Assembly (NCBI RefSeq): GCF_009707865.1
Contig: NZ_WMBA01000040.1
Coordinates: 1-64,000, forward strand
Length of the DNA: 64,000 nucleotides
From: Amycolatopsis pithecellobii
GTDB taxonomy: Bacteria > Actinomycetota > Actinomycetes > Mycobacteriales > Pseudonocardiaceae
Direction of reading: 5' to 3'
How positions within the stretch are numbered: the first letter of the stretch is position 1; each line of letters opens with the position of its first letter. Below the pieces are notes generated by a model. That model worked only from the letters and a program-made list of their open reading frames with translations. It searched no databases and had not been told where the DNA came from. Of this stretch, positions 1 to 64,000 are shown piece by piece. The position numbers and the translations under genes are program-made.

Positions 1-2
1 GG

Positions 3-719
3 AGCGAGAGTGGTGGCGCGGTGGACACCGGGGCTGGGCTTGGCGCGGCGGCGCGGGGCAGCAGTGAGACTGGCGCCGCGGCTGGTCGTGGGGCCCTAGC
101 GCATGGCGGCGGGGCTGACACCACGGCTGGCGATGGCGCGGTGAGGCACGCTGGGCGTGGCATCGCACCTGGGGACGAAACGCTTACGCACCCCGGAGAG
201 TCGGGCACCGCGACCGGGCGTGGTGGCCGGACAGCTGACCAGGACAGCCGGCGAGATGAGCTCGGCGAGGCGAAGTCCGGGCCGGAAGCGGACGGCGACG
301 ATCAGGGGAGCAACACCGAGCCGACGACTCGCGCTGCCGCGGGTGGCAATTCGCTTGCGGTCAACGATCCTTGGCTGCCACGGCTGAAACTCCCGCCGTC
401 GCTGGAGCCGTTCGAGGAGTACACCGACCAGGCGCTGGCGTCGGCGTCCGCGACGCCGTTCACCAGTAAGCCGGTCATTGAGGACGGTGACCTCGGTGAG
501 CCGTTCCGCAGCGAGTACCCCGACGACCTTCCTCCCGACGCCGGGTTGGCCGATCTCCTCGCGCGTGCACTCGCGGAGCACCAAGCCGGCACGTCCAGCG
601 CAGCCGCCCTGGTGAAGCGGCTCGGCAGCAACTCCACCGACGACCGCCGCACTGTCAACGGGCATGGACGCAACGGGGAGCCACCGGCGAACGGGCGGCA
701 CCGTGGTGGTGACCACTGA
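3..719 (+). CDS. C-terminal part of an unidentified low-complexity protein
   Basis: The frame is already open at the window edge, so this is the tail of a longer gene whose start lies upstream. The first ~100 visible residues are Gly/Ala/Thr-rich and probably disordered. A more ordered stretch follows (around PWLPRLKLPPSLEPFEEYTD, then PPDAGLADLLARALAEH and SSAAALVKRLGS), and the protein ends in a Gly/Arg/His-rich tail. No catalytic motif is visible. Tails of this kind occur on large actinobacterial sensor kinases and other regulatory proteins, but nothing here proves that. It reads the same way as gdh, about 220 bp upstream of it. Confidence 0.5.
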   Translation, partial: SESGGAVDTGAGLGAAARGSSETGAAAGRGALAHGGGADTTAGDGAVRHAGRGIAPGDETLTHPGESGTATGRGGRTADQDSRRDELGEAKSGPEADGDDQGSNTEPTTRAAAGGNSLAVNDPWLPRLKLPPSLEPFEEYTDQALASASATPFTSKPVIEDGDLGEPFRSEYPDDLPPDAGLADLLARALAEHQAGTSSAAALVKRLGSNSTDDRRTVNGHGRNGEPPANGRHRGGDH

Positions 720-936
720 CTCCGCGGAGGTACTGCTGGGCGCAGTCGAGCAGCCCAACAGAACCCAGTACCGATCTCCGCCGGGAGGGACCGCCGCGAC
801 CATGCGGAAGTTCGTGAGGGTTAGCACCTGTGCGGGCCACGATGTGTGCCCGTACGGGAATGTCCCCCGAAACACCGCACTATGGTGGGTCTGTTCGGCG
901 TGATCGCGTGATCAAGGCTCAGTGGAGTTGCTTGAA

Positions 937-3900
937 ATGAGCTCGACCAGTGTTTCGTCCCGTCCCGGCACCGGCGCCGCGCGGGAAGATCTTCAACGGC
1001 GGCCTGCCAGCCCGGAGCAGATCCGGGACGAACTGATCGAGGCCGCCGCCGCCAACGCACCCGACATCGCCGAGCTCATCCGCCTCTACTACCGCCACCT
1101 GCCTGCCGAGGAAGTCGTCGGCGACGACCCCGTCGACCTCGTCGGCGCCGTGCGCTCCCACAGCCAGTTCGCCGCCCAGCGCATACCCGGCCGCCCGGGC
1201 GTGCGCCTGCTCAACCCCACCACCACCGAGGACGGCTGGACCCGCGAAGCCACCGTCGTCCAGATCGTCACCGACGACATGCCGTACCTGGTCGACTCGG
1301 TCACCGCCAAGCTCGCCCGTGACGGCAGCCAAGTGCACCGCCTGGTCCACCCCATCGTCGTCGTCAGTCGCGACCTCACCGGCAAGCTGCTCGACATCCA
1401 CCCGGACGCCGACGTCGCCGAGCCACCCGAAGGCGCGGCCGCCGAGTCGTGGATGTACGTCGAGATCGATTTGATCACCGACCCGAACCGGGCCCGCGAA
1501 CTCGAAACCCACCTCACATCCGTCCTCGGCGACGTCCGCGAGGTCGTCGAGGACACCGACAAGATGGTGCGCGCCGCACGGGACGTCGCCACCGAGGTGA
1601 GCGAAAAAACCAGCGGCGAACTCCTCGAATGGCTTGCCTCGGGACACTTCACGTTCCTCGGCTACCGCTACTACCAGTTGGCCGAAGGCGAACCGGGTGA
1701 CGACGGCCCCGCCCTGCGCCCGTCACTCGCGTCCGGCCTCGGGGTGCTCAGGCACGACAACCTCGCCGCCCGCAGCCTCACCAAAGGCCCGGACGCCACG
1801 TTCGACACCCGCGAGCCCCAGCCACTCGTGCTGACCCAGGCCAGCGCCCCCTCGACGGTGCACCGCCCGGTGTACCCGTACTACGTCGGCGTCCGCACGT
1901 TCGACGAGCACGGCACGGTCACCGGGGAGCACCGCTTCCTCGGCATGTTCACCACCAGCGCGCTGCACGAAGACGTCCTGGACATCCCGGTCGTCGCGCA
2001 AAAGGTGCGTGAGGTCATCCACCGCGCCGGTTACCCCATGGAATCGTTCTCCGGCCAGCGGATGCTCGAAGTCCTGCAGAACTGGCCGCGCGCCGACCTG
2101 TTCTCCGCCGACTCCGATTCGCTGTACTCCACCGCCATCGGGGCCATCACGCTGTCGGACCGCCGTCGCCTGCGCCTGTTCCTGCGCCGCGACCCCTACG
2201 GCCGCTTCTACTCGTGCCTGGTGTTCCTGCCGCGCGACCGGTACACCACCCGCTCCCGCCTGGCGATGCAGGAGGTGCTGCTCGCCGAACTCGAAGGCAC
2301 CCACCTGGAGTACGCCACCCGCGTCGGCGAGACCGCGCTCGCGCAGATCCACTTCACCGTGCACACCGCACCGGGCAGCAGCCTCGAACCGGACACCCTG
2401 CGCATCCAGGAACACCTCAACTCCGTCGTCCGCAGCTGGGACGACCGGATGGTCGACGCGATCCTCGCGGAACGGCGCGAGTCCGGCCGCGGCGCCGGTT
2501 CGCTCGGCGAGGAGTCCGCGACCGAACTGGGCCAGCGCTACGCGAACGTGTTTCCCGAGGCGTACAAGGAAGACTTCTCCGCCGTCGAAGCCCTCGCGGA
2601 CCTGCGGAGCCTGGAAGGCCTGCGCAGCGAGCAGGACCTGACGATGTCTTTCTACGTGCCGGCGCACGCCGAGCCGGGGGAGCGACGCTTCAAGCTCTAT
2701 CTCCTCGGCGAGGGTGTCACGCTCACCGCGGTGCTGCCGGTGTTGCAGCGGATGGGCGTGGAGGTCGTCGACGAGCTGCCGTACGAGCTGCGCCGCGAAG
2801 ACGGAACCCGTTGGTGGATCTACGATTTCGGGCTCCGGATCAGTCAGCGTTTCCTCGACGAGCTGACCGGGGAAGCGGAGCGGGACCTGCGCGTGCGGTT
2901 CCAGGATGCGTTCGCCGCTGCGTGGCGCGGTGACTGCGAGGTCGACGGCTACAACTCGCTCGTGCTGCGTGCCGGGCTGACCTGGCGACAGGCGTCGGTG
3001 CTGCGCGCGTACGCGCGGTACCTGCGCCAGGCCCGCACGCCGTACTCGCAGGAGTACATCGAGTCCGCCGTGCTGGCGCACACCGACATCGCTACCAAGC
3101 TGGTAGAGCTGTTCGAGCACCGGTTCGACCTGGCCACCGATCCGGAGACCGACACGCAGGCGGACGCGCTCGTGGGCGAGATCACCGAGATGATCGACGA
3201 GGTGACGAGCCTCGACGAGGACCGGATCCTGCGCCGCCTGCTCGCCGTCATCTCCGCGACGCTGCGCACGAACTACCGGGTCACCGACACCGACGGCAAC
3301 CTGCGCCCGTTCCTGTCGTTCAAACTCGATCCGCGCACCGTGCCGGATCTGCCGGAGCCGCGGCCGAGGTTCGAGATCTTCGTGTACTCGCCGCGGGTGG
3401 AGGGTGTGCACCTGCGGTTCGGTGCGGTCGCGCGTGGCGGGTTGCGCTGGTCCGACCGTCGTGAGGATTTCCGCACGGAGATCCTGGGCTTGGTGAAGGC
3501 GCAGGCGGTGAAGAACGCCGTGATCGTGCCGGTCGGGGCGAAGGGCGGGTTCGTGGTCAAGCGCCCGCCGGCGCTGACCGGTGATCCGTCGGTCGATCGC
3601 GACGCGCAGCTGACCGAGGGCATCGCCTGCTACCGGATGTTCATCTCGGGGCTGCTGGATCTGACCGACAACCGGCTGGAGGGCCGCACCGCTCCGGCGA
3701 AGGACGTGGTCCGGTATGACCCCGACGACACGTATCTGGTCGTCGCGGCCGACAAGGGCACTGCGACGTTCTCCGACATCGCCAACGAGGTCTCCGCGAA
3801 CTACGAGTTCTGGCTCGGGGACGCGTTCGCTTCCGGTGGTTCTGTCGGCTATGACCACAAGGCCATGGGGATCACCGCGCGTGGCGCGTGGGAAAGCGTC

Positions 3901-5871
3901 AAGCGGCACTTCCGTGAGCTCGGCTTGGACACCCAGCGCGAGGACTTCACGGTCGTCGGCATCGGTGACATGGCCGGGGACGTGTTCGGCAACGGGATGC
4001 TGCTGTCCGAGCACATCCGGCTCGTCGCCGCGTTCAACCATCTGCACGTCTTCCTCGACCCTGACCCCGACGCCGCGGCCTCCTTCGCCGAGCGCAAGCG
4101 TTTGTTCGCCTTGCCGCGTTCGTCGTGGGAGGACTACGACCGTTCGAAGATCAGCGAGGGCGGCGGCATCTATTCGCGCAATGCCAAGACGATCCCGGTG
4201 TCGCCGCAGGCCCGGCGCGCGCTCGGGCTCGGCGAGGACATCACGCACCTGTCACCGGCCGAGCTGATCAAGGCGATCCTGCTCGCTCCGGTGGACCTGC
4301 TGTGGAACGGCGGGATCGGTACCTACGTCAAGGCCGGCGGGGAAACGCACGCCGACGCGGGCGACAAGGCCAACGACGCGGTGCGTGTCAACGGCGGCGA
4401 TCTGCGGGTCAAGGTCGTCGGCGAGGGCGGCAACCTCGGGCTCACCCAGCTCGGCCGGATCGAATTCGCCCGTGCGGGCGGCAAGATCAACACCGATGCG
4501 CTGGACAACTCCGCCGGGGTGGACTGCTCCGACCACGAGGTCAACATCAAGATCTTCCTCGACCATCTGGTCACGACGGGGGAGCTCGACCGCGAGCAGC
4601 GCAACGAACTGCTGCACGAGATGACCGACGAGGTCGGTGAGCTGGTGCTCGCGGACAACTACCACCAGAACGCCGTGCTGGGCGTCGCCCGTGCGCACGC
4701 GTCCGCGATGCTGGGCGTGCATGAGCGGCAGATCGCCGCGCTGGAGTCCTCGGGTGCGCTGGACCGCAAGCTGGAGGCGCTGCCGAGCGAGGCGGAGTTC
4801 CGGGCGCGGCAGAAGGCCGGTCACGGCCTGACGTCGCCGGAACTGGCGACGTTGCTCGCGCATGTGAAGCTCGACTTGAAGGACGAGCTGCTCGCGAGCG
4901 ACCTGCCCGACGGGGAGGCATTCGCGCATCGCCTGCCCGAGTACTTCCCGAAGGCATTGCGGGAGCGCTACGGCGCGGTGGTCGACGAGCATCCGCTGCG
5001 CCGCCAGATCATTTCCACGATGCTGGTCAACGAGGTCGTCGACGGGGCCGGGCTCTCCTACGCCTACCGGCTGGCCGAGGAGATGAACGCGACCGCGACC
5101 GACGCCGTGCGCGCGTACACCATCGTCACCCGCGTGTTCGGGCTCGACACGTTGTGGCGGGACATCCACGCGCTCGAAAATCAGGTCTCCACGGACATCA
5201 CCGACGCGATGATGCTCGAATCGCGCCGCCTGCTGGACCGGGCCGCGCGCTGGTTCCTGGCCAACCGGCCGCAGCCGCTGGCGGTCGGCGCGGAGATCAG
5301 CCGGTTCGGCGATGCGGTCGCGCAGCTCGCGCCGAAGGTCGGCGAGTTGCTGCGTGGCCGCGAAGCCGAGGCGGTCGAGGCGCGCACGGACCGGTTCTGC
5401 GGCGAGGGTTGCCCGCGTCAGCTGGCCCATCAGGTCACGCTGCTGCTGGACGCCTACGGTCTGCTGGACGTCATCGAGGTCACCGAGCTCGCCGAGCGGG
5501 AGGCCAGGGTCGCCACCGAGCGCAGCCCGCAGGAGACCGCCGAGCTGTACTACGCGCTGTCCTCGCACCTGAGCGTCGACCGGCTGCTGACCTCCATCAG
5601 CGCGCTTGAACGCGGTAACCGCTGGCATGCGCTCGCCCGGCTTTCGCTGCGTGACGACGTGTACTCGTCGCTGCGGGCGATCACCCTGGATGCCTTGCGC
5701 CACAGCGATCCTGAGGACTCCGCCGACGAGAAGATCGCGCAATGGGAGAAGGCGAACGCCTCGCGCCTGGCGCGGGCGAGGGTCACCCTCGACGAGATCG
5801 GCCAGTCGGGCAGGCTGGACCTGGCGACCCTGTCGGTCGCCGCACGGCAGCTCAGGAGCACGGTGAGGTAA
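937..5871 (+). CDS. gdh: NAD-specific glutamate dehydrogenase, large (L180) type
   Basis: Converts glutamate to 2-oxoglutarate and ammonia with NAD, as a very large cytoplasmic subunit. The ATG start gives 1644 residues, close to the family's ~1600; a GTG 15 nt upstream is in frame, but GGAG lies 9 nt before the ATG. The N-terminal half is the regulatory (ACT-like) region. The catalytic core lies in the second half: GGLRWSDRREDFRTE and PVGAKGGFV near residues 830-880 (substrate-binding lysine region), VVGIGDMAGDVFGNGM near 1010 and VVGEGGNLGLTQLGRIEFA near 1160 (NAD-binding and closing segments). The next two genes follow with a 4-nt gap and an overlap, as in Rv2476c-Rv2474c, so the three are probably one transcript. 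The ~215 bp upstream should hold its promoter. Confidence 0.96.
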   Translation: MSSTSVSSRPGTGAAREDLQRRPASPEQIRDELIEAAAANAPDIAELIRLYYRHLPAEEVVGDDPVDLVGAVRSHSQFAAQRIPGRPGVRLLNPTTTEDGWTREATVVQIVTDDMPYLVDSVTAKLARDGSQVHRLVHPIVVVSRDLTGKLLDIHPDADVAEPPEGAAAESWMYVEIDLITDPNRARELETHLTSVLGDVREVVEDTDKMVRAARDVATEVSEKTSGELLEWLASGHFTFLGYRYYQLAEGEPGDDGPALRPSLASGLGVLRHDNLAARSLTKGPDATFDTREPQPLVLTQASAPSTVHRPVYPYYVGVRTFDEHGTVTGEHRFLGMFTTSALHEDVLDIPVVAQKVREVIHRAGYPMESFSGQRMLEVLQNWPRADLFSADSDSLYSTAIGAITLSDRRRLRLFLRRDPYGRFYSCLVFLPRDRYTTRSRLAMQEVLLAELEGTHLEYATRVGETALAQIHFTVHTAPGSSLEPDTLRIQEHLNSVVRSWDDRMVDAILAERRESGRGAGSLGEESATELGQRYANVFPEAYKEDFSAVEALADLRSLEGLRSEQDLTMSFYVPAHAEPGERRFKLYLLGEGVTLTAVLPVLQRMGVEVVDELPYELRREDGTRWWIYDFGLRISQRFLDELTGEAERDLRVRFQDAFAAAWRGDCEVDGYNSLVLRAGLTWRQASVLRAYARYLRQARTPYSQEYIESAVLAHTDIATKLVELFEHRFDLATDPETDTQADALVGEITEMIDEVTSLDEDRILRRLLAVISATLRTNYRVTDTDGNLRPFLSFKLDPRTVPDLPEPRPRFEIFVYSPRVEGVHLRFGAVARGGLRWSDRREDFRTEILGLVKAQAVKNAVIVPVGAKGGFVVKRPPALTGDPSVDRDAQLTEGIACYRMFISGLLDLTDNRLEGRTAPAKDVVRYDPDDTYLVVAADKGTATFSDIANEVSANYEFWLGDAFASGGSVGYDHKAMGITARGAWESVKRHFRELGLDTQREDFTVVGIGDMAGDVFGNGMLLSEHIRLVAAFNHLHVFLDPDPDAAASFAERKRLFALPRSSWEDYDRSKISEGGGIYSRNAKTIPVSPQARRALGLGEDITHLSPAELIKAILLAPVDLLWNGGIGTYVKAGGETHADAGDKANDAVRVNGGDLRVKVVGEGGNLGLTQLGRIEFARAGGKINTDALDNSAGVDCSDHEVNIKIFLDHLVTTGELDREQRNELLHEMTDEVGELVLADNYHQNAVLGVARAHASAMLGVHERQIAALESSGALDRKLEALPSEAEFRARQKAGHGLTSPELATLLAHVKLDLKDELLASDLPDGEAFAHRLPEYFPKALRERYGAVVDEHPLRRQIISTMLVNEVVDGAGLSYAYRLAEEMNATATDAVRAYTIVTRVFGLDTLWRDIHALENQVSTDITDAMMLESRRLLDRAARWFLANRPQPLAVGAEISRFGDAVAQLAPKVGELLRGREAEAVEARTDRFCGEGCPRQLAHQVTLLLDAYGLLDVIEVTELAEREARVATERSPQETAELYYALSSHLSVDRLLTSISALERGNRWHALARLSLRDDVYSSLRAITLDALRHSDPEDSADEKIAQWEKANASRLARARVTLDEIGQSGRLDLATLSVAARQLRSTVR

Positions 5872-5875
5872 CGCG

Positions 5876-6292
5876 GTGTACGTCGCGATGGTCCGGCCTC
5901 GTTGGTCGGACATGGACTCCTTCGGGCACGTCAACCATGCGCGCATGGTGACGTTGCTCGAAGAGGCCCGCATTCCGCTGGTGTTCACCGATGCGGTCAA
6001 GGCCGGGCTCCCCGGGTTCGCGGCCGGGATGGTCGTCGTCAAGCTGTCCGTGCACTACCGGGCGCCGGTCGTGGTGAATTCGACGGATCTGCGGGTCGAG
6101 ATTTCCTTGCGGGACTTGAAGTTTGCCTCGATCACGCTCGACTACACGGTCTACAGTGGATCGTCTACAGAGGACACAATCGCCGCCGTCGCGGACACCG
6201 TGCTGGCACCCTACGACGTTTCGACCGGCCGGCCGCGGCGGTTCACCGACGAGGAGCGCGAGTTCCTGAAAGACAGGCTGGCCGATGACTGA
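5876..6292 (+). CDS. Acyl-CoA thioesterase, 4HBT hotdog fold (Rv2475c-like)
   Basis: A 138-residue hotdog-fold protein predicted to hydrolyse acyl-CoA thioesters in the cytoplasm. The signature is at the N-terminus: RWSDMDSFGHVNH, with the aspartate and GHVNH of the 4-hydroxybenzoyl-CoA thioesterase family. The GTG start sits 4 nt after the gdh stop, with GAGG inside the end of gdh serving as ribosome site; an in-frame ATG four codons later is the alternative. Length and position match mycobacterial Rv2475c. The acyl substrate cannot be read from the sequence. Confidence 0.88.
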   Translation: MYVAMVRPRWSDMDSFGHVNHARMVTLLEEARIPLVFTDAVKAGLPGFAAGMVVVKLSVHYRAPVVVNSTDLRVEISLRDLKFASITLDYTVYSGSSTEDTIAAVADTVLAPYDVSTGRPRRFTDEEREFLKDRLADD

Positions 6293-6944
6293 CAGCACCA
6301 AGGCACCGGCGACCGGGTTGCACATTCCCGACGGCGCGGACCGCGAGACGCTCAGTGCGTTCGTCGCCCGCGCGGTCCGGCTGGACGGGATGTGCGCGGT
6401 ACGGCTGCGCAACCGGGACGAGCAGGTCGTGGAGGCGTGGGTGGTGACGCCGTTCGAGGTGCTGGCCACCCGCGCCGTGCACGGGCAGGTCACCCCGCGC
6501 GATGTGACGGTGTCGGGCAACGAGCTGCTCGCCGCGCTGACCGTCGCGCCCGGCGAGCACATGGACCCGGGGCCGCCACGGGATCTGTTGTGGCATGCCG
6601 AACTGCCGGCGGGCGGGCAGTGGCGGCACGTGGACGATCTGCCGATCGGGGTCGTGGGGGAGCTGACCGAGCGAGGCGTGGCGCTCGCGCATGACCACGT
6701 CGGCCCGCACGGCACGCCGCCGGCGTCGCTGATGGACCAGACCGTGATCACCGTGACCGGCGGCGGACTCGAGGTCAAGATCCCGATGCGCTGCCTGTTC
6801 GCGTTGTCGGGTATGGGTTTTGCCGACTCGTCGATCTCCGGTGACCGGGTCCGGGTGACCGCGACGGGCTCCTGGCTGCGTCTGGACGCCCGTTACGGCG
6901 CGGTGCTGCGGCGACGGCAGGCCCTCCTGCCGCTGGTGTTCTGA
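6285..6944 (+). CDS. Conserved protein of unknown function (Rv2474c-like)
   Basis: A 219-residue soluble protein with no recognised catalytic motif. The ATG overlaps the end of the thioesterase gene by 8 nt, so translation is probably coupled. Size and place directly after gdh and the thioesterase match Rv2474c, supporting a conserved three-gene unit. The role is unknown; a part in amino-acid or acyl-CoA metabolism is only suggested by the neighbours. Confidence 0.75.
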   Translation: MTDSTKAPATGLHIPDGADRETLSAFVARAVRLDGMCAVRLRNRDEQVVEAWVVTPFEVLATRAVHGQVTPRDVTVSGNELLAALTVAPGEHMDPGPPRDLLWHAELPAGGQWRHVDDLPIGVVGELTERGVALAHDHVGPHGTPPASLMDQTVITVTGGGLEVKIPMRCLFALSGMGFADSSISGDRVRVTATGSWLRLDARYGAVLRRRQALLPLVF

Positions 6945-6952
6945 CGAGCGGG

Positions 6953-7342
6953 TCAGCCCCAGCTGTTCATCATGCTCTGCGCGGCCATTTCGAGGTACTG
7001 CCACAGTTGCCGGTCGAGTTCCGGTGGCAACTGCGCCTCGTCCACGGCCACACGCATCGCACGCAGCCACGCGTCGCGCTCGATCGGGCCGATCGTGAAC
7101 GGCGCGTGCCGCATCCGCAGCCGCGGGTGGCCGCGGCGCTGCGAGTAGGTCTGCGGGCCGCCCCAGTACTGCATCAGGAACAGCCGCAACCGCTCCTCGG
7201 CGGGGCCGAGATCCTCCTCGGGGTACAGCGGGCGCAGCACCTCGTCGGTCGCGACCTCGGCATAGAACCGGGCGACGATCTTGCGGAAGGTGGGCTCGCC
7301 GCCCACGGCGGCGTAGAAGGACTGCGCTTCTGGTTCGGACAC
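6953..7342 (-). CDS. glbO: Group II truncated hemoglobin (trHbO)
   Basis: A 129-residue truncated globin of the 2-on-2 fold, binding heme and O2/NO in the cytoplasm or at the membrane. By alignment with remembered M. tuberculosis GlbO, the distal tyrosines fall at Y27 and Y40, the proximal heme ligand at H79 (in RLRMRHAPF) and the invariant tryptophan at W92. The GTG start follows AGAAGG and gives the family length; extending upstream adds only unconserved residues. It lies 5 bp after the end of the mechanosensitive channel gene on the same strand, so the two are probably cotranscribed. It converges on the Rv2474c-like gene with 8 bp between. Confidence 0.93.
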
Positions 7343-7347
7343 GCCTT

Positions 7348-8328
7348 CTATTGTGCCGCCCCGGGCTGAGTGAGGAACCGGCCCATGGGTGGCTCGAACC
7401 CGGCCTCCTCGAGCCCGGAGATCACCTTGGCCCGCAGCGCGCGTTGCACCGACCACTGTTTGCCGGGCCGGACCTTGACCGTCAGCCGGATCGTGATGCC
7501 TTCCGGGGTGACGGTTTCCACACCCAGCACCTCCGGCGGTTCCAGTACGTCGGCGGACAGCGGTTCCGCGGACACCGCCCCGTTCGCGACGATGGTGAGC
7601 ACCTCGACCGCGCGGTCGATGTCGGCGGTGTAGTTGAGTGGCACGTCCACCACCGCGTTCGCGTGGCCCTGGCTGGAGTTACCGACCCGCAGCACCTCGC
7701 CGTTGCGCACGTACCAGACGGTGCCCTTCACATCGCGCAACGTGGTGATGCGCAAGCCGACCGACTCGACGGTGCCGCTGGCCGCGCCGATGTCGATCAC
7801 GTCACCGACGCCGTACTGGTCTTCGAGCATCATGAACATTCCGGACAGGAAGTCCTTGACGAGGTTCTGCGCGCCGAACCCGAGCGCGACGCCGACGATC
7901 CCGGCCGAGGCGATGATCGGCCCGAGGTTGATGCCCAGCTCGCCGAGTATCTGGATGAACGCGAGCCCGTAGACGATGAACGACGTCAGCGACTTGAGCA
8001 CCGAGCCGATCGTCTTGGCCCGCTGGCGGCGCCGCTCGATCACCACAGGGCCGAGCAGTTCCGGCGCGCGTTCCCGCAGCGGGCGCAGCAGCGCGGGCAT
8101 CCGCCGGCCATTGCCGCGCGGGATTTGCGTGACCCGGTCGATGAGCTTGCGTAACAGCAGCCGGATCAGGAAGGCGACGAGCAGGATCAGGATGATCTTG
8201 ATGGGCTTGGCCACGAGCCAGCCCGCCGACGCCGCCAGCCACTCGTTGTGCGTTACCTGATACACCTGGTAGCACCATGTGCCGGGGTCGGAAATACAGG
8301 TGGGCGTCTCGGTCAGCAGCGGGATCAC
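7348..8328 (-). CDS. MscS-family mechanosensitive ion channel
   Basis: A 326-residue membrane channel predicted to open on membrane tension during hypo-osmotic shock. There is a first hydrophobic helix near residues 42-62 ([17 protein letters not shown]), a second near 113-133 and the pore-lining third helix [17 protein letters not shown] near 138-155. The glycine/alanine-packed TM3 and the segment [16 protein letters not shown] are typical of MscS, followed by the beta domain and a soluble C-terminal vestibule. The GTG start has GGGAG about 11 nt upstream. glbO follows directly downstream. The divergent HNH nuclease gene shares the upstream region. Confidence 0.9.
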
Positions 8329-8365
8329 CGGGTTCTGCGCTCCCTTTCTCGCATCTTGTGCCCTT

Positions 8366-8377
8366 GTTCACGTGAAC
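8366..8377. promoter_or_regulatory. Perfect 12-bp palindrome between mscS-type gene and HNH gene
   Basis: GTTCACGTGAAC is a perfect palindrome in the divergent intergenic region, 38 bp before the channel gene start. The rest of the stretch up to the HNH gene contains a GGTC-N6-GACC repeat but no RNA gene that I can see. An operator for one or both genes is a guess; no regulator is linked to it. Confidence 0.3.
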
Positions 8378-8470
8378 GTCCGACGGATGTCACAGGACAC
8401 GTCTTCTAACACAGGTGCATTTCGGGTGTGATCTGTGGTCGACTATGACCGCACCGGTGGAGGTGGTCGA

Positions 8471-9199
8471 GTGCCAGACCGACAACCGAACCCTCCCGGC
8501 GCCGACGACCACAATCCCGTGGCCGGACCGGCGCCGGAGGTAGTTTTGTGTGCCTATCCGGGTGGGGCTGCCGCAAGTGGCCACCATGCCAGTGGGCCAC
8601 CTTCGCGAGGCGGCGCAGGACGTGGCTCCCGTCCGCCCGGACAGCGTAGAGGGCGGGATCCGGCGGTCGGCATGGCCCCCATGGGCTGGGGGCGACGGCG
8701 GGTGCTCTTGCTCAACGCCACCTATGAGCCGTTGACGGCGCTGCCACTGCGGCGGGCCGTGGTGCTCGTCATGTGCGGCAAAGCCGATGTGGTGCACGGA
8801 GATCCGGCCGGGCTGACCCTGCACGCGGCCACCGTGTCGTTGCCGGTGCCCTCGGTGATCCGCCTCTCCACCTATGTCCGGGTGCCCTACCGCGCGCAGG
8901 TGCCGCTCACCCGCGCCGGTTTGATGCACCGCGACCGGTACCGCTGCGCCTACTGCGGGGCCAGGGCCGACACGATCGACCACGTCATCCCGCGCAGCCG
9001 CGGTGGGCAGCACAGCTGGCAGAACTGCGTGGCCTGCTGCGCGAAATGCAATCACCGCAAGGCCGATCTGCTGTTGTCGGAACTGGGCTGGCATCTGCGA
9101 GTGGTGCCGACGGCACCGCACGGCCCGCATTGGCGGCTGCTCGTCCACAGCGGCGAGGCCGACCCCCTGTGGCGACCGTATCTGGGTGTCGCCGCCTGA
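8471..9199 (+). CDS. HNH endonuclease (Rv2469c-like)
   Basis: Predicted metal-dependent DNA nuclease of the HNH/McrA type. The C-terminal half holds the zinc-supported HNH site: CAYCGARADTIDHVIPRSRG, then WQNCVACCAKCNHRKADLL, giving two CxxC-type knuckles plus the DH...N...H catalytic set. The conserved body begins at RRVLLLNATYEPLTALPL. The GTG chosen has a perfect GGAGG seven bases upstream, but the ~67 residues it adds are low in complexity and have weak GC3 bias; an ATG at 8672 (175 residues) is a serious alternative. Position next to the ctaJ and pepN genes matches Rv2469c. It is a chromosomal household HNH protein, not a restriction-system part as far as can be seen. Confidence 0.85.
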   Translation: MPDRQPNPPGADDHNPVAGPAPEVVLCAYPGGAAASGHHASGPPSRGGAGRGSRPPGQRRGRDPAVGMAPMGWGRRRVLLLNATYEPLTALPLRRAVVLVMCGKADVVHGDPAGLTLHAATVSLPVPSVIRLSTYVRVPYRAQVPLTRAGLMHRDRYRCAYCGARADTIDHVIPRSRGGQHSWQNCVACCAKCNHRKADLLLSELGWHLRVVPTAPHGPHWRLLVHSGEADPLWRPYLGVAA

Positions 9200-9209
9200 G
9201 AACACGGTG

Positions 9210-9237
9210 CCCCGGCCGTTTTCGCGGACGGCCGGGG
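9210..9237. terminator. Hairpin terminator after HNH gene
   Basis: A perfect 10-bp GC-rich stem (CCCCGGCCGT and its complement) around an 8-nt loop begins 10 bp after the HNH stop codon and 25 bp before the end of the convergent repeat-protein gene. It could stop transcription from both sides. There is no long U tract, as is usual in actinobacteria. Confidence 0.6.
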
Positions 9238-9261
9238 TGATTCTGGTGCCCGGAATCCGGT

Positions 9262-9558
9262 TCAGGCTGCGGTGACGCGGGTCCCGCACGTCACGCGTGT
9301 CCCGCGGGTGACCCTGGTGCCGCGCGTGACCCGGGTACCTGCAGTGACCCTGGTCCCCGGCGTGACCCGGTTGCCCCGCGTGACCCGTGTACCCGCCGTG
9401 ACCCTCGTGCCCCGCGTCACCCGGTTGCCCCTGGTGACCCGCGTACCCGCGGTAACCCTCGTCCCACGGGTGACCCTCGTACCCTGGCACTCAAGCAAGT
9501 CGATCAGTGACAGAACGTGGTCGGCGTTGGGCTGAGCGAGGGTAAGCGCGAGGTTCAT
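9262..9558 (-). CDS. Small protein of twelve GTRVT hexapeptide repeats
   Basis: A 98-residue protein with a strong ribosome site (GGAGG, 7 nt before ATG), which makes this frame the credible one among several open frames here. Residues 1-24 (MNLALTLAQPNADHVLSLID then LLEC) form an amphipathic, leader-like helix. Residues 25-96 are twelve perfect or near-perfect hexads of the form xGTRVT or xGNRVT, with x = R, A, Q, P or C, followed by AA. The period and the V/T spacing fit a left-handed beta-helix hexapeptide pattern (small aliphatic at i, T at i+4). Multi-core peptide precursors also have leader-plus-repeat form, but no modifying enzyme is adjacent. Function unknown. The next upstream genes are divergent respiratory accessory genes. 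Confidence 0.7.
   Translation of the reverse strand: MNLALTLAQPNADHVLSLIDLLECQGTRVTRGTRVTAGTRVTRGNRVTRGTRVTAGTRVTRGNRVTPGTRVTAGTRVTRGTRVTRGTRVTCGTRVTAA
9271..9486 (-). repeat. Tandem 18-bp repeats, 12 copies
   Basis: Each 18-bp unit encodes one xGTRVT hexad. Copies differ mainly at third positions, so the protein repeat is better kept than the DNA repeat, which is what selection on a translated product would give. The unit contains a GTNACC core and no spacers, which excludes a CRISPR array. Confidence 0.9.
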
Positions 9559-9822
9559 GATGTGTCCTCCGGGGACCCAGTGCGTTACTTGGCGGGTAAG
9601 GGAGCGGGGCGCAAGGCCCGTACAGGTGAAAAACTACGAGGATTTCACCCCCGGGACAAGCCAATAGCGTTCGGTGCGGCCGGCCGTACGGTGCGTTGCC
9701 ACCTTTCGCGGAAGGGCCATTCGGCCCTACGCGTGAACCGAATATCGCCACACGGCCGACCTTGGGCCGCCCAAGGTGGATGGTCCGGCTGAGGCCGGTG
9801 GCCCATCGGTTAAGGTGCTGAC
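9559..9822. other. Divergent intergenic region with two inverted repeats
   Basis: Separates the repeat-protein gene from the ctaJ-like gene. Two inverted repeats are visible: GGTGAAA/TTTCACC at 9625-9649, and ACCTTGGG-ccg-CCCAAGGT at 9759-9777. The first lies 67-91 nt before the repeat-protein start, a reasonable promoter or operator position; the second lies 46 bp before the ctaJ-like start. No convincing sigma-factor box could be assigned. Confidence 0.4.
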
Positions 9823-10062
9823 GTGAGCATCGTCCAGACGATTCTGATCTTCGCGTTGATCCCGGGGGTCATCTACGGCATCGTCGCGCTGTTGACGCTG
9901 CGGTCGAAGTTCGCCGCGACCCCGCGCTACCGGCCGGGACAGCCGTGGGAGTACCCGCCGATCTGGTGGAGCGCCAACCCCGAAGGCGTCGGTACGCATC
10001 GGCAGGTGAACCCCGGCGAGGCGTCGGGGACGGCAGTGGGAGGTGCCCGTGGCAGCTGGTGA
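9823..10062 (+). CDS. ctaJ: CtaJ-like small subunit of aa3 cytochrome oxidase
   Basis: A 79-residue protein with one N-terminal membrane helix (IVQTILIFALIPGVIYGIVA, residues 3-22) and a cytoplasmic or surface tail rich in P, W and Y (RPGQPWEYPPIWWSANPEG). The tail and the gene order (small membrane protein, then a ~166-residue protein, then pepN) match the mycobacterial pair found in the III2-IV2 respiratory supercomplex (CtaJ and PRSAF1). The GTG start follows AAGGTG. The name rests on remembered synteny and tail resemblance. Confidence 0.7.
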   Translation: MSIVQTILIFALIPGVIYGIVALLTLRSKFAATPRYRPGQPWEYPPIWWSANPEGVGTHRQVNPGEASGTAVGGARGSW

Positions 10063-10543
10063 ACTGGTCGGAGAGAGCCCGGCTGAAGTCGCCGCACCGG
10101 AGCCGGAGTTCGGCGTGGGCGTGCTGTCCACCGGGCGCCGCTCGGTGGCCAAGATGTACGAGCCCGCCGCGCCGGCCACGCCGTTCAGCGTGCAGCAGCT
10201 CGCCCGTCTCGACGAGGCCCTCACGCTCGCGAGCCGGGAGACGGGTCTCGATTTCAGCGTGTACCTCGGCGAGCTGGGCGGTGACGACACGCGCGTCGCG
10301 GCCGAGCGGTTGCACGCCTCGATCGGCGAGGCCGCAGCCAACGCGGTGCTGATCGCGGTCTCACCCGGCGAGCGGGTGGTCGAGATCGTCACCGGCGCGG
10401 ACGCGTTCCTGCGGCTGCCCGACCGCGCCGCGAAGCTCGCGGTGATGAGCATGGTCGCTTCGTTCAAGGAGGGCGACCTCGTCGGCGGCCTCGTCTCCGG
10501 CCTGCGCATGCTCGCCGACCAGGCCGGGCACGCCCCGGCCTGA
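10049..10543 (+). CDS. DUF5130/TPM-like protein (PRSAF1-like, Rv2468c-like)
   Basis: A ~164-residue protein with no signal peptide or strong membrane helix. The body FSVYLGELGGDDTRVAAERL...VEIVTGADAFLRLPDRAAKLAVMSMV resembles the TPM-domain-like DUF5130 family, whose mycobacterial member associates with the respiratory supercomplex. The second GTG is chosen because GGGAGG lies 5 nt before it; a GTG two codons earlier is possible. It overlaps the ctaJ-like gene, so the two are translationally coupled. It ends just before a bidirectional terminator facing pepN. Confidence 0.75.
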   Translation: MAAGELVGESPAEVAAPEPEFGVGVLSTGRRSVAKMYEPAAPATPFSVQQLARLDEALTLASRETGLDFSVYLGELGGDDTRVAAERLHASIGEAAANAVLIAVSPGERVVEIVTGADAFLRLPDRAAKLAVMSMVASFKEGDLVGGLVSGLRMLADQAGHAPA

Positions 10544-10556
10544 CCCACTGGCACCG

Positions 10557-10592
10557 CATCAGCCGGCCTCCCGCGCGGGAGGCCGGCTGATG
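10557..10592. terminator. Bidirectional terminator between convergent genes
   Basis: A perfect 36-bp palindrome (arms begin CATCAGCCGGCCTCCC) lies 13 bp after the DUF5130 gene and 3 bp before the pepN stop codon. Its position and perfect symmetry fit a two-way intrinsic terminator. Confidence 0.8.
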
Positions 10593-10595
10593 TCG

Positions 10596-13160
10596 TTACC
10601 GGCTCTCGTCGAACTCGCGGGCGGCGAGCGCGCGGACGATCCCCGCGCGCCCTTCCGACACCAGTCGCCGCAACGCGGCAGGACGCTCCTCGGCGAGCCA
10701 CACATCCGCGGCGTCCACAGTGGACTGATCAACGGCCCACGCCGGGAACAACCCGACCACCACCGGCTGTGCCCGCTCGCTGGACCGCCGCTGCCACACC
10801 TCGTCGATCACGTCGAAGTACGTCGCGACATAGCCGCTCAGCAGGTTTTTCTGGCCAGGATGTGAGAAACCACCGATGATCGCGTTGCTGATCGCGTTGG
10901 GCAGCTCGTCGTCGTAGACCGCGCGCCGCCACGCCTCCGCCTTGCCTTCCGCGCTCGGCCGCAGCGCCCGCGCGTGCTCGGCACGCCGCCTGCCCGTCGC
11001 GGTGTCGTCACGGGCCAGCTCGACGTCGATCTCAGCATCGCCGGTTTTTCCGTGTGCCACCAAGGCATTCAGCAGCCGCCACCGCAGGTCAGCGTCCACG
11101 GTCAGGCCCGGCAGCGGAGCCGAACCGTCGAGCCACCCGGCGAGTACGGCGAGCTGTTCCTCGTCCAGCACCGAGCCGGCGAGCGAGTTGACGAACGCCA
11201 GCTGGTGATCCGACCCGGCCTCGGCCGCCCGCGCCAGCTCGAGCAGCCGTGCGGTGAAGTCCGGCCAGCCGCGTTCGGTCGCCCACTCGCGCTCCGCGTA
11301 GGAGTTCAGCGCGGTCTGCGCCTGCAGCAGAAGTCGTTGCACCACACCGACTTCGGTCTCGGCGTGAATGCCGTGCGAAACGATCGCGACGAAATCGCGT
11401 GCCTTGAGCTCGGCCTCCCGCGTCATCTCCCACGCGGCCGACCAGCACAGCGTGCGCGGCAACGGTTCGGTGATATCGGCGATCCGGTCGACCAGCGTGG
11501 TCAGCGAACCGGTGTCGAGCCGCATCGTGCAATACGTGAGGTCATCGTCGTTGACCAGCACGAGTTTCCCCGCCGGAGCGCCGATCAGGTCGGGCACCTC
11601 GGTGACCTCGCCCTCGACGTCCAGCTCGACCCGCTGCACCCGCACCAACTTGCCGTTGACGTCGTCGTAGACGCCGACCGCGATGCGATGCGTGCGCAGC
11701 TCGCCCGCGCCCGGCTTGGCGCCGGTCTGCACGACGGCGAACGACGTGAACCGGCCCTCACCATCGGTGTCGAAACGCGGCCGCAGCGAGTTCAGGCCGG
11801 TGGTTTCCAGCCACTGCGCGCTCCACCCCGACAGGTCCCGGCCCGAGGCCTGTTCCAGCGCGGCGAGCAGATCGGCCAAGGTGGCGTTGCCCCACGCGTG
11901 CTTGCCGAAGTACACCCGCAGGCCGGCGAGGAAGTTGTCCAGCCCGACGTAGGACACCAGCTGCTTGAGCACGCTCGCGCCCTTGGCGTAGGTGATGCCG
12001 TCGAAGTTCACCTCGACCGCCTGCAGGTCGACGATGTCGGCCGCGATCGGGTGCGTCGAAGGCAACTGGTCCTGCCGGTACGCCCAGGACTTCTCGATAT
12101 TCGCGAAGCTTGTCCACGCGTGCTCGTACTCGGTCGCCTCGGCCTGCGCCAGCACGCTCGCGAACGTCGCGAACGACTCGTTCAGCCACAGGTCGTCCCA
12201 CCAGCGCATGGTGACCAGGTCGCCGAACCACATGTGCGCCATCTCGTGCAGCAGCGTCTCGGCGCGGCGTTCGTAGGAGTAGCGGGTGACCCGGCTGCGG
12301 AACACGTAGTCCTCGAGGAACGTGACCGCGCCGGCGTTCTCCATCGCGCCCGCGTTGAACTCCGGCACGAACAACTGGTCGTACTTGGAGAACGGGTACG
12401 GCGTGGCGAAAGCCTTGTGGTAGAAGCCGAATCCCTGCTTTGTCTCGGTGAACAGCCGGTCGGCGTCCATGTGCTCGGCGAGCGACGCGCGGCAGTAGAT
12501 GCCCAGCGGGATCGTGCCGTGCTCGTCGGTGTACTGATCGTGCCATTCGGCGTACGGACCGGCGACCAGCGCGACCAGATACGTAGAAATGCGTTCCGAC
12601 GTCGCGAAAACGGTCTTCGTCGCGCCTTCCGGCGTCTTCTCGGTGGACTCGACTCTGGCGTTGGAGACGACCTTCCAGTCGCTCGGCGCGATCACGGTCA
12701 GCCGGTACACCGATTTCAGGTCGGGCTGGTCGAAACAGGCGAACATGCGCTTGGCGTCCGCGGTCTCGAACTGGGTGTAGAGGTAGACCGCGTCGTCCAC
12801 CGGGTCGACGAACCGGTGCAGGCCTTCGCCGGTGTTCATGTACCGGCAGTCGGCGCGCACGACGAGTTCGTTGGCCGGGGCCAGTTCCGGCAGTGCGACT
12901 CCGTCGTCCTCGACATAGCCGGACACGTCGAGTTCGCGGCCGTTGAGCGTCGCGGCCCGCACCCGAGCGGCCACGATGTCGACCCACGAGCCGGCACCGG
13001 GGCGCGCACTGGCGAACCGGATCGTGGTGGTCGAGTCGAACGTCTTCTCCCCGGGCGCACCGTTTCCGTCGGTGAGATCGAGGAGGATGTCGTAGGACTC
13101 GACTTCCAGCAGCTCCGCGCGCGCTTTGGCTTGGTCACGGGTCAGGTTAGGGGCGGGCAC
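10596..13160 (-). CDS. pepN: Aminopeptidase N (M1 family zinc peptidase)
   Basis: Cytoplasmic zinc aminopeptidase removing N-terminal residues from peptides. The M1 exopeptidase motif GAMENAGAV lies near residue 272, and the zinc site [17 protein letters not shown] with the downstream glutamate of [10 protein letters not shown] lies near 300-325. At ~854 residues it matches actinobacterial PepN, including the ERAP1-like C-terminal helical domain. The start used is the second of two adjacent GTG codons, preceded by GAGG and giving the usual N-terminus [10 protein letters not shown]; the first GTG adds two residues. Probably monocistronic and divergent from the Rv2466c-like gene. Confidence 0.96.
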
Positions 13161-13288
13161 AGGCACCTCGTAGCACTAGCGATGGGCAGTTGGATCTGTC
13201 TTGCTATCCAATCACGGATGACCGGGGGAACAAGCGGAATGCGCAAGCTGTTGGCGTGGGTGACGATGGCTCACAAGGGAGGACTGCC

Positions 13289-13897
13289 ATGCCTGATCGC
13301 GCGCGTGTCGACTTCTACTTCGATCCGGTCTGCCCGTTCGCGTGGATTACGTCGCGCTGGATCCTGGAAGTCGAACAACATCGCGATCTCGATCTGCGGT
13401 TCAAGGTGATGAGTCTCGCGGTGCTCAACTCCGGCCGTGACCTGCCCGAGGAGTACCAAGAGATGATGAAGAAGGCGTGGGGTCCGGTGCGGGTCGCGAC
13501 CGCGCTCGCCCAGTCGAAGGACCAGGGCGTGTTGCGTGACTTCTACACCGAATTCGGTACGCGCTACCACAATCAGGCGAACAAGGACATTCCCACGGTT
13601 CTCAAGCAGACCCTCGAAGCGGTCGGCGCGTCGGCGGATCTGGCGGCTGCCGCCGAGTCCACCGAATACGACGAGGCGTTGAAGAAGAGCCACCACGAGG
13701 GCATGGACCCGGTCGGGATGGACGTCGGCACGCCGACGATCCACGTCAACGGGGTCGCGTTCTTCGGCCCGGTGCTGAGCTCGATCCCGCGTGGCGAGGA
13801 CGCGCTGAAACTGTTCGACGGCACCGTGGCGCTGGCTTCGTACCCGGACTTCTTCGAGTTGAAGCGGACCAGGACCGGCGAGCTCAACTTCGAGTGA
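13289..13897 (+). CDS. DsbA-fold oxidoreductase, Rv2466c (mycothiol nitroreductase) family
   Basis: A 202-residue thioredoxin/DsbA-fold protein. Mycobacterial Rv2466c (CPWC active site, as I recall it) is a mycothiol-linked reductase that activates a nitro prodrug. Here the site reads DPVCPFAW: the first cysteine (C15) is kept and the second is alanine, so the protein is a monothiol form. Other hallmarks are present: [30 protein letters not shown] and the cis-proline region, and the C-terminus [15 protein letters not shown]. Start: ATG with GGGAGG 6 nt upstream. It overlaps the convergent metallo-hydrolase gene by 14 bp. Confidence 0.88.
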
Positions 13898-14546
13898 CCT
13901 GTTGACGCCGCACGAACGCGGCGTCAACAGGTTCGCCGTGCCCCGGCACGACGGTGCCGGGGTGCAAGGCGAGCAGCTCGTCGATCGCGGACGGCCAATC
14001 CGCGGGGTACCCGATCTCCGGTGGCGCGCCCTGCTCGACGAGGTCACCGGCGAACAACACGCCCGCGTCGGGCACGTGGACGGCGACGTCGTGGTCGGTG
14101 TGACCGCGCCCGGGGTGCAGCAGCGTCACCTTGCGGCCGCCGAGGTCCAGGGTGACTTCGGCGGTGAACAGGTGACTCGGGGGCACCAGTTCGGCCTCTT
14201 CGAGCAACCGGGCGAGTTCGTGTTTGTGTTCGCGGCGAAAGGTTTCCACCCAGGTTTCGCGATCGGCGCCCATCGCGGCCCGGCATCGCTCGTGCGCCCA
14301 CACCGGGCACGGCAGGAACGGCTTCGTGCCGAAGTGATGATCGAAGTGGGCGTGCGTGAGCACGACGAGCCACGGCACGGTCGTGATTTCCCGGATGGCC
14401 GCGGCGAACTCCGCGCCCTGGACCTCGTCGCCGCCGGTGTCCACGACGAGACACCGTTCGGCGCCCACGACAAGGCCGAGCGTCTGGTCGAGGTGGGTGT
14501 AGCGCCGGGCGTACACGCCTTCGCCGAGCTCGGTCCATCGCGCCAT
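13884..14546 (-). CDS. Metallo-beta-lactamase-fold hydrolase
   Basis: A 220-residue MBL-superfamily hydrolase with the binuclear metal motif [10 protein letters not shown] (HxHxDH) near residue 90, [10 protein letters not shown] near 150, the bridging-aspartate segment [11 protein letters not shown] and the last ligand region VVPGHGEPV. It resembles the general glyoxalase II-like or quorum-lactonase-like subgroup; the substrate is unknown. The ATG chosen ([18 protein letters not shown]) is where similarity should begin, although its ribosome site is weak. It is divergent from rpiB with about 45 bp between. Confidence 0.86.
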
Positions 14547-14591
14547 ACCCAGAGCATGCCCCTGCCTGAGCGGGATGGCAGACTCCAGCCC

Positions 14592-15062
14592 GTGCGTGTC
14601 TACTTGGGATCCGACCATGCCGGTTTCGAGCTGAAGAACCACCTCGTGGCCCACCTCAAGGGCCAGGGGCACGAGGTCACCGACATCGGGCCGTTCGTCT
14701 ACGACGCGGCCGACGACTACCCGGCGTTCTGCGTCGAGACCGCGCGGCGGGTCGTCGCCGACGAGGGCAGCCTCGGCATCGTCATCGGCGGCTCCGGCAA
14801 CGGCGAGCAGATCGCGGCGAACAAGGTGCCCGGTGCCCGCGCGGCGCTGGCCTGGAAGCCGGAGATCGCGCAGCTGGCCCGTGAACACAACCACGCCCAG
14901 CTGATCGGGATCGGCGCGCGGATGCACTCGACCGAGGAGGCGACGGCCATCGTGGAAACCTTCCTCGCCACCCCGCCGTCACCGGAAGAACGGCACGCCC
15001 GCCGGATCCAGCAGCTGCTGGACTACGAGCGCACCGGCACCCCGCCCGCGTTGCCTGCCTGA
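14592..15062 (+). CDS. rpiB: Ribose-5-phosphate isomerase B
   Basis: Interconverts ribose-5-phosphate and ribulose-5-phosphate in the pentose phosphate pathway. The N-terminus MRVYLGSDHAGFELK and the phosphate/active-site loop GGSGNGEQIAANKVPGARAA identify RpiB; the glutamate in SGNGEQ is the catalytic base in the actinobacterial form, which lacks the cysteine of the E. coli enzyme. The GTG start gives 156 residues; an ATG 36 nt upstream would add MPLPERDGRLQP, and neither has a clear ribosome site. Its stop codon overlaps the nei2 start (TGATG). Confidence 0.93.
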   Translation: MRVYLGSDHAGFELKNHLVAHLKGQGHEVTDIGPFVYDAADDYPAFCVETARRVVADEGSLGIVIGGSGNGEQIAANKVPGARAALAWKPEIAQLAREHNHAQLIGIGARMHSTEEATAIVETFLATPPSPEERHARRIQQLLDYERTGTPPALPA

Positions 15063-15865
15063 TGCCCGAAGGTCACACGCTTCACCGGCTGGCTCGGTTA
15101 CATCAGCGCCGCTATGCGGGCAAGCCGGTGGAAGTGGCCAGCCCGCAAGGGAAGTTCACCGATGCGTCCACTGTGGACGCATCGGTGCTGACCGGGGCCG
15201 AGGCGTACGGCAAACATCTTTTCCACCATTATCCGTCGGCCACCGTGCACATCCATCTCGGGCTGTACGGGACGTTCACCGAGGGAAAGCTGCCGGCGCC
15301 GCCGCCGGTGGGGCAGGTCCGGCTGCGCCTGATCGGCAGTACACATTGGACGGACCTGCGGGGCCCGAACCGTTGTGAGCTCCTGACTCCGGACCAGGTC
15401 GACGCCATCAAGGCGAGGCTGGGTCAGGACCCACTACGCCGCGACGCCAAGCCGGACGCGGCGTTCGAGCGGATCTCGTCGTCGCGGACGTCGATCGCCG
15501 CGCTGCTGATGGACCAGACGGTCGTCGCGGGTGTCGGCAACGTTTACCGGGCGGAGTTGTTGTTCCGCCACGGAGTCGCCCCCATGTTGCCGGGCCGGTC
15601 GCTGGATCCGGTGCTGTGGAAGGAAATGTGGGCCGACCTGGTGACGTTGATGCGCTACGGCGTGCGCACCGGGCAAATCGACACGGTCGCCGACGGGCAC
15701 CTGCCGGAGGTCACCGGCCGTGCCCCGCGCCAGGACCGGCACGGCGGCGAGGTGTACGTGTACCGCCGCGCCGGTCAGCCATGTCTGGTCTGCGGCACGC
15801 CTGTCGCGCATCAGGAACTCGCAGGGCGCAACCTCTACTGGTGCCCGGTCTGCCAGCCCGCTTAG
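15062..15865 (+). CDS. nei2: Fpg/Nei-family DNA glycosylase (Nei2-like)
   Basis: Bifunctional DNA glycosylase/AP lyase for oxidised bases in base-excision repair. It begins MPEGHTLHRLAR: after Met removal Pro is the catalytic nucleophile, followed by Glu. The helix-two-turn-helix MDQTVVAGVGNVYRAE is present in the middle, and the last 30 residues form a four-cysteine zinc finger (PCLVCG ... LYWCPVCQ). 267 residues is the usual length. Translationally coupled to rpiB, as in mycobacteria (Rv2465c-Rv2464c). Confidence 0.94.
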   Translation: MPEGHTLHRLARLHQRRYAGKPVEVASPQGKFTDASTVDASVLTGAEAYGKHLFHHYPSATVHIHLGLYGTFTEGKLPAPPPVGQVRLRLIGSTHWTDLRGPNRCELLTPDQVDAIKARLGQDPLRRDAKPDAAFERISSSRTSIAALLMDQTVVAGVGNVYRAELLFRHGVAPMLPGRSLDPVLWKEMWADLVTLMRYGVRTGQIDTVADGHLPEVTGRAPRQDRHGGEVYVYRRAGQPCLVCGTPVAHQELAGRNLYWCPVCQPA

Positions 15866-15869
15866 GCGC

Positions 15870-16646
15870 TCAGAAGTCGAAGCCCCCGCCGCCGAAATCG
15901 CCGCCGCCGAAGTCGCCGAAGTCGCCGCCGCCGGGGTCGCCACCGTCGTTACCACCGTCGAAGCCGTCACCGCCGGCGTCGCCCATCGCGTCCTGCTGGC
16001 CGGCGTCGTACCCGGACTCCCAGGCTGACGCGCTCGCGATCCCGCTCATCCCGGAGAACATGGAGCTGAACAGCAGCGCCGAACCCAGTCCCCACGCGCC
16101 GGCGACCAGCGCGGGCTTCCACCACGGCTCGCTGTACCAGCCCTGGGGAACGGGACGCCCCGCGACGCGGCCGCCGGGGTAGTAGTAGGGCGTGTTCGAG
16201 CCGGGGTCGGGGGAGGCCTCGTAGCTCTGGCCTTCGACGTCGACCTTGCGATGCTCGGTGACTTTGCCCGCGCGCTCGCGCTCGAGTTCCTCCGGCAGCT
16301 TCGGGCCGGGGTCGATCCCCATGGCGGTGCGCGCCGCGCGGACGTAGTAGAGCCCCTCGAGCGCGGTTTCCTTCACCAGCTTGGCCTGCTCGCCCGTGCG
16401 CGCCTGGTCGAGCTGCGAGCCCGCGGCGTTGTAGCGCTCGGAGGCGTCGGCCAGCGCCTGCTGCGAGGCGAGGTCGGTGCCGGTGAGGTTGAGCACCTGC
16501 CCGCCGAGCCGCTCGACCAGGCGGCGCGCGTCGGCTTTCGCGTCCTCCAGTTCGCGCTGCCGTCTCTGCGTCTGTGACTTGGCGAAAAACGCCACGCCAC
16601 CGATGATGATCAGGAGGAGCACGATCAACGTGATCGCGGTGCCCAT
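15870..16646 (-). CDS. DUF1542-like membrane protein with Gly-rich tail
   Basis: 258 residues: an N-terminal membrane helix (residues 4-21), a charged coiled-coil-like segment (QTQRRQRELEDAKADARRLV onward to ~130), a second hydrophobic segment (near 180-205, with the SALLFSSMFSGMSGIASA run) and a Gly/Asp-rich tail of GGGDFG-type repeats ending FDF. Start ATG with GGGAG 7 nt upstream. Function unknown. The Gly-rich tail resembles surface or secreted actinobacterial proteins, but no export signal other than the helix is seen. It converges on nei2 with a 4-bp gap. Confidence 0.8.
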   Translation of the reverse strand: MGTAITLIVLLLIIIGGVAFFAKSQTQRRQRELEDAKADARRLVERLGGQVLNLTGTDLASQQALADASERYNAAGSQLDQARTGEQAKLVKETALEGLYYVRAARTAMGIDPGPKLPEELERERAGKVTEHRKVDVEGQSYEASPDPGSNTPYYYPGGRVAGRPVPQGWYSEPWWKPALVAGAWGLGSALLFSSMFSGMSGIASASAWESGYDAGQQDAMGDAGGDGFDGGNDGGDPGGGDFGDFGGGDFGGGGFDF

Positions 16647-16726
16647 CGGTTTACTCCCACGAGTTCTGGTGTGTTGAACCGGACAACGCGGACACTACGC
16701 GGAGAGTTCCCGGAGCATGTGCCGGC

Positions 16727-17206
16727 TCAGCCCGCGTAGGCCTTCTCGAGCTCGGCGATGTCGAGCTTCTTCATCTTGTACATCGCCTGGGTGGTGCGCT
16801 CGGCTTTGACCGGGTCGGGGTCGCTGATCAGCGCGATGGCCTTGGTGGGTACGACCTGCCAGGAAACGCCGAACTTGTCCTTGAGCCAGCCGCACGGCCC
16901 TTCCTCGCCGCCGTCCGCGCTGAGACGTTCCCAGTAGTAGTCGACTTCGGCCTGGTCGGCGCAGGGGATCTGGAACGAGATGGCTTCGTTGAACTTGAAC
17001 TGGGGCCCGCCGTTCAGCGCGATGAACTTCTGCCCGTTGAGCTCGAATTCGATCACCATGACAGAGCCGGGCGTCCCGGGGCCGGCGTCGTTGTACCGGC
17101 CGATCCGGCCGATCTTGGAGTCGGTGAACACGCTCGCGTAGAAGTTCACGGCCCCCTCCCCGTTGCCGTCGAACCACAGGCAGGTCGTGAGCGGTGCGCT
17201 GGTCAT
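16727..17206 (-). CDS. VOC-superfamily protein (PhnB/glyoxalase-like)
   Basis: A 159-residue protein of the PhnB-like, so-called 3-demethylubiquinone-9 methyltransferase-like branch of the glyoxalase/bleomycin-resistance superfamily. Typical elements are LTTCLWFDGNGEGAVNFYAS, KFIALNGGPQFKFNEAISF and PCGWLKDKFGVSWQVVP. The catalytic role is unknown; many members bind small ligands or metals. Start ATG with GGAGG five nt upstream. Monocistronic on spacing. Confidence 0.85.
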   Translation of the reverse strand: MTSAPLTTCLWFDGNGEGAVNFYASVFTDSKIGRIGRYNDAGPGTPGSVMVIEFELNGQKFIALNGGPQFKFNEAISFQIPCADQAEVDYYWERLSADGGEEGPCGWLKDKFGVSWQVVPTKAIALISDPDPVKAERTTQAMYKMKKLDIAELEKAYAG

Positions 17207-17290
17207 AGGTCCTCCTCGTAGTTGTCGGTGACATCAAGGTGGACCCGCGCGCTGCGGAAAACTCATCGGTCGTGCGCGGCGTGCCCGGGG

Positions 17291-17632
17291 TTAGCCCATA
17301 CTGTCGAGGGCGACGGAGAGCATGTAACCAGCACCAGCGGTGAAAACGAGATACGCACCGAAGGCGGCGACGGCAGCCTGACCGGCGCGGGTGAACAGGC
17401 GCGCCATTCCATAAACCACAGCGGCGACGATCACGCCCAACAAGGCCATCCACGCCGCAAAATACCAACCCAGCGCGAACGCAAGACCCGCCATTGCGGC
17501 GGCCAGTTTGGAATCCCGCCCACTCACGCGGCGGCGAATCAGCAGGAACACCACGCCGGCAGCGATCACACCGCCGACCATGGCAGGCACCACCAGGGCA
17601 ACCGAGTAAGGCATCTCACCGGTGTAAGGCAT
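17291..17632 (-). CDS. Small membrane protein, unknown
   Basis: 113 residues with about three membrane helices (VALVVPAMVGGVIAAGVVFL; AMAGLAFALGWYFAAWMALL with LGVIVAAVVYGMA; AAVAAFGAYLVFTAGAGY). The ATG with GGAGG directly upstream (MPYTGEMPYS) is preferred over a longer frame that would run into the AICE attachment site. It is the last chromosomal gene before attL. Confidence 0.65.
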   Translation of the reverse strand: MPYTGEMPYSVALVVPAMVGGVIAAGVVFLLIRRRVSGRDSKLAAAMAGLAFALGWYFAAWMALLGVIVAAVVYGMARLFTRAGQAAVAAFGAYLVFTAGAGYMLSVALDSMG

Positions 17633-17777
17633 CTCGCCTCCGTCACGTCCGATCTCGTCGAACACGCAGACGTACCGCGAGTCCCAAGGTTGCGCAGATG
17701 TGTTCAGGCGTGTCCGATCGTGCCCCCAGAGGGGCCCGTTGTATCGGATTGTGGGTCTGACCTGCGCCGCAGGGTGA

Positions 17778-17819
17778 GAGCGGGCGACGGGAATCGAACC
17801 CGCGTAGCCAGTTTGGAAG
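17778..17819. repeat. attL, 42-bp direct repeat of the tRNA-Gly 3' part
   Basis: Identical over 42 bp to the attR copy. Read on the minus strand it runs from the anticodon loop to the T-arm and acceptor end of tRNA-Gly, but the 5' half of the tRNA is absent, so this is the displaced chromosomal 3' end. Beyond the core it reads ...GCTCTC on the minus strand and lacks an encoded CCA, unlike the attR side. Confidence 0.95.
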
Positions 17820-17881
17820 GTTGCCGGATGATCGTGGATCACGCCGCTGACCTGCGTTTGCTGGGGTCCGGCGTGGCCTGT

Positions 17882-17924
17882 GTTGACCTTGGTTGACCGC
17901 CTCTAATGGCACGCTAATGGCACG
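17882..17924. repeat. Putative left arm sites for Int/Xis
   Basis: Two tandem 11-bp copies of CTAATGGCACG (17903-17924), preceded by two GTTGACC copies 10 bp apart (17882-17898). A matching pair of TAATGGCC repeats lies at the other end of the element at nearly the same distance from the core (84 and 75 bp), which is the layout expected of integrase arm sites. Confidence 0.55.
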
Positions 17925-18365
17925 CGCGCGGCCCTATCTGACACCGCGCACCAACCACGCCGCACTATTCCCGCGATCCAAAGCCGCCCACAGCCGGGAC
18001 GGGCGCCGTCAACCCTGTAACCGATCACGCCTCCGCGACGACCTACGTTCCGTGACCTTCTGGACGCAGAGCGACCACCCGGGGCGTGATCGGCGCGCAG
18101 CGGGGTTGACGGCGCCCATCCCGGCTTTGACCATCCGGCGATCGCGGGGATGGTGCGCCCTCCGGCGGCGGCCTGCCTTTGGTGAGTCTCTTGCTTCCTG
18201 CGCCCTTCGTTGTGTGCGCGCGGTGGCCGACGGCGTTCTGCGCGGCCGGGGCGAGCGCAGCGGGACTGCTCGGCCGCGCGCCAGTTCGGCCCGCGCGCCC
18301 GCCCGTTAGAGGGCGGCTTGAAGACGTAAAGAAATTCCTCACATCGTTTCGAAGACCAGGTGACT
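17925..18365. other. Non-coding stretch between attL and cargo operon
   Basis: About 440 bp without a credible gene: frames present lack ribosome sites and recognisable products. The first part is as GC-rich as the chromosome; from about 18310 the sequence becomes AT-rich (AAAGAAATTCCTC), marking the start of the foreign cargo and its likely promoter. Confidence 0.6.
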
Positions 18366-19430
18366 ATGGAGAACGGTGACAAGATCGAGAGCTTCAAGGC
18401 TTGGGCCAATAGTCAGACGACGGGATCCGCTAGCCTAGGCAACTCTGGCGCTGTGATCAAAGACGGACGACGCGTACGCAAAACAGTTACGTTATCGGCT
18501 TACGGGAACCCCAAGACTGGAGCCGTTCGCAAGCGCGAGCTTCGGTTTCGAACGTTTGAGAAGGCCCCGGACGCGCCTGAGGTCGATTTTGTCGCCAGCG
18601 GCGCCAAGAACACCTGGTGGTGTGAAAACGAAGAAATTGACCGCCTGCTTGGTTTCCTCACTGCAGAATTTAAGGAGCCGGGTCGCTACAGCGTTATCGA
18701 CCGGCAGTCACCGCTCGCAATGTTCACAGACGCACTCAACGGCAACCAAATGGAACTGAGCGCGGTCGCTAAGGTGCTGGCCGAGGCCGGGCATGCGGCG
18801 CGCATAATTGAATTCCTCACTACATCCGCTGCGGGCGTTTCGGCTGCGGAGCTAGCGGTTATTGCGAAGAGGCGGAAGACTGTCGAGGAGCTTGCCAGGT
18901 TAGCGGGTGATCCGAACGTTACCGAAACTGATGTTCAACGCCTTATTGAAGGAGAATATTGGCTTTTTGGCGGTCAATACGTCGGGGTGGCGAAACGATC
19001 GATCCTCCCTCTTGATCAGTATGATATCCCGTTGCTCGACGCGAACGGCACGCTACACCTTGTAGAACTGAAGGGGCCAGTTGTACCTAGGCTGGTGCGA
19101 CGTCATCGGAACCACGTGATCGTCGGCAACGAGGTCCATGAGGCGGTTTCTCAAGCTATGAACTATTTGAGATCGTTGGATGAGCTTGGTGCGGGCATAA
19201 CTTCGTATTATCGCAATGAATTATCATTCGATTTCGATTTGCGGAGAGTATTTGCGACGGTGGTGATCGGTCATCCAACCCATGTCTCGGAGATAGACCG
19301 ACGAACAATCCGGCAAACCTTCAGATCTTACAATGCACACTTGAGTAGGGTCAATGTCCTAACTTACGATGACCTAATCGAGGTCGCTGACCGTTCGCTC
19401 GCCTTTCAAGAACGCGACAAGCGCTATTGA
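18366..19430 (+). CDS. Shedu-family nuclease (DUF4263, SduA-like)
   Basis: 354 residues. The C-terminal third has the PD-(D/E)xK nuclease layout of Shedu/DUF4263: IEGEYWLFGGQY near residue 196, then DIPLLDANGTLHLVELKGP with the acidic residue at 225 and E234-x-K236, and a later EAVSQAMNYL glutamine helix. Shedu proteins are known single-gene anti-phage nucleases. The N-terminal two thirds is a variable sensing region. Start: ATG two codons inside a GTG, with AGG upstream. Codon use is much more AT-rich than the chromosome. The TauD-like and HEPN/zinc-ribbon genes follow closely on the same strand, so it heads a three-gene operon. Family assignment is by motif and general resemblance. Confidence 0.75.
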   Translation: MENGDKIESFKAWANSQTTGSASLGNSGAVIKDGRRVRKTVTLSAYGNPKTGAVRKRELRFRTFEKAPDAPEVDFVASGAKNTWWCENEEIDRLLGFLTAEFKEPGRYSVIDRQSPLAMFTDALNGNQMELSAVAKVLAEAGHAARIIEFLTTSAAGVSAAELAVIAKRRKTVEELARLAGDPNVTETDVQRLIEGEYWLFGGQYVGVAKRSILPLDQYDIPLLDANGTLHLVELKGPVVPRLVRRHRNHVIVGNEVHEAVSQAMNYLRSLDELGAGITSYYRNELSFDFDLRRVFATVVIGHPTHVSEIDRRTIRQTFRSYNAHLSRVNVLTYDDLIEVADRSLAFQERDKRY

Positions 19431-19456
19431 GCGGCATAGTTTGGAGTGGAGGCCGA

Positions 19457-20053
19457 GTGTCTGAGATCGAAAACGTTAAACGTGCTGTGGCATTGGCAGG
19501 CTATGCTGTTGTGGGCGATTCAGACATAGCTGATTCGGTTCTGTCTTCGTTCACTTCCGTCTCTCCTCCGCAGGTGCTAGACGCTCGACCGCCGGATTCG
19601 AGCTGGAGTCTGTCGGGCACTTATGGGTATAACGAGTTTCCATGGCATACCGATGGTGCTGTTTCGACGGTGGTGCCGAGATGGTTCGCATTGCGCGCAA
19701 TCGAGATAAATGAAGAGACAGCAACAGAGTTGCTAGAGCCTTCGAAGCTATTGCTTAAGAGGCTGAAGTCTGTCGTCCTTAAGGTTAGGAATCGTCGGGG
19801 TCTAGCTAGATATTTCCCTGCGGTTCTACCGTTATCGAACTGTTCTTATCAACTTCGATGGGATCCTCGGATATGTACACCGAATGAACAAGGGTTACTG
19901 GATGAAATTGATGACCTCGATCCAATGTTCCGGGTGGACTGGAGAGTGGGTCTTACCCTTTTTGTTGACAACTATCGGCTTTTGCATAGACGCCCTAGGG
20001 TTTCGTCAGGAAGTCGTCGACGTCTCGAGCGAACATATATATGGAGTATCTGA
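19457..20053 (+). CDS. Short TauD/TfdA-like Fe(II)/2-oxoglutarate dioxygenase
   Basis: 198 residues, shorter than the usual 270-300. The 2-His-1-carboxylate iron triad is readable: H64-x-D66 in YNEFPWHTDGA and H177 in DNYRLLHRRP, with R192 (RRLERTYIW) as the likely 2-oxoglutarate-binding arginine. That is the TauD/gamma-butyrobetaine hydroxylase pattern (including DNxRxLHxR). The substrate is unknown. Start: GTG with GGAGG 4 nt before it; a TTG 30 nt upstream also is open. It lies 26 bp after the Shedu-like gene, and its stop overlaps the next start. A hydroxylase inside a nuclease operon is unusual; modification of a nucleic acid or a partner protein is a possibility without direct evidence. 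Confidence 0.72.
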   Translation: MSEIENVKRAVALAGYAVVGDSDIADSVLSSFTSVSPPQVLDARPPDSSWSLSGTYGYNEFPWHTDGAVSTVVPRWFALRAIEINEETATELLEPSKLLLKRLKSVVLKVRNRRGLARYFPAVLPLSNCSYQLRWDPRICTPNEQGLLDEIDDLDPMFRVDWRVGLTLFVDNYRLLHRRPRVSSGSRRRLERTYIWSI

Positions 20054-20940
20054 TGTGGGACTATGCGACACTCTATGGGAAGGCGTCTCTCTACTTCAAT
20101 CGCGCCCAAAGTCACCCCCGCTTTGATGATGACGAATTTGGTATATGGGCACTTTTAGGCCTGGAATTTCTTTTACGAACACCTTTGGCAAAAGTACACC
20201 CGAGTCTTCTTGCCGCCCCTGACGGGAACAGTATCCTGCACTCCGTCGGAATCCTTATTGATGGCGACCTGAAGTCAATTCCTACTCACACTGTTATTTC
20301 TCGACTTCCGCACATTGTCCCTGACTTCGATTCGGGCAGGGTGCGTGACGCAACGGTGCTAATGAATCTTAGAAACTCGGAGCTTCATACAGGTGAGGCA
20401 GCAATTGCCAACGCCCCTATCAGTCTCTGGTTGCCACGCTTCTTGCGTGTGTCGGAGGTAGTCTGCAGCTTCCTTGAAATTGACGTAGAGTCGTTACTTG
20501 GCGAGTCCGTAGTTGCTCACGCTCGCAGCTTGGTGGACGAGCAAGACAAGAAAACTCAGCATGAAGTTGGAAAGAAGCTCAATCAAGCGTCAACATTTTT
20601 TGAGAACCTGCAGAAACCGGAAATTGATGCTAGGCGTGACGCGCTGCCCAAATTTGTACTCGATGGAAGATTTGTTGAATGTCCGACATGTGAGTCGCAA
20701 GCTATTCTTCGCACCGAGTATGTGCGTACTAGCGGTGAGCGAATCGAAGATGACATTATATACACTGATAGAATTCTGGTGGCTAAGTCGTTTGAATGTT
20801 CGGTCTGTGGCCTACAGCTAGAGGACACTCGGGAGACGGCAACCGCAGGCCTTCCTCAGCAATTTGTAGAGACTACGGAGGAAAGTCTAGATGAAAGATA
20901 TGCCGAGGCTGTTGTTGATTGGGATTACGGAAATGATTAA
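20053..20940 (+). CDS. HEPN-like protein with C-terminal zinc ribbon
   Basis: 295 residues. The N-terminal ~145 residues are helical and contain LRNSELH (R107-x4-H112), the R-x4-H signature of HEPN ribonucleases, placed late in the domain as in other HEPN proteins. The C-terminus holds CPTC (210-213) and CSVC (249-252), a four-cysteine zinc ribbon likely to bind nucleic acid. No close family is recognised. The ATG overlaps the TauD-like stop (TGATG) with GGAG 6 nt upstream, so translation is coupled. HEPN plus Zn ribbon suggests an RNA-cleaving or RNA-binding effector working with the Shedu-like nuclease; this is inference. Confidence 0.65.
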   Translation: MWDYATLYGKASLYFNRAQSHPRFDDDEFGIWALLGLEFLLRTPLAKVHPSLLAAPDGNSILHSVGILIDGDLKSIPTHTVISRLPHIVPDFDSGRVRDATVLMNLRNSELHTGEAAIANAPISLWLPRFLRVSEVVCSFLEIDVESLLGESVVAHARSLVDEQDKKTQHEVGKKLNQASTFFENLQKPEIDARRDALPKFVLDGRFVECPTCESQAILRTEYVRTSGERIEDDIIYTDRILVAKSFECSVCGLQLEDTRETATAGLPQQFVETTEESLDERYAEAVVDWDYGND

Positions 20941-20952
20941 TGTCAAACGGTA

Positions 20953-21204
20953 TTAGTTCGAATTTGTCCGGTCGGCGCCAAGCCTTGCAAGGAAAAGCGA
21001 TAAGGAACCGCCAAGCGCTTCTATTACATGCCGCAGTTCAACAATGTCAAGTCGTCGCTGGCCGGACTCGTACTTGCTGACGAAAGACTGGGGTACTCCG
21101 AGGGCGTCGGCTACCTGAACTTGAGTCAATCGTGCCTCGCGCCGCAGTTGGCGTAGTAGGTCGCAGACCTGTTGGTACTCGGCCGAGTAGATCGACTTCT
21201 CCAC
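20953..21204 (-). CDS. XRE-family HTH regulator
   Basis: An 83-residue single-domain helix-turn-helix protein: LRREARLTQVQVADALGVPQ SFVSKYESGQRRLD, the classic XRE/Cro fold, then a short helix EALGGSLSLFLARLG. The GTG start (MEKSIYSAEYQ) is preferred to a TTG 36 nt upstream because this N-terminus is typical of the family; no strong ribosome site is seen for either. It converges on the HEPN gene with a 12-bp gap. An ATATCCC-N5-GGGATAT palindrome stands just upstream. It may control itself, the cargo operon or the divergent GntR gene. Confidence 0.8.
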   Translation of the reverse strand: MEKSIYSAEYQQVCDLLRQLRREARLTQVQVADALGVPQSFVSKYESGQRRLDIVELRHVIEALGGSLSLFLARLGADRTNSN

Positions 21205-21231
21205 GCAGTTAGGCCACCGTAGTTCTTGCAG

Positions 21232-21250
21232 ATATCCCAAGATGGGATAT
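21232..21250. promoter_or_regulatory. Palindromic operator candidate between XRE and GntR genes
   Basis: ATATCCC-AAGAT-GGGATAT, perfect 7-bp arms, begins 28 bp before the XRE start and lies 200 bp before the GntR start. It suits a dimeric HTH repressor. The remaining ~200 bp up to the GntR gene shows no other feature. Confidence 0.45.
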
Positions 21251-21448
21251 TCTGGCGGTGCGTCCTGGTGCGGCGGGTCTGGTTACCGCGCGGAGCACGG
21301 CGCTTGTTCGTCCCGTGGTGGATGGGGCCGCACCGTGGCTTGTGTTCAGCTCGTGGCTTGTGCGGCGATATGTCGTGCCGACGTGGTGGAGCTGGGCCGA
21401 CGGTTGGCGGCAGTTGATGTCCGACTGCAACCAAACGGAGGTACGTCC

Positions 21449-21751
21449 ATGTCGTTCATGCTCGACCCCGATAAGCCCGGCTACCTGTACAACCAGGTGG
21501 CCGAGCACATCGAGGCGCGGATTAGGGCTGGTGAGCTGCGTCCCAACGAGCCCTTGTACGCGGAGAACAAGCTGGCGAACGAGTACGGGGTATCCCTGGG
21601 GACATCCCGGCACGCGGTGCGGATTTTGTGCGAGCGAGGGTTACTGCGGGTGGTCCCGAGCAAGGGCGTGTACGTGGTGCCGCTCGATCAGGTTCCGGAC
21701 GCGGACGAGGTGGCTTCGGGGGTGGCGTCTTGTAGCTGCGCTCGTTCCTAG
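21449..21751 (+). CDS. GntR-type winged-helix regulator (DNA-binding domain only)
   Basis: 100 residues, essentially one GntR winged helix: GYLYNQVAEHIEARIRAGEL, then NKLANEYGVSLGTSRHAVRI and the wing LLRVVPSKGVYVVP. There is no effector-binding domain. The strong ribosome site GGAGG lies 8 nt before the ATG. GntR-type repressors such as KorSA are standard control genes of pSAM2-type elements; this one is shorter than KorSA. It has normal high GC, marking the return from cargo to element backbone. Confidence 0.82.
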   Translation: MSFMLDPDKPGYLYNQVAEHIEARIRAGELRPNEPLYAENKLANEYGVSLGTSRHAVRILCERGLLRVVPSKGVYVVPLDQVPDADEVASGVASCSCARS

Positions 21752-21777
21752 GTCGAGAAAAGTCCCGACACGCCAAA

Positions 21778-21811
21778 ACCCCGGCCGCTTGAATCAGAGG
21801 CGTGCCGGGGT
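21778..21811 (+). terminator. Hairpin after GntR gene
   Basis: ACCCCGGC and GCCGGGGT form a perfect 8-bp stem with an 18-nt loop, starting 26 bp after the GntR stop and ending 21 bp before the Abi-like gene. Short loop pairing and TCTTCG after the stem fit a modest terminator. Confidence 0.5.
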
Positions 21812-21832
21812 CTTCGTAGATCATGGTACACG

Positions 21833-22468
21833 ATGTCTGAGCTGAGTCACCTCGAATCGTGGTTCTCACACGATCGCCTGGCCCCCTACCGTGCCGCGAC
21901 CAACAGCCGCAGGGACGCGATGACCCTCTACGAGTGGAACGCGGAGGTGTCGGCGGCGTTCTGGCGCACGTTGGGGCACGTCGAGGTGCTTCTGCGTAAC
22001 GCGCTGCATCGTGAGCTGACGGCCTGGTCGCGAGAGCGGTATGGCACCGATCGGTGGTATGCGGCGATCGAGCCGACCGTGAGTCAGCAGACGCGCAAGG
22101 ACATCCGGGAAGCCATCCGCCGGGGCACGCGCAACGGGCGCGCCGAAACACCGGGGCGGGTGGTTGCGGAGCTGAATCTCGGGTTCTGGCGGTTCTTGCT
22201 CGCCCGTCGCTATGACGGCACGCTGTGGCGCTTCTGCATGTACCGCGCCTTCCCCGGCAAGCGCCGTGCCGATGTCGAGCGCGCGGTATCGACGTTGCAT
22301 GTGCTGCGCAACCGCATCGGGCATCACGAGCCGATTCACAACCGGCCGCTGGATGAGCTGCTTGGGCTCTCGCTGGAAGTCGCGGGCTGGATCGACACCG
22401 ATGCTCGGGACTGGATCGCGGCCGGCGACCTCACGCCGGGACTGCTCGCACAGCGAAGTGGGGTGTAG
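21833..22468 (+). CDS. Abi-family (Abi_2/HEPN-type) protein
   Basis: 211 residues resembling Abi_2-type abortive-infection proteins. It starts with LAPYRAATNSRRDAMTLYEW and has AAFWRTLGHVEVLLRNALH in the middle and VLRNRIGHHEPIHNRPLDE toward the C-terminus; RNRIGH is the R-x4-H motif of the HEPN superfamily. Such proteins (AbiD/AbiF relatives) limit phage growth in other bacteria, probably through RNA. ATG start with a weak ribosome site. It lies alone, followed 24 bp later by the HD gene. Chromosome-like GC suggests it is a standing element gene, not part of the AT-rich cargo. Confidence 0.78.
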   Translation: MSELSHLESWFSHDRLAPYRAATNSRRDAMTLYEWNAEVSAAFWRTLGHVEVLLRNALHRELTAWSRERYGTDRWYAAIEPTVSQQTRKDIREAIRRGTRNGRAETPGRVVAELNLGFWRFLLARRYDGTLWRFCMYRAFPGKRRADVERAVSTLHVLRNRIGHHEPIHNRPLDELLGLSLEVAGWIDTDARDWIAAGDLTPGLLAQRSGV

Positions 22469-22492
22469 CAGCCAGACGGGTACTCTCCGCGC

Positions 22493-23050
22493 ATGTCCTT
22501 GGTGAGCTGGGCGCATGATGTGGCGGCCGACAAGCTGGCCGAGCCATTGCCGCGTCGGTGGGCGCATGTGCAGGGCGTGGCTCGGCAGGCTCGTCGGCTC
22601 GCGGGGGTGCCTGGCCTGGATGCGGAGTTGGTCGAGGTGGCGGCGTTGCTGCATGACGTCGGCTATGCCCCGGATCTCGCGGTTCTCGGCTTCCACCCGG
22701 TTGACGGGGCGCGGTATCTCGCGAGCATCGGCACACCGGCCCGGCTGGTGAACCTGGTGGCTCACCATTCGGCGGCTCGCCAGGACGGCGCGGTCGCTGG
22801 TCTCGCGCATCTTCTCGATGCCTACGAGGACGAGCAGACCCCCGAGCGGGATGCATTGTGGTGGGCGGACATGACGACCGGGCCGGATGGGGAGAGGTTG
22901 ACGTTCATTCAGCGCATGACTGAGGTCAAAGAACGCTACGGCCCGGAACACGCGGTCAGCAAAGCCATCGATTTGTCGTGGCCGGAACGGCTCCGAGCGG
23001 TTGAACGCACGGAGGCCCGGTTGGCGGTTCAGGTGAAGAACGCTGACTGA
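22493..23050 (+). CDS. HD-domain phosphohydrolase
   Basis: 185 residues with the HD metal motif: RWAHVQGVARQARRLAG (first His near residue 22), LLHDVGYAPDL (the HD doublet near 55-56) and LVAHHSAARQDG. HD proteins hydrolyse phosphoester bonds in nucleotides or nucleic acids. This gene is common in AICEs and other actinobacterial elements, with unknown substrate. It overlaps the convergent Nudix gene by 22 bp. Confidence 0.85.
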   Translation: MSLVSWAHDVAADKLAEPLPRRWAHVQGVARQARRLAGVPGLDAELVEVAALLHDVGYAPDLAVLGFHPVDGARYLASIGTPARLVNLVAHHSAARQDGAVAGLAHLLDAYEDEQTPERDALWWADMTTGPDGERLTFIQRMTEVKERYGPEHAVSKAIDLSWPERLRAVERTEARLAVQVKNAD

Positions 23051-23499
23051 CGGTTCTCGTAGCCGTGTTGGATGCGGAGCCGGATCGATGGGTGGACGTT
23101 GAGGTCGGTGATCTTTTCGCGTGGGACCCAGTGGACTTCTTTGCTTTCGGAGCTGGTGCGTAGGTCGCCGCTGGTTGGCTGGGCGCGGAAGCAGAGCGAG
23201 AACTCCTGGCGGACTTCGCCGTCGTCGTAGGCGATGACGTGCTTCGGGTTTGAGTACGCGCCGATCAGTTCGACCACTTCGATGGTGATTCCGGTTTCCT
23301 CCTGGACTTCGCGAATCACGGCTTCGCTGAGTGTCTCGCCTAGCTCGAGGTTTCCGCCTGGCAGGGCGTACAGGTCGTTGTCGGTGCGCCGGATCATCAG
23401 CAGTTCGCCGCGCTCGTTGAGGGTGAAGGCGCTGACGGCCACGCCGATGCTGTTCGCGGTCGGGGCGTTGGGGTCGTTGAAGTAGTCAGTTCGCGTCAA
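23029..23499 (-). CDS. Nudix hydrolase (Pif-like position in AICE)
   Basis: 156 residues with a complete Nudix box GGNLELGETLSEAVIREV then QEETGI. Nudix enzymes cleave nucleoside diphosphates linked to another group. In pSAM2 the transfer-immunity factor Pif carries a Nudix motif, so a role in blocking redundant conjugation is plausible here, although substrate and role are not provable from sequence. TTG start with GAGGAA about 8 nt upstream; it overlaps the end of the preceding regulator gene by 14 nt, so the two are coupled. Confidence 0.85.
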   Translation of the reverse strand: MTRTDYFNDPNAPTANSIGVAVSAFTLNERGELLMIRRTDNDLYALPGGNLELGETLSEAVIREVQEETGITIEVVELIGAYSNPKHVIAYDDGEVRQEFSLCFRAQPTSGDLRTSSESKEVHWVPREKITDLNVHPSIRLRIQHGYENRQSAFFT

Positions 23500-24253
23500 G
23501 GTTCACTTCCTCGAGTGTGGCGGGCTTGGAGGTCCTCCAGACCTCTTCGAAGCTCTGAACGTAGGTGTCGAACAGGCTGCCTGAGGACAGCCGCCGTAGG
23601 TGCATCGCGGGCGCGTGGGCGCCTTGGATGCCGTACACGTGGGTGTTCACGATCATTTCGTCGTCGAACCGGAAGATCGAGTTGTACAACGTGGTGCGGT
23701 GAAAGCGAATCTCCGGTTCGGCCATCTCGAACAGAGGGCGGTAGAACGCCAGGGCGTTGCGGATGCGTCCGGCGAGGGTGTGCTTGCCCAGGCGTTCTTC
23801 CTCGCTCCGGCGTGTGACTTCACGGCTTGTGGGGTCGCCGAATGTCAGCCTGACGCTGCAGCCATTTCGCGATTTCGCGACGAGTAGCTTGACGAAGTTT
23901 GGGCGCTCCACGAGGAAAAGCCCCGCATGAACAACAACATCGACTCGTTCGGTCGCGTCGGTGATCACGCGGTCCCAGAGTTCGGTGGGAATCGAGTTGC
24001 GGTGCGGGAAGAATGTCACGAGTTCCGATTGGCTGACCGTGGCTGCTTCTTCGCGGCTCAACGCGTCCGGCCATAGGTAGTTCTCGGTTGTGTGCAGGCG
24101 GGCGGCGATGTGGCTGCGGTACTTCCGGTACGGCACCCGGCCTTTCGTGATCCACCGTTCGACCGTTTTCGGGTCCACGGCAAGCTCTTCGGCCAGCGCA
24201 TCGGCAGCGACCCCGGCTGTTGCCAGGGCATCCCGAAGCCGTTCATTTCGCAT
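23486..24253 (-). CDS. HTH regulator with DUF5919-type C-terminal domain
   Basis: 255 residues. The N-terminal XRE-like helix-turn-helix reads RLRDALATAGVAADALAEEL then AVDPKTVERWITKGRVP; the C-terminal part (VTFFPHRNSIPTELWDRVIT; VHAGLFLVERPNFVKLLVAK) is the DUF5919-like ligand or effector domain. The ATG (MRNERLRDAL) starts the domain correctly; a longer frame upstream reads into the divergent promoter region. Common in AICEs upstream of the Nudix gene. Divergent from the SCO3933-like gene. Confidence 0.8.
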   Translation of the reverse strand: MRNERLRDALATAGVAADALAEELAVDPKTVERWITKGRVPYRKYRSHIAARLHTTENYLWPDALSREEAATVSQSELVTFFPHRNSIPTELWDRVITDATERVDVVVHAGLFLVERPNFVKLLVAKSRNGCSVRLTFGDPTSREVTRRSEEERLGKHTLAGRIRNALAFYRPLFEMAEPEIRFHRTTLYNSIFRFDDEMIVNTHVYGIQGAHAPAMHLRRLSSGSLFDTYVQSFEEVWRTSKPATLEEVNLDAN

Positions 24254-24410
24254 GGGGACGACTCTAGGACGTCCAAGACGTCCTGAGAAGTCCTTCGTTG
24301 TGGTGAAGTGGTCCCCGTGTCCGGAGGCATCTTGGTTCAGCGCACCGCGACCCACCGCGTCATACCGCGGCGCGCTGAGGATCAAGTAACTGCCTTGGAG
24401 GCCAGTAGAT

Positions 24411-24749
24411 ATGCGATTGATGATCGACACTTCCCAGGTCACGTTCACCGTGGGCCGTGAGGCTCAGCCGAAAACCGACCAGAACGGGGTGCAGCGCGTG
24501 GAGCGCAGCACGAACATTCCGATGTGGACTGTGCAGCTGGTTGCCATGGACAACGGCGGGGCTGAGGTGATCAGCGTGACCGTAGCGGCCCCACAGCCGC
24601 CGAAGGTCCCGACTGGTGCACCTGTCACCCCGGTGGAGTTGCAGGCGATTCCGTGGGCACAGAACGGCCGCAACGGCGTCGCTTTCCGCGCCACCGACAT
24701 CAAGGCCGTGTCTGGTTCGAAGTCCGGTTCGAGCACCTCGGGTTCCTGA
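24411..24749 (+). CDS. SCO3933-family AICE regulatory protein
   Basis: 112 residues. The N-terminal part MIDTSQVTFTVGREAQPK and the predicted beta-rich body (IPMWTVQLVAMDN; VISVTVAAPQPPKVPTGAPV) are those of the small conserved protein placed ahead of the FtsK/TraB gene in AICEs. Ends in a Gly/Ser tail. ATG with GGAGG 9 nt upstream. Probably the first gene of the transfer/replication operon, which continues to int. Confidence 0.75.
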   Translation: MRLMIDTSQVTFTVGREAQPKTDQNGVQRVERSTNIPMWTVQLVAMDNGGAEVISVTVAAPQPPKVPTGAPVTPVELQAIPWAQNGRNGVAFRATDIKAVSGSKSGSSTSGS

Positions 24750-24759
24750 GGGGCGACCG

Positions 24760-24963
24760 ATGCGATCCGGTGACGTTCACTACCCCGTAGATCCCAAAGA
24801 GAAACCCGAGCACACCCACCTCACTGTCAGCTTGATCGAGGATGTGGCCGAACTCCTGGCCAGCAAGGGATTCCCGAGGGTCGACGACAGTCGGGACTTC
24901 GTCCGACTTCACCAGGCACTGTACGAGTTCTTATACAGCACCGAATTCTGGCACTACTTCTGA
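24760..24963 (+). CDS. Small AICE protein, unknown
   Basis: 67 residues, acidic and soluble (MRSGDVHYPVDPKEKPEHTH; LIEDVAELLASKGFPRVDDS). ATG with GAGGGG just upstream, 10 bp after the previous gene. Similar small proteins precede the translocase in AICEs; no function is assigned. Confidence 0.65.
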   Translation: MRSGDVHYPVDPKEKPEHTHLTVSLIEDVAELLASKGFPRVDDSRDFVRLHQALYEFLYSTEFWHYF

Positions 24964-25057
24964 TTGATCACGAGAGTGCACGGGACCGGTCTGGTTCTTG
25001 GCGGTTCCTCCCCGGCCCCGTGCCTCTCGGTCTGCTAACTCCGCCTTGGAGGAGTCA

Positions 25058-25884
25058 ATGGCCAAGTCTATTCGCCGTTCGCGTGGAGCGCGACGGCTCG
25101 ATGTGATGGAAATCTGGCACGATCCGAAACGGTCGTGGTTCGTGCTCATCGTCGGCGTCCTCGTACGCTGATCTGGCGGAACATCCTGCTTGCCGGGGAA
25201 CCGGGGGCGGGAAAGTCCGTGGGGCTCAACAACATCGTTGCGCATGGAGCCTTGTGTCCGGACCTGTCGCTGTGGTTGTTCGATGGCAAGCAGGTCGAAC
25301 TCGGGCTGTGGCGTGACATCGCTGACCTGTTCGTCGGCCCGGACATCGAAGCCGCCTTGCTGGCGCTGGAACAGCTCCAAGCGGAGATGGACCGCCGATA
25401 CCGCGAACTCGACCGAGTGCGGCGTCGCAAGATCGACCGCCGCGACCCGATCGACGTGATCATGGTCGTGATCGACGAACTGGCCCTGTTCTCCGCCACC
25501 ATGGGCGGCAAGGACCAGCAGGAGAAGTTCGTGCGACTGCTGCGGGATCTCGTCGCACGTGGCCGCGCGGCCGGGGTCATCGTCGTCGCCGCCACGCAAC
25601 GTCCGTCCGCCGACATCATTCCGACATCGCTGCGGGACTTGTTCGGCTATCGCATGGCGTACCGCTGCACAACTGATTCGTCGTCCGACATCATTCTCGG
25701 ACGCGGCTGGGCCAGCCAGGGTTACGACGCGTCCACTATCGCCCCGCAGGAACGGGGAGTGGCGCTGCTGCTGGCCGAGGGCGGCGTGCCTCGCCGCATG
25801 AAGACCGCCTACCTGACCGACACGCAGATCTATTCCCTCGTCGACTACGCACGAGAACTGCGCAGCCGGAAAACCACTGCCTGA
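25058..25884 (+). pseudogene. FtsK/SpoIIIE (TraB-like) DNA translocase with internal deletion
   Basis: A strong start (GGAGGAG then ATG) opens the normal AICE translocase N-terminus, MAKSIRRSRGARRLDVMEIW then HDPKRSWFVLIVGVLV, but the frame ends in TGA at 25169-25171. Immediately after, in another frame, the ATPase part runs on: LIWRNILLAGEPGAGKSVGL (Walker A GEPGAGKS), VIMVVIDELALF (Walker B) and VAATQRPSADIIPTSLRDLF, ending normally. The membrane helices and linker expected between these parts (well over 100 residues) are missing, and the frame is broken. A GTG at 25135 could start an ATPase-only 249-residue protein, but no ribosome site supports it. Double-stranded DNA transfer should therefore be lost. 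Confidence 0.82.
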
Positions 25885-25925
25885 AAGCAATTACGCATTC
25901 GTCTCGCAGGAGAGGACTGTCCACA

Positions 25926-26177
25926 ATGCTCACCGCAAGCATGCCGATCTCGACCACCCCGGATCATGTCTGGGCGTTCGTCTCGGCGTCCAACGGTGCG
26001 GTCGACGTCGTTCGACTCGCGCACGCACCCGACCTCGAACGGTTCATCGGACTGCCCATCGAGGCGTTCGACCCGTACGCCCTGCTACCCACCTACAGCC
26101 CGACCGGCGAACTCGTGACCGGGTTCCGCTGGGCCACTACGGCCGACGTCGAGGCATACGCCTACCTGTTCGGCTGA
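25926..26177 (+). CDS. Small AICE protein, unknown
   Basis: 83 residues (MPISTTPDHVWAFVSASNGA ... VEAYAYLFG), soluble, acidic. It sits in its usual AICE place between the translocase and RepSA-like genes, with GGAG upstream of the ATG. No motif is recognised. Confidence 0.62.
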   Translation: MLTASMPISTTPDHVWAFVSASNGAVDVVRLAHAPDLERFIGLPIEAFDPYALLPTYSPTGELVTGFRWATTADVEAYAYLFG

Positions 26178-26184
26178 GGAACCC

Positions 26185-27686
26185 GTGACCGTCTCGACCA
26201 TGACTCCGAGCCCCACCACCCAAGCCGTGGTGGGGTTGGGAGCCCTTGCCGAGGCGCAGATCGTGGCTCGGGTCGCTCAGCCCGGCTACCGGTGGTGGCT
26301 CGCGCACGTCATGCCCGCCGCCGCGTGCTCACGGCCCGTCCGGCTCCGGCTCGAAGCCACTTGGGCGACGGCATGACCGAGCGGCCGACCGACGACATGC
26401 CCGACGGCCGGTTGTACGTCGCCTGTAAGAACCGGCGCGCCTCGGTCTGCCCTGCGTGCGCGGAGACCTATCGGGCCGACACGTATCACCTCGTCAAGGC
26501 GGGACTCGTGGGCGGCAAGGGCGTGCCCGCGACCGTGACGGAGCATCCGTGCTTCTTCGTCACGCTCACCGCGCCTGCCTTCGGCACAGTGCACGCGCGC
26601 GTGGTCGGGGCCAACGGTGAGGTTCGGCCGTGCCGTCCCCGGCGGTACGCCCCGCTGTGCCTGCATGGCCGTCCGACAGAGTGCCGGGTCCAGCACGGCG
26701 AGGATGACCCGTGCGTGAGTGAGCCGATCTGCCGGGACTGCTACGACTACGACGCTCAAGCCGTCTGGAACTTCCACGCGGGGGAGTTGTGGCGCCGGAC
26801 CGTCATCACGCTCAACCGGTACCTGGTCGCTGCGGCGAAGGACCGGTGCGTCCGCGTCCGGCTCTCGTACGCAAAGGTCGCCGAGTACCAACGGCGCGGG
26901 ACTGTGCACTTCCACGCGTTGATCAGGCTTGATGGCGTCAACCCGGATGATCCGGATACCATCATTCAGCCGGACGCTTCGATCACGCCGGAGCTGCTGA
27001 GCAGCCTTATCGACACTGCTGCGACCGTCACGCGCTTCACCACGGCGTCCCACCCCTGGTACCGCATCGGCTGGACCCTGACTTGGGGCACACAGACCGA
27101 CATCCGTCGGGTCCGCCTCAACGCCGGTGATCACGACGACCACGGCGCTCTCACGTCGACCGCCGTGGCGGCGTACCTCGCCAAGTACGCCACCAAAGCC
27201 ACCGAGGAAGCCGGGCACGTATCGAGGAAGTTGACCCAGCAGACCGCCAATGTCTACGCCGACCAGGACACTCACCAAGCCCGGCAACTCACGGCCTGCT
27301 GGTCCCTCGGCCAACGCCCCTGGTACTACACGTCAGAAGCCCAGCGCGAAGCCTGGGACGAAGGCTGGGGCCGTCTCCAGAAATGGGCACACATGCTCGG
27401 CTTCGGCGGCCACTTCTCCACCAAAAGCCGCCGCTACTCCACGACACTGACAGCCCTGCGCGCGGTCCGAAAAGCGTTCCAGCGCGGCGAAAACCACCCG
27501 GAGGACACCCCGCCGGCCGATCTCGACCAGTTCGGCGACGAAGCCGCGGTAACGCTCAACTGGATCTTCGACGGCGTCGGCTGGCTCACCGTCGGCGATG
27601 CCGCTTTAGCCAATTCGGCTGCCGCGAAGGCCCGCGAGCGCAGGCGCGTCGCGCGCGAAGAGATGGAGGAAATCATGGCCAGTTAG
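26185..27686 (+). pseudogene. RepSA-like replication initiator, frameshifted near its 5' end
   Basis: The first 63 codons read the usual RepSA N-terminus (EAQIVARVAQPGYRWWLAHV, then MPAAACSRPVRL) before ending at TGA around 26376. The rest continues in a different frame without a proper start: SHLGDGMTERPTDDMPDGRL, CKNRRASVCPACAETYRADT, then the initiator core including YQRRGTVHFHALIRLDG with the HxH of rolling-circle replication proteins. Switching frame needs a net -1 step between about 26335 and 26375, so one base appears lost (or two gained). No slippery heptamer is visible. A sequencing error cannot be excluded; otherwise autonomous replication is lost. Confidence 0.78.
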
Positions 27687-27690
27687 CGAG

Positions 27691-27915
27691 GTGGCGGCGC
27701 TGAAAACCTATGTGGGAGTTGAGGAAGCGGCTGCGCTTCTCAAGACGTCAGTCCGATTTGTACGGCGCCTGATCGCGGAGCGCCGGATCACGTTCTATCG
27801 CGTCGGGCGGCACGTCCGTCTGGCTGTCGAGGACCTCGAATCGTTCGTGGAAGCCGGAAAGGTCGAGCCGATCGTTCGATCGGGTCGGCGCAACGGGCTC
27901 GAAAGGTTTGTGTAA
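27691..27915 (+). CDS. xis: Excisionase, MerR-like HTH (helix-turn-helix 17)
   Basis: 74 residues: LKTYVGVEEAAALLKTSVRF, RRLIAERRITFYRVGRHVRL, VEDLESFVEAG, the typical DNA-binding excisionase of AICEs, directing integrase to excision. GTG start 5 nt after the initiator gene's stop. Its stop TAA overlaps the int start (TAATG), so Xis and Int are coupled. Confidence 0.88.
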   Translation: MAALKTYVGVEEAAALLKTSVRFVRRLIAERRITFYRVGRHVRLAVEDLESFVEAGKVEPIVRSGRRNGLERFV

Positions 27916-29096
27916 TGGCCAACAAGAAAGGACATCGCCGGTTCGGTAGCGTGCGGCAACGGAAATCGGGTCGGTGGCAAGCACGTTATATCGGGCCGGA
28001 CGGTCTGGTACACGTCGCACCGCACACGTTCCCCGGCAAACGGGACGCGGAGCAATGGTTGTCCGTCGTGGAAGCGGAGATCATCCGGGGTGACTGGATG
28101 AACCCCGAACTCGGCCGGGTCCCGTTCTCCGAGTTCGGAGCGAACTGGATCAGGCAGCGGAAGGTGTCGCAGCGGACGCGGGAAGAGCACGCGAGCGTCT
28201 GGCGGAACCACATCGAGCCGTTCCTGGGGCGGTTCCGGGTCAATGAGGTCACTCCCGAGATCATCCGGGCATGGCGGGCTGACCTGCTTGACAAGGGGCG
28301 GTCCGAGGATCGGACGGCCAAGGCGTACCGTCTCGCCCGTTCGATGTTCGCGACGGCGGTGGATGACGGGCGCATCAAGCGCAACCCCTGCCGGATCAAG
28401 GGTGCTGACCAGCATCGCACGCCCGAGCGGCCGCACGCGTCTGTCGATGAGGTCTACAGGCTGGCCGATGTGGTGCCAGGGCGGTACCGGTTCCTCGTGC
28501 TGCTCGCGGCCTTCTCGGGCCTGCGTTGGGGTGAGTTGATCGCCTTGCGGCGTCGGGACATCGATCGGAAGACGATGATCGTCCGGGTCGCCCGGCGAGT
28601 CGCTCAGCTGAAGGACGGCGAGATGAGCATCGGCCCTACCAAGTCGGCGGCCGGGGTGCGAACGGTCGCGCTGCCCAAGTTCTTGGCTGAGGATCTGACG
28701 CACCACCTAGCGGAGTTCGCCGAGGGCGGGCGTGACGGCCTGCTGTTCGTCGGCAAGCGCGGCGGCGTCCTGCGGCGGGGCAACTTTCACCGCGAGACCG
28801 GCTGGACCAAGACGGTGGTCAAGGCAGGGTTGCCGAAGGGCTTCCACTTTCATGACTTGCGTCATACCGGCAACCAGATGGCGGCGGAGGCAGGGGCGAC
28901 CACGCGTGAGCTGATGCAGCGGATGGGGCAGAGTTCCGTTCGGGCGGCATTGATCTACCAGCACGCGACCAGCGTCCGTGACCAGCAGATTGCCGACGAG
29001 CTGAATGCTCGTGTGGAGCGCCACCGCCAGGGGGCATCGGAAGAGGACGATGGCCCGGAGGAGGGGACTGCTGGTGTGCTGGCTCCCGTTGGCTAA
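27915..29096 (+). CDS. int: Tyrosine site-specific integrase of the AICE
   Basis: 393 residues with an N-terminal SAM-like arm-binding region (RRFGSVRQRKSGRWQARYIG), a core-binding domain (LGRFRVNEVTPEIIRAWRAD) and the catalytic domain. Catalytic residues: R in FSGLRWGELIALR, the HDLRHTGNQ box, and Y in AALIYQHAT. Intact. It catalyses integration at tRNA-Gly and, with Xis, excision. Its stop codon lies inside the first right-hand arm repeat, and attR follows about 90 bp later. Confidence 0.95.
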   Translation: MANKKGHRRFGSVRQRKSGRWQARYIGPDGLVHVAPHTFPGKRDAEQWLSVVEAEIIRGDWMNPELGRVPFSEFGANWIRQRKVSQRTREEHASVWRNHIEPFLGRFRVNEVTPEIIRAWRADLLDKGRSEDRTAKAYRLARSMFATAVDDGRIKRNPCRIKGADQHRTPERPHASVDEVYRLADVVPGRYRFLVLLAAFSGLRWGELIALRRRDIDRKTMIVRVARRVAQLKDGEMSIGPTKSAAGVRTVALPKFLAEDLTHHLAEFAEGGRDGLLFVGKRGGVLRRGNFHRETGWTKTVVKAGLPKGFHFHDLRHTGNQMAAEAGATTRELMQRMGQSSVRAALIYQHATSVRDQQIADELNARVERHRQGASEEDDGPEEGTAGVLAPVG

Positions 29097-29114
29097 TGGC
29101 CCGTTAATGGCCCA
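29093..29114. repeat. Putative right arm sites for Int
   Basis: Tandem 11-bp copies CTAATGGCCCG and TTAATGGCCCA overlap the int stop codon, 74 bp before the attR core. They share TAATGGC with the left-end pair and have the same direction on the plus strand. Confidence 0.55.
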
Positions 29115-29188
29115 AATGACACGAGCGACGGTCCCCACGGAAGGGTTCCGCCGCCTGGATTGTGCCTCTGACCGGCCGTTGTGCACTG

Positions 29189-29230
29189 GAGCGGGCGACG
29201 GGAATCGAACCCGCGTAGCCAGTTTGGAAG
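29189..29230. repeat. attR, 42-bp direct repeat inside tRNA-Gly
   Basis: Identical to attL. The right copy completes the tRNA: the part above 29230 is chromosomal 5' half, the repeat supplies the 3' half from the element. Immediately outside the core the element side has TGG (CCA on the tRNA strand), where attL has a different base. Confidence 0.95.
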
Positions 29231-29260
29231 ACTGGGGCTCTACCATTGAGCTACGCCCGC
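29190..29260 (-). tRNA. tRNA-Gly (anticodon TCC)
   Basis: Cloverleaf readable on the minus strand: acceptor GCGGGCG/CGCCCGC, D-arm GCTCAATGGTAGAGC, anticodon arm CCAGTCTTCCAAACTGG with anticodon TCC, T-arm CGGGTTCGATTCCCG. Discriminator T, followed by an encoded CCA at 29187-29189. It is the AICE integration site and is functional because the element restores its 3' end. Confidence 0.95.
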
Positions 29261-29339
29261 ATGCGCCCCGACCACCCGGGGTGCGCGATCAGTTTAGCGG
29301 GTCAGGCTAGAGTGATCGCAGCGCCCCGCCGGGGGCGAT

Positions 29340-29413
29340 CGGGATGTGGCGCAGCTTGGTAGCGCATCCGCTTTGGGAGCGGAGGGTCGCAGGTTCAAAT
29401 CCTGTCATCCCGA
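29340..29413 (+). tRNA. tRNA-Pro (anticodon TGG)
   Basis: Acceptor CGGGATG pairs with CATCCCG; D-arm GCGCAGCTTGGTAGCGC; anticodon arm with CTTTGGGAG (anticodon TGG); T-arm CAGGTTCAAATCCTG; discriminator A. No CCA is encoded (CACC follows). It lies 79 bp from tRNA-Gly on the opposite strand. Confidence 0.95.
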
Positions 29414-29473
29414 CACCATCACGCAGCCTGCGAGCGTCGCCCTGCCGCGCGGGGGCGGCGGGGCGACGTCGGC

Positions 29474-29599
29474 TCACCCGGCCGCTCGGTCTCGGGGCTC
29501 CGCCTCCAGGTCGGTGAGCCTGTGTAGCACCTTGTCCGGGTTGGTCGGTACGCAACGATCCCGGTTGTAGGCGCCGCAGCGGCACACGTTGCCGCTCAT
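29474..29599 (-). CDS. Possible 41-residue cysteine-bearing small protein
   Basis: ATG opens MSGNVCRCGAYNRDRCVPTN, then PDKVLHRLTDLEAEPRDR. The CRCG...C cluster could bind a metal, and the codons are GC3-rich, which argues for translation. The ribosome site (GATCAAGAAAG) is only moderate. The surrounding 430 bp between tRNA-Pro and the LuxE-like gene contains no other supported feature. Function unknown. Confidence 0.35.
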   Translation of the reverse strand: MSGNVCRCGAYNRDRCVPTNPDKVLHRLTDLEAEPRDRAAG

Positions 29600-29851
29600 G
29601 CTTTCTTGATCTCTGCGCGGCTCGACGGCATTCGCGTTGATCGCGGAGCAGATCTGTCCCGGGTCGCGACCAGCACTGTACGCACGCCGCGGCCGCGCAG
29701 AGACTTTCAGGTAACTCCCGGTGCATATCCGCGCACTTTGTGTGGCCGATCATGCTGTGCGTGCGCCCGTTGAACTAGCTTGTGGCACGCCGAATCCGGT
29801 GGGTCGTGGGCTTGATCGCGGCTCGCGTCGATTCCATTTTTGCGAGGGCTG

Positions 29852-30952
29852 ATGCTGGGCGCTGCCACCGTTCCCGATGGGAACCACGACCGCGAGTGGA
29901 CCGAGACCGAGTTCCTGTCCGCCATGATGCAATGGCATTTCGATCCGGGTACCGGCTCGCCGTTCTGGCTGGAACGGGCACGTTCACTCGACTTCGATCC
30001 GCGCCGGGACGTCCGAACCCATGCGGATCTACGGCTGTTCCCCAACGTGGCCAACGAACTCAGAGTCGTCCCCCTGGAGGATCTCGTACCACGCGGGTAC
30101 GGCGATCATCCGGACATCATCGGGGCTTACGACAGCGGCGGAACGACCGGTGCACCCAAACGCGTGCTGTTGCTGTCCGACTGGTTCACCAGCCTGCTGG
30201 CTTGGAAGTCCGGCCGGATGGACGCGTTGGGATTCCCCCACAGGGCGAACTGGCTGACGCTCGCCCCGACCGGGCCCCACATCTTCGGCAGGCTGATGGC
30301 GGAGCTGCCGCGCATGCGCGGAGGCATCAACTTCACCGTCGACCTCGACCCGCGCTGGGTACGCCGCAGCCTGCAGGAGGGGCGGGGCGACGAGGCCGGA
30401 CGCTATGCCGAGCACGTCGTCGACCAAGCGGAATCGGTTCTGCTGCACCAGAAAGTAGGCGTGCTCGTGGCCACGCCACCGCTGCTGGAACGGATGGCCG
30501 AGCGGGATGAGCTGGTCGCGGCGATCAACGAGAAGGTCTCGGTGATCATGTGGGGTGGCGCCCACCTGGACGCCGATACGCGCGCGGTGCTGCAACACGA
30601 CGTCTTCCCGAACGTGCGGCTGTGCGGGCAGTACGGCAGCACCATGATCCTGGGCGGCACCATGGAACGGCCGGCCGGCGACGGTGGTTCGGGTCCGTGT
30701 GTGTTCGACTCGTTCTCGCCCTACGTGACCTTCGAGGTGGTCGATCCCGGCACCGGTGCGGCCGTCGCCGACGGTGAACGCGGTCAGGTCGTCATGCACC
30801 ACCTCAGCAAGTCCATGTTGCTGCCCAACAACCTCGAACGCGACGAGGCCACCCACGTGCCGGCGCAGCCGGGAGCGCTCGGTGTGTCCGTGGCCGACGT
30901 GACGCCGGTCGCCGTGTTCGAACAGGCGCAGGTGATCGAGGGTGTCTACTGA
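29852..30952 (+). CDS. LuxE/EhpF-like adenylate-forming enzyme
   Basis: 366 residues. The AMP-binding signature DSGGTTGAPKRVLLLSDW (near 104-120), GVLVATPPLLERMAERDELV and VIMWGGAHLDADTRAVL mark the small LuxE-like branch of the ANL superfamily, which activates a carboxylate as an acyl adenylate. Related proteins (annotated as phenazine-biosynthesis proteins, EhpF type) act with a LuxC-like reductase on aromatic acids. ATG with GAGGG just before it; a TTG 12 nt upstream is in frame. It overlaps the LuxC-like gene by 11 nt. Confidence 0.75.
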   Translation: MLGAATVPDGNHDREWTETEFLSAMMQWHFDPGTGSPFWLERARSLDFDPRRDVRTHADLRLFPNVANELRVVPLEDLVPRGYGDHPDIIGAYDSGGTTGAPKRVLLLSDWFTSLLAWKSGRMDALGFPHRANWLTLAPTGPHIFGRLMAELPRMRGGINFTVDLDPRWVRRSLQEGRGDEAGRYAEHVVDQAESVLLHQKVGVLVATPPLLERMAERDELVAAINEKVSVIMWGGAHLDADTRAVLQHDVFPNVRLCGQYGSTMILGGTMERPAGDGGSGPCVFDSFSPYVTFEVVDPGTGAAVADGERGQVVMHHLSKSMLLPNNLERDEATHVPAQPGALGVSVADVTPVAVFEQAQVIEGVY

Positions 30953-32303
30953 GCCCGCGCGCTTGGACGCGCTGGGGGTGCGTGGGCCTCTCCGCACCGT
31001 GCGCACCGCTGATGTGTCCGATGTGGACGGATCGGTGCTCGCCCGGCTGAGCGTGGCGCCCGCGTTGTCTGTCAAGCAAAACCTCAAGGCACTGCGCCGG
31101 GCGCAGCCGCTGCCGCGCGCCGGCCGGATCGCTGCGCTTGCCGCCGCGGGCGAGCTGTTCACCGGCACCGTGGACGGAGTGACGCTGGACGAGCACGAGC
31201 GTCTCGTGTGCCGGGCTTCCGGTGTCGCGCTGCCGGTCGTTCGTGCGGCATCGCGCGCGATCGCGAACAGCGCCGCGTGCGCCGGGGACGCCGTGGAGAA
31301 GGCGCGACCGGTGTCCTCCGCGCAGGACTGGCGGAACGTGCGGGACGAAGGGGCGGTATGGGTGCGGCGCGCCGAGGTGCTCGCCGTGCTGGCACCCGGG
31401 AACCATCCCGGCACTCATACGCCGTGGCTCGAAGCACTTGCCTTGGGCTATCGCGTCGCGGTGCGGCCATCGCAACGCGAACCGTTCACCCCGCATCGGC
31501 TGGTGAGTGCGTTGCGTGCCAGTGGTTTCGGCGATGACCAGGTCGTGTTGCTGCCCACCGACCATGCCACGGCCGGCACCTTGGCCGATGCGGCGGACCT
31601 CGCACTGGTATACGGCGGGGACGACATCGTGGCGAAGTACGACACCCGTGGCGACGTGCTGGTTCAGGGACCGGGGCGGTCCAAGATCCTGCTCACCGCC
31701 GATGATGACTGGCGTGATCACGTCGACACGATTGTGGACTCTGTCTGTGGTTTCGGCGGGACGGCGTGTGTGAACGCTTCGGCGGTCTTCGTCGAGGGCG
31801 ACGCGGCTGCGGTGGCGCAGGAGCTCGCCCGCAGACTCGGTGAGATCCCGGTTCGCCCGCCGCTGGACGAAGCGGCAGTGCTGCCCGCTTTCCCGCTCGA
31901 CCGGGCGAAGGCGATCGAGGCACGGTTGAACTCCGAACTCCCTCATGCCCAACTCATCTCGGGCGAAGACTTGGTCGTCGAACTCGAGGGCGGTGGCGCG
32001 GTGCTGCGTCCCGCGGTTGCGCTGCTGGACCGGGCCACCGCGCCACAGGCTCGCATCGAACTGCCCTTTCCCTGCGTGTGGGTCGTTCCGTGGTCACGCT
32101 CGGACGGCACCGGCCCGCTGCGGAACACTCTCACCCTGACGGCATTCACCACTGATCCCGGGCTACTGACGGAGCTGGCCGGGGACGGCTCGATCAGTAA
32201 CCTGCACATCGGTGATCACCCCACCCATCACATGCGACCGGGGCTGCCGCACGACGGGCACCTGGCGGAGTTCCTGATGAAGAGCAAATCGGTACTCCGC
32301 TGA
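30942..32303 (+). CDS. LuxC-like acyl-CoA/acyl reductase (aldehyde dehydrogenase superfamily)
   Basis: 453 residues with the aldehyde dehydrogenase-type nucleophile cysteine in VCGFGGTACVNASAVF and the cofactor-region VLAVLAPGNHPGTHTPWLEA. LuxC-type enzymes accept the acyl group activated by the LuxE partner and reduce it with NADPH to an aldehyde. Paired by overlap with the LuxE-like gene, so together they should reduce a carboxylic acid, perhaps an aromatic one given the next operon. GTG start inside the previous gene. Confidence 0.78.
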   Translation: MSTEPARLDALGVRGPLRTVRTADVSDVDGSVLARLSVAPALSVKQNLKALRRAQPLPRAGRIAALAAAGELFTGTVDGVTLDEHERLVCRASGVALPVVRAASRAIANSAACAGDAVEKARPVSSAQDWRNVRDEGAVWVRRAEVLAVLAPGNHPGTHTPWLEALALGYRVAVRPSQREPFTPHRLVSALRASGFGDDQVVLLPTDHATAGTLADAADLALVYGGDDIVAKYDTRGDVLVQGPGRSKILLTADDDWRDHVDTIVDSVCGFGGTACVNASAVFVEGDAAAVAQELARRLGEIPVRPPLDEAAVLPAFPLDRAKAIEARLNSELPHAQLISGEDLVVELEGGGAVLRPAVALLDRATAPQARIELPFPCVWVVPWSRSDGTGPLRNTLTLTAFTTDPGLLTELAGDGSISNLHIGDHPTHHMRPGLPHDGHLAEFLMKSKSVLR

Positions 32304-32347
32304 CTGACCTGCCCGCCGCGGGCCGAGTACGGCGATCGCTGGTCTTT

Positions 32348-32358
32348 CTGCATACACC
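32348..32358. promoter_or_regulatory. Putative GntR operator, copy 1
   Basis: CTGCATACACC, 39 bp before the GntR start. The same 11 bp occur inverted (GGTGTATGCAG, 33199-33209) ahead of the catabolic operon, so one regulator may control both promoters. Confidence 0.5.
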
Positions 32359-32396
32359 AGTGGGTAAACTGGACTCGATCGACATCGGGAGGGAAC

Positions 32397-33197
32397 GTGG
32401 ACAACGAGACGTCGGCGGTGCGCCGGGGCCGGAAGCCCGCGCCCGCGCCTCCCGAAATCGAAGCGCTGACCATCGAAAACCGGCGGGAATCGTCCCTCGC
32501 CGTGCACGCCTACCTGCGGGATCTCATCCTGAACGGCACGCTCCGGCCGGGGGTGGTGCTGGCCCAGAGTTCGCTGGCCGAGGCACTCGGGGTGAGCCGC
32601 ACGCCGGTGCGTGAGGCGATGCGGATGCTGATGGAAGAAGGTCTGCTCCAAGGCCAGGTCAACCATCAGGCGCGGGTCAGCGGGTTCGACGCGACCGACC
32701 TGGACAGCCTGTTCGCCAACCGGATCATGATCGAGACGCTTGCGATCCGGGTCACCGCCCGGCAGCTCGGGCCCGACGACGCCGACGTGATGGGCAAGGC
32801 GCTGGTGCGGATGGCCGAGGCGACCGACCGGCAGGCCTGGCATACGGCGCACCGGGCGTTGCACGACCAGGCTGTCCGCGCCGCGGCGCCGCACCTGCGC
32901 GAGTCACTGCGCGCGCTCGGCGACCGCTGTGAGCAGTACATCGAGCTCCTGCGCTCCAGTATCGACCGCGAGCAGCTCGACAACGCCCGCCACCGCGAGC
33001 ACCAGGAACTGGTCGACGCGGTGCGCGAAGCCCGCTTCGACGACCTCGAAATCGAGACCGCCCGCCACCGTGCCCGCACCGCGACGATGCTGCTGGCCGA
33101 GATCGCGCCGGAGTTCGATCCGGTGTCGATCCGGGCCGCGCTGGCCGTGATCATGGGGCGGGCCGGCGGCGTCGGCAACGGCTTCTTCCCCGCCTAA
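32397..33197 (+). CDS. GntR/FadR-subfamily (FCD) transcriptional regulator
   Basis: 266 residues. Winged helix: AVHAYLRDLILNGTLRPGVV, SSLAEALGVSRTPVREAMRM. The C-terminal helical FCD domain (residues ~105-240) binds a small acid, often with a metal. GTG start with GGAGGG upstream. It stands between the reductase pair and the meta-cleavage operon with putative operators on both sides, so it is the likely substrate-sensing repressor of the pathway. Confidence 0.88.
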   Translation: MDNETSAVRRGRKPAPAPPEIEALTIENRRESSLAVHAYLRDLILNGTLRPGVVLAQSSLAEALGVSRTPVREAMRMLMEEGLLQGQVNHQARVSGFDATDLDSLFANRIMIETLAIRVTARQLGPDDADVMGKALVRMAEATDRQAWHTAHRALHDQAVRAAAPHLRESLRALGDRCEQYIELLRSSIDREQLDNARHREHQELVDAVREARFDDLEIETARHRARTATMLLAEIAPEFDPVSIRAALAVIMGRAGGVGNGFFPA

Positions 33198-33198
33198 A

Positions 33199-33393
33199 GG
33201 TGTATGCAGTAATCCTCCGGCGTCTTCCATTGCTGTAACTAGCCGCGTGTCCTCGGCATACCTCCTGGTGGAGGCGATGTGTGCGCTGCGCTCAGGTGAA
33301 CGGCCGTATGGACAGCCGGTAATTTGTGTGTACACTTTCATCTGTGAGTGCACTGAAAAGTGCATATAGGGTCAACGCAGACAGGAGGGCACC
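33199..33393 (+). promoter_or_regulatory. Promoter region of the meta-cleavage operon
   Basis: Contains the second GntR-type site GGTGTATGCAG (33199-33209), a perfect palindrome GTGTACAC (33328-33335), a repeated AGTGCA motif and the AT-rich run CATATAGG at 33363-33370 as possible -10. A strong ribosome site AGGAGG precedes the first gene. Confidence 0.5.
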
Positions 33394-34305
33394 GTGACGG
33401 ACCCGAATGCCCAGCCGGCGGTTCGTGTTTCGAAGCTCAGTTATGTGGGGTTCGAGACCCCTGACGTCGATCGGCTGGCCGAGTACTACAACCGGGTGCT
33501 CGAATTCGAGCTGGTGGACTCCTCGCCGAACGGCGCCTTCCTGACCACCGGCCCCGACCACCACTGTGTCGTACTGACGAAAAAAGAAGCTTCCCGTGGC
33601 CGCGCGGTTGTCGGGTACGAGATCTGGGAGGACCTCGACTCCGCGCAGCAGCGCCTCAAGGATGCCGGCTATGAAACCCAGCGGCGTTCCGACATCGGAC
33701 CCGGCACGCCGGACGTCCTCGTGCTGGAAGAGCCCAACACGGGCGTGCCGCTGCACCTGATCACCTCGCAGGATCCCAGTGGTGCCAACGAAAGCACGCC
33801 GCTGCGCCCGACGAAACTCGGCCACATCGCGTCGTTCACCACATCGCTGGAGCCGATGCAGAAGTTCTACCAGGACCTTCTGGGCTTCCGCTGGTCGGAC
33901 ACCATCGGCGACTTCTTCGTGTTCCTGCGCTGCAATGCCGACCACCACGCGGCGAACTTCCTGGCCACCACCAAGTACGAGGGTATGCACCACATCGCGT
34001 ACGAGATGCGCGACCCGGCGCACCTGATCACCATGATCGACCACCTCGCCAAGAACGACTACCGCCTGCACTGGGGCCCGGGACGGCACGGCGCCGGGCA
34101 CAACCTGTTCACCTACCACAAGGACCCCGACGGCAACACGATCGAGCTATTCACCCAGCTCGACGTCATGCACGACGAGGCGAAGGGGTACTGGGAACCA
34201 CGCCCGTGGCATGAGACCTCACCGATGGGCCCGCGTACCTGGGAGGTCGACCTGGCCGCGGTCAACCACTGGGGCCCGATCAACTTCGACATGATCGACC
34301 ACTGA
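33394..34305 (+). CDS. Extradiol (catechol 2,3-type) dioxygenase, VOC fold
   Basis: 303 residues with two VOC modules. The iron ligands of the type I extradiol family are readable in the second module: H in KLGHIASFTT (near 145), H in GMHHIAYEM (near 200) and E in DGNTIELFTQ (near 250). It opens a catecholic ring next to the hydroxyls with O2 and Fe(II). First gene of the operon, with AGGAGG before a GTG start; its stop overlaps the next ATG (TGATG). The precise catechol is not deducible. Confidence 0.88.
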   Translation: MTDPNAQPAVRVSKLSYVGFETPDVDRLAEYYNRVLEFELVDSSPNGAFLTTGPDHHCVVLTKKEASRGRAVVGYEIWEDLDSAQQRLKDAGYETQRRSDIGPGTPDVLVLEEPNTGVPLHLITSQDPSGANESTPLRPTKLGHIASFTTSLEPMQKFYQDLLGFRWSDTIGDFFVFLRCNADHHAANFLATTKYEGMHHIAYEMRDPAHLITMIDHLAKNDYRLHWGPGRHGAGHNLFTYHKDPDGNTIELFTQLDVMHDEAKGYWEPRPWHETSPMGPRTWEVDLAAVNHWGPINFDMIDH

Positions 34306-35225
34306 TGGGGCAGCCCGTGTGGAGTCTGGTGAACACACTGTCCGAAAAGGACGGTGCGATCAGGGTGGGCGTGCTGACCGAAACCGGTGTCTTCGCGATC
34401 CCTGCCCTCGCGGACTATTCCGAAGTGGACGAAGTGCTGCGGGACTGGGCGTCCGTCGCGCCCGTACTGGAGAACTGGACGCCGGCCGGCGCCGAACCGC
34501 TCGGCGAAGTCCGGCTGCTCGCGCCGGTGCGCTCGCCCCGCAAGCTGCTGTGTGCCGGGGCGAACTACGTTGGCCACGCAAAGGAAATGGGCATCACCGA
34601 GCTGCCGTCGGGGCTCGAACCGTTCTTCTTCATGCTGCCTCCGACCTCGCTCGCCGGTCCTGGTGAGCCGATCGTCATCCCCGGCGACACCGCGGCCAGA
34701 GTGGACTGGGAGGCCGAGCTGGCGGTGGTGATCGGCAGCGCCGGACGCGACATCGACGTGGCGGACGCGCTCAGTCATGTCGCGGGCTACACGATCCTGA
34801 ACGACATCTCCGCCAGGGGACTGCATGCGCGTCCCGCCCCGCTGGCGCCGCCGTTCGTGTATGACTGGCTCGCCTCCAAGGGGCGGGACTCGTTTTCCCC
34901 AGCAGGGCCCGGCATCACCCCGGCCTGGCTCGTGCCGGACCCGCAGGAGTTGCCCGTTCGGTTGTGGCGCAACGGAAAGATCGAGCAGGACGGTAACACC
35001 GCCGACATGATCTTCACCGTGGCGGAACTGATCGCCGCCGCCAGCGCACTGATGACATTGGAACCCGGCGACGTGATCGCCACCGGAACCCCCGCGGGTG
35101 TCGGTGTCGCACAAGGCAAGTCACTCGCCGACGGTGATGTCGTCCGGGTCGAGATCGGCCCCCTGGGCGCACTGGAGAACCCGGTGCACGCCGCGGCCAC
35201 CATTCCGTTGGCCACGGGAAGCTGA
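34305..35225 (+). CDS. Fumarylacetoacetate hydrolase (FAH)-family protein
   Basis: 306 residues. The FAH fold is seen in LLAPVRSPRKLLCAGANYVG, VDWEAELAVVIG (metal-binding glutamates), GYTILNDISARG and the end VIATGTPAGVGV. Members hydrolyse, decarboxylate or hydrate ring-cleavage products. In a meta-cleavage operon it could act on the oxalocrotonate or a hydroxyketo acid. Coupled to the dioxygenase gene by a 1-nt overlap. Confidence 0.88.
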   Translation: MGQPVWSLVNTLSEKDGAIRVGVLTETGVFAIPALADYSEVDEVLRDWASVAPVLENWTPAGAEPLGEVRLLAPVRSPRKLLCAGANYVGHAKEMGITELPSGLEPFFFMLPPTSLAGPGEPIVIPGDTAARVDWEAELAVVIGSAGRDIDVADALSHVAGYTILNDISARGLHARPAPLAPPFVYDWLASKGRDSFSPAGPGITPAWLVPDPQELPVRLWRNGKIEQDGNTADMIFTVAELIAAASALMTLEPGDVIATGTPAGVGVAQGKSLADGDVVRVEIGPLGALENPVHAAATIPLATGS

Positions 35226-35269
35226 CCGATGGTCGCGCGGGGTTACCGGACTACTGAAGGGATTTGAGC

Positions 35270-36160
35270 ATGATCGAACTCGAAGACATCGGCTATGTCC
35301 GCTCAGGCGTCGCGGATTTCGCCACGGCTGTCCACTTCGCGACCGACATCGTGGGCCTGGAACTGATGGACAGCGGTGAGCCCGGGGTTGCGCATCTGCG
35401 GTCGGATTCCCACCACCACAGCCTTTCGCTCGTCGAAGGCGTTTCCGGGGTCATCGCTTCCGGTTTCACACTGGCCACCGAAGACGCGCTCGTGGCGGCG
35501 GAGTCCGAATTGGAGCGTCGGGGCTTTCGCGTCACGCGTGGTGATGAGAAGGAGGCCCGGTCCCGCCGGGTGGCCGAGTTCATCGGTTTCGACGACCCGT
35601 TCGGCAACCGGATCGAGCTCGCGTTCGGCAGGCAGACGATTTCCCGGCCGGTACGGCTTTCGCGTGGCTCGGGCATCACCGAGTTCGGCCACCTCTGTCT
35701 GGACGCGCCGGACGTGCGGGAGGCGTACCGCTTCTGGTCCTCGACGTTCAACGCGCGTGTCTCGGACTGGGTCGGCGACGGCGCCTGCTTGATGCGGATC
35801 GACGAGGTGCATCACAAGATCGCCGTGTTCCAGGCCGACGAACCCGGTATGTGCCATATGAACTTCCAGGTCGCCGAACTCGACGACGTTTTCCGTAACT
35901 GGCACTTCCTGGTCGAGCACGGGGTCGAGATCGAGATGGGCCCGGGGCGGCACCCGCAGTCGGGCGCGATCTTCCTGTACTTCCTGGGGCCGGAGAACTT
36001 CACCTACGAGTACTCGTTCGGGGTCCGCCGAATCACCGACGAGGCGGCGTGGCGGCCGCGTTTCTTCGATCCCGACGAGATCGGCGCGATCGACATGTGG
36101 CTCGGCCCGAAGGCACGCACCGTGAGCCAACCACAACTTCGGCTTTCCGATCCGGCATAA
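35270..36160 (+). CDS. Second extradiol dioxygenase (2,3-dihydroxybiphenyl dioxygenase-like VOC)
   Basis: 296 residues, two VOC modules. Metal ligands fit H in EFGHLCLDAPD, H in GMCHMNFQV and E in NFTYEYSFGV. It differs strongly from the first dioxygenase of the operon, so the two probably act on different catechols or at different steps. ATG with GAAGGG upstream; an in-frame TTG two codons earlier is possible. 44 bp gap from the FAH gene. Confidence 0.82.
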   Translation: MIELEDIGYVRSGVADFATAVHFATDIVGLELMDSGEPGVAHLRSDSHHHSLSLVEGVSGVIASGFTLATEDALVAAESELERRGFRVTRGDEKEARSRRVAEFIGFDDPFGNRIELAFGRQTISRPVRLSRGSGITEFGHLCLDAPDVREAYRFWSSTFNARVSDWVGDGACLMRIDEVHHKIAVFQADEPGMCHMNFQVAELDDVFRNWHFLVEHGVEIEMGPGRHPQSGAIFLYFLGPENFTYEYSFGVRRITDEAAWRPRFFDPDEIGAIDMWLGPKARTVSQPQLRLSDPA

Positions 36161-36169
36161 GGAGATGTC

Positions 36170-36637
36170 ATGCTTTTCGTGACGCGGAGCCTGCAGGTGA
36201 ACGAGCCGGGCGAACCGGTCGTCACCCGGGAGATGCTCTGGGACGGGCTGGTCGCCAAGGCCGGCAACGCCCTGCCGTTCGTCAAGGTCATGTCGCACTG
36301 CGACGTCATCGAACGGCACAGCGACACGGTTTTCGACCGCGAGATCACGCTGCACGGTTCGCAGTTCACCGAGCGGATCACCCTGGAGAAGCCGCACCGT
36401 GTCGTGTTCACGCGGCTGGCAGGACCGGTGCTCGGGGTGATCACCAACGAGATCGAGGGCGCGGGCACCGACGATCTGGCGCTGCGGTTCAGCTTCGCCC
36501 TCGCCGTCGCCGATGCCCCCGCCGGGTCGCCGGCGGAGAAGGACTACGCCGACACGATGACGCAGGACTACCTGGACGCGGTCGCGTCCACCCTCAGCGC
36601 CGTGCGCAGGATCGCGCGCGGCGAAACAGCGGCATAA
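36170..36637 (+). CDS. SRPBCC protein, AtaL/DUF1857 family
   Basis: 155 residues of the START/SRPBCC helix-grip fold, AtaL-like branch: REMLWDGLVAKAGNALPFV, DREITLHGSQFTERITLEKP, RVVFTRLAGPVLGVITNEIE. Such proteins bind a hydrophobic or aromatic ligand; enzymatic function is unproven. Excellent ribosome site (AAGGAG). Probably handles a pathway intermediate. Confidence 0.75.
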   Translation: MLFVTRSLQVNEPGEPVVTREMLWDGLVAKAGNALPFVKVMSHCDVIERHSDTVFDREITLHGSQFTERITLEKPHRVVFTRLAGPVLGVITNEIEGAGTDDLALRFSFALAVADAPAGSPAEKDYADTMTQDYLDAVASTLSAVRRIARGETAA

Positions 36638-36657
36638 AACTCAACGAGGAGTTTGCC

Positions 36658-37050
36658 ATGTCTGATTGGGTAACCGACTATTTCGCGGACGTCGACGCCA
36701 TGCGCCTGGACGCCTACGTCGCACGGCACACCGAAGACGCCGTCGTCGTCTTCGGCAACAACCCGCCGGCGGTGGGCAAGACCGCCATCGGCGAGGCGAT
36801 CGGCGGGTTCTGGTCGATCATCGGCGGGCTGCGGCACGAACGGATCCACCTGTGGTTCGTCGACGACGGTGACACGGCGGTACTGGAGGCGCTGGTGCAC
36901 TACCAAACCAAGGGTGGTCACGAGTTCGCGTTCCCGGCCGTGTCTATTTTGGACCGCAAGGACGGGCTTGTCAGCTCGCTGCGGATACACATCGATCTGG
37001 GCCCGCTGTTCGCCCAGATCGAGCAGGAGTCCACTGTGGAGGCGGTCTGA
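36658..37050 (+). CDS. NTF2/SnoaL-like protein
   Basis: 130 residues of the NTF2-like cone fold: DYFADVDAMRLDAYVARHTE, VVFGNNPPAVGKTAIGEAIG, FWSIIGGLRHERIHLWFVDD. SnoaL-like members are isomerases, cyclases, hydratases or ligand carriers. No catalytic residue can be assigned. GAGGAG ribosome site; its TGA overlaps the SDR start. Confidence 0.78.
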   Translation: MSDWVTDYFADVDAMRLDAYVARHTEDAVVVFGNNPPAVGKTAIGEAIGGFWSIIGGLRHERIHLWFVDDGDTAVLEALVHYQTKGGHEFAFPAVSILDRKDGLVSSLRIHIDLGPLFAQIEQESTVEAV

Positions 37051-37781
37051 TGGGCGGACGAATCGCGGTAGTCACGGGTGGCGCGAACGGGATCGGGCGC
37101 GCCTTCGCGCGGCGGCTGGCCGCCGACGGCGTGTCGGTGGCGGTGCTCGACCGGGCACCGGCTGAGGCGGTGCTCGCCGACATCGAGGAGGCGGGCGGCA
37201 AGGGCATCGGCGTCCAGGTCGATTTGACCGACCCGGCCGAGATCGCCACCGCGGCGGAAGAGGTCGGGGCTCGCCTCGGCACCCCGCAAGTGCTGGTGAA
37301 CAACGTGGGAATCTACCCGTTCAAGCCGTTCGAGGACGTGACGTTCGAGGAGTGGCGGAAGGTCTTCGAGGTCAACGTCGACACACTTTTCCGTGTGACA
37401 CAAGCGTTCCTGCCCGGGCTCACGGAGGGCGGCTGGGGCCGGATCGTGAACGTGACGTCGAACTCGGTCAGTCTCGTCATCCCCAGCGCGACGCCGTACA
37501 TGTCGAGCAAGATGGCGATCATCGGGTTCACCCGGGGACTGGCCACGGAACTCGCCGAGCAAGGCGTCACGGTCAACGCCATCGCCCCGAGCTTCACCCG
37601 CACTCCCGGCACCGAGGCAGGACCGGCCGAGTTCTTCGACATCGTGCCGCAGCTGCAGGCCATCAAACGGTTGCAGCAACCGGAGGACCTGGCCGGTGCA
37701 CTGTCCTTTTTGGTCTCCGACGACGCGGGGTTCATCACGGGGCAGACGTTCTACGTCGACGGCGGGCTGGTCCGTTCATGA
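37050..37781 (+). CDS. Short-chain dehydrogenase/reductase
   Basis: 243 residues with the NAD(P)-binding GGANGIGRAFARRL, NNVGIYPFKPFEDV, the catalytic serine region VTSNSVS, YMSSKMA (YxxxK) and the C-terminal GQTFYVDGGL. Oxidises or reduces an alcohol/ketone in the pathway, possibly a dihydrodiol or side-chain alcohol. Coupled on both sides by overlaps. Confidence 0.9.
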   Translation: MGGRIAVVTGGANGIGRAFARRLAADGVSVAVLDRAPAEAVLADIEEAGGKGIGVQVDLTDPAEIATAAEEVGARLGTPQVLVNNVGIYPFKPFEDVTFEEWRKVFEVNVDTLFRVTQAFLPGLTEGGWGRIVNVTSNSVSLVIPSATPYMSSKMAIIGFTRGLATELAEQGVTVNAIAPSFTRTPGTEAGPAEFFDIVPQLQAIKRLQQPEDLAGALSFLVSDDAGFITGQTFYVDGGLVRS

Positions 37782-38425
37782 CGGAGCTCGTCGAAGCCGC
37801 GCACGTGCTGGCGCGACTGGGCCTGGTCACCGCGTTCGGCCACGTTTCCGTGCGTCAGGGCGAAAATGTGCTTGTCACCCCGCCGGCCGATCTCGGGACC
37901 GTGCGGGAGGATGAGCTCATCACGGTCCCGCTGGACGCCACCGAGTTGCCCGCGGGCGCGCCGCCGGAGGTCTGGCTGCACCTGGCGATCTACCGGCGCA
38001 GGCCGGATGCCGGTGCGATCGCCCGAGCCCAGCCCGAAGCGCTGTTCGTGGCCGGGGCGGTGACCGACGAGTTGCGCCCGCTGCACGGGCAGGCCGCCTG
38101 GCTCGGTGCTCGCGTCCCGGTGCACCCGGTTCCACGTCTGCTGCGTTCGGAGGAGCTGGCGACCGCGGCCGCGGAGACGCTCGGCGACAGCGAGGCGATC
38201 GTGTTGCGCAGCAACGGGGGAGCGGCGCTCGGCGCCACTCCCGGCCTCGCCGTCGCGCGGATGTGGTTGCTGGACGTCGCGTGTCGCGTGTGGACACAGG
38301 CGCACCAAGGCGGGAAACCGGAGCCGCTCGGCGAAGACGACATCACGGCCTGGCGGGCGGCGGAAGGACCGTTGCTCGAACGGTTGTGGCAGCACCTCAA
38401 ACGGAAAACCGAGCAATCGCACTGA
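37778..38425 (+). CDS. Class II aldolase/adducin-like protein without metal site
   Basis: 215 residues with the class II aldolase frame: HVLARLGLVTAFGHVSVR, LVTPPADLGTV, PPEVWLHLAIYRRRPDAG. The family's zinc ligands are missing: the HxH after the RPDAG turn reads IARAQPEA, and the later NHG histidine reads RSNGGAA. The glutamate of PPEVW is kept. The protein is therefore unlikely to be a zinc-dependent aldolase; it may be a non-metal lyase/decarboxylase or a structural relative. ATGA overlap with the SDR gene. Confidence 0.72.
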   Translation: MTELVEAAHVLARLGLVTAFGHVSVRQGENVLVTPPADLGTVREDELITVPLDATELPAGAPPEVWLHLAIYRRRPDAGAIARAQPEALFVAGAVTDELRPLHGQAAWLGARVPVHPVPRLLRSEELATAAAETLGDSEAIVLRSNGGAALGATPGLAVARMWLLDVACRVWTQAHQGGKPEPLGEDDITAWRAAEGPLLERLWQHLKRKTEQSH

Positions 38426-38438
38426 AAGGGGAACTGCG

Positions 38439-39257
38439 TTGACCAAGCCGGAGATCGGCCGGAGCGTCGAGGCCGCGGGCATCACCACGAACTACCTGGA
38501 GGCCGGTGACGGCCCGGAAACCGTGGTGCTCATCCACGGGTCCGGTCCCGGTGTCACTTCGTATGCCAACTGGCGGCTGGTGATCCCGGAGCTCGCGAAG
38601 CGGTTCCGGGTGCTGGCCCCGGATATGGTCGGCTTCGGCTACAGCGACCGTCCGGACGGAGTCCGGTACGGCCTGGAAACCTGGGCGCGGCAGACGGTCG
38701 GCTTTCTCGACGCGCTCGGCATCGAGCGGGCGCACCTGATCGGCAACAGCTTCGGTGGCGCGATCGCGTTGCGGATCGCGGCGGAGCACCCGGAGCGGGT
38801 CGGGCGCATGGTGCTGATGGGCAGCATGGGCGTGGACTTCCCGCTCACCGAAGGTCTGGACCGGGTGTGGGGTTACGAGCCGTCGCTGGAGAACATGCGC
38901 AAGGTGCTCGACGTGTTCGCGTACTCGCGGACGCTGGTCAACGACGAGCTCGCGCAGGTCCGGTACGAGGGCAGCATCCAGCCCGGCTTCCAGGAAGCGT
39001 TTTCCGCGATGTTCCCGGAGCCGAGGCAGCGCTGGGTGGAAGCGATGACGACGCCGGAGGATCAGCTCAAGAAGCTCCCGCACCGCACGCTGGTGGTGCA
39101 CGGCCGGGAGGACCAGGTCATCCCGCTGGCGAACTCGTACCGTCTCGCGGAGTTGCTCGACAACGCGGATCTGGCGGTGTTCTCCCACTGCGGGCACTGG
39201 TCGATGATCGAGCGTACTGCCGATTTCAACCGGCTCGTGGGAGACTTCCTTTCGTGA
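38439..39257 (+). CDS. Alpha/beta hydrolase, meta-cleavage product (HOMSA/HOPDA-type) hydrolase
   Basis: 272 residues of the DmpD/XylF/BphD group: oxyanion loop VLIHGSGPGVTSYANWRLVI, nucleophile serine in LIGNSFGGAIALR, aspartate in VHGREDQVIPLANS and histidine in FSHCGHWSMIERT. Hydrolyses the C-C bond of the yellow ring-fission product to 2-hydroxypenta-2,4-dienoate plus an acid. TTG start with GGGGAA upstream. Confidence 0.9.
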   Translation: MTKPEIGRSVEAAGITTNYLEAGDGPETVVLIHGSGPGVTSYANWRLVIPELAKRFRVLAPDMVGFGYSDRPDGVRYGLETWARQTVGFLDALGIERAHLIGNSFGGAIALRIAAEHPERVGRMVLMGSMGVDFPLTEGLDRVWGYEPSLENMRKVLDVFAYSRTLVNDELAQVRYEGSIQPGFQEAFSAMFPEPRQRWVEAMTTPEDQLKKLPHRTLVVHGREDQVIPLANSYRLAELLDNADLAVFSHCGHWSMIERTADFNRLVGDFLS

Positions 39258-40030
39258 CACAGTGGACGGTCGAACGGGTCGCGGGCGAACTGCTGGCGCG
39301 CGAGCATGACCGGCGCGACGGCGGGCGGCTCGTCGACGACTGGCCCGAACTCGATCTCGCGACGGCGTATGAGGCGCAGGATGTGTTGCTGCGCAAGAAA
39401 ATCGACGCGGGGGAGCGGGTCGTCGGGGTGAAGCTCGGGCTTACCTCACGGGCGAAGCAGGAACGGATGGGAGTGCATTCCCCGATCACCGGCTGGCTCA
39501 CCGACGGCATGGTGCTGCCCGCCGGCGCGCCTGTCCCGCCGTTGATCCATCCCCGGGTCGAGCCGGAGATCGTGTTCGTGCTCGGGAAACCGTTGCGGGG
39601 CCCGGGAATCACGGGCCCTGTCGCGCTCGACGCCGTCGCCTCGGTGCACGCCGGGTTCGAGGTGATCGACAGCCGCTACACCGATTTCCGGTTCACACTG
39701 CCGGATGTGGTGGCCGACAACGCCTCCGCCGCGCGGTTCGTCGTCGGTGCCACGGGTGTTCCGCCGACTGCGCTCGACCTACGACTCGAGGCGTGCGTGC
39801 TGAGCGTGCAGGGCGAGCCGGTCGATTCGGCGACCGGTGCCGCCGTACAAGGACATCCGGCCGAAGCACTGGCGCTCGCGGCGAACGACCTCGGGCGGCG
39901 CGGCATCACGCTGGAAGCGGGATGGCTCGTGCTGACCGGTGGGCTCACCGACGCCGTTCCGTTGCGGCCCAAGGAAACAGTGACCGCGGAGTTCAGGCAT
40001 CTGGGCACCGTGTACATCGAGGGAGGCTGA
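39254..40030 (+). CDS. 2-keto-4-pentenoate hydratase / 4-oxalocrotonate decarboxylase family
   Basis: 258 residues: KLGLTSRAKQERMGVHSPIT, HPRVEPEIVFVLGKPLRGPG (metal-binding EPE), AGFEVIDSRYTDFRFTLPDV, TGGLTDAVPLRPKETV. The family includes DmpE hydratase and DmpH decarboxylase, which share folds and cannot be separated by eye. Either fits after the hydrolase or the tautomerase. GTG start in a 4-nt overlap with the hydrolase gene. Confidence 0.88.
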   Translation: MTQWTVERVAGELLAREHDRRDGGRLVDDWPELDLATAYEAQDVLLRKKIDAGERVVGVKLGLTSRAKQERMGVHSPITGWLTDGMVLPAGAPVPPLIHPRVEPEIVFVLGKPLRGPGITGPVALDAVASVHAGFEVIDSRYTDFRFTLPDVVADNASAARFVVGATGVPPTALDLRLEACVLSVQGEPVDSATGAAVQGHPAEALALAANDLGRRGITLEAGWLVLTGGLTDAVPLRPKETVTAEFRHLGTVYIEGG

Positions 40031-40032
40031 CC

Positions 40033-40221
40033 GTGCCCATTGTCGAGATCAACCTGATCGAAGGGCGCCCGCCGGAGAAGATCCGCGAACTGATCCGCCG
40101 CGTGCACGACGCGGTCGAGGGTGCGCTGGAAGCCCCGGCGAGCTCGATCCGGATCCTGGTCCGCGAGATCCCGCCCGCACACTGGGCAGCCGGCGGCGTG
40201 ACGAAGGACGAAAAGAGCTGA
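40033..40221 (+). CDS. 4-oxalocrotonate tautomerase-family protein
   Basis: 62 residues beginning MPIVEINLIEGRPPEKIREL; after Met removal Pro1 is the catalytic base, and arginines near 38-45 (SSIRILVREIPP) fit the active site. It isomerises the 2-hydroxymuconate-type intermediate of the oxalocrotonate branch. GGGAGG directly upstream. Last gene of the operon. No DmpG-type aldolase or acetaldehyde dehydrogenase is present, so the lower pathway must end elsewhere. Confidence 0.9.
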   Translation: MPIVEINLIEGRPPEKIRELIRRVHDAVEGALEAPASSIRILVREIPPAHWAAGGVTKDEKS

Positions 40222-40271
40222 CGCGTCCGATGTGGACAGTCGCCCGGCGGGCAATCGAGCCAGCCGACGGA

Positions 40272-40302
40272 GTCCGGGCCGGCAACAATCGCCGGCCCGG
40301 AC
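40272..40302. terminator. Bidirectional terminator, tautomerase/katG
   Basis: A perfect 12-bp stem (GTCCGGGCCGGC and complement) with 7-nt loop AACAATC lies between the convergent operon end and the katG stop codon. Confidence 0.85.
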
Positions 40303-40312
40303 CCGTTTCACG

Positions 40313-42983
<2,671 letters not shown>

Positions 42984-43012
42984 GCCCCGAAGTGTGCCGC
43001 ATAATCTGGAAT

Positions 43013-43024
43013 GAATCAAGATTC
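43013..43024. promoter_or_regulatory. Candidate FurA operator
   Basis: GAATC-AA-GATTC lies 30 bp before the furA start inside an AT-rich patch, the place of the self-repression site in other actinobacterial furA-katG promoters. Confidence 0.45.
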
Positions 43025-43089
43025 GGCGCTCGATGGAGTGTCGAGGTCCCTACCAGGCGTGTTCGAGCGCGTGCGGGAGAAACCCCGTG

Positions 43090-43332
43090 TTACTGCTGGT
43101 AGTGCTCGACTTCGCTGGCCGGCCGGACCTCGGCCGCGCCTTCGTCCTCACCGAACTCGCGGCGCGCGCGGCGCTGGCGCAACAGGTCCCAGCACTGGTC
43201 CAGCTGCTGTTCGAGCTGCCGCATCCGGGCGCGGTCGGCGTCATCGAGGCCGGGGCCACCGGCCTTCTCCCGCAGCTGGTGCTCCTCGGCGATGAGCTCG
43301 TCGATGCCGCCGATGATGTCCTTGTCGCTCAC
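43090..43332 (-). CDS. DUF2630-family small protein
   Basis: 80 residues, highly charged and helical: MSDKDIIGGIDELIAEEHQL, RARMRQLEQQLDQCWDLLRQ, RRARREFGEDEGAAEVRPAS. It matches the DUF2630 family of actinobacterial coiled-coil proteins with unknown role. GTG start with weak ribosome site. 39 bp after the PP2C gene on the same strand. Confidence 0.85.
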   Translation of the reverse strand: MSDKDIIGGIDELIAEEHQLREKAGGPGLDDADRARMRQLEQQLDQCWDLLRQRRARREFGEDEGAAEVRPASEVEHYQQ

Positions 43333-43371
43333 CCGGCAACGGTACCTCGCCCGCGGCCGTCCGACCGGATG

Positions 43372-44079
43372 TCAGGCGGCGGCGCCGAACGGGACGGTGT
43401 CGACCTCGGCGGGGGCGAACTCCACGAACACCGCCGTCGCGTTGTCCGAACCACCGGCCGCGACGGCGGCTTCGGTGAGCGCGGCGGCCGAATTCGCCGG
43501 CTGCCGCAGGAGTTCGGCCATCGCCGCGAGCGTCAACGTCTTGTGCACGCCGTCGCTGGTCAGCAGCAGACCGGCGGGGAAGGGGATCTCGGCGCGGCCG
43601 ATCTCGCCGGGGCCCGCCGTGCGCACGGTCGTGGTCACCAGGTGCTCGAAGCGCGGTCTCGGTGTGGCGCCGTGGTCACGGAAGTACTGGGCGAGCGTGT
43701 GATCCCTGGTCAGCTGGGTGAGGCCGGCCCCATTCCACGCGTACGCGCGGGCGTCGCCGACCCACGCGAGGCGATATCCGCCGTCCGACGGCAACGCCAC
43801 GACGAGGACACAGTCACCGGCGGTGGGATCGGCCTGGACCGCTCGCCGCGCGGCCAGCATGGCTTCGACAGGACCGTCGGCGGCCGGCGCCCGCACCGCG
43901 GCCGCCGCGGCGAGCCGGGCCGCGCGTGCGGCATCCGCGGTGTCACCGACGCCGTCCGCCAGCGCGAAGGTCACCCGGTGGCTGCCGGGATCGGCATAGG
44001 CGTCCACTGCGTCGGCGTTGACCGTGCGGGGGCCTTGTGCGCTGGCGGTCTGCCAGACCGGAGTCTTCGTGGAGTTCAT
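43372..44079 (-). CDS. PP2C-type protein phosphatase
   Basis: 235 residues with PPM/PP2C metal motifs: VNADAVDAYAD (in place of NxDA), FALADGVGDTADA (ADG), LLLTSDGVHK (SDG) and GGSDNATAVFVEF (DN). Manganese/magnesium-dependent dephosphorylation of Ser/Thr proteins in the cytoplasm. It has no membrane anchor or sensor domain. ATG with GGAGGGA upstream. No kinase gene lies near. Confidence 0.85.
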   Translation of the reverse strand: MNSTKTPVWQTASAQGPRTVNADAVDAYADPGSHRVTFALADGVGDTADAARAARLAAAAAVRAPAADGPVEAMLAARRAVQADPTAGDCVLVVALPSDGGYRLAWVGDARAYAWNGAGLTQLTRDHTLAQYFRDHGATPRPRFEHLVTTTVRTAGPGEIGRAEIPFPAGLLLTSDGVHKTLTLAAMAELLRQPANSAAALTEAAVAAGGSDNATAVFVEFAPAEVDTVPFGAAA

Positions 44080-44175
44080 CCCGTCCCTCCTTCACCCTCC
44101 AGTCTGGCTCGTTCGCCTGTGGTGTGGCTGAGGATTCCATGAAACTGCCCTAAAATACTTCGCTCGGCGACCGTT

Positions 44176-46023
44176 TCACCTGGTGAGGTCGTAGACAGTG
44201 GTCCGGTCCACTGTCATCGCGGGATAGGTCTGCGCGACCCAGTCGGCGATTTGCTGCGCGTCGTCGCTGCCGGAGGTGCTCCGCATCGCCGAGTCGCCGA
44301 GGAAATAGTGGATCTTGCCCGCGCGTACGTATTCCTGGAACTGGGCGAGCGTGGGTGCGGGATCGGTGCCGTTGAACCCGCCGACGGCCATGACCGGCAC
44401 GTCCGCCGCGAGCTGGTAACTCGCCGCCGGATTGGAACCGACGGTCGCGGCCGCCCATTGGTAGGCTGAACTGTCGTTGCGCAGCAAGGAAACCAGAGTT
44501 TCACCCGGCGTCGTGGTGCCGAGCAGACTGCCCATCCCACCCCGGAAATTGCCGCCGAACATGCCGCCACCGAAAGCGCTTCCATTCGGTCCTGCGGCGG
44601 GAATAGCCCCCGAATGTGCAGTCGCCGCGGTGGCCATTGTGTACGCACCGGTGCCGGAAAGTGTGGCGACGAGCGCGAGTACCGCCACCGCGCGCGACAC
44701 TGTCCGCGAGAGCTGACCGGCAACCACCAGCAGCGCCGCCGCGCCGAGTCCTAAAAGGAGCGAGGAATACCGGAGCCACGGCTGCCAGTCCGATTTCTGG
44801 TTCAGCACGAGGAAAGTCGTCAGCGTGGTCACCATGACCCCGCTCGAAAGCAGCCCCGCCGCGACGGGATGGACGCGCAGCCGCCACAACCGCGTCGCGC
44901 CCATCCCGGTGAGCGCGGCGACAGCGGGCGCGAGCGCCACCGTGTAGTACGGGTGGATGATCCCGCTCATGTAGCTGAACACGCCGGCGGTCACGAGCAG
45001 CCAGCCGCCCCAAGCGATCGCCGCCGCGCGCGTGAGGTCCGTCCGCGGTGAGCGCCAGGTGAGCCAGATCAGCGCGCCGAGCGCCAGTACCGCCGCGGGC
45101 AGCAACCACGCGATGCCACCGGCCATCTCCGTGCCGAACAACCGGGCCCAGCTGCCGCTGCTCTGCGCGCCGCCGAGGCTGCCGACCTCATCCCCGGTGA
45201 TCCGGCCGAAACCGTTGTAGCCCAGGGTGAGTTCGAGAATGCTGTTGGTCTGCGAGCCGCCGATGTACGGGCGGGAAGCCGCGGGCCACAATGCGACGAC
45301 GGCGAGGTACCAGCCGGCCGAAACGACCACCGCCACCAACGCGCCGAGCAGATGCAGAAAGCGCTTACCAAGCGAGACCGGCGCGGCGAGCACATAGGCG
45401 AGCGCGAAGCCCGGTAATACCAGGAATGCCTGCAACATCTTGGCCAGGAAACCGAATCCGACCGCCGCCCCGGCCAGCACTATCCACTGTGGACTCCCCT
45501 TTTCGATCGCGCGGATCGTGGCATAGGCGCCCGCGATCAGCAGCAGCACGAGCAGCGCGTCCGGGTTGTTGAAGCGGAACATCAGCGCCGCCACCGGGGT
45601 CAGCGCGAGCATGGCGCCGGCGAGCAGTCCCGCGCCGGGCCCGCTGACCCGCCGCACCGTGGCATACAACAAGGCGACGGACGCGATTCCCAGCAACGCC
45701 TCGGGCACCAGGACGCTCCACGAGCTGAGCCCGAAAATCCGCACCGACAGGCTCATCAGCCACAGCGCGGCCGGGGTCTTGTCGACCGTGATCGCGTTCG
45801 ACGGGTCGGTGGCGCCGAAGAACAACGCCTTCCAGCTTTCCCCGCCCGCCTGCGCGGCGGCGGAGTAGAAGGCGTTGGCCCACCCGGAAGCGTTGAGATT
45901 CCACAGATACAGCGCCGCGGTCGCCGCCAGCAGACCGGCCAGCGCGGGCCGCACCCAGCGCGGGTCACCGGCTCGGCGGGAGGTCGTGCGATCGGCGGAC
46001 ACGGGGCGAGCCATCGTCGTCAT
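44176..46023 (-). CDS. GT39/ArnT-like membrane glycosyltransferase
   Basis: 615 residues. About eleven membrane helices over residues 25-465, with the catalytic-loop acidic region AITVDKTPAALWLMSLSVRI and RFNNPDALLVLLL, as in PMT/ArnT-type enzymes using a lipid-linked sugar. A Gly-rich linker (FGGGMFGGNFRGGMGSLLG) leads to a soluble extracytoplasmic C-terminal domain with SSAYQWAAATVGSNPAASYQ and VMAVGGFNGTDPAP. Acceptor and sugar are unknown. Its ATG overlaps the stop of the truncated kinase gene (ATGA). Confidence 0.85.
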   Translation of the reverse strand: MTTMARPVSADRTTSRRAGDPRWVRPALAGLLAATAALYLWNLNASGWANAFYSAAAQAGGESWKALFFGATDPSNAITVDKTPAALWLMSLSVRIFGLSSWSVLVPEALLGIASVALLYATVRRVSGPGAGLLAGAMLALTPVAALMFRFNNPDALLVLLLIAGAYATIRAIEKGSPQWIVLAGAAVGFGFLAKMLQAFLVLPGFALAYVLAAPVSLGKRFLHLLGALVAVVVSAGWYLAVVALWPAASRPYIGGSQTNSILELTLGYNGFGRITGDEVGSLGGAQSSGSWARLFGTEMAGGIAWLLPAAVLALGALIWLTWRSPRTDLTRAAAIAWGGWLLVTAGVFSYMSGIIHPYYTVALAPAVAALTGMGATRLWRLRVHPVAAGLLSSGVMVTTLTTFLVLNQKSDWQPWLRYSSLLLGLGAAALLVVAGQLSRTVSRAVAVLALVATLSGTGAYTMATAATAHSGAIPAAGPNGSAFGGGMFGGNFRGGMGSLLGTTTPGETLVSLLRNDSSAYQWAAATVGSNPAASYQLAADVPVMAVGGFNGTDPAPTLAQFQEYVRAGKIHYFLGDSAMRSTSGSDDAQQIADWVAQTYPAMTVDRTTVYDLTR

Positions 46024-46973
46024 GAACTCACCTTCTCGGCGCGACCTTGGCCATTGTTGTGGCGGTCCTGTGGGAATCCTGTGCGTGCCCGCAGCAGGAG
46101 CTCGTCGACGAGCGTGCCCATCCGGGCGGCCTCAGCCTCGACCTGCTTCATCGCGTACCCGATGTCGGGCGGCACGCGGTCGCCCGAAAGCCGGGTCAGT
46201 TCGGCGTAACCGCGGATCGCGGCCAGCGGGGTGCGCAGTTCGTGACTCGCATCGGCGACGAACCGGCGTGTGCGGGTCTCGCTCGACTGACGCGCCTCCA
46301 GCGCGTGGGAGATGTGCCCCAGCACGCGGTTCAGCGCCTCGCCGACCTGCGCGACCTCGGTCGCCGTGCCGGTGACCGGAACCCGCACTGACAGTGCGAC
46401 TTCACCGCGGTCGAGTGGAAGTCCGGTGACTTTCGCCGCGGCCGCCGCGACTTCGTCCAGCGGGCGCAGCGTCCGCCGCACCAGCAGCGCGCCGGCGACC
46501 CCGGCACCGAGCACGCCCACCGCCGCGACGCCGGCGAGGACGAACCCGGCCGTCACCACCGTCGCGTCCGCCTGCGCCAGCGGCAGGCCGAACACCTCGG
46601 CGCCGGCCGCGAGTACGCGATAGCGCCCTACTGAAAGGGAAACGGTCTGCGCGGGCGCGTCCGGTGCGATCTCCCTGAGCACGGCCAGATCCGCGGCTCC
46701 CAGTGGCTGAGGGACCGGCACCTGCGCACCGGGGGCGGTCGCCAGGATCTCTCCAGACGTGCCACCGGCCCACGCGTGCACGGTGCCCAGGGTGGTGCCC
46801 GCGGTTTGGAGCGCCGCACCGGTCACTCGCGAGCGGGCCACGGTGTCGTGCAACTGGCCGTCGACCTGCCTGGTCAGGAACGCGCTCAGGGCGAACTCGC
46901 TGAGCACGCCGATCACCAGGCACACCACGGCGAGCAACGTGACCAGCACGGCGATCAGCTTCGTTCGCACCAC
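46020..46973 (-). CDS. Histidine kinase lacking its ATPase domain
   Basis: 317 residues: membrane helix 7-30, extracytoplasmic segment, second helix near 140-165, HAMP (RRTLRPLDEVAAAAAKVTG), and a HisKA dimerisation domain with the phospho-acceptor box VADASHELRTPLAAIRGYAE. It stops about 55 residues later (RARTGFPQDRHNNG), before any N, G1 or G2 box, so the HATPase domain is missing, and no response regulator is adjacent. It cannot autophosphorylate alone; it could be a relic or accept phosphate from another kinase. Overlaps the GT39 gene. Confidence 0.82.
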   Translation of the reverse strand: MVRTKLIAVLVTLLAVVCLVIGVLSEFALSAFLTRQVDGQLHDTVARSRVTGAALQTAGTTLGTVHAWAGGTSGEILATAPGAQVPVPQPLGAADLAVLREIAPDAPAQTVSLSVGRYRVLAAGAEVFGLPLAQADATVVTAGFVLAGVAAVGVLGAGVAGALLVRRTLRPLDEVAAAAAKVTGLPLDRGEVALSVRVPVTGTATEVAQVGEALNRVLGHISHALEARQSSETRTRRFVADASHELRTPLAAIRGYAELTRLSGDRVPPDIGYAMKQVEAEAARMGTLVDELLLRARTGFPQDRHNNGQGRAEKVSS

Positions 46974-47115
46974 ACCCCTGACCGTTGTCGCCGTTCGTGT
47001 GGGGTGCTTGTGTGCTCACTGTGAGGTGGCTGTGCGCTGCGAAACGCCCACTGCCACAGCAACACCTCATGCCGTACACAGGAAGGTCAAAGGAACCGGC
47101 CGAAAACTGAGTGGC

Positions 47116-47340
47116 ATGGGTATCCGCGAAACAGGCATCCGGCGGGTCGCGCTCGTGACCACCGGGATCGCTGTCGCCGGGGTGGCGGGCGCGACGATCG
47201 TGGCCATCGCCGTCACGGACGATGCGCAAGCGAGCACCAGTCAATCGTCCACTTCGGATAGTGGAACGTCGCCGGATTACAGCGGTGGCGGGCTTTCCTC
47301 GGGCGGTGGCTCCGCACACGGTCATTCTGGCGGCTCGTGA
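47116..47340 (+). CDS. Small membrane-anchored Ser/Gly-rich protein
   Basis: 74 residues: RRVALVTTGIAVAGVAGATI spans the membrane and a short extracytoplasmic tail rich in S, G, T and H follows (DSGTSPDYSGGGLSSGGGSA). Directly coupled to apbE by a TGATG overlap, which places it as a possible partner of the flavin-transfer system, although no standard flavinylation motif is evident. Start ATG with AAGGA about 20 nt upstream, so initiation is uncertain. Confidence 0.6.
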   Translation: MGIRETGIRRVALVTTGIAVAGVAGATIVAIAVTDDAQASTSQSSTSDSGTSPDYSGGGLSSGGGSAHGHSGGS

Positions 47341-48269
47341 TGACCGCCTTGCTCACCGGCGACACCGTTGCGCAGTGGCGGGTGTGGAGCACGACCGCGC
47401 GTGTCGTGGTCCTCGACCCGGCGGCACTGGCGGATGCGCGGGCGCTCGTGGAAGCGGAGCTGGCCGCCGTGGACGCGGCGTGCAGCCGCTTCCGGGCGGA
47501 CTCCGAACTCGCCCGTGCCGAGCGCGCCGGGACGGCTGAGGTCTCCGAACTGCTGGCCGGTCTCGTCGCCGCCGCCCTGACCGCGGCCCGCCGCACCGGT
47601 GGCACCGTCGATCCGACCGTCGGGGACGCGCTCGCCGAGCTCGGCTATGACCGCGATCTGGCGCTGGTCCCGCTCGACGGTCCCGCGGTCCCGGTGCGGG
47701 TGCGCCCGGCGCCGGGCTGGCAGCGGGTCACCCTCGACGGGCGGCATCTGACCATCCCGCCCGGGGTCCACCTCGATCTGGGCGCGACGGCGAAGGCATG
47801 GTCGGCGGACCGGTGCGCGCGGCTGGCTGCGGGCGCACTCGGCACCGGCGTGCTCGTCGAACTGGGCGGCGACCTCGCCACGGCGGGTCCAGGCCCGTCC
47901 GGCGGCTGGCGGGTGCTGGTGGCGGATCAGCCGGGCGATCCCGCGTCGGTCGTCGGGCTGCCGAGCGGTGCGGCGATGGCGACTTCGAGCACGAACAGCC
48001 GCAGCTGGCGGCGGGGCGACCGGCTGCTGCACCACGTTCTCGACCCGCGTACCTGCCAGCCGGCGCCGCGGGTGTGGCGCAGCGTCACCGTGGTGGCCGA
48101 CCGCTGCGTGGACGCGAACACGCTGACCACCGGTGCACTGGTGCTGGGCGCGGCGGCGCCCGAGTGGCTCGGCGCCCGTGGCGTGCCGGCCCGGCTGGTG
48201 GATTCCTCGGGTGGGGTGCACGCGCTGGGCGGCTGGCCGGAGGAACCTGCGCGCGGGGTGGGCGCATGA
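47340..48269 (+). CDS. apbE: FAD:protein FMN transferase (ApbE family)
   Basis: 309 residues. VHLDLGATAKAWSADRCARL, VELGGDLATAGPGPSGGW, HHVLDPRTCQPAP and DANTLTTGALV are the ApbE substrate and metal motifs. It transfers FMN from FAD to a Thr/Ser of a target protein. No lipoprotein or Tat signal is seen, so it works in the cytoplasm or at its inner face, unlike many exported ApbE proteins. Coupled to the small gene before it and to the membrane gene after it. Confidence 0.88.
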   Translation: MTALLTGDTVAQWRVWSTTARVVVLDPAALADARALVEAELAAVDAACSRFRADSELARAERAGTAEVSELLAGLVAAALTAARRTGGTVDPTVGDALAELGYDRDLALVPLDGPAVPVRVRPAPGWQRVTLDGRHLTIPPGVHLDLGATAKAWSADRCARLAAGALGTGVLVELGGDLATAGPGPSGGWRVLVADQPGDPASVVGLPSGAAMATSSTNSRSWRRGDRLLHHVLDPRTCQPAPRVWRSVTVVADRCVDANTLTTGALVLGAAAPEWLGARGVPARLVDSSGGVHALGGWPEEPARGVGA

Positions 48270-48808
48270 ACACCACCGCGCTGTGGGACTTCGGCCGTGG
48301 CAGTGGTGTCGTCGCGCTCGTGCTGCTGACCGTCTCCACCGTCCTCGGCATCGCGACACGCTCGGGGCGTCCGGCGCCGTGGCTGCCGAGGTTCGCGGTC
48401 ACCGAGTTGCATCGCAACGTCAGCCTCCTCGCGGCTGTTTTCCTTGCCCTGCATGTGGGTCTGCTCCTGTTCGACCCCTACGCGATGCTGCGCCTGTTCG
48501 ACCTCGTGGTGCCCTTCGCCGGCCGGTATCGCCCGTTCTGGCAGGGCCTCGGCACCGTCGCGCTCGACCTCCTCCTCGCCATCGTGGTGACGAGCCTGCT
48601 GCGCCACCGGATCGGCCGCCGCACCTGGCGCGCGATTCACTGGGCCGCCTACGCGCTGTGGCCGGTCGCCCTGTTCCACGCGCTCGGCACCGGCACCGAC
48701 AGCTTCACCCCGTGGTTCCTCACCATCGCCGTGCTGTGCGCCGCCTGCGTGGTCGGGGCGGTGTGCTGGGGCGTGTCCACCCGCACACCCCTGGAGGTCT
48801 CCAGATGA
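48266..48808 (+). CDS. Ferric reductase-like heme membrane protein
   Basis: 180 residues with about five or six helices. Two pairs of histidines, H49/H63 (LHRNVSLLAAVFLALHVG) and H125/H138 (IHWAAYALWPVALFHALG), are spaced for two stacked b-type hemes as in the ferric reductase/NOX family. It lacks the FAD/NAD domain, which the neighbouring NuoF-like protein could replace. Passes electrons across the membrane. ATGA overlap with apbE. Confidence 0.85.
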   Translation: MNTTALWDFGRGSGVVALVLLTVSTVLGIATRSGRPAPWLPRFAVTELHRNVSLLAAVFLALHVGLLLFDPYAMLRLFDLVVPFAGRYRPFWQGLGTVALDLLLAIVVTSLLRHRIGRRTWRAIHWAAYALWPVALFHALGTGTDSFTPWFLTIAVLCAACVVGAVCWGVSTRTPLEVSR

Positions 48809-49989
48809 CCACCGCCGTCCGGGAAATGACCGGGTTGCTCGAGGCCGCCGCGCCGGACCTCGCCACCCACCTCGCCCGCAACGGGCCCATCCCGTGGCGC
48901 CGCAAACCCGGGGCGCTCATCGCCGACCTCCGGGCCGCCGCACTCACCGGCCGTGGCGGCGCGGGATTTCCCATGTGGCGCAAGCTCGCGACCGTCGCCG
49001 AGGGGCACTCCGCCGTCGTCATCGCCAACGGGGCCGAGGGGGAGCCGGCCAGCAACAAGGACCACACGCTGCTCGTCCGCGCCCCGCATCTCGTGCTCGA
49101 CGGGCTGCAGCTGGCCGCCGAGACGGTCCGCGCCGCCGAGGCCTACCTCTACGTCCCGGCCGGTGCCGCCGCCGATGCCGCCCGCGCCGCGCTCGCACAA
49201 CGCGCCGGATGGGACGCGTTGCCGGTGACGATCGTGCGCGCGCCCGGACACTTCGTCGCGGGCCAGGAATCGGCGGTCGTCGCCGCGGTCGAGGGCCGGC
49301 CCGCCCTCCCGGCCGACCGGCTGGAACTGACCGCACGGTCCGGGGTGCGCGGCCGCCCGACGCTCGTGCAGAACGTGGAGACCCTGGCGCATCTCGCGCA
49401 GATCGCACGGTACGGCCCTGCCTGGTTCCGGCGCCGCGGCACGGCCGAGGAGCCGGGCACGTTCCTCGCCACGGTCAGCGGCGCGGTCCGCGAAGCCGGG
49501 GTGTACGAGGTGCCCATCGGCATCCCGCTCGCCCGCCTGCTCGACCGGGCGGGACGGGTGGGCGACGTGCGCGCCGTCCTGGTCGGCGGCTATCACGGCA
49601 CCTGGGTCACCGACCTGTCGCTTCCGTTGTCCCGCAAGGGACTCGGACCCGCCGGCGGGTCGGCCGGGGCCGGGGTGGTGCTGGCACTCGACACCGTCCA
49701 CTGTGGACTACAAGCGGTCGCCGGCATCATGACCTACCTGGCCGGTCAGAGCGCCCGGCAGTGCGGGCCGTGCCGGCTCGGCCTGCCCGCGATGGCGAGT
49801 GCGATGACCGCACTCGCCGAGGGGGGCTCGCCGGACGAGGCGTGGCGGCTGGCCGGCCTCGTCGACGGCCGCGGTGCCTGCCACCACCCCGACGGCGCGG
49901 CCCGGTTCCTGCGCAGCAGCCTCGCGACGTTCTCCGACGAGATCGCCCGGCATCAGCACGGTGGTTGTGTGGCAAGGGGGACACGGTGA
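48805..49989 (+). CDS. NuoF-like NADH/FMN/Fe-S protein
   Basis: 394 residues. FMN/NADH site GRGGAGFPMWRKLA and NGAEGEPASNKDHTLLV; the SLBB-type middle; then an iron-sulfur region SARQCGPCRLGLPAM with a later GACHHPDG. The CxxC pair plus one later Cys gives one fewer cysteine than NuoF's CxxCxxC...C, a known variant in actinobacterial homologues. Likely oxidises NAD(P)H and feeds the ferredoxin or the heme protein. GGAGG before the ATG; overlapped by the ferredoxin gene. Confidence 0.85.
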   Translation: MTTAVREMTGLLEAAAPDLATHLARNGPIPWRRKPGALIADLRAAALTGRGGAGFPMWRKLATVAEGHSAVVIANGAEGEPASNKDHTLLVRAPHLVLDGLQLAAETVRAAEAYLYVPAGAAADAARAALAQRAGWDALPVTIVRAPGHFVAGQESAVVAAVEGRPALPADRLELTARSGVRGRPTLVQNVETLAHLAQIARYGPAWFRRRGTAEEPGTFLATVSGAVREAGVYEVPIGIPLARLLDRAGRVGDVRAVLVGGYHGTWVTDLSLPLSRKGLGPAGGSAGAGVVLALDTVHCGLQAVAGIMTYLAGQSARQCGPCRLGLPAMASAMTALAEGGSPDEAWRLAGLVDGRGACHHPDGAARFLRSSLATFSDEIARHQHGGCVARGTR

Positions 49990-50189
49990 AACTGCACATC
50001 GACTGGACGGCCTGCGACGGCCGCGGCCTCTGCACGGAACTCCTTCCGGAGCTGCTCACCCGGGATCCATGGGGTTTCCCCGTCCCGCGCGACGGCTCGC
50101 GGGAACCCGCCGTGCACCCCGGGCTGGCCTCCTACGCCGAACGCGCCGTCCGGCTGTGCCCGGTGCTCGCGCTGCGGCTGCGCGGGTAG
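49986..50189 (+). CDS. Short [3Fe-4S]-type ferredoxin
   Basis: 67 residues. CDGRGLC (Cys 10 and 16) and RLCPVLAL give three cysteines in the order of the single-cluster 3Fe-4S ferredoxins. Electron carrier between the NuoF-like protein and a partner. GTG overlapping the previous stop; last gene of the five-gene operon. Confidence 0.85.
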   Translation: MKLHIDWTACDGRGLCTELLPELLTRDPWGFPVPRDGSREPAVHPGLASYAERAVRLCPVLALRLRG

Positions 50190-50294
50190 CAGACGGGGCC
50201 AGGCCGGAGCTGTCAAGTCGCTGGCCTAGACTCGGACGTCAGGCGTGCGCGCGCATGCCTGTCAGCCATCCATGTACCGCTCGAGGAGAACACG

Positions 50295-51710
50295 TTGAAG
50301 AGCACCGTCGAGCAGCTCAGCCCGACGCGAGTCAAGATCAATGTCGAGGTGCCGTTCGACGAGCTGAAACCGAACTTCGACCGCGCCTACCGCAAGATCG
50401 CCCAGCAGGTGCGCATTCCGGGCTTCCGGCCCGGCAAGGCGCCCGCTCGCGTCCTGGAAAGCCGGATCGGCCGCGCGCCGGTGCTCGACGAGGTCGTCAA
50501 CGAGGCCATTCCGGCCAAGTACCTGGAGGCGGTGCGCGCCGGTGAGGTGCGCACCCTCGGCCAGCCCGATTTCGAGGTCACCAAGCTCGAGGACCGTGAG
50601 GTGCTGGAGTTCACCGCCGAGGTGGACATCCGGCCCGAGATCGCGCTGCCCGAGCTCGAGGGCCTCGCGGTGAGCGTCGACGACGTCGAGGTCACCGACG
50701 AAGAGGTCGCAGCCGAGCTCGACCAGCTGCGTGCCCGCTTCGGCACGCTGACCGGTGTCGAGCGGCCCGCCGAGAACGGGGACTTCGTCTCGATCGACCT
50801 CGCGGCCACCGTCGACGGCGAAGAGGTCGAAGAGGCCGCCACCACCGGGCTGTCCTACGAGATCGGCTCCGGCCAGCTCGTGGACGGCATCGACGAGGCG
50901 ATCGTCGGCGCGAACGCCGGTGAGACCAAGACGTTCGGCACCAAGCTCGTGGCGGGCCAGTTCGCCGGCCGCGAGGCCGACGTGTCGGTCACCGTGCAGA
51001 GCATCAAGCAGCGCGAGCTGCCCGAGCCGGACGACGAGTTCGCCCAGCTGGCCAGCGAGTTCGACACGATCGACGAGCTCAAGGCCGATCTGCGCGAGCG
51101 GCTCGCCAAGACGAAGAAGGTCCAGCAGGGCGTCCAGGCCAGGGACAAGATCCTCGACGAGCTGCTGGAGACCGTCGAGGTGCCGCTGCCGGAGAAGGTC
51201 GTCGAGGCCGAGGTGGAAAGCCGCAAGCATGACGCGATCCACGACCTCGACCACAGCGAGGAGGCCCTCGCGAAGGTCCTCGAGTCGCAGGGCCGGACCC
51301 TCGAGGAGTTCAACACCGAGCTGCAGGCCGAGGCCGAGAAGGCGGTGCGCACCCAGCTGCTGCTGGACACCATCGCCGACAAGGAGGAGACGAGCGTCAA
51401 CGACGCCGAGCTCACCGAGCGCATCATCTACCAGGCGCAGCGGTTCGGGATCAGCCCCGACGAGTACGTCCAGCGGGCCCAGCAGTCCGGCCAGCTCTCG
51501 GCCATCTACGCCGACGTCCGTCGCGGCAAGGCGCTGGCGTCGGTCGTGCGCCGGGCCAAGGTGACGGACGCTTCCGGTACCGAGATCGACCTGGAGGAGC
51601 TGTTCGGCAACGACGAGGCGGACGAGGCCCCGGCCGTGGTCGACGCCGCCGAGACCGAGGCCCCCGAGACCGACGTCACCGGGCAGGCGGACGCTTCCGG
51701 CGAAAAGTAA
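50295..51710 (+). CDS. tig: Trigger factor (ribosome-associated chaperone)
   Basis: 471 residues. The ribosome-docking loop [17 protein letters not shown] lies near residue 44. The FKBP-type PPIase domain (around 160-245, [37 protein letters not shown]) is followed by the helical C-terminal arms and an acidic tail. Folds nascent chains at the ribosome exit. TTG start with GAGGAG 5 nt upstream. It leads the clpP1-clpP2 pair, the standard actinobacterial order. Confidence 0.96.
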
Positions 51711-51719
51711 AGCTCTCAG

Positions 51720-51761
51720 CGAACTCGGGCGGTGTCAGGACTTCTGCGCCGCCTGAGTTCG
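51720..51761. terminator. Imperfect 13-bp inverted repeat after tig
   Basis: CGAACTCGGGCGG pairs with CCGCCTGAGTTCG (one G-T wobble) over a 16-nt loop just after the tig stop. It may terminate tig transcription ahead of the clpP1 promoter, or be a regulatory hairpin. I looked for a ClgR-type site in this stretch and found nothing convincing. Confidence 0.55.
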
Positions 51762-51853
51762 TTAGGGTCGATTGCAAGATCTGAATCTCTCGTTATGAGT
51801 CCACAGTGGATCTCCAGGGCAAGGAGTCCACGGCGGCGAAAAGGCAGGCAGAC

Positions 51854-52468
51854 GTGACACAGCACAAGCCCGAGGCGCGGACCAGCACCGCGGGGCTCAA
51901 CCTGACCGACTCGGTGTCCGAACGGCTGCTCCAGGAGCGCATCGTCGTGCTCGGTTCCGAGGTCAACGACGAGGTCGCGAACCGGATCACCGCGCAGCTG
52001 CTGCTGCTGGCGGCGGAGGACTCCGAGTCCGACATCCGGTTCTACATCAACTCGCCGGGTGGCTCGGTCACCGCGGGCTTCGCCATCTACGACACCATGC
52101 AGCTCATCGAGCCGGACGTGGCGACATACGCGATGGGCCTGGCCGCCTCGATGGGGCAGTTCCTGCTGTCCTCGGGCGCCCCCGGCAAGCGGTACTCGCT
52201 GCCGCACGCGCGCATCCTGATGCACCAGCCCTCGGCCGGCGTCGGCGGCACGGCGTCGGACATCGCGATCCAGGCCGAGGTGTTCGGCAAGTGGAAGCAG
52301 GAGCTGGCCAGGATCACGGCCGAGCAGACCGGTCAGTCCGTCGAGCAGATCATCCGCGACGGCGACCGGGACCGCTGGTTCACCGCTGAGGAGGCCCGCG
52401 AGTACGGCTTCGTGGACCACGTGCTCAGCCGGGAGAACCAGCTTCCCTCGCCCAACGGCAGCCGCTGA
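51854..52468 (+). CDS. clpP1: ATP-dependent Clp protease proteolytic subunit 1
   Basis: 204 residues from the second GTG. Catalytic triad: S in [12 protein letters not shown] in [11 protein letters not shown] later ([11 protein letters not shown] region). [20 protein letters not shown] is the oxyanion region. Forms the mixed ClpP1P2 tetradecamer. Start: GTG ([14 protein letters not shown]) follows AGGCAGG; an in-frame GTG 48 nt upstream is the alternative (220 residues). Confidence 0.95.
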
Positions 52469-52495
52469 CCGGGCGCGGACAAGGAGAACAGGACA

Positions 52496-53122
52496 ATGAG
52501 CGAATTCCAGCTTCCGCAGTCCCGGTACATCCTGCCCTCGTACGTCGAGCGCACGAGCTACGGGATCAAGGAATCCAACCCGTACAACAAGCTGTACGAA
52601 GAGCGGGTCATCTTCCTCGGCGTGCAGGTGGACGACGCGTCGGCCAACGACGTGATGGCCCAGCTGCTGCACCTCGAGCACGAGGACCCGGACCGCGACA
52701 TCACGATCTACATCAACTCCCCGGGTGGCTCGTTCACCTCGCTGATGGCGATCTACGACACGATGCAGTTCGTGCGGCCCGACATCCAGACCGTGGCGCT
52801 GGGCCAGGCGGCCTCGGCGGCGGCGGTCCTGCTTGCCGCCGGCACCAAGGGCAAGCGGCTCGCACTGCCCAATGCCCGCGTGCTGATTCACCAGCCCGCC
52901 ACCGAAGGCACCTACGGCCAGGTGTCGGACCTGGAGATCCAGGCCAACGAGATCCAGCGGGTGCGCCGCCTGATGGAGACCACGCTGGCCAGGCACACGA
53001 ACAAGACCCCGGACGAGGTCCGTGAAGACATCGAGCGCGACAAGATCCTGACGGCCGACCAGGCCAAGGAGTACGGGATCATCGACGAGGTGCTGCCCTA
53101 CCGCAAGGCCTCTGAAGGCTGA
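52496..53122 (+). CDS. clpP2: ATP-dependent Clp protease proteolytic subunit 2
   Basis: 208 residues: [34 protein letters not shown] (Ser), [15 protein letters not shown] (His), with the ClpP2-type N-terminus [20 protein letters not shown]. Partner of ClpP1. AAGGAG upstream of ATG; 27 bp after clpP1, so one operon. Confidence 0.96.
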
Positions 53123-53316
53123 GCGGGCTGATCCGTGCGGCAGGCCGGTGCGTGTCCTCCCGGAGCGCACCGGCTCACCTCGCTAGGGTCCTCCCGCCGG
53201 GCGCTTGAGGCGGGTACCGTCAGTGGCGAGGTTCGCAATTCCGCTGTCTCGGCGGCGAGGGCAGGTACACGGACAGGTGCGCCATCCGGCGCTCCGGAGG
53301 GGACAGGTCAACGATC

Positions 53317-54612
<1,296 letters not shown>

Positions 54613-54682
54613 TTCGACTGCGCCGCGTGGCGTAACGGCCGTTGCTCGAAAGAGTCGCGACCGGGCCGGATAAGCTGTCCGA

Positions 54683-55075
54683 ATGAGCGTCGAGGGGACG
54701 GACTCCGGACAGGGAGCCGAAACCGCCGCGGCCGTCGCCAGCGACACGGTCGTCCCGGAAGGCCGGGATGTGCGGGGGATCAGCGATCTCACCTACCGGA
54801 TCCTCACCCCATACCTGAGTCGGCCGCTGTTGCACCGTGTCGTGCGGATCGTGTTGCTCGTGCTCACCGTGGTGTGCCTCGTCGCGACCGGTGTGCGCCT
54901 GTCCCCGTTCCCGCTGCTGCCGATCCCGCTGTTCGCGTTCGCCTACTTCTCCTTGCGCCGCGCCCGCGCCGCAGGTGACGACGACCGGCCGCTGCTGGTG
55001 TGGTCCTCGTTGTGGCTGACCGGGTTGCTCGTCGGGTTCTGGGCGCTGTCCGTCGCCGGAAACCACGTGCACTGA
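54683..55075 (+). CDS. Small membrane protein, unknown
   Basis: 130 residues. A soluble N-terminus (~45 residues) is followed by three hydrophobic helices (IVLLVLTVVCLVATGVRL; PLLPIPLFAFAYFSLRR; LLVWSSLWLTGLLVGFWAL) and the end GNHVH. No function recognised. Start ATG with a poor ribosome site, about 70 bp after clpX. Confidence 0.6.
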   Translation: MSVEGTDSGQGAETAAAVASDTVVPEGRDVRGISDLTYRILTPYLSRPLLHRVVRIVLLVLTVVCLVATGVRLSPFPLLPIPLFAFAYFSLRRARAAGDDDRPLLVWSSLWLTGLLVGFWALSVAGNHVH

Positions 55076-55153
55076 ATTTTCGTGCCGGATTCCCAGGATT
55101 TCGGGCGGCTTCGGGGCCAGAACCTGGGCCGCGGCACCGGAAGTCAGCAGCCT

Positions 55154-55177
55154 GGATCAGGAAGCGTTCCCTGATCC
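55154..55177. promoter_or_regulatory. Inverted repeat before the prenyltransferase gene
   Basis: GGATCAGG and CCTGATCC, perfect 8-bp arms with an 8-nt spacer, end 13 bp before the GTG start, just touching the ribosome site (GGAGG at 55179). An operator or an RNA hairpin over the translation start are both possible. Confidence 0.4.
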
Positions 55178-55190
55178 TGGAGGCTGAGCC

Positions 55191-56246
55191 GTGCGAACCT
55201 GGGCGAATGCCCGTCCGGCCGCACTCACGTACCGCGAGGTGGTCGCGGCGCATCTGGAGGTGCTGACGGAGTTCATCGACCCGGCGGCCGGAACCGCCTC
55301 GCAGCTCGACCTCGTCGGGTCGGTACTGGGGGAGTGGGCGGATGAGCCGGTGTCGCGCTGGGACCAGCACCATTCGTTCGCCGCGAACGACGGCTCACCG
55401 GTGGAGTTTTCCTTCGCGATGTCCCGGTGCGCGGCGGAAGCGCGACTGCTTTTCGAACCGCTGGACCCCACGCGGCCCGCAACATCTCAGGCGGGACACC
55501 AGTTCATCGCGCGGTTGGACGACGTGGGCGTCGACGTGAGCAGGTTCCGGCGCGTGGAGGATCTCTTCGCCGGTCCGTGGTCAGGCCCGTTCTCGATGCT
55601 GTGCTCGGCGGCGTTGAAGGCCACCGGCAGCCCGCTGTTCAAGGTGTACCTCAACCCCACGGTCGGCGGGCGAGCGCCGCAGGAGGTCGTCGAGGCGGCG
55701 ATGAGCCGGCTCGGGCTGGGCGCACCATGGTCGCGCGTCGCGGCGCAGCTGGGTGGATTCGGCTTGCCCAGCAAGGAAATCGCGTTGTTCGCGCTGGACC
55801 TCGGCCACTCGTCCGATGCGCGGGTGAAGGTGTACCTCCGGCACACCGCCTGCGGGCCCGAAGCGGTCGAGCGGGTTGCAGAACTGGCGGACGACCATCA
55901 GCCGGACCTGTTCGCCAAGATCCTCGGCCGGCTCTACGGCGGCTCCGCAGGCAGCCTGGCGAAGGCGCCGATGACCTGCCTGTCGTTCCAAGGAAACCGG
56001 CCGGCCTCGGTGACCTTGTACTGCCCGCTGGATCCGAACGTCGGCAATGATCTCGAAGCGAGCGCGCGCGTGGTGGATCTGCTGGAAATGGCGGGCATCG
56101 CGCCGGAGCTCTTCAGCGCGCTCGCCACCGCCATCTCCGGCCCCGACCTCGCTCGCGGGCGCAGGCTCAGCTGGCTCAGCTACAAGCGGCCCGCGGATCC
56201 TGTCGTGACGATCTACGCCGGACTCGACGGTCCTCAGGCCACATAG
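55191..56246 (+). CDS. DMATS-type aromatic (indole) prenyltransferase
   Basis: 351 residues of the ABBA/PT-barrel fold, DMATS branch: YREVVAAHLEVLTEFIDP and SPVEFSFAMSRCAAEARLLF near the start, then the strand repeats LFKVYLNPTVGG, VKVYLRHTACG, SVTLYCPLDPN and VTIYAGLDGP whose Lys/Tyr residues bind the prenyl diphosphate. Transfers a prenyl group to an aromatic such as a tryptophan or tyrosine derivative. GTG start with GGAGG 7 nt upstream. No tryptophanase, P450 or NRPS is adjacent, so the product is unknown; it converges and overlaps slightly with the esterase gene. Confidence 0.85.
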   Translation: MRTWANARPAALTYREVVAAHLEVLTEFIDPAAGTASQLDLVGSVLGEWADEPVSRWDQHHSFAANDGSPVEFSFAMSRCAAEARLLFEPLDPTRPATSQAGHQFIARLDDVGVDVSRFRRVEDLFAGPWSGPFSMLCSAALKATGSPLFKVYLNPTVGGRAPQEVVEAAMSRLGLGAPWSRVAAQLGGFGLPSKEIALFALDLGHSSDARVKVYLRHTACGPEAVERVAELADDHQPDLFAKILGRLYGGSAGSLAKAPMTCLSFQGNRPASVTLYCPLDPNVGNDLEASARVVDLLEMAGIAPELFSALATAISGPDLARGRRLSWLSYKRPADPVVTIYAGLDGPQAT

Positions 56247-57121
56247 CGTCCGAGGAAGCCGAGCACACCGGGCACCACGGTCCGGTTGAAGGAGTCCCCG
56301 TGCGGGCCGTGCGCGGTGTAAGCCACGGACGGGTGGGTGGCCGCGATGAACTGCCGGACGCCCTGGATGAACGGGTCCTCCGTGCCGCACCACACACCGG
56401 TCGCCACGTTTCCGGCGGCTGTCAGGTGCTTGAGCGGGTCCATCGACGCCCAGTCCGTGGCGTCGCGGAATGCCTGCCGCTTGGCCATTTCCTGCCACGA
56501 CAGGATCAACGCGGGCGCCAGCAGCGCGAGCGCGCGCACCGGCAGCCGGCGTTCCGCCCTGCGCCGCGCGTACAGCAGCGCGCCGAACCCGCCCATCGAC
56601 ATGCCCATCACCGCGAACGGCAGCCCGTCCGCCCCGCCGAGCGAGCGCTGCCGCAGCCACTGTGGCACCTCTTCCAGCAGCATCCGCATCGGGTCGTCAC
56701 CGGGGGTGTGCTGATGCCAGTAGCTGTCGCCGCCGTCAACGGCCACCAGGCCGAACGCGGGTGACGCGTGCCGGGCGACCTGGTCGGTCAGCGTGGTGAG
56801 GGTGCCGGTCGGTGCCGCCGTCCGCGCGCGGCCGTGCAGACCGTGCAACGCCAGCACCATCGGCAGGCCGTCGGCGGGTGCTCTGGCCGGCAGCAACGTC
56901 ACGAGATCGACTTCGCGCCCTCGCGCGTCCGACCAGACGCGCTCGACCCTGGCGGCGCCGAGTGGGTTCGCCGACGTGCTCGGGGTGGCGCCGAGCGCCC
57001 GCTGCACCGGCGGGTCGGCCGTCATCGCACCCAGCTCGGTCGCGGCCGCGAACGCGGCGACGCCCAGGCCGGCCCCGCCCGCCACGAGCAACGTCCGGCG
57101 GCTGATCCGCAATCTGTCCAT
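56234..57121 (-). CDS. Tat-exported alpha/beta hydrolase (antigen-85/esterase-like)
   Basis: 295 residues. A twin-arginine signal opens the protein (RLRISRRTLLVAGGAG), then the mature hydrolase: LALHGLHGRART (oxyanion loop), nucleophile serine in VMGMSMGGFGALLYA, aspartate in CGTEDPFIQGV, histidine in GPHGDSF. It resembles the esterase-D/antigen-85 group that acts on cell-wall esters. Start ATG has no clear ribosome site; 14 bp after fdhD on the same strand, so probably cotranscribed. Confidence 0.82.
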   Translation of the reverse strand: MDRLRISRRTLLVAGGAGLGVAAFAAATELGAMTADPPVQRALGATPSTSANPLGAARVERVWSDARGREVDLVTLLPARAPADGLPMVLALHGLHGRARTAAPTGTLTTLTDQVARHASPAFGLVAVDGGDSYWHQHTPGDDPMRMLLEEVPQWLRQRSLGGADGLPFAVMGMSMGGFGALLYARRRAERRLPVRALALLAPALILSWQEMAKRQAFRDATDWASMDPLKHLTAAGNVATGVWCGTEDPFIQGVRQFIAATHPSVAYTAHGPHGDSFNRTVVPGVLGFLGRYVA

Positions 57122-57135
57122 AGTGGTGGGACGCG

Positions 57136-57972
57136 TCAGGCGACGGCCGGTTCGAGCACGCGGTGCTCTCCGGTGTAGAGGTTCATGCTGGCGCCACGCA
57201 GGAACCCGACGAGCGTCATCCCGTTCTCCTCGGCCAGTTCCACGGCGAGTGACGACGGCGCGGAAACCGCTGCCAGCAAAGGAATCCCGGCCATCGCGGC
57301 CTTCTGCACGAGTTCGAACGAGGCACGCCCGGAGACCAGCAACCCGGTGTCGCCCAACGGGATCCGGCCCTCCAGCAGGGCCCAGCCCAGCACCTTGTCC
57401 ACCGCGTTGTGCCGGCCGACGTCCTCCCGGACCGCGAGCAGCGTGCCGTCCGCGCGGAACAGTCCCGCCGCGTGCAGACCACCGGTGCTGGCGAATACCT
57501 TTTGCTTGTCCCGCAACGCATCCGGCAGACCGGAGAGCACCTCGGGCGACACCGCGAACGTCGATTCGCCCGGTGCGAACCGGGTCTTGAGCTTCACCGC
57601 GTCGAGCGCGGCCTTGCCGCACACCCCGCACGAGGACGTGGTGTAGAAGTTGCGCTCCACCCCGGTCTCCGGCGGCGCGACACCGTCGGCGAGCGTCACG
57701 TCCAGCACGTTGTAGGTGTTGCGGCCCTGGTCGTCGACGCCGTCGCAGTAACGCGCGCCGTACACGTCGTCGGCCGAGCCGAGTACGCCTTCGGACAGCA
57801 GGAAGCCGTGCGCCAGCTCGACGTCGTGGCCGGGCGTGCGCATGGTCACCGCCAGCGCCTTGCCGCCGACGCGGATCTCCAGCGGTTCCTCGGCGGCGAG
57901 CGAGTCCGGCCGCCGCCGCTGCCCGTTCTCGGTCAGCATCCGCACCGGTCGCCGCACGGTCACTCGGCCCAT
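57136..57972 (-). CDS. fdhD: Formate dehydrogenase sulfurtransferase FdhD
   Basis: 278 residues. [16 protein letters not shown] holds the CxxC (C115, C118) used to relay sulfur from a cysteine desulfurase to the Mo cofactor; [16 protein letters not shown] and [16 protein letters not shown] complete the family. Activates molybdo formate dehydrogenases by sulfurating the cofactor; the FdhF/YdeP-type gene at 61.5-63.8 kb is the evident client. ATG with GGAGAG upstream, preferred over a start 15 nt earlier. Confidence 0.95.
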
Positions 57973-57981
57973 GGTCTCTCC

Positions 57982-58038
57982 TGCCAAATGTTGCCAAAAA
58001 GTTCTACAAGTCAGTAATACGCCGACAACCTGTTGGCA
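57982..58038. promoter_or_regulatory. Repeated TGCCAA motifs in the fdhD/transporter promoter region
   Basis: TGCCAAA occurs twice 10 bp apart (57982-57988, 57992-57998), and once inverted as TTGGCA (58033-58038), between the divergent fdhD and the OFA-type carrier. One helical turn spacing suits a dimeric regulator; the GntR protein nearby is an untested candidate. Confidence 0.35.
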
Positions 58039-58078
58039 CTAAATTGCACTCTCGATACCAGCCTAGGGGAGCGTCACC

Positions 58079-59443
58079 GTGGCCGTCACCTTCCTCGACC
58101 GTGCCCGCACGGTCGCGCCCGAGAACTGGAGCCGGTGGCTGATCCCGCCGGCGGCTCTGTCGGTGCACCTGGCCATCGGCCAGGCCTACGCCTGGAGCGT
58201 GTTCAAGCCGCCGCTGGAGAGTGCGCTGCAGCTGTCCGGCACGCTCAGCGCGCTACCGTTCCAGCTCGCCATCGTGATGCTCGGGCTGTCCGCGGCGTTC
58301 GGTGGCACGTATGTCGAGCGCAACGGCCCGCGCTGGGCGATGTTCGTCTCGATGACGTGCTTCTCCACGGGCTTCCTTGTCGCCGCGCTCGGCGCCGTGA
58401 CCTCGCAGTTCTGGCTCGTCGTGCTCGGCTACGGGGTGATCGGCGGGATCGGGCTCGGCATCGGCTACATCTCGCCGGTTTCGACGCTCATCAAGTGGTT
58501 CCCCGATCGGCCGGGGATGGCGACCGGTATCGCGATCATGGGCTTCGGTGGTGGCGCGCTCATCGCGTCACCGTGGTCCAGCCAGATGGTGCAGTCCTTC
58601 GGCAGCACGCCCGGCGGCATCGGCACCGCGTTTCTGATTCATGGCCTCGCCTACGCGGGTTTCATGTCGCTGGGCGTGTTCTTGATCCGGGTGCCTGCGC
58701 CGGGGTGGCGTCCCAGCGGCTGGGAACCGCCGGCGAGGGGCGCCGCGATGATCACCACCGCGCACGTCTCGGCCGCCAATGCGACGAAGACCCCGCAGTT
58801 CTGGTGCCTGTGGATGGTGTTGTGCTGCAATGTGACGGCGGGGATCGGCATCCTGGAGAAGGCCTCGCCGATGATCACCGACTTCTTCCGGAACACCGCG
58901 GTGCCGGTCGGCCCCGCGGCCGCGGCGGGGTTCGTCGCGTTGCTGTCGCTGACCAACATGCTCGGCCGGTTCGTCTGGTCGTCCACTTCGGACCTGGTGG
59001 GGCGCAAGAACATCTACCGCGGTTATCTCGGTATCGGCGCGGTCCTGTACCTGATCATCGCGCTCGCCGGGAACTCGTCGAAGCTGGTGTTCATCCTGTG
59101 CGCCATGCTCATTCTTTCCTTCTACGGCGCGGGTTTCGCGACGCTGCCGGCGTACCTCAAGGACCTGTTCGGCAGCTACCAGGTCGGCGCGATCCACGGC
59201 AGGCTGCTGACCGCGTGGTCGGTCGCCGGGGTGGCGGGGCCGCTGATCGTCAACGCGATCGCGGACAACGAGAAGCGAGCCGGGAAGCAAGGTCCAGACC
59301 TCTACACGATGTCCTTCGCCATCATGATCGGGTTGCTGGTACTCGGTTTTCTCGCGAACGAGTTCATCCGGCCGGTCAAGGAGAAGTTCCACGAGCCGGG
59401 CCCGGCACAACCCGCAGCGGCGGCCGAGAAGGAGGCGGCATGA
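58079..59443 (+). CDS. MFS carrier of the oxalate:formate antiporter (OFA) type
   Basis: 454 residues, twelve membrane helices. AIGQAYAWSVFKPPLESALQ, LGIGYISPVSTLIKWFPDRP (the family loop), ASPMITDFFRNTAVP and LTNMLGRFVWSSTSDLVGRK are typical OFA segments. Moves small carboxylates such as oxalate or formate. GTG start with GGGGAG upstream. The small subunit gene overlaps by 4 nt; fdhD is divergent, which fits formate/oxalate metabolism. Confidence 0.87.
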   Translation: MAVTFLDRARTVAPENWSRWLIPPAALSVHLAIGQAYAWSVFKPPLESALQLSGTLSALPFQLAIVMLGLSAAFGGTYVERNGPRWAMFVSMTCFSTGFLVAALGAVTSQFWLVVLGYGVIGGIGLGIGYISPVSTLIKWFPDRPGMATGIAIMGFGGGALIASPWSSQMVQSFGSTPGGIGTAFLIHGLAYAGFMSLGVFLIRVPAPGWRPSGWEPPARGAAMITTAHVSAANATKTPQFWCLWMVLCCNVTAGIGILEKASPMITDFFRNTAVPVGPAAAAGFVALLSLTNMLGRFVWSSTSDLVGRKNIYRGYLGIGAVLYLIIALAGNSSKLVFILCAMLILSFYGAGFATLPAYLKDLFGSYQVGAIHGRLLTAWSVAGVAGPLIVNAIADNEKRAGKQGPDLYTMSFAIMIGLLVLGFLANEFIRPVKEKFHEPGPAQPAAAAEKEAA

Positions 59444-59658
59444 ACTCGTCGCGGCGGCCGTGGTTGCTACTGTGCCGTTCGTTACCAATCCGACGGCAGC
59501 CACGGCGGAAATGGGTGTCGACGAGCAGGTCGGCTGCGGACCGTGTCCGCCTACTTTCGGGCGGATTGGTAACGCTGGCCTGGCTGTGGGTGGGACTTCC
59601 CTTCGCCTATGGCGTGTACGAGTTGGTCCGCAAGGTGATTCAGCTCTTCGGCGGCTGA
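59440..59658 (+). CDS. MFS transporter small subunit, with inserted N-terminal segment
   Basis: 72 residues; the conserved part is the single helix LVTLAWLWVGLPFAYGVYEL then VRKVIQLFGG, as in the small subunit that accompanies OFA carriers (usually only ~35-50 residues). The excess is a basic N-terminal segment coded by a 105-bp sequence with 13-bp terminal inverted repeats. ATGA overlap with the carrier gene. The end overlaps the convergent GntR gene by 19 bp. Confidence 0.68.
   Translation: MNSSRRPWLLLCRSLPIRRQPRRKWVSTSRSAADRVRLLSGGLVTLAWLWVGLPFAYGVYELVRKVIQLFGG
59480..59584. repeat. 105-bp segment with 13-bp terminal inverted repeats
   Basis: CGTTACCAATCCG at the left and CGGATTGGTAACG at the right are perfect complements; a nested GCAGCC/GGCTGC pair sits inside. 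It interrupts the expected short gene while keeping a frame open. It could be a small palindromic (MITE-like) insertion or a structured part of the mRNA. Confidence 0.6.
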
Positions 59659-60311
59659 TCTTCCGGCGGGGTGGCGAGCCCGGCGAGCAATGCCCGCCGC
59701 GCCGAGTGCACATGCTCCTCGGCCACGGTGGCGAGCCGCTTGGTCTGGCCCGCGCGGATCAGCCTGGCCAGTTCACGATGCTCGCGTTCGACCCGGTCCT
59801 GGTAGTCGTGGCCCAGCCGGATTCGGTGCGCCTGGAACAGGTGGACCTGGGACCGCACCGCGTGCCACGCGGCGAGCAGCCGCTGGTTGCCCGCCGCGCG
59901 ATAGATGATTTCGTGGAACTCCAGATCCAGCGACAACGCCCGCTCTGCGGCGGTTTCGGCGGCCATCTGCCCGACCAGCCAGTCCAGTTCGTCGAGGTCT
60001 TCGGCGGACGCGTGCGCGGCGGCGGTCGTTGCGGCAAGGCGGTCGAGAGCGCCGCGGACGTCGTAGACCTCCTGGATGTCGGACTCGGTGAGACCGATCA
60101 CGTGCGTGCCCTTGTGCCACACGCTCCGCACGAGGCCTTCGCGCTCCAGCACCGCCAGGCCTTCTCGCACCGAACCGCGGCTGACCCGCAGTGACGCGGC
60201 GAGTTCGACTTCGCGCAGCGCACTGGCAGGCGGGATCCGGCCGGCGAAGATCTCCTCGCGGATCCGGTCGGCCGCCTCCTCGGCGAGACCGCGACGCTGA
60301 GCGGGTTGCAT
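59640..60311 (-). CDS. GntR/FadR-subfamily (FCD) regulator
   Basis: ~223 residues from the inner ATG. Winged helix LAEEAADRIREEIFAGRIPP, LAASLRVSRGSVREGLAVLE, wing RSVWHKGTHVIGL, then a helical FCD domain with LEFHEIIYRAAGNQRLLAAW. The start inside the frame (MQPAQRRGL) leaves the palindrome GAATGT-TG-ACATTC just outside the gene, as an autoregulatory operator should be; a start 24 nt upstream would bury it. Divergent from the VOC gene, which it probably controls. Confidence 0.85.
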   Translation of the reverse strand: MQPAQRRGLAEEAADRIREEIFAGRIPPASALREVELAASLRVSRGSVREGLAVLEREGLVRSVWHKGTHVIGLTESDIQEVYDVRGALDRLAATTAAAHASAEDLDELDWLVGQMAAETAAERALSLDLEFHEIIYRAAGNQRLLAAWHAVRSQVHLFQAHRIRLGHDYQDRVEREHRELARLIRAGQTKRLATVAEEHVHSARRALLAGLATPPEDQPPKS

Positions 60312-60315
60312 GTTC

Positions 60316-60329
60316 GAATGTTGACATTC
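60316..60329. promoter_or_regulatory. Operator candidate for the divergent GntR regulator
   Basis: GAATGT-TG-ACATTC is a perfect inverted repeat, extended by ATGTTC/GGACAT at its edges, in the 68-bp space between the GntR start and the VOC gene start. Confidence 0.55.
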
Positions 60330-60379
60330 GGACATGGCGCACGTCAAGCTGGAGCCACGACGACTTCGAAGGAGCTGCC

Positions 60380-60799
60380 ATGACCCGGCCTGGTTTTCAT
60401 CTCGCCATCCCCGTGGACGATCTGGCCCGCGCCCGCGAGTTCTACGGCGGGGTGCTCGGACTGCCGGAGGGGCGCTCGGACACCACGTGGGTGGACTGGA
60501 ACTTCCGCGGACACCAGGTGGTGACGCACGTGGTTCCGGGCGCTCGCACGGAATCCGGCCGCAACCCGGTCGACGGGCACAACGTGCCGGTCCCGCACTT
60601 CGGGCTGATCCTGTCCATTTCGGACTTTCACGAGCTGGTGGGAAAGCTGCGCGCGGCGCACACCGAGTTCGTGATCGAGCCGTACCAGCGGTTCGCGGGT
60701 GAAGCGGGGGAACAGTGGACCATGTTCCTGCACGACCCCGCGGGAAATGCGTTGGAGTTCAAGGCTTTCCGCGACGAGTCGCAGGTCTTCGCGAAATGA
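60380..60799 (+). CDS. VOC-family (glyoxalase/dioxygenase-like) protein
   Basis: 139 residues: FHLAIPVDDLARAREFYGGV, GHQVVTHVV, HFGLILSISDFHELV and WTMFLHDPAGNALEFKAF. Metal ligands of a glyoxalase-type site fit H in FHLAIP, H in PHFGLIL and E in NALEFK. Substrate unknown. AAGGAG before ATG; ATGA overlap with the SDR gene. Confidence 0.86.
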   Translation: MTRPGFHLAIPVDDLARAREFYGGVLGLPEGRSDTTWVDWNFRGHQVVTHVVPGARTESGRNPVDGHNVPVPHFGLILSISDFHELVGKLRAAHTEFVIEPYQRFAGEAGEQWTMFLHDPAGNALEFKAFRDESQVFAK

Positions 60800-61548
60800 G
60801 CCGGGGCGTGCTGGTCACCGGTGCGTCGGCCGGGCTGGGGCGGGCCGTGGCGCTCGCGTTCGCCGAACGGGGTGACCGCGTCGCCGTGCACTACCACTCG
60901 AACCGGACCGACGCCGAGGCCACGCTGAAAACCTTGCCCGGCAACGGACACACGCTCATCCAAGGTGACGTCGCCACGTCCCCGCAGCACATCGCGGACG
61001 CGGCGGAGGAGGCGCTCGGCGGGGTCGACGTCCTGGTGAACAACGCCGCCGTGGCACCCACTTCGGCCAACGCGCACCCGCTACCTGAGGCGAGTTTCGA
61101 GCACTGGCAACAAATGTGGCGTGAGTCGGTGGACGTCAATGTGCTCGGTGCCGCCGATCTGACTTACTGCGTCGCGCGGCACCTGATCGAGCGTGGCGCG
61201 GCGGGCCACATCGTCAACGTCGGTTCGCGTGGCGCGTTCCGTGGGGAACCCGACCACCCCGCCTATGGTGCGGCGAAGGCCGCGCTGCACGCGATGGGTC
61301 AGTCACTCGCGGTTTCCCTTGCGTCCCACGACATCGCGGTGTCTTCGGTGGCGCCGGGGCCCATCGCGACCGAGCGTCTCGCCGGCAAGCTGACCGGCGA
61401 GACCGGGGCGGCGCTCAACGCGCAGAGCCCGTTCGGCCGGGTCGCCGAGCCGCGCGAGATCGCCGAAGCCATCGTCGGTCTCACGGACTCGCCGTGGGCG
61501 TCCGGCGCCATCCTCGACCTCAACGGCGCGTCATACCTGCGCAGCTGA
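60796..61548 (+). CDS. Short-chain dehydrogenase/reductase
   Basis: 250 residues: VLVTGASAGLGRAVALAFAE, NNAAVAPTSANAHPLPE, VNVGSRGAFRGE with the catalytic Ser, and HPAYGAAKAALHAMG (YxxxK). Forms a two-gene unit with the VOC protein under the divergent GntR regulator. Overlaps the convergent oxidoreductase gene by 18 bp. Confidence 0.89.
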   Translation: MSRGVLVTGASAGLGRAVALAFAERGDRVAVHYHSNRTDAEATLKTLPGNGHTLIQGDVATSPQHIADAAEEALGGVDVLVNNAAVAPTSANAHPLPEASFEHWQQMWRESVDVNVLGAADLTYCVARHLIERGAAGHIVNVGSRGAFRGEPDHPAYGAAKAALHAMGQSLAVSLASHDIAVSSVAPGPIATERLAGKLTGETGAALNAQSPFGRVAEPREIAEAIVGLTDSPWASGAILDLNGASYLRS

Positions 61549-63846
61549 GCGATGCTCCAACCGGACGACGACCGCCTTGGACACCGGGGTGCCGGACTTC
61601 TTGGCCACGGAACCCAGCGGTACCAAGGCGTTCGCCTCCGGGAAGTACGCGGCCGCGCACCCGCGCGCGGTCGGGTACGCGACGATCCGGAACGCCTCCG
61701 CGCGCCGGTCCCCGTCCTCCCATTCCGAAACCAGGTCCACGATCTCACCGTCGGCGAAGCCGAGTTCCGCGATGTCCTCGGCGTGTACCAGAACCACTCG
61801 CCGTGCGTCCTCGATCCCGCGGTAGCGGTCGGAAAGCCCGTAGATCGTGGTGTTGTACTGGTCGTGACTGCGCAGCGTCTGCAGCAGCAACCGGCCCGGC
61901 GGAACGTGCGGAAATTCCAGCTCGCTGGCCGTGAAGTTCGCCTTGCCGGTGTTCGTGCGGAACTCCCGTGAGTCACGCGGCGGATGCGGCAACACGAACC
62001 CGTCCGGCTCGCGCACCCGCGCGTTGTAGTCCGCGCAACCGGGCACCACCCGGGAAATCCGGTCCCGGATCCGGTCGTAGTCCTGCTCGAACTCCCGCCA
62101 CGGCACCGCGTGGTCCGCGCCGAACAACGCACCCGCGAGGCGGCAGATGATCGCGACCTCCGACAACAGCCGCGGGCTCGCCGGCTGCAGCCTGCCGCGC
62201 GAGGAGTGCACCGAGGACATCGAGTCCTCGACCGTGACGAACTGTTCCCCACTGGCCTGGATATCGCGTTCGGTGCGGCCGAGTGTGGGCAGGATCAGCG
62301 CGGTCTTGCCGGGCACGACATGTGAGCGGTTGAGCTTCGTCGACACCTGCACGGTGAGCTCGCACGCCCGCAACGCGCGCTCGGTCAGCACGGAGTCCGG
62401 CGTGGCCGCGGCGAAATTACCGCCCATACCCAGGAAAACCTTGCCCTTGCCGTCGCGCATCGCGGCGATCGCGGCGACCGTGTCGAAACCGTGCTTGCGC
62501 GGCATCGGAATGCCGAATTCTGTTTCCAGGCTAGCCATGAAGGTCTCGGGCATCTTTTCCCAGACACCCATCGTGCGATCGCCCTGCACGTTGGAGTGCC
62601 CGCGCACCGGGCACAGCCCGGCACCCGGTTTGCCGATCATGCCGCGCAGCAACGCAAGGTTCGTGATCTCCTGGATGGTCGCGACGGCGTGCCGGTGCTG
62701 GGTCACGCCCATCGCCCAGCAGTAGACCGTGCGCTTCGACTCGGCGATCATCCGCGCGATCCGGACGATCTGTTCCCGCTCCAGCCCGGTCGCCTCGTCG
62801 ATCGCCGCCCAGTCGAGCTCACGCAGGTTCTTCGCGTACTCCTCGAAACCGTGGGAGGAGTCCTTGATGAACTCGTGGTCGAGCACCGTGCCCGGCGCCG
62901 CGTCCTCCCATGACAGCAACAGATGCCCGATCGCCTGGAACAGCGCGAGGTCCCCGCCGAGGCGGATCTGCGCGAACTCGTCGGCCAGCGCGGTGCCCTT
63001 GCCGACCACGCCGCGCGGGGTCTGCGGGTTCTTGAAGCGCATCAACCCGGCCTCCGGCAACGGGTTCACCGCGATGACCTTCGCACCGCCCGCCTTCGCC
63101 TCTTCGAGCGCGGAGAGCATGCGCGGGTGGTTCGTGCCGGGGTTCTGCCCGACGACGAGGATCAGATCGGCATGGTGGACGTCGGCGAGACTGACCGACC
63201 CCTTGCCTATCCCGGTCGTTTCGGTCAGCGCGGCGCCCGAGGACTCGTGGCACATGTTGCTGCAGTCCGGCAGGTTGTTGGTGCCGAACGAACGCACGAG
63301 CAACTGGTAGAGGAACGCGGCTTCGTTGCTGGTGCGCCCCGAGGTGTAGAAGACGGCTTCGTCCGGTGTGGACAGTGCCCGCAGCTGCTCCGCGATGAGC
63401 GTGAACGCGTCGTCCCAGCTGATCGGCTCGTAGTGGGTCGCGCCGTCACGCAGCACCATCGGCTCGGTCAGCCTGCCCTGCTGACCGAGCCAGTAGTCGG
63501 TCTTGCCCGCCAGCTCGGACACCGGGTGCGCCGCGAAGAACTCCGCGCTCACCCGCCGCTTCGTGGCTTCCTCGGCGACGGCCTTCGCGCCGTTCTCGCA
63601 GAACTCGGCGAGCTTGCGATGCCCGCCGTCGGCCTGCTGCGGCTCGGGCCAGGCACAGCCGGGACAGTCGAAACCGTGCTGCTGGTTGAGCAGGCGCAGC
63701 GCGCGGACGGTACGGCCGGTGCCCATCTGCTCGACGCTGCGCAGCAGCGAGACGGTCACGCCGGTCACCCCGGCGGCCCACTGCTTGGGCGGATGGATCT
63801 CCAGGTCGGCCTCGTCGATGTCGGCCTTCGGCGCGCTGCGTGTCAC
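61531..63846 (-). CDS. FdhF/YdeP-type molybdopterin oxidoreductase
   Basis: 771 residues. HGFDCPGCAWPEPQQ near the start, then FYTSGRTSNEAAFLYQLLVR, SNMCHESSGAALTETTG, VVGQNPGTNHPRM (cofactor binding), CWAMGVTQHRHAVATIQEI, VRGHSNVQGDRTMG and the C-terminal cap. It is a bis-MGD enzyme of the YdeP/formate dehydrogenase-like alpha family, with no N-terminal 4-cysteine Fe-S box of classical NarG/FdhG. Likely a formate or related oxidoreductase matured by FdhD. GTG start with AAGG upstream. Confidence 0.88.
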   Translation of the reverse strand: MTRSAPKADIDEADLEIHPPKQWAAGVTGVTVSLLRSVEQMGTGRTVRALRLLNQQHGFDCPGCAWPEPQQADGGHRKLAEFCENGAKAVAEEATKRRVSAEFFAAHPVSELAGKTDYWLGQQGRLTEPMVLRDGATHYEPISWDDAFTLIAEQLRALSTPDEAVFYTSGRTSNEAAFLYQLLVRSFGTNNLPDCSNMCHESSGAALTETTGIGKGSVSLADVHHADLILVVGQNPGTNHPRMLSALEEAKAGGAKVIAVNPLPEAGLMRFKNPQTPRGVVGKGTALADEFAQIRLGGDLALFQAIGHLLLSWEDAAPGTVLDHEFIKDSSHGFEEYAKNLRELDWAAIDEATGLEREQIVRIARMIAESKRTVYCWAMGVTQHRHAVATIQEITNLALLRGMIGKPGAGLCPVRGHSNVQGDRTMGVWEKMPETFMASLETEFGIPMPRKHGFDTVAAIAAMRDGKGKVFLGMGGNFAAATPDSVLTERALRACELTVQVSTKLNRSHVVPGKTALILPTLGRTERDIQASGEQFVTVEDSMSSVHSSRGRLQPASPRLLSEVAIICRLAGALFGADHAVPWREFEQDYDRIRDRISRVVPGCADYNARVREPDGFVLPHPPRDSREFRTNTGKANFTASELEFPHVPPGRLLLQTLRSHDQYNTTIYGLSDRYRGIEDARRVVLVHAEDIAELGFADGEIVDLVSEWEDGDRRAEAFRIVAYPTARGCAAAYFPEANALVPLGSVAKKSGTPVSKAVVVRLEHRSAAQV

Positions 63847-63937
63847 CTTGTCATCTTCCGACGAGGAGGGCCGCTTGACGAGAGGCGGCGACCGTATCGA
63901 CCGGGATTTGCTGTCGGATTCGTCACACCGGCGAGGG

Positions 63938-64000
63938 TCAACCGGGGCAGTTTTCCCCGGTCGGCATGGGTTTGCTCGGATCGAACTCGCCGGGTTCGGG
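63938..64000 (-). CDS. C-terminus of a further minus-strand gene (partial)
   Basis: The frame open at the right edge reads PEPGEFDPSKPMPTGENCPG and then TGA. The composition looks like a real protein tail, and the gene lies in the same direction as the oxidoreductase. A stem ACCGGGG/CCCCGGT (63941-63961) overlaps its last codons. Too short to identify. Confidence 0.35.
   Translation of the reverse strand, partial: PEPGEFDPSKPMPTGENCPG

Follow-up and report, generated by a model that had tools for sequence, protein, structure and literature searches.

A TauD-family oxygenase and a HEPN-motif protein form a mobile gene pair beside a Shedu gene of Amycolatopsis pithecellobii

HEPN ribonucleases often serve as effectors in bacterial immunity, and a nucleotidyltransferase is the partner enzyme known to keep them silent. 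In HEPN-MNT modules (HepT/MntA, type VII), an enzyme chemically silences the HEPN protein (PMC7641770, PMC11586414). The HEPN signature consists of an Rx4-6H motif with a polar residue after the Arg and, typically of many families, an upstream Ex3[KR] motif (PMC3710099); the text of that paper contains none of the terms dioxygenase, hydroxylase, 2-oxoglutarate and TauD. The gene pair described here resembles HEPN-MNT in joining two adjacent genes, one for a HEPN RNase-type protein and one for a small enzyme, but the enzyme is a Fe(II)/2-oxoglutarate (2OG) oxygenase of the TauD family instead of a nucleotidyltransferase, and the HEPN protein carries a zinc knuckle, unlike that of HEPN-MNT; silencing within the pair is putative and proposed by analogy. 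No description of an oxygenase-HEPN pair was found in a literature search whose coverage stopped short of preprints and most subscription papers. Searches combining TauD with HEPN returned nothing on bacterial immunity, judged by title; those for TauD with anti-phage, and for dioxygenase with HEPN and defense islands, returned nothing, and dioxygenase with Gabija returned nothing on such a pair in titles and the opening parts of abstracts.

The window, by which we mean the whole 64,000-nt stretch of A. pithecellobii DNA that was analysed (GCF_009707865.1, contig NZ_WMBA01000040.1, positions 1-64,000, forward strand), carries three consecutive genes on the + strand: gene 1, a Shedu nuclease SduA (18366..19430, 354 aa); gene 2, a minimal TauD/TfdA clavaminate-synthase-like Fe(II)/2OG oxygenase (19457..20053, 198 aa); and gene 3, a probable HEPN-motif RNase-like protein (20053..20940, 295 aa). 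Genes 1 and 2 are separated by 26 bp, and genes 2 and 3 overlap by 1 nt (TGATG). Longer open reading frames could begin at GTG 18360, TTG 19427 and ATG 20041, but the starts at 18366, 19457 and 20053 are preferred because GGAGG lies immediately 5' of GTG 19457 and the homologue L002 begins at the Met equivalent to 20053. The window as a whole has a GC content of 0.673, genes 1, 2 and 3 one of 0.539, 0.497 and 0.490; at third codon positions (GC3) the three genes reach 0.58, 0.46 and 0.47, whereas the integrase ORF and the replication ORF described below stand at 0.81 and 0.83. Positions, spacing, overlap and low GC given in an initial annotation of this DNA were all reproduced from the window sequence, and the catalytic and zinc-binding residues it listed (E234-x-K236, H64/D66/H177, R107-x4-H112 and two CxxC motifs) all lie where it had placed them.

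An 11.4-kb integrative element, bracketed by a tRNA-Gly repeat, carries the three genes as cargo at its left end. A perfect 42-bp direct repeat (left copy 17778..17819; identical right copy 29189..29230, within tRNA-Gly(TCC) at 29187-29260) encloses them together with a tyrosine-integrase-like ORF (27915..29096, +), a RepSA-like replication ORF (26292..27686, +) and an FtsK/SpoIIIE-like transfer ATPase ORF (25135..25884, +), these three being named by eye. As in actinomycete integrative/conjugative elements, the 3' portion of a tRNA gene lies within the direct repeat, and the proposed cargo position of genes 1-3 holds.

Gene 1 is Shedu by both Pfam (SduA_C, 1.8e-20, 74.2 bits; cut-off 27) and PADLOC (SduA, 1.2e-60), with the nuclease-core E-x-K motif present as E234-x-K236 in a C-terminal PD-(D/E)xK core, which bears out its earlier identification. 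Gene 2 likewise proves to be the TauD-type dioxygenase first suggested: it matches Pfam TauD (4.9e-9, 36.9 bits; cut-off 27), no other domain reaching useful scores in domain profile searches, and its profile finds clavaminate synthase in the PDB (9.5e-18). The AF2 model is confident and β-rich (pLDDT 85.3, pTM 0.83). The metal ligands H64-x-D66...H177 and the 2OG-binding R188 are kept throughout the family (H in 90, D/E in 90, H in 89 and R in 89 of 92 loci), and an Asp that aligns with D233 of clavaminate synthase is D in 90/92. The closest solved relatives are amino-acid oxygenases, among them enzymes named as L-Arg, L-Lys and Asn hydroxylases or oxygenases in the profile comparison with the PDB. 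With clavaminate-synthase-like oxygenases gene 2 shares the H-x-D/E...H metal site, the C-terminal Arg and the "RYDP" Asp region; however, its clade measures about 200-230 aa as opposed to 324-358 for most of the top matches of that type, the first 66 positions of its profile find no counterpart in clavaminate synthase 1, and, unlike those oxygenases, it is tied to an RNase-type gene.

Gene 3 contains E38-x3-R42, R107-N108-x3-H112 and a C-terminal four-Cys zinc knuckle (CPTC 210, CSVC 249). The R, N, H and E are invariant in 92/92 pair homologues; R-N-x3-H, which conforms to HEPN Rx4-6H with a polar residue after the Arg, is present in 88/88 homologues, and the E of the upstream motif is followed at the [KR] position by K in 64 and R in 28 of the 92. 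Family searches with all three proteins, proposed along with the initial annotation, placed genes 1 and 2 as above and yielded no Pfam match above cut-off for gene 3, with no HEPN family among the Pfam matches listed, and profile searches of the PDB gave it no relevant match. Comparison of its profile with the DUF4145 HEPN family gave P = 0.03 in the right register, two of the nine rows being from the wrong strand. Matches to zinc ribbons were scattered and weak, and were set aside as uninformative. In PADLOC-DB 2.0.0 (2023), genes 2 and 3 match no family at E up to 1. Of the HEPN/zinc protein first proposed, the motifs and the four-Cys knuckle are present but a HEPN match among the Pfam and PDB hits listed is not, and gene 3 is, by its sequence motifs, a candidate HEPN protein.

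Genes 2 and 3 are strictly paired, with overlapping reading frames, correlated divergence and intact catalytic residues, in mobile and often defence-rich settings. A genome scan based on the motif W[AS][SA]LALE[LF]L was evaluated for the best 80 of 88 relatives; since the motif was derived from pair-borne proteins, solo genes and motif-less pairs are under-sampled. In 79/80 of these genome loci, and in all eight plasmid loci L008-L015, gene 3 is immediately preceded by a co-oriented TauD-family ORF (partial in two of the 79), and the two genes overlap by 1-14 nt in 75/88 measured pairs. Their pairwise identities correlate with r = 0.93 (4184 comparisons over 92 loci, uncorrected for species history). 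The coupling of genes 2 and 3 in the first reading of the locus is thereby borne out by their adjacency, overlap and correlated divergence. Where gene 3 is 90-97% identical, TauD averages 77.5%; this faster divergence is as might be expected of a partner-specific control subunit. The pair recurs across several bacterial phyla and on plasmids: gene 3 has matches in 45 plasmid records, of which 31 are typed as conjugative, and of 45 plasmid records with a gene-2-type TauD, 27 show gene 3 or its remains directly, its presence in the other 18 being inferred from identical coordinates or a genus tally. Many further copies reside on long, chromosomal-looking contigs, and many homologues come from harmless hosts; one viral contig has a matching locus, and a phage collection contained no match.

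A distinct clade of gene 3 relatives, found on actinomycete plasmids and genomes, is present without the dioxygenase; a branch with 100/100 support parts pair-borne (50 rows) from solo gene 3 (14 rows), although E38, P50, R107, N108 and H112 are common to all 22 aligned rows compared, which come from both groups. We know of no described system for these solo genes, and their existence implies that an effector of this type need not always have a dioxygenase. The TauD tree agrees with that of gene 3 in part only. At locus L149 TauD is intact and gene 3 broken, an observation counted, with the conserved TauD ligands, in favour of control of gene 3 by gene 2; L081, from a single MAG, has an in-frame stop in TauD and an intact gene 3, the opposite of what an antitoxin would predict, and was counted on the other side together with the solo clade, the partial tree match, the small-molecule substrates of the nearest solved gene 2 relatives and the result for phages and viral contigs (no match and one contig).

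In 95 gene 3 loci, neighbours of the pair include TrlF (9), Gabija (5), a GHKL-nuclease (7) and PDC-S19 type genes (3), in tallies that reflect similarity to one example each, include near-copies and are raw counts without a random control. Type I restriction genes also occur among the neighbours, and pairs adjoin TrlF and Gabija on plasmids too. To our knowledge, neither TrlF nor Gabija has a dioxygenase or a gene-3-type HEPN protein as a part.

Gene 1 had originally been read as part of a single three-part defence system with genes 2 and 3, in which the dioxygenase would license Shedu or mark self. Within the window, the 26-bp spacing and the common low GC are consistent with such a system, and at one other locus, L133, a solo gene 3 relative overlaps a Shedu gene; this is the sole other Shedu-HEPN/Zn adjacency seen, and it has no dioxygenase. 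The surveys argue against it. In 49 whole pair-bearing genomes, a set that does not cover some 31 of the 80 loci from the genome scan, Pfam SduA_C has five matches in four genomes (L038, L087, L098 and L102), and none of the 49 has one within the flanks examined around the pair, judged by coordinates or, in L087, by the failure of a sensitive local profile to match. Among 41 tight upstream neighbours the only SduA_C protein is the window's own, and SduA_C does not figure among the 25 listed of the 33 Pfam families for 30 downstream neighbours, a lone match being possible in the rest. A profile built on relatives of the window's Shedu finds no such gene in the 95 gene 3 loci (ORFs of at least 150 aa, flanks of unequal length), a zero that speaks for this Shedu type only, since the divergent Shedu of L133 escapes the same profile. 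Conversely, neither gene 2 nor gene 3 occurs at the Shedu loci examined in 15 further genomes from the same order. The GHKL-ATPase nuclease lying 24-61 bp downstream of seven pairs is weakly Shedu-like (4.3e-5 to 7e-4 against the window-based profile) and might be cited for a three-part system; we rejected it as proof of a Shedu link, the match being loose and Pfam assigning HATPase_c_3 with a sub-threshold HSDR_N_2. A recurring Shedu-dioxygenase-HEPN triplet was rejected on these surveys, and a single three-part system is highly improbable. Gene 1 is probably a neighbour and a separate defence gene, and genes 2 and 3, not found with Shedu elsewhere in the loci and genomes surveyed, have the look of a self-contained mobile unit that serves defence or is a toxin-antitoxin pair.

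How such a unit might work can be read in several ways. The dioxygenase could modify RNA, for instance an amino-acid-bearing tRNA modification, as a mark of self, leaving the HEPN/zinc-knuckle RNase to cut unmarked or phage-altered RNA. TYW5 is a 2OG hydroxylase whose substrate is the amino-acid side chain of a tRNA, PrrC and RloC are HEPN tRNA nucleases, and the affinity of gene 2 to amino-acid hydroxylases, its conserved counterpart of clavaminate synthase D233 and the zinc knuckle of gene 3 agree with such a scheme; yet gene 2 has no useful domain match beyond TauD and its fast evolution would be odd for an enzyme acting on a conserved tRNA, which makes RNA marking rather unlikely. The names of the solved relatives also suit an enzyme whose product is a small hydroxylated amino acid, or which reports the Fe, 2OG or O2 state, with the HEPN protein sensing an alarm or all-clear. 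We regard this as improbable: domain profile searches recognise no ligand-binding domain in gene 3, and overlapping genes that diverge in step speak more for proteins in contact than for a signal that diffuses. A toxin-antitoxin pair whose sole function is to stabilise mobile elements, and which plays no part against phages, would explain the frequent conjugative plasmids and the integrative element of the window, but hardly the many copies on chromosomal-looking contigs, several of them beside defence genes; it is decidedly improbable.

The genomic survey data move the likely target of the dioxygenase from Shedu, where it had first been placed, to the HEPN partner. The reading that we favour, tentatively and as nearly but not quite evenly balanced, is an autonomous mobile pair in which the dioxygenase would control the HEPN ribonuclease by hydroxylation, Shedu being an independent neighbour. 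Such a pair would spread horizontally; it occurs on plasmids and integrative elements as well as on chromosomes, in many cases close to defence genes. Gene 3 would be its effector, with a HEPN domain predicted to cut RNA and a zinc knuckle that may serve to recognise its partner or RNA. Gene 2 would most likely act on gene 3, hydroxylation silencing the HEPN enzyme in a manner akin to the silencing of HEPN toxins by MNT enzymes, which add nucleotides; or else gene 2 might bind gene 3 in a way that depends on hydroxylation. Either an infection or the loss of the element would upset this control, and the freed ribonuclease would stop the phage or the cell.

It is possible, but on present evidence doubtful, that the pair further represents a novel kind of immune or toxin-antitoxin module, one whose HEPN ribonuclease is controlled through its hydroxylation by a Fe(II)/2OG hydroxylase, perhaps at a residue of the active site or the zinc knuckle; the trigger would then be the oxygen, iron or 2OG state, or a phage block of the gene 2 enzyme. 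If true, control of immunity by protein or RNA hydroxylation would extend across several phyla, and the pair would be a mobile accessory placed next to Gabija, TrlF, Shedu and restriction systems. A second HEPN partner, chemically unrelated to the nucleotidyltransferase and strictly paired in several phyla and on conjugative plasmids, would make modification-controlled HEPN effectors a general design, and with an oxygenase in that role hydroxylation would enter the control of prokaryotic immunity.

The dioxygenase gene (gene 2) and the HEPN-motif/zinc-knuckle gene (gene 3) are one unit, and the Shedu gene preceding them in the window (gene 1) is a neighbour of this pair. Among the 80 loci kept from 88 gene-3 relatives in a scan of a species-genome collection, 79 have a TauD-family ORF as their immediate upstream neighbour in the same orientation, counting one with N runs and a partial TauD (L057) and one with an in-frame stop in it (L081); in the sole exception, L092, gene 3 is split into two ORFs and no TauD was found. 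The pair is also present in all eight plasmid loci (L008-L015), including L014, whose TauD was unannotated, and in four of the five nearer relatives from a search of the window's order (window and distant L007 excluded), the fifth (L002) having a gene 3 that begins 197 bases from a contig end and is uninformative on this point. Hosts, by tree labels, are Pseudomonadota, Actinomycetota, Verrucomicrobiota and Planctomycetota, with one Micavibrio MAG in Bdellovibrionota.

The two genes overlap in 75 of 88 pairs with usable starts (by 4 nt in 53 and 8 nt in 20), and their pairwise identities are correlated (r = 0.93; 4184 comparisons across 92 loci, uncorrected for species history), with TauD diverging faster than gene 3. 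In a gene-3 tree that took in about half of the genome-scan loci, a single 100/100 branch separates 50 pair-borne rows from 14 solo rows, that is, relatives without a dioxygenase gene. The TauD tree retains the actinobacterial clade (15/15) but splits two further gene-3 clades, and the window, L012 and L014 sit on long branches in it, so that its congruence with the gene-3 tree is only partial.

A TauD query of plasmids returned 45 records, and 23 of them are also matched by gene 3 of the locus that supplied the TauD query (in two pieces in JX469828). Identical TauD coordinates are shared by 19 A. tumefaciens records, with gene 3 observed in 2 and inferred for 17; of two S. anulatus records it was observed in one and inferred for the other, and the genus tally of gene-3 plasmid matches is consistent with these inferred cases. 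The Rhizobium sp. 007 plasmid has an intact TauD and a gene 3 split over two ORFs. A divergent copy of the pair lies on an Acinetobacter wuhouensis plasmid (L012) that also carries macrolide-resistance genes. Solo HEPN/zinc-knuckle genes with no adjoining dioxygenase occur on Streptomyces plasmids (L140-L147), and 28 of the 49 plasmid records matching this solo family are Streptomyces.

The initial annotation's Shedu and TauD-like assignments hold at profile level: gene 1 is, by its matches, a Shedu nuclease (Pfam SduA_C, 1.8e-20; PADLOC SduA, 1.2e-60), and gene 2 matches Pfam TauD (4.9e-9). A profile of 77 gene-2 homologues has clavaminate synthase 1 as its best match among solved structures (9.5e-18); lysine, arginine and asparagine hydroxylases are among those ranking next. 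The H-x-D/E, distal His and Arg of gene 2 are conserved in 89-90 of 92 homologues, and the Asp of its RYDP motif, present in 90 of 92, aligns with clavaminate synthase D233 (identified by residue numbering), a substrate-contacting residue; the predicted structure is confident (pLDDT 85.3, pTM 0.83). Gene 3 has no Pfam or NCBIfam model above cut-off and no relevant match among solved structures in a profile search. Its proposed HEPN motif and two CxxC knuckles were correctly placed and are conserved: R, N and H are invariant and E-x3-[KR] is present in 92/92 homologues, R-N-x3-H in 88/88 measured pairs, and both knuckles in 90-91/92. By this motif, which follows the signature in the available text of PMC3710099, gene 3 is a predicted HEPN protein.

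In the window, the three genes are real and laid out as originally described, with the cited residues in place; with best-fitting starts they occupy 18366-19430, 19457-20053 and 20053-20940 on the forward strand, genes 1 and 2 being 26 bp apart and genes 2 and 3 overlapping by one base (TGATG). Their AT-rich composition (GC 0.539, 0.497 and 0.490 vs 0.673 for the window) and cargo position are likewise borne out: they lie at the left end of an 11.4-kb element delimited by a perfect 42-bp direct repeat (17778-17819 and 29189-29230, the right copy inside tRNA-Gly), with integrase-, RepSA- and FtsK-like ORFs, named by eye, near its right end. Also by eye, a small ORF with an RNRIGHHE motif (21833-22468, +) resembles Abi_2/AbiD-F type HEPN proteins and is possibly a second abortive-infection gene of the element, and a short XRE-like helix-turn-helix ORF convergent with gene 3 (20953-21240, -) may represent a regulator or what is left of an antitoxin.

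The suggestion that Shedu, dioxygenase and HEPN genes form one three-part system is not supported by a neighbourhood survey, the triplet being seen only in the window. SduA_C has five matches in 4 of 49 pair-bearing whole genomes, none within the stretch fetched around the pair, and the sole SduA_C match in a set of 41 upstream neighbours is that of the window; the window's Shedu type has no match in 95 gene-3 loci, using a narrow profile that missed the divergent Shedu of L133. A search of 298 genomes of the window's order gives a Shedu relative in 16 and gene 3 in 7, the two occurring together only in the window's own genome and, on separate contigs, in G021. In the other 15 Shedu-bearing genomes, the Shedu loci retrieved, with flanks of about 1.5 kb (wider for seven of them), contain neither gene 2 nor gene 3. 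At L133 (4670-6830), a solo gene-3 relative, lacking a dioxygenase, overlaps the 3' end of that divergent Shedu gene (SduA_C, 2.1e-7), and seven GHKL-ATPase nucleases adjoining the pair match the Shedu profile weakly; nucleases of this broad kind thus do adjoin HEPN/zinc genes, and a three-part system is nonetheless very improbable. These proteins, GHKL-ATPases fused to a PD-(D/E)xK-like nuclease, are encoded 24-61 bp downstream of the pair (L072, L073, L075, L076, L079, L080 and L082); the one member scanned has no PADLOC match at 1e-5. Across the 95 loci, with near-copies included, neighbours are varied and include TrlF (9), GHKL nuclease (7), Gabija A and B (5) and PDC-S19 type (3), and type I restriction genes occur in L051 and L053. 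A TrlF-family ATPase gene upstream of the dioxygenase (L013, L028, L033, L040, L042, L048 and L152), ending 8-9 bp before it in most of these loci, possibly forms a larger operon with the pair.

The closest working analogue is HEPN-MNT, in which, according to the abstracts of PMC7641770 and PMC11586414, a HEPN toxin is kept silent by an adjacently encoded enzyme that adds nucleotides to it; the pair has the same anatomy, except that its enzyme is an oxygenase. That the two genes overlap and are strictly paired, and that the enzyme diverges faster than its partner, favours gene 2 acting on gene 3, and on this analogy we tentatively prefer, at a little under even confidence, a two-gene module in which the dioxygenase would control the HEPN activity of its partner by hydroxylation. 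L149, where the effector is broken and the enzyme intact, agrees with such action, whereas L081, broken in the opposite sense with enzyme interrupted and effector intact, and the solo clade disagree with it. That the dioxygenase instead marks RNA is unlikely, that it makes a small-molecule signal is less likely still, and plain maintenance of the element ranks below both as an improbable role.

Genes 2 and 3 have no match in PADLOC-DB, the oxygenase terms looked for are absent from the available text of PMC3710099, and a literature search covering mainly open-access journal papers found no published description of a dioxygenase-HEPN pair. Enzyme-controlled HEPN modules are already known, and the pair would be a variant of them, with a predicted RNase and a putative modification.
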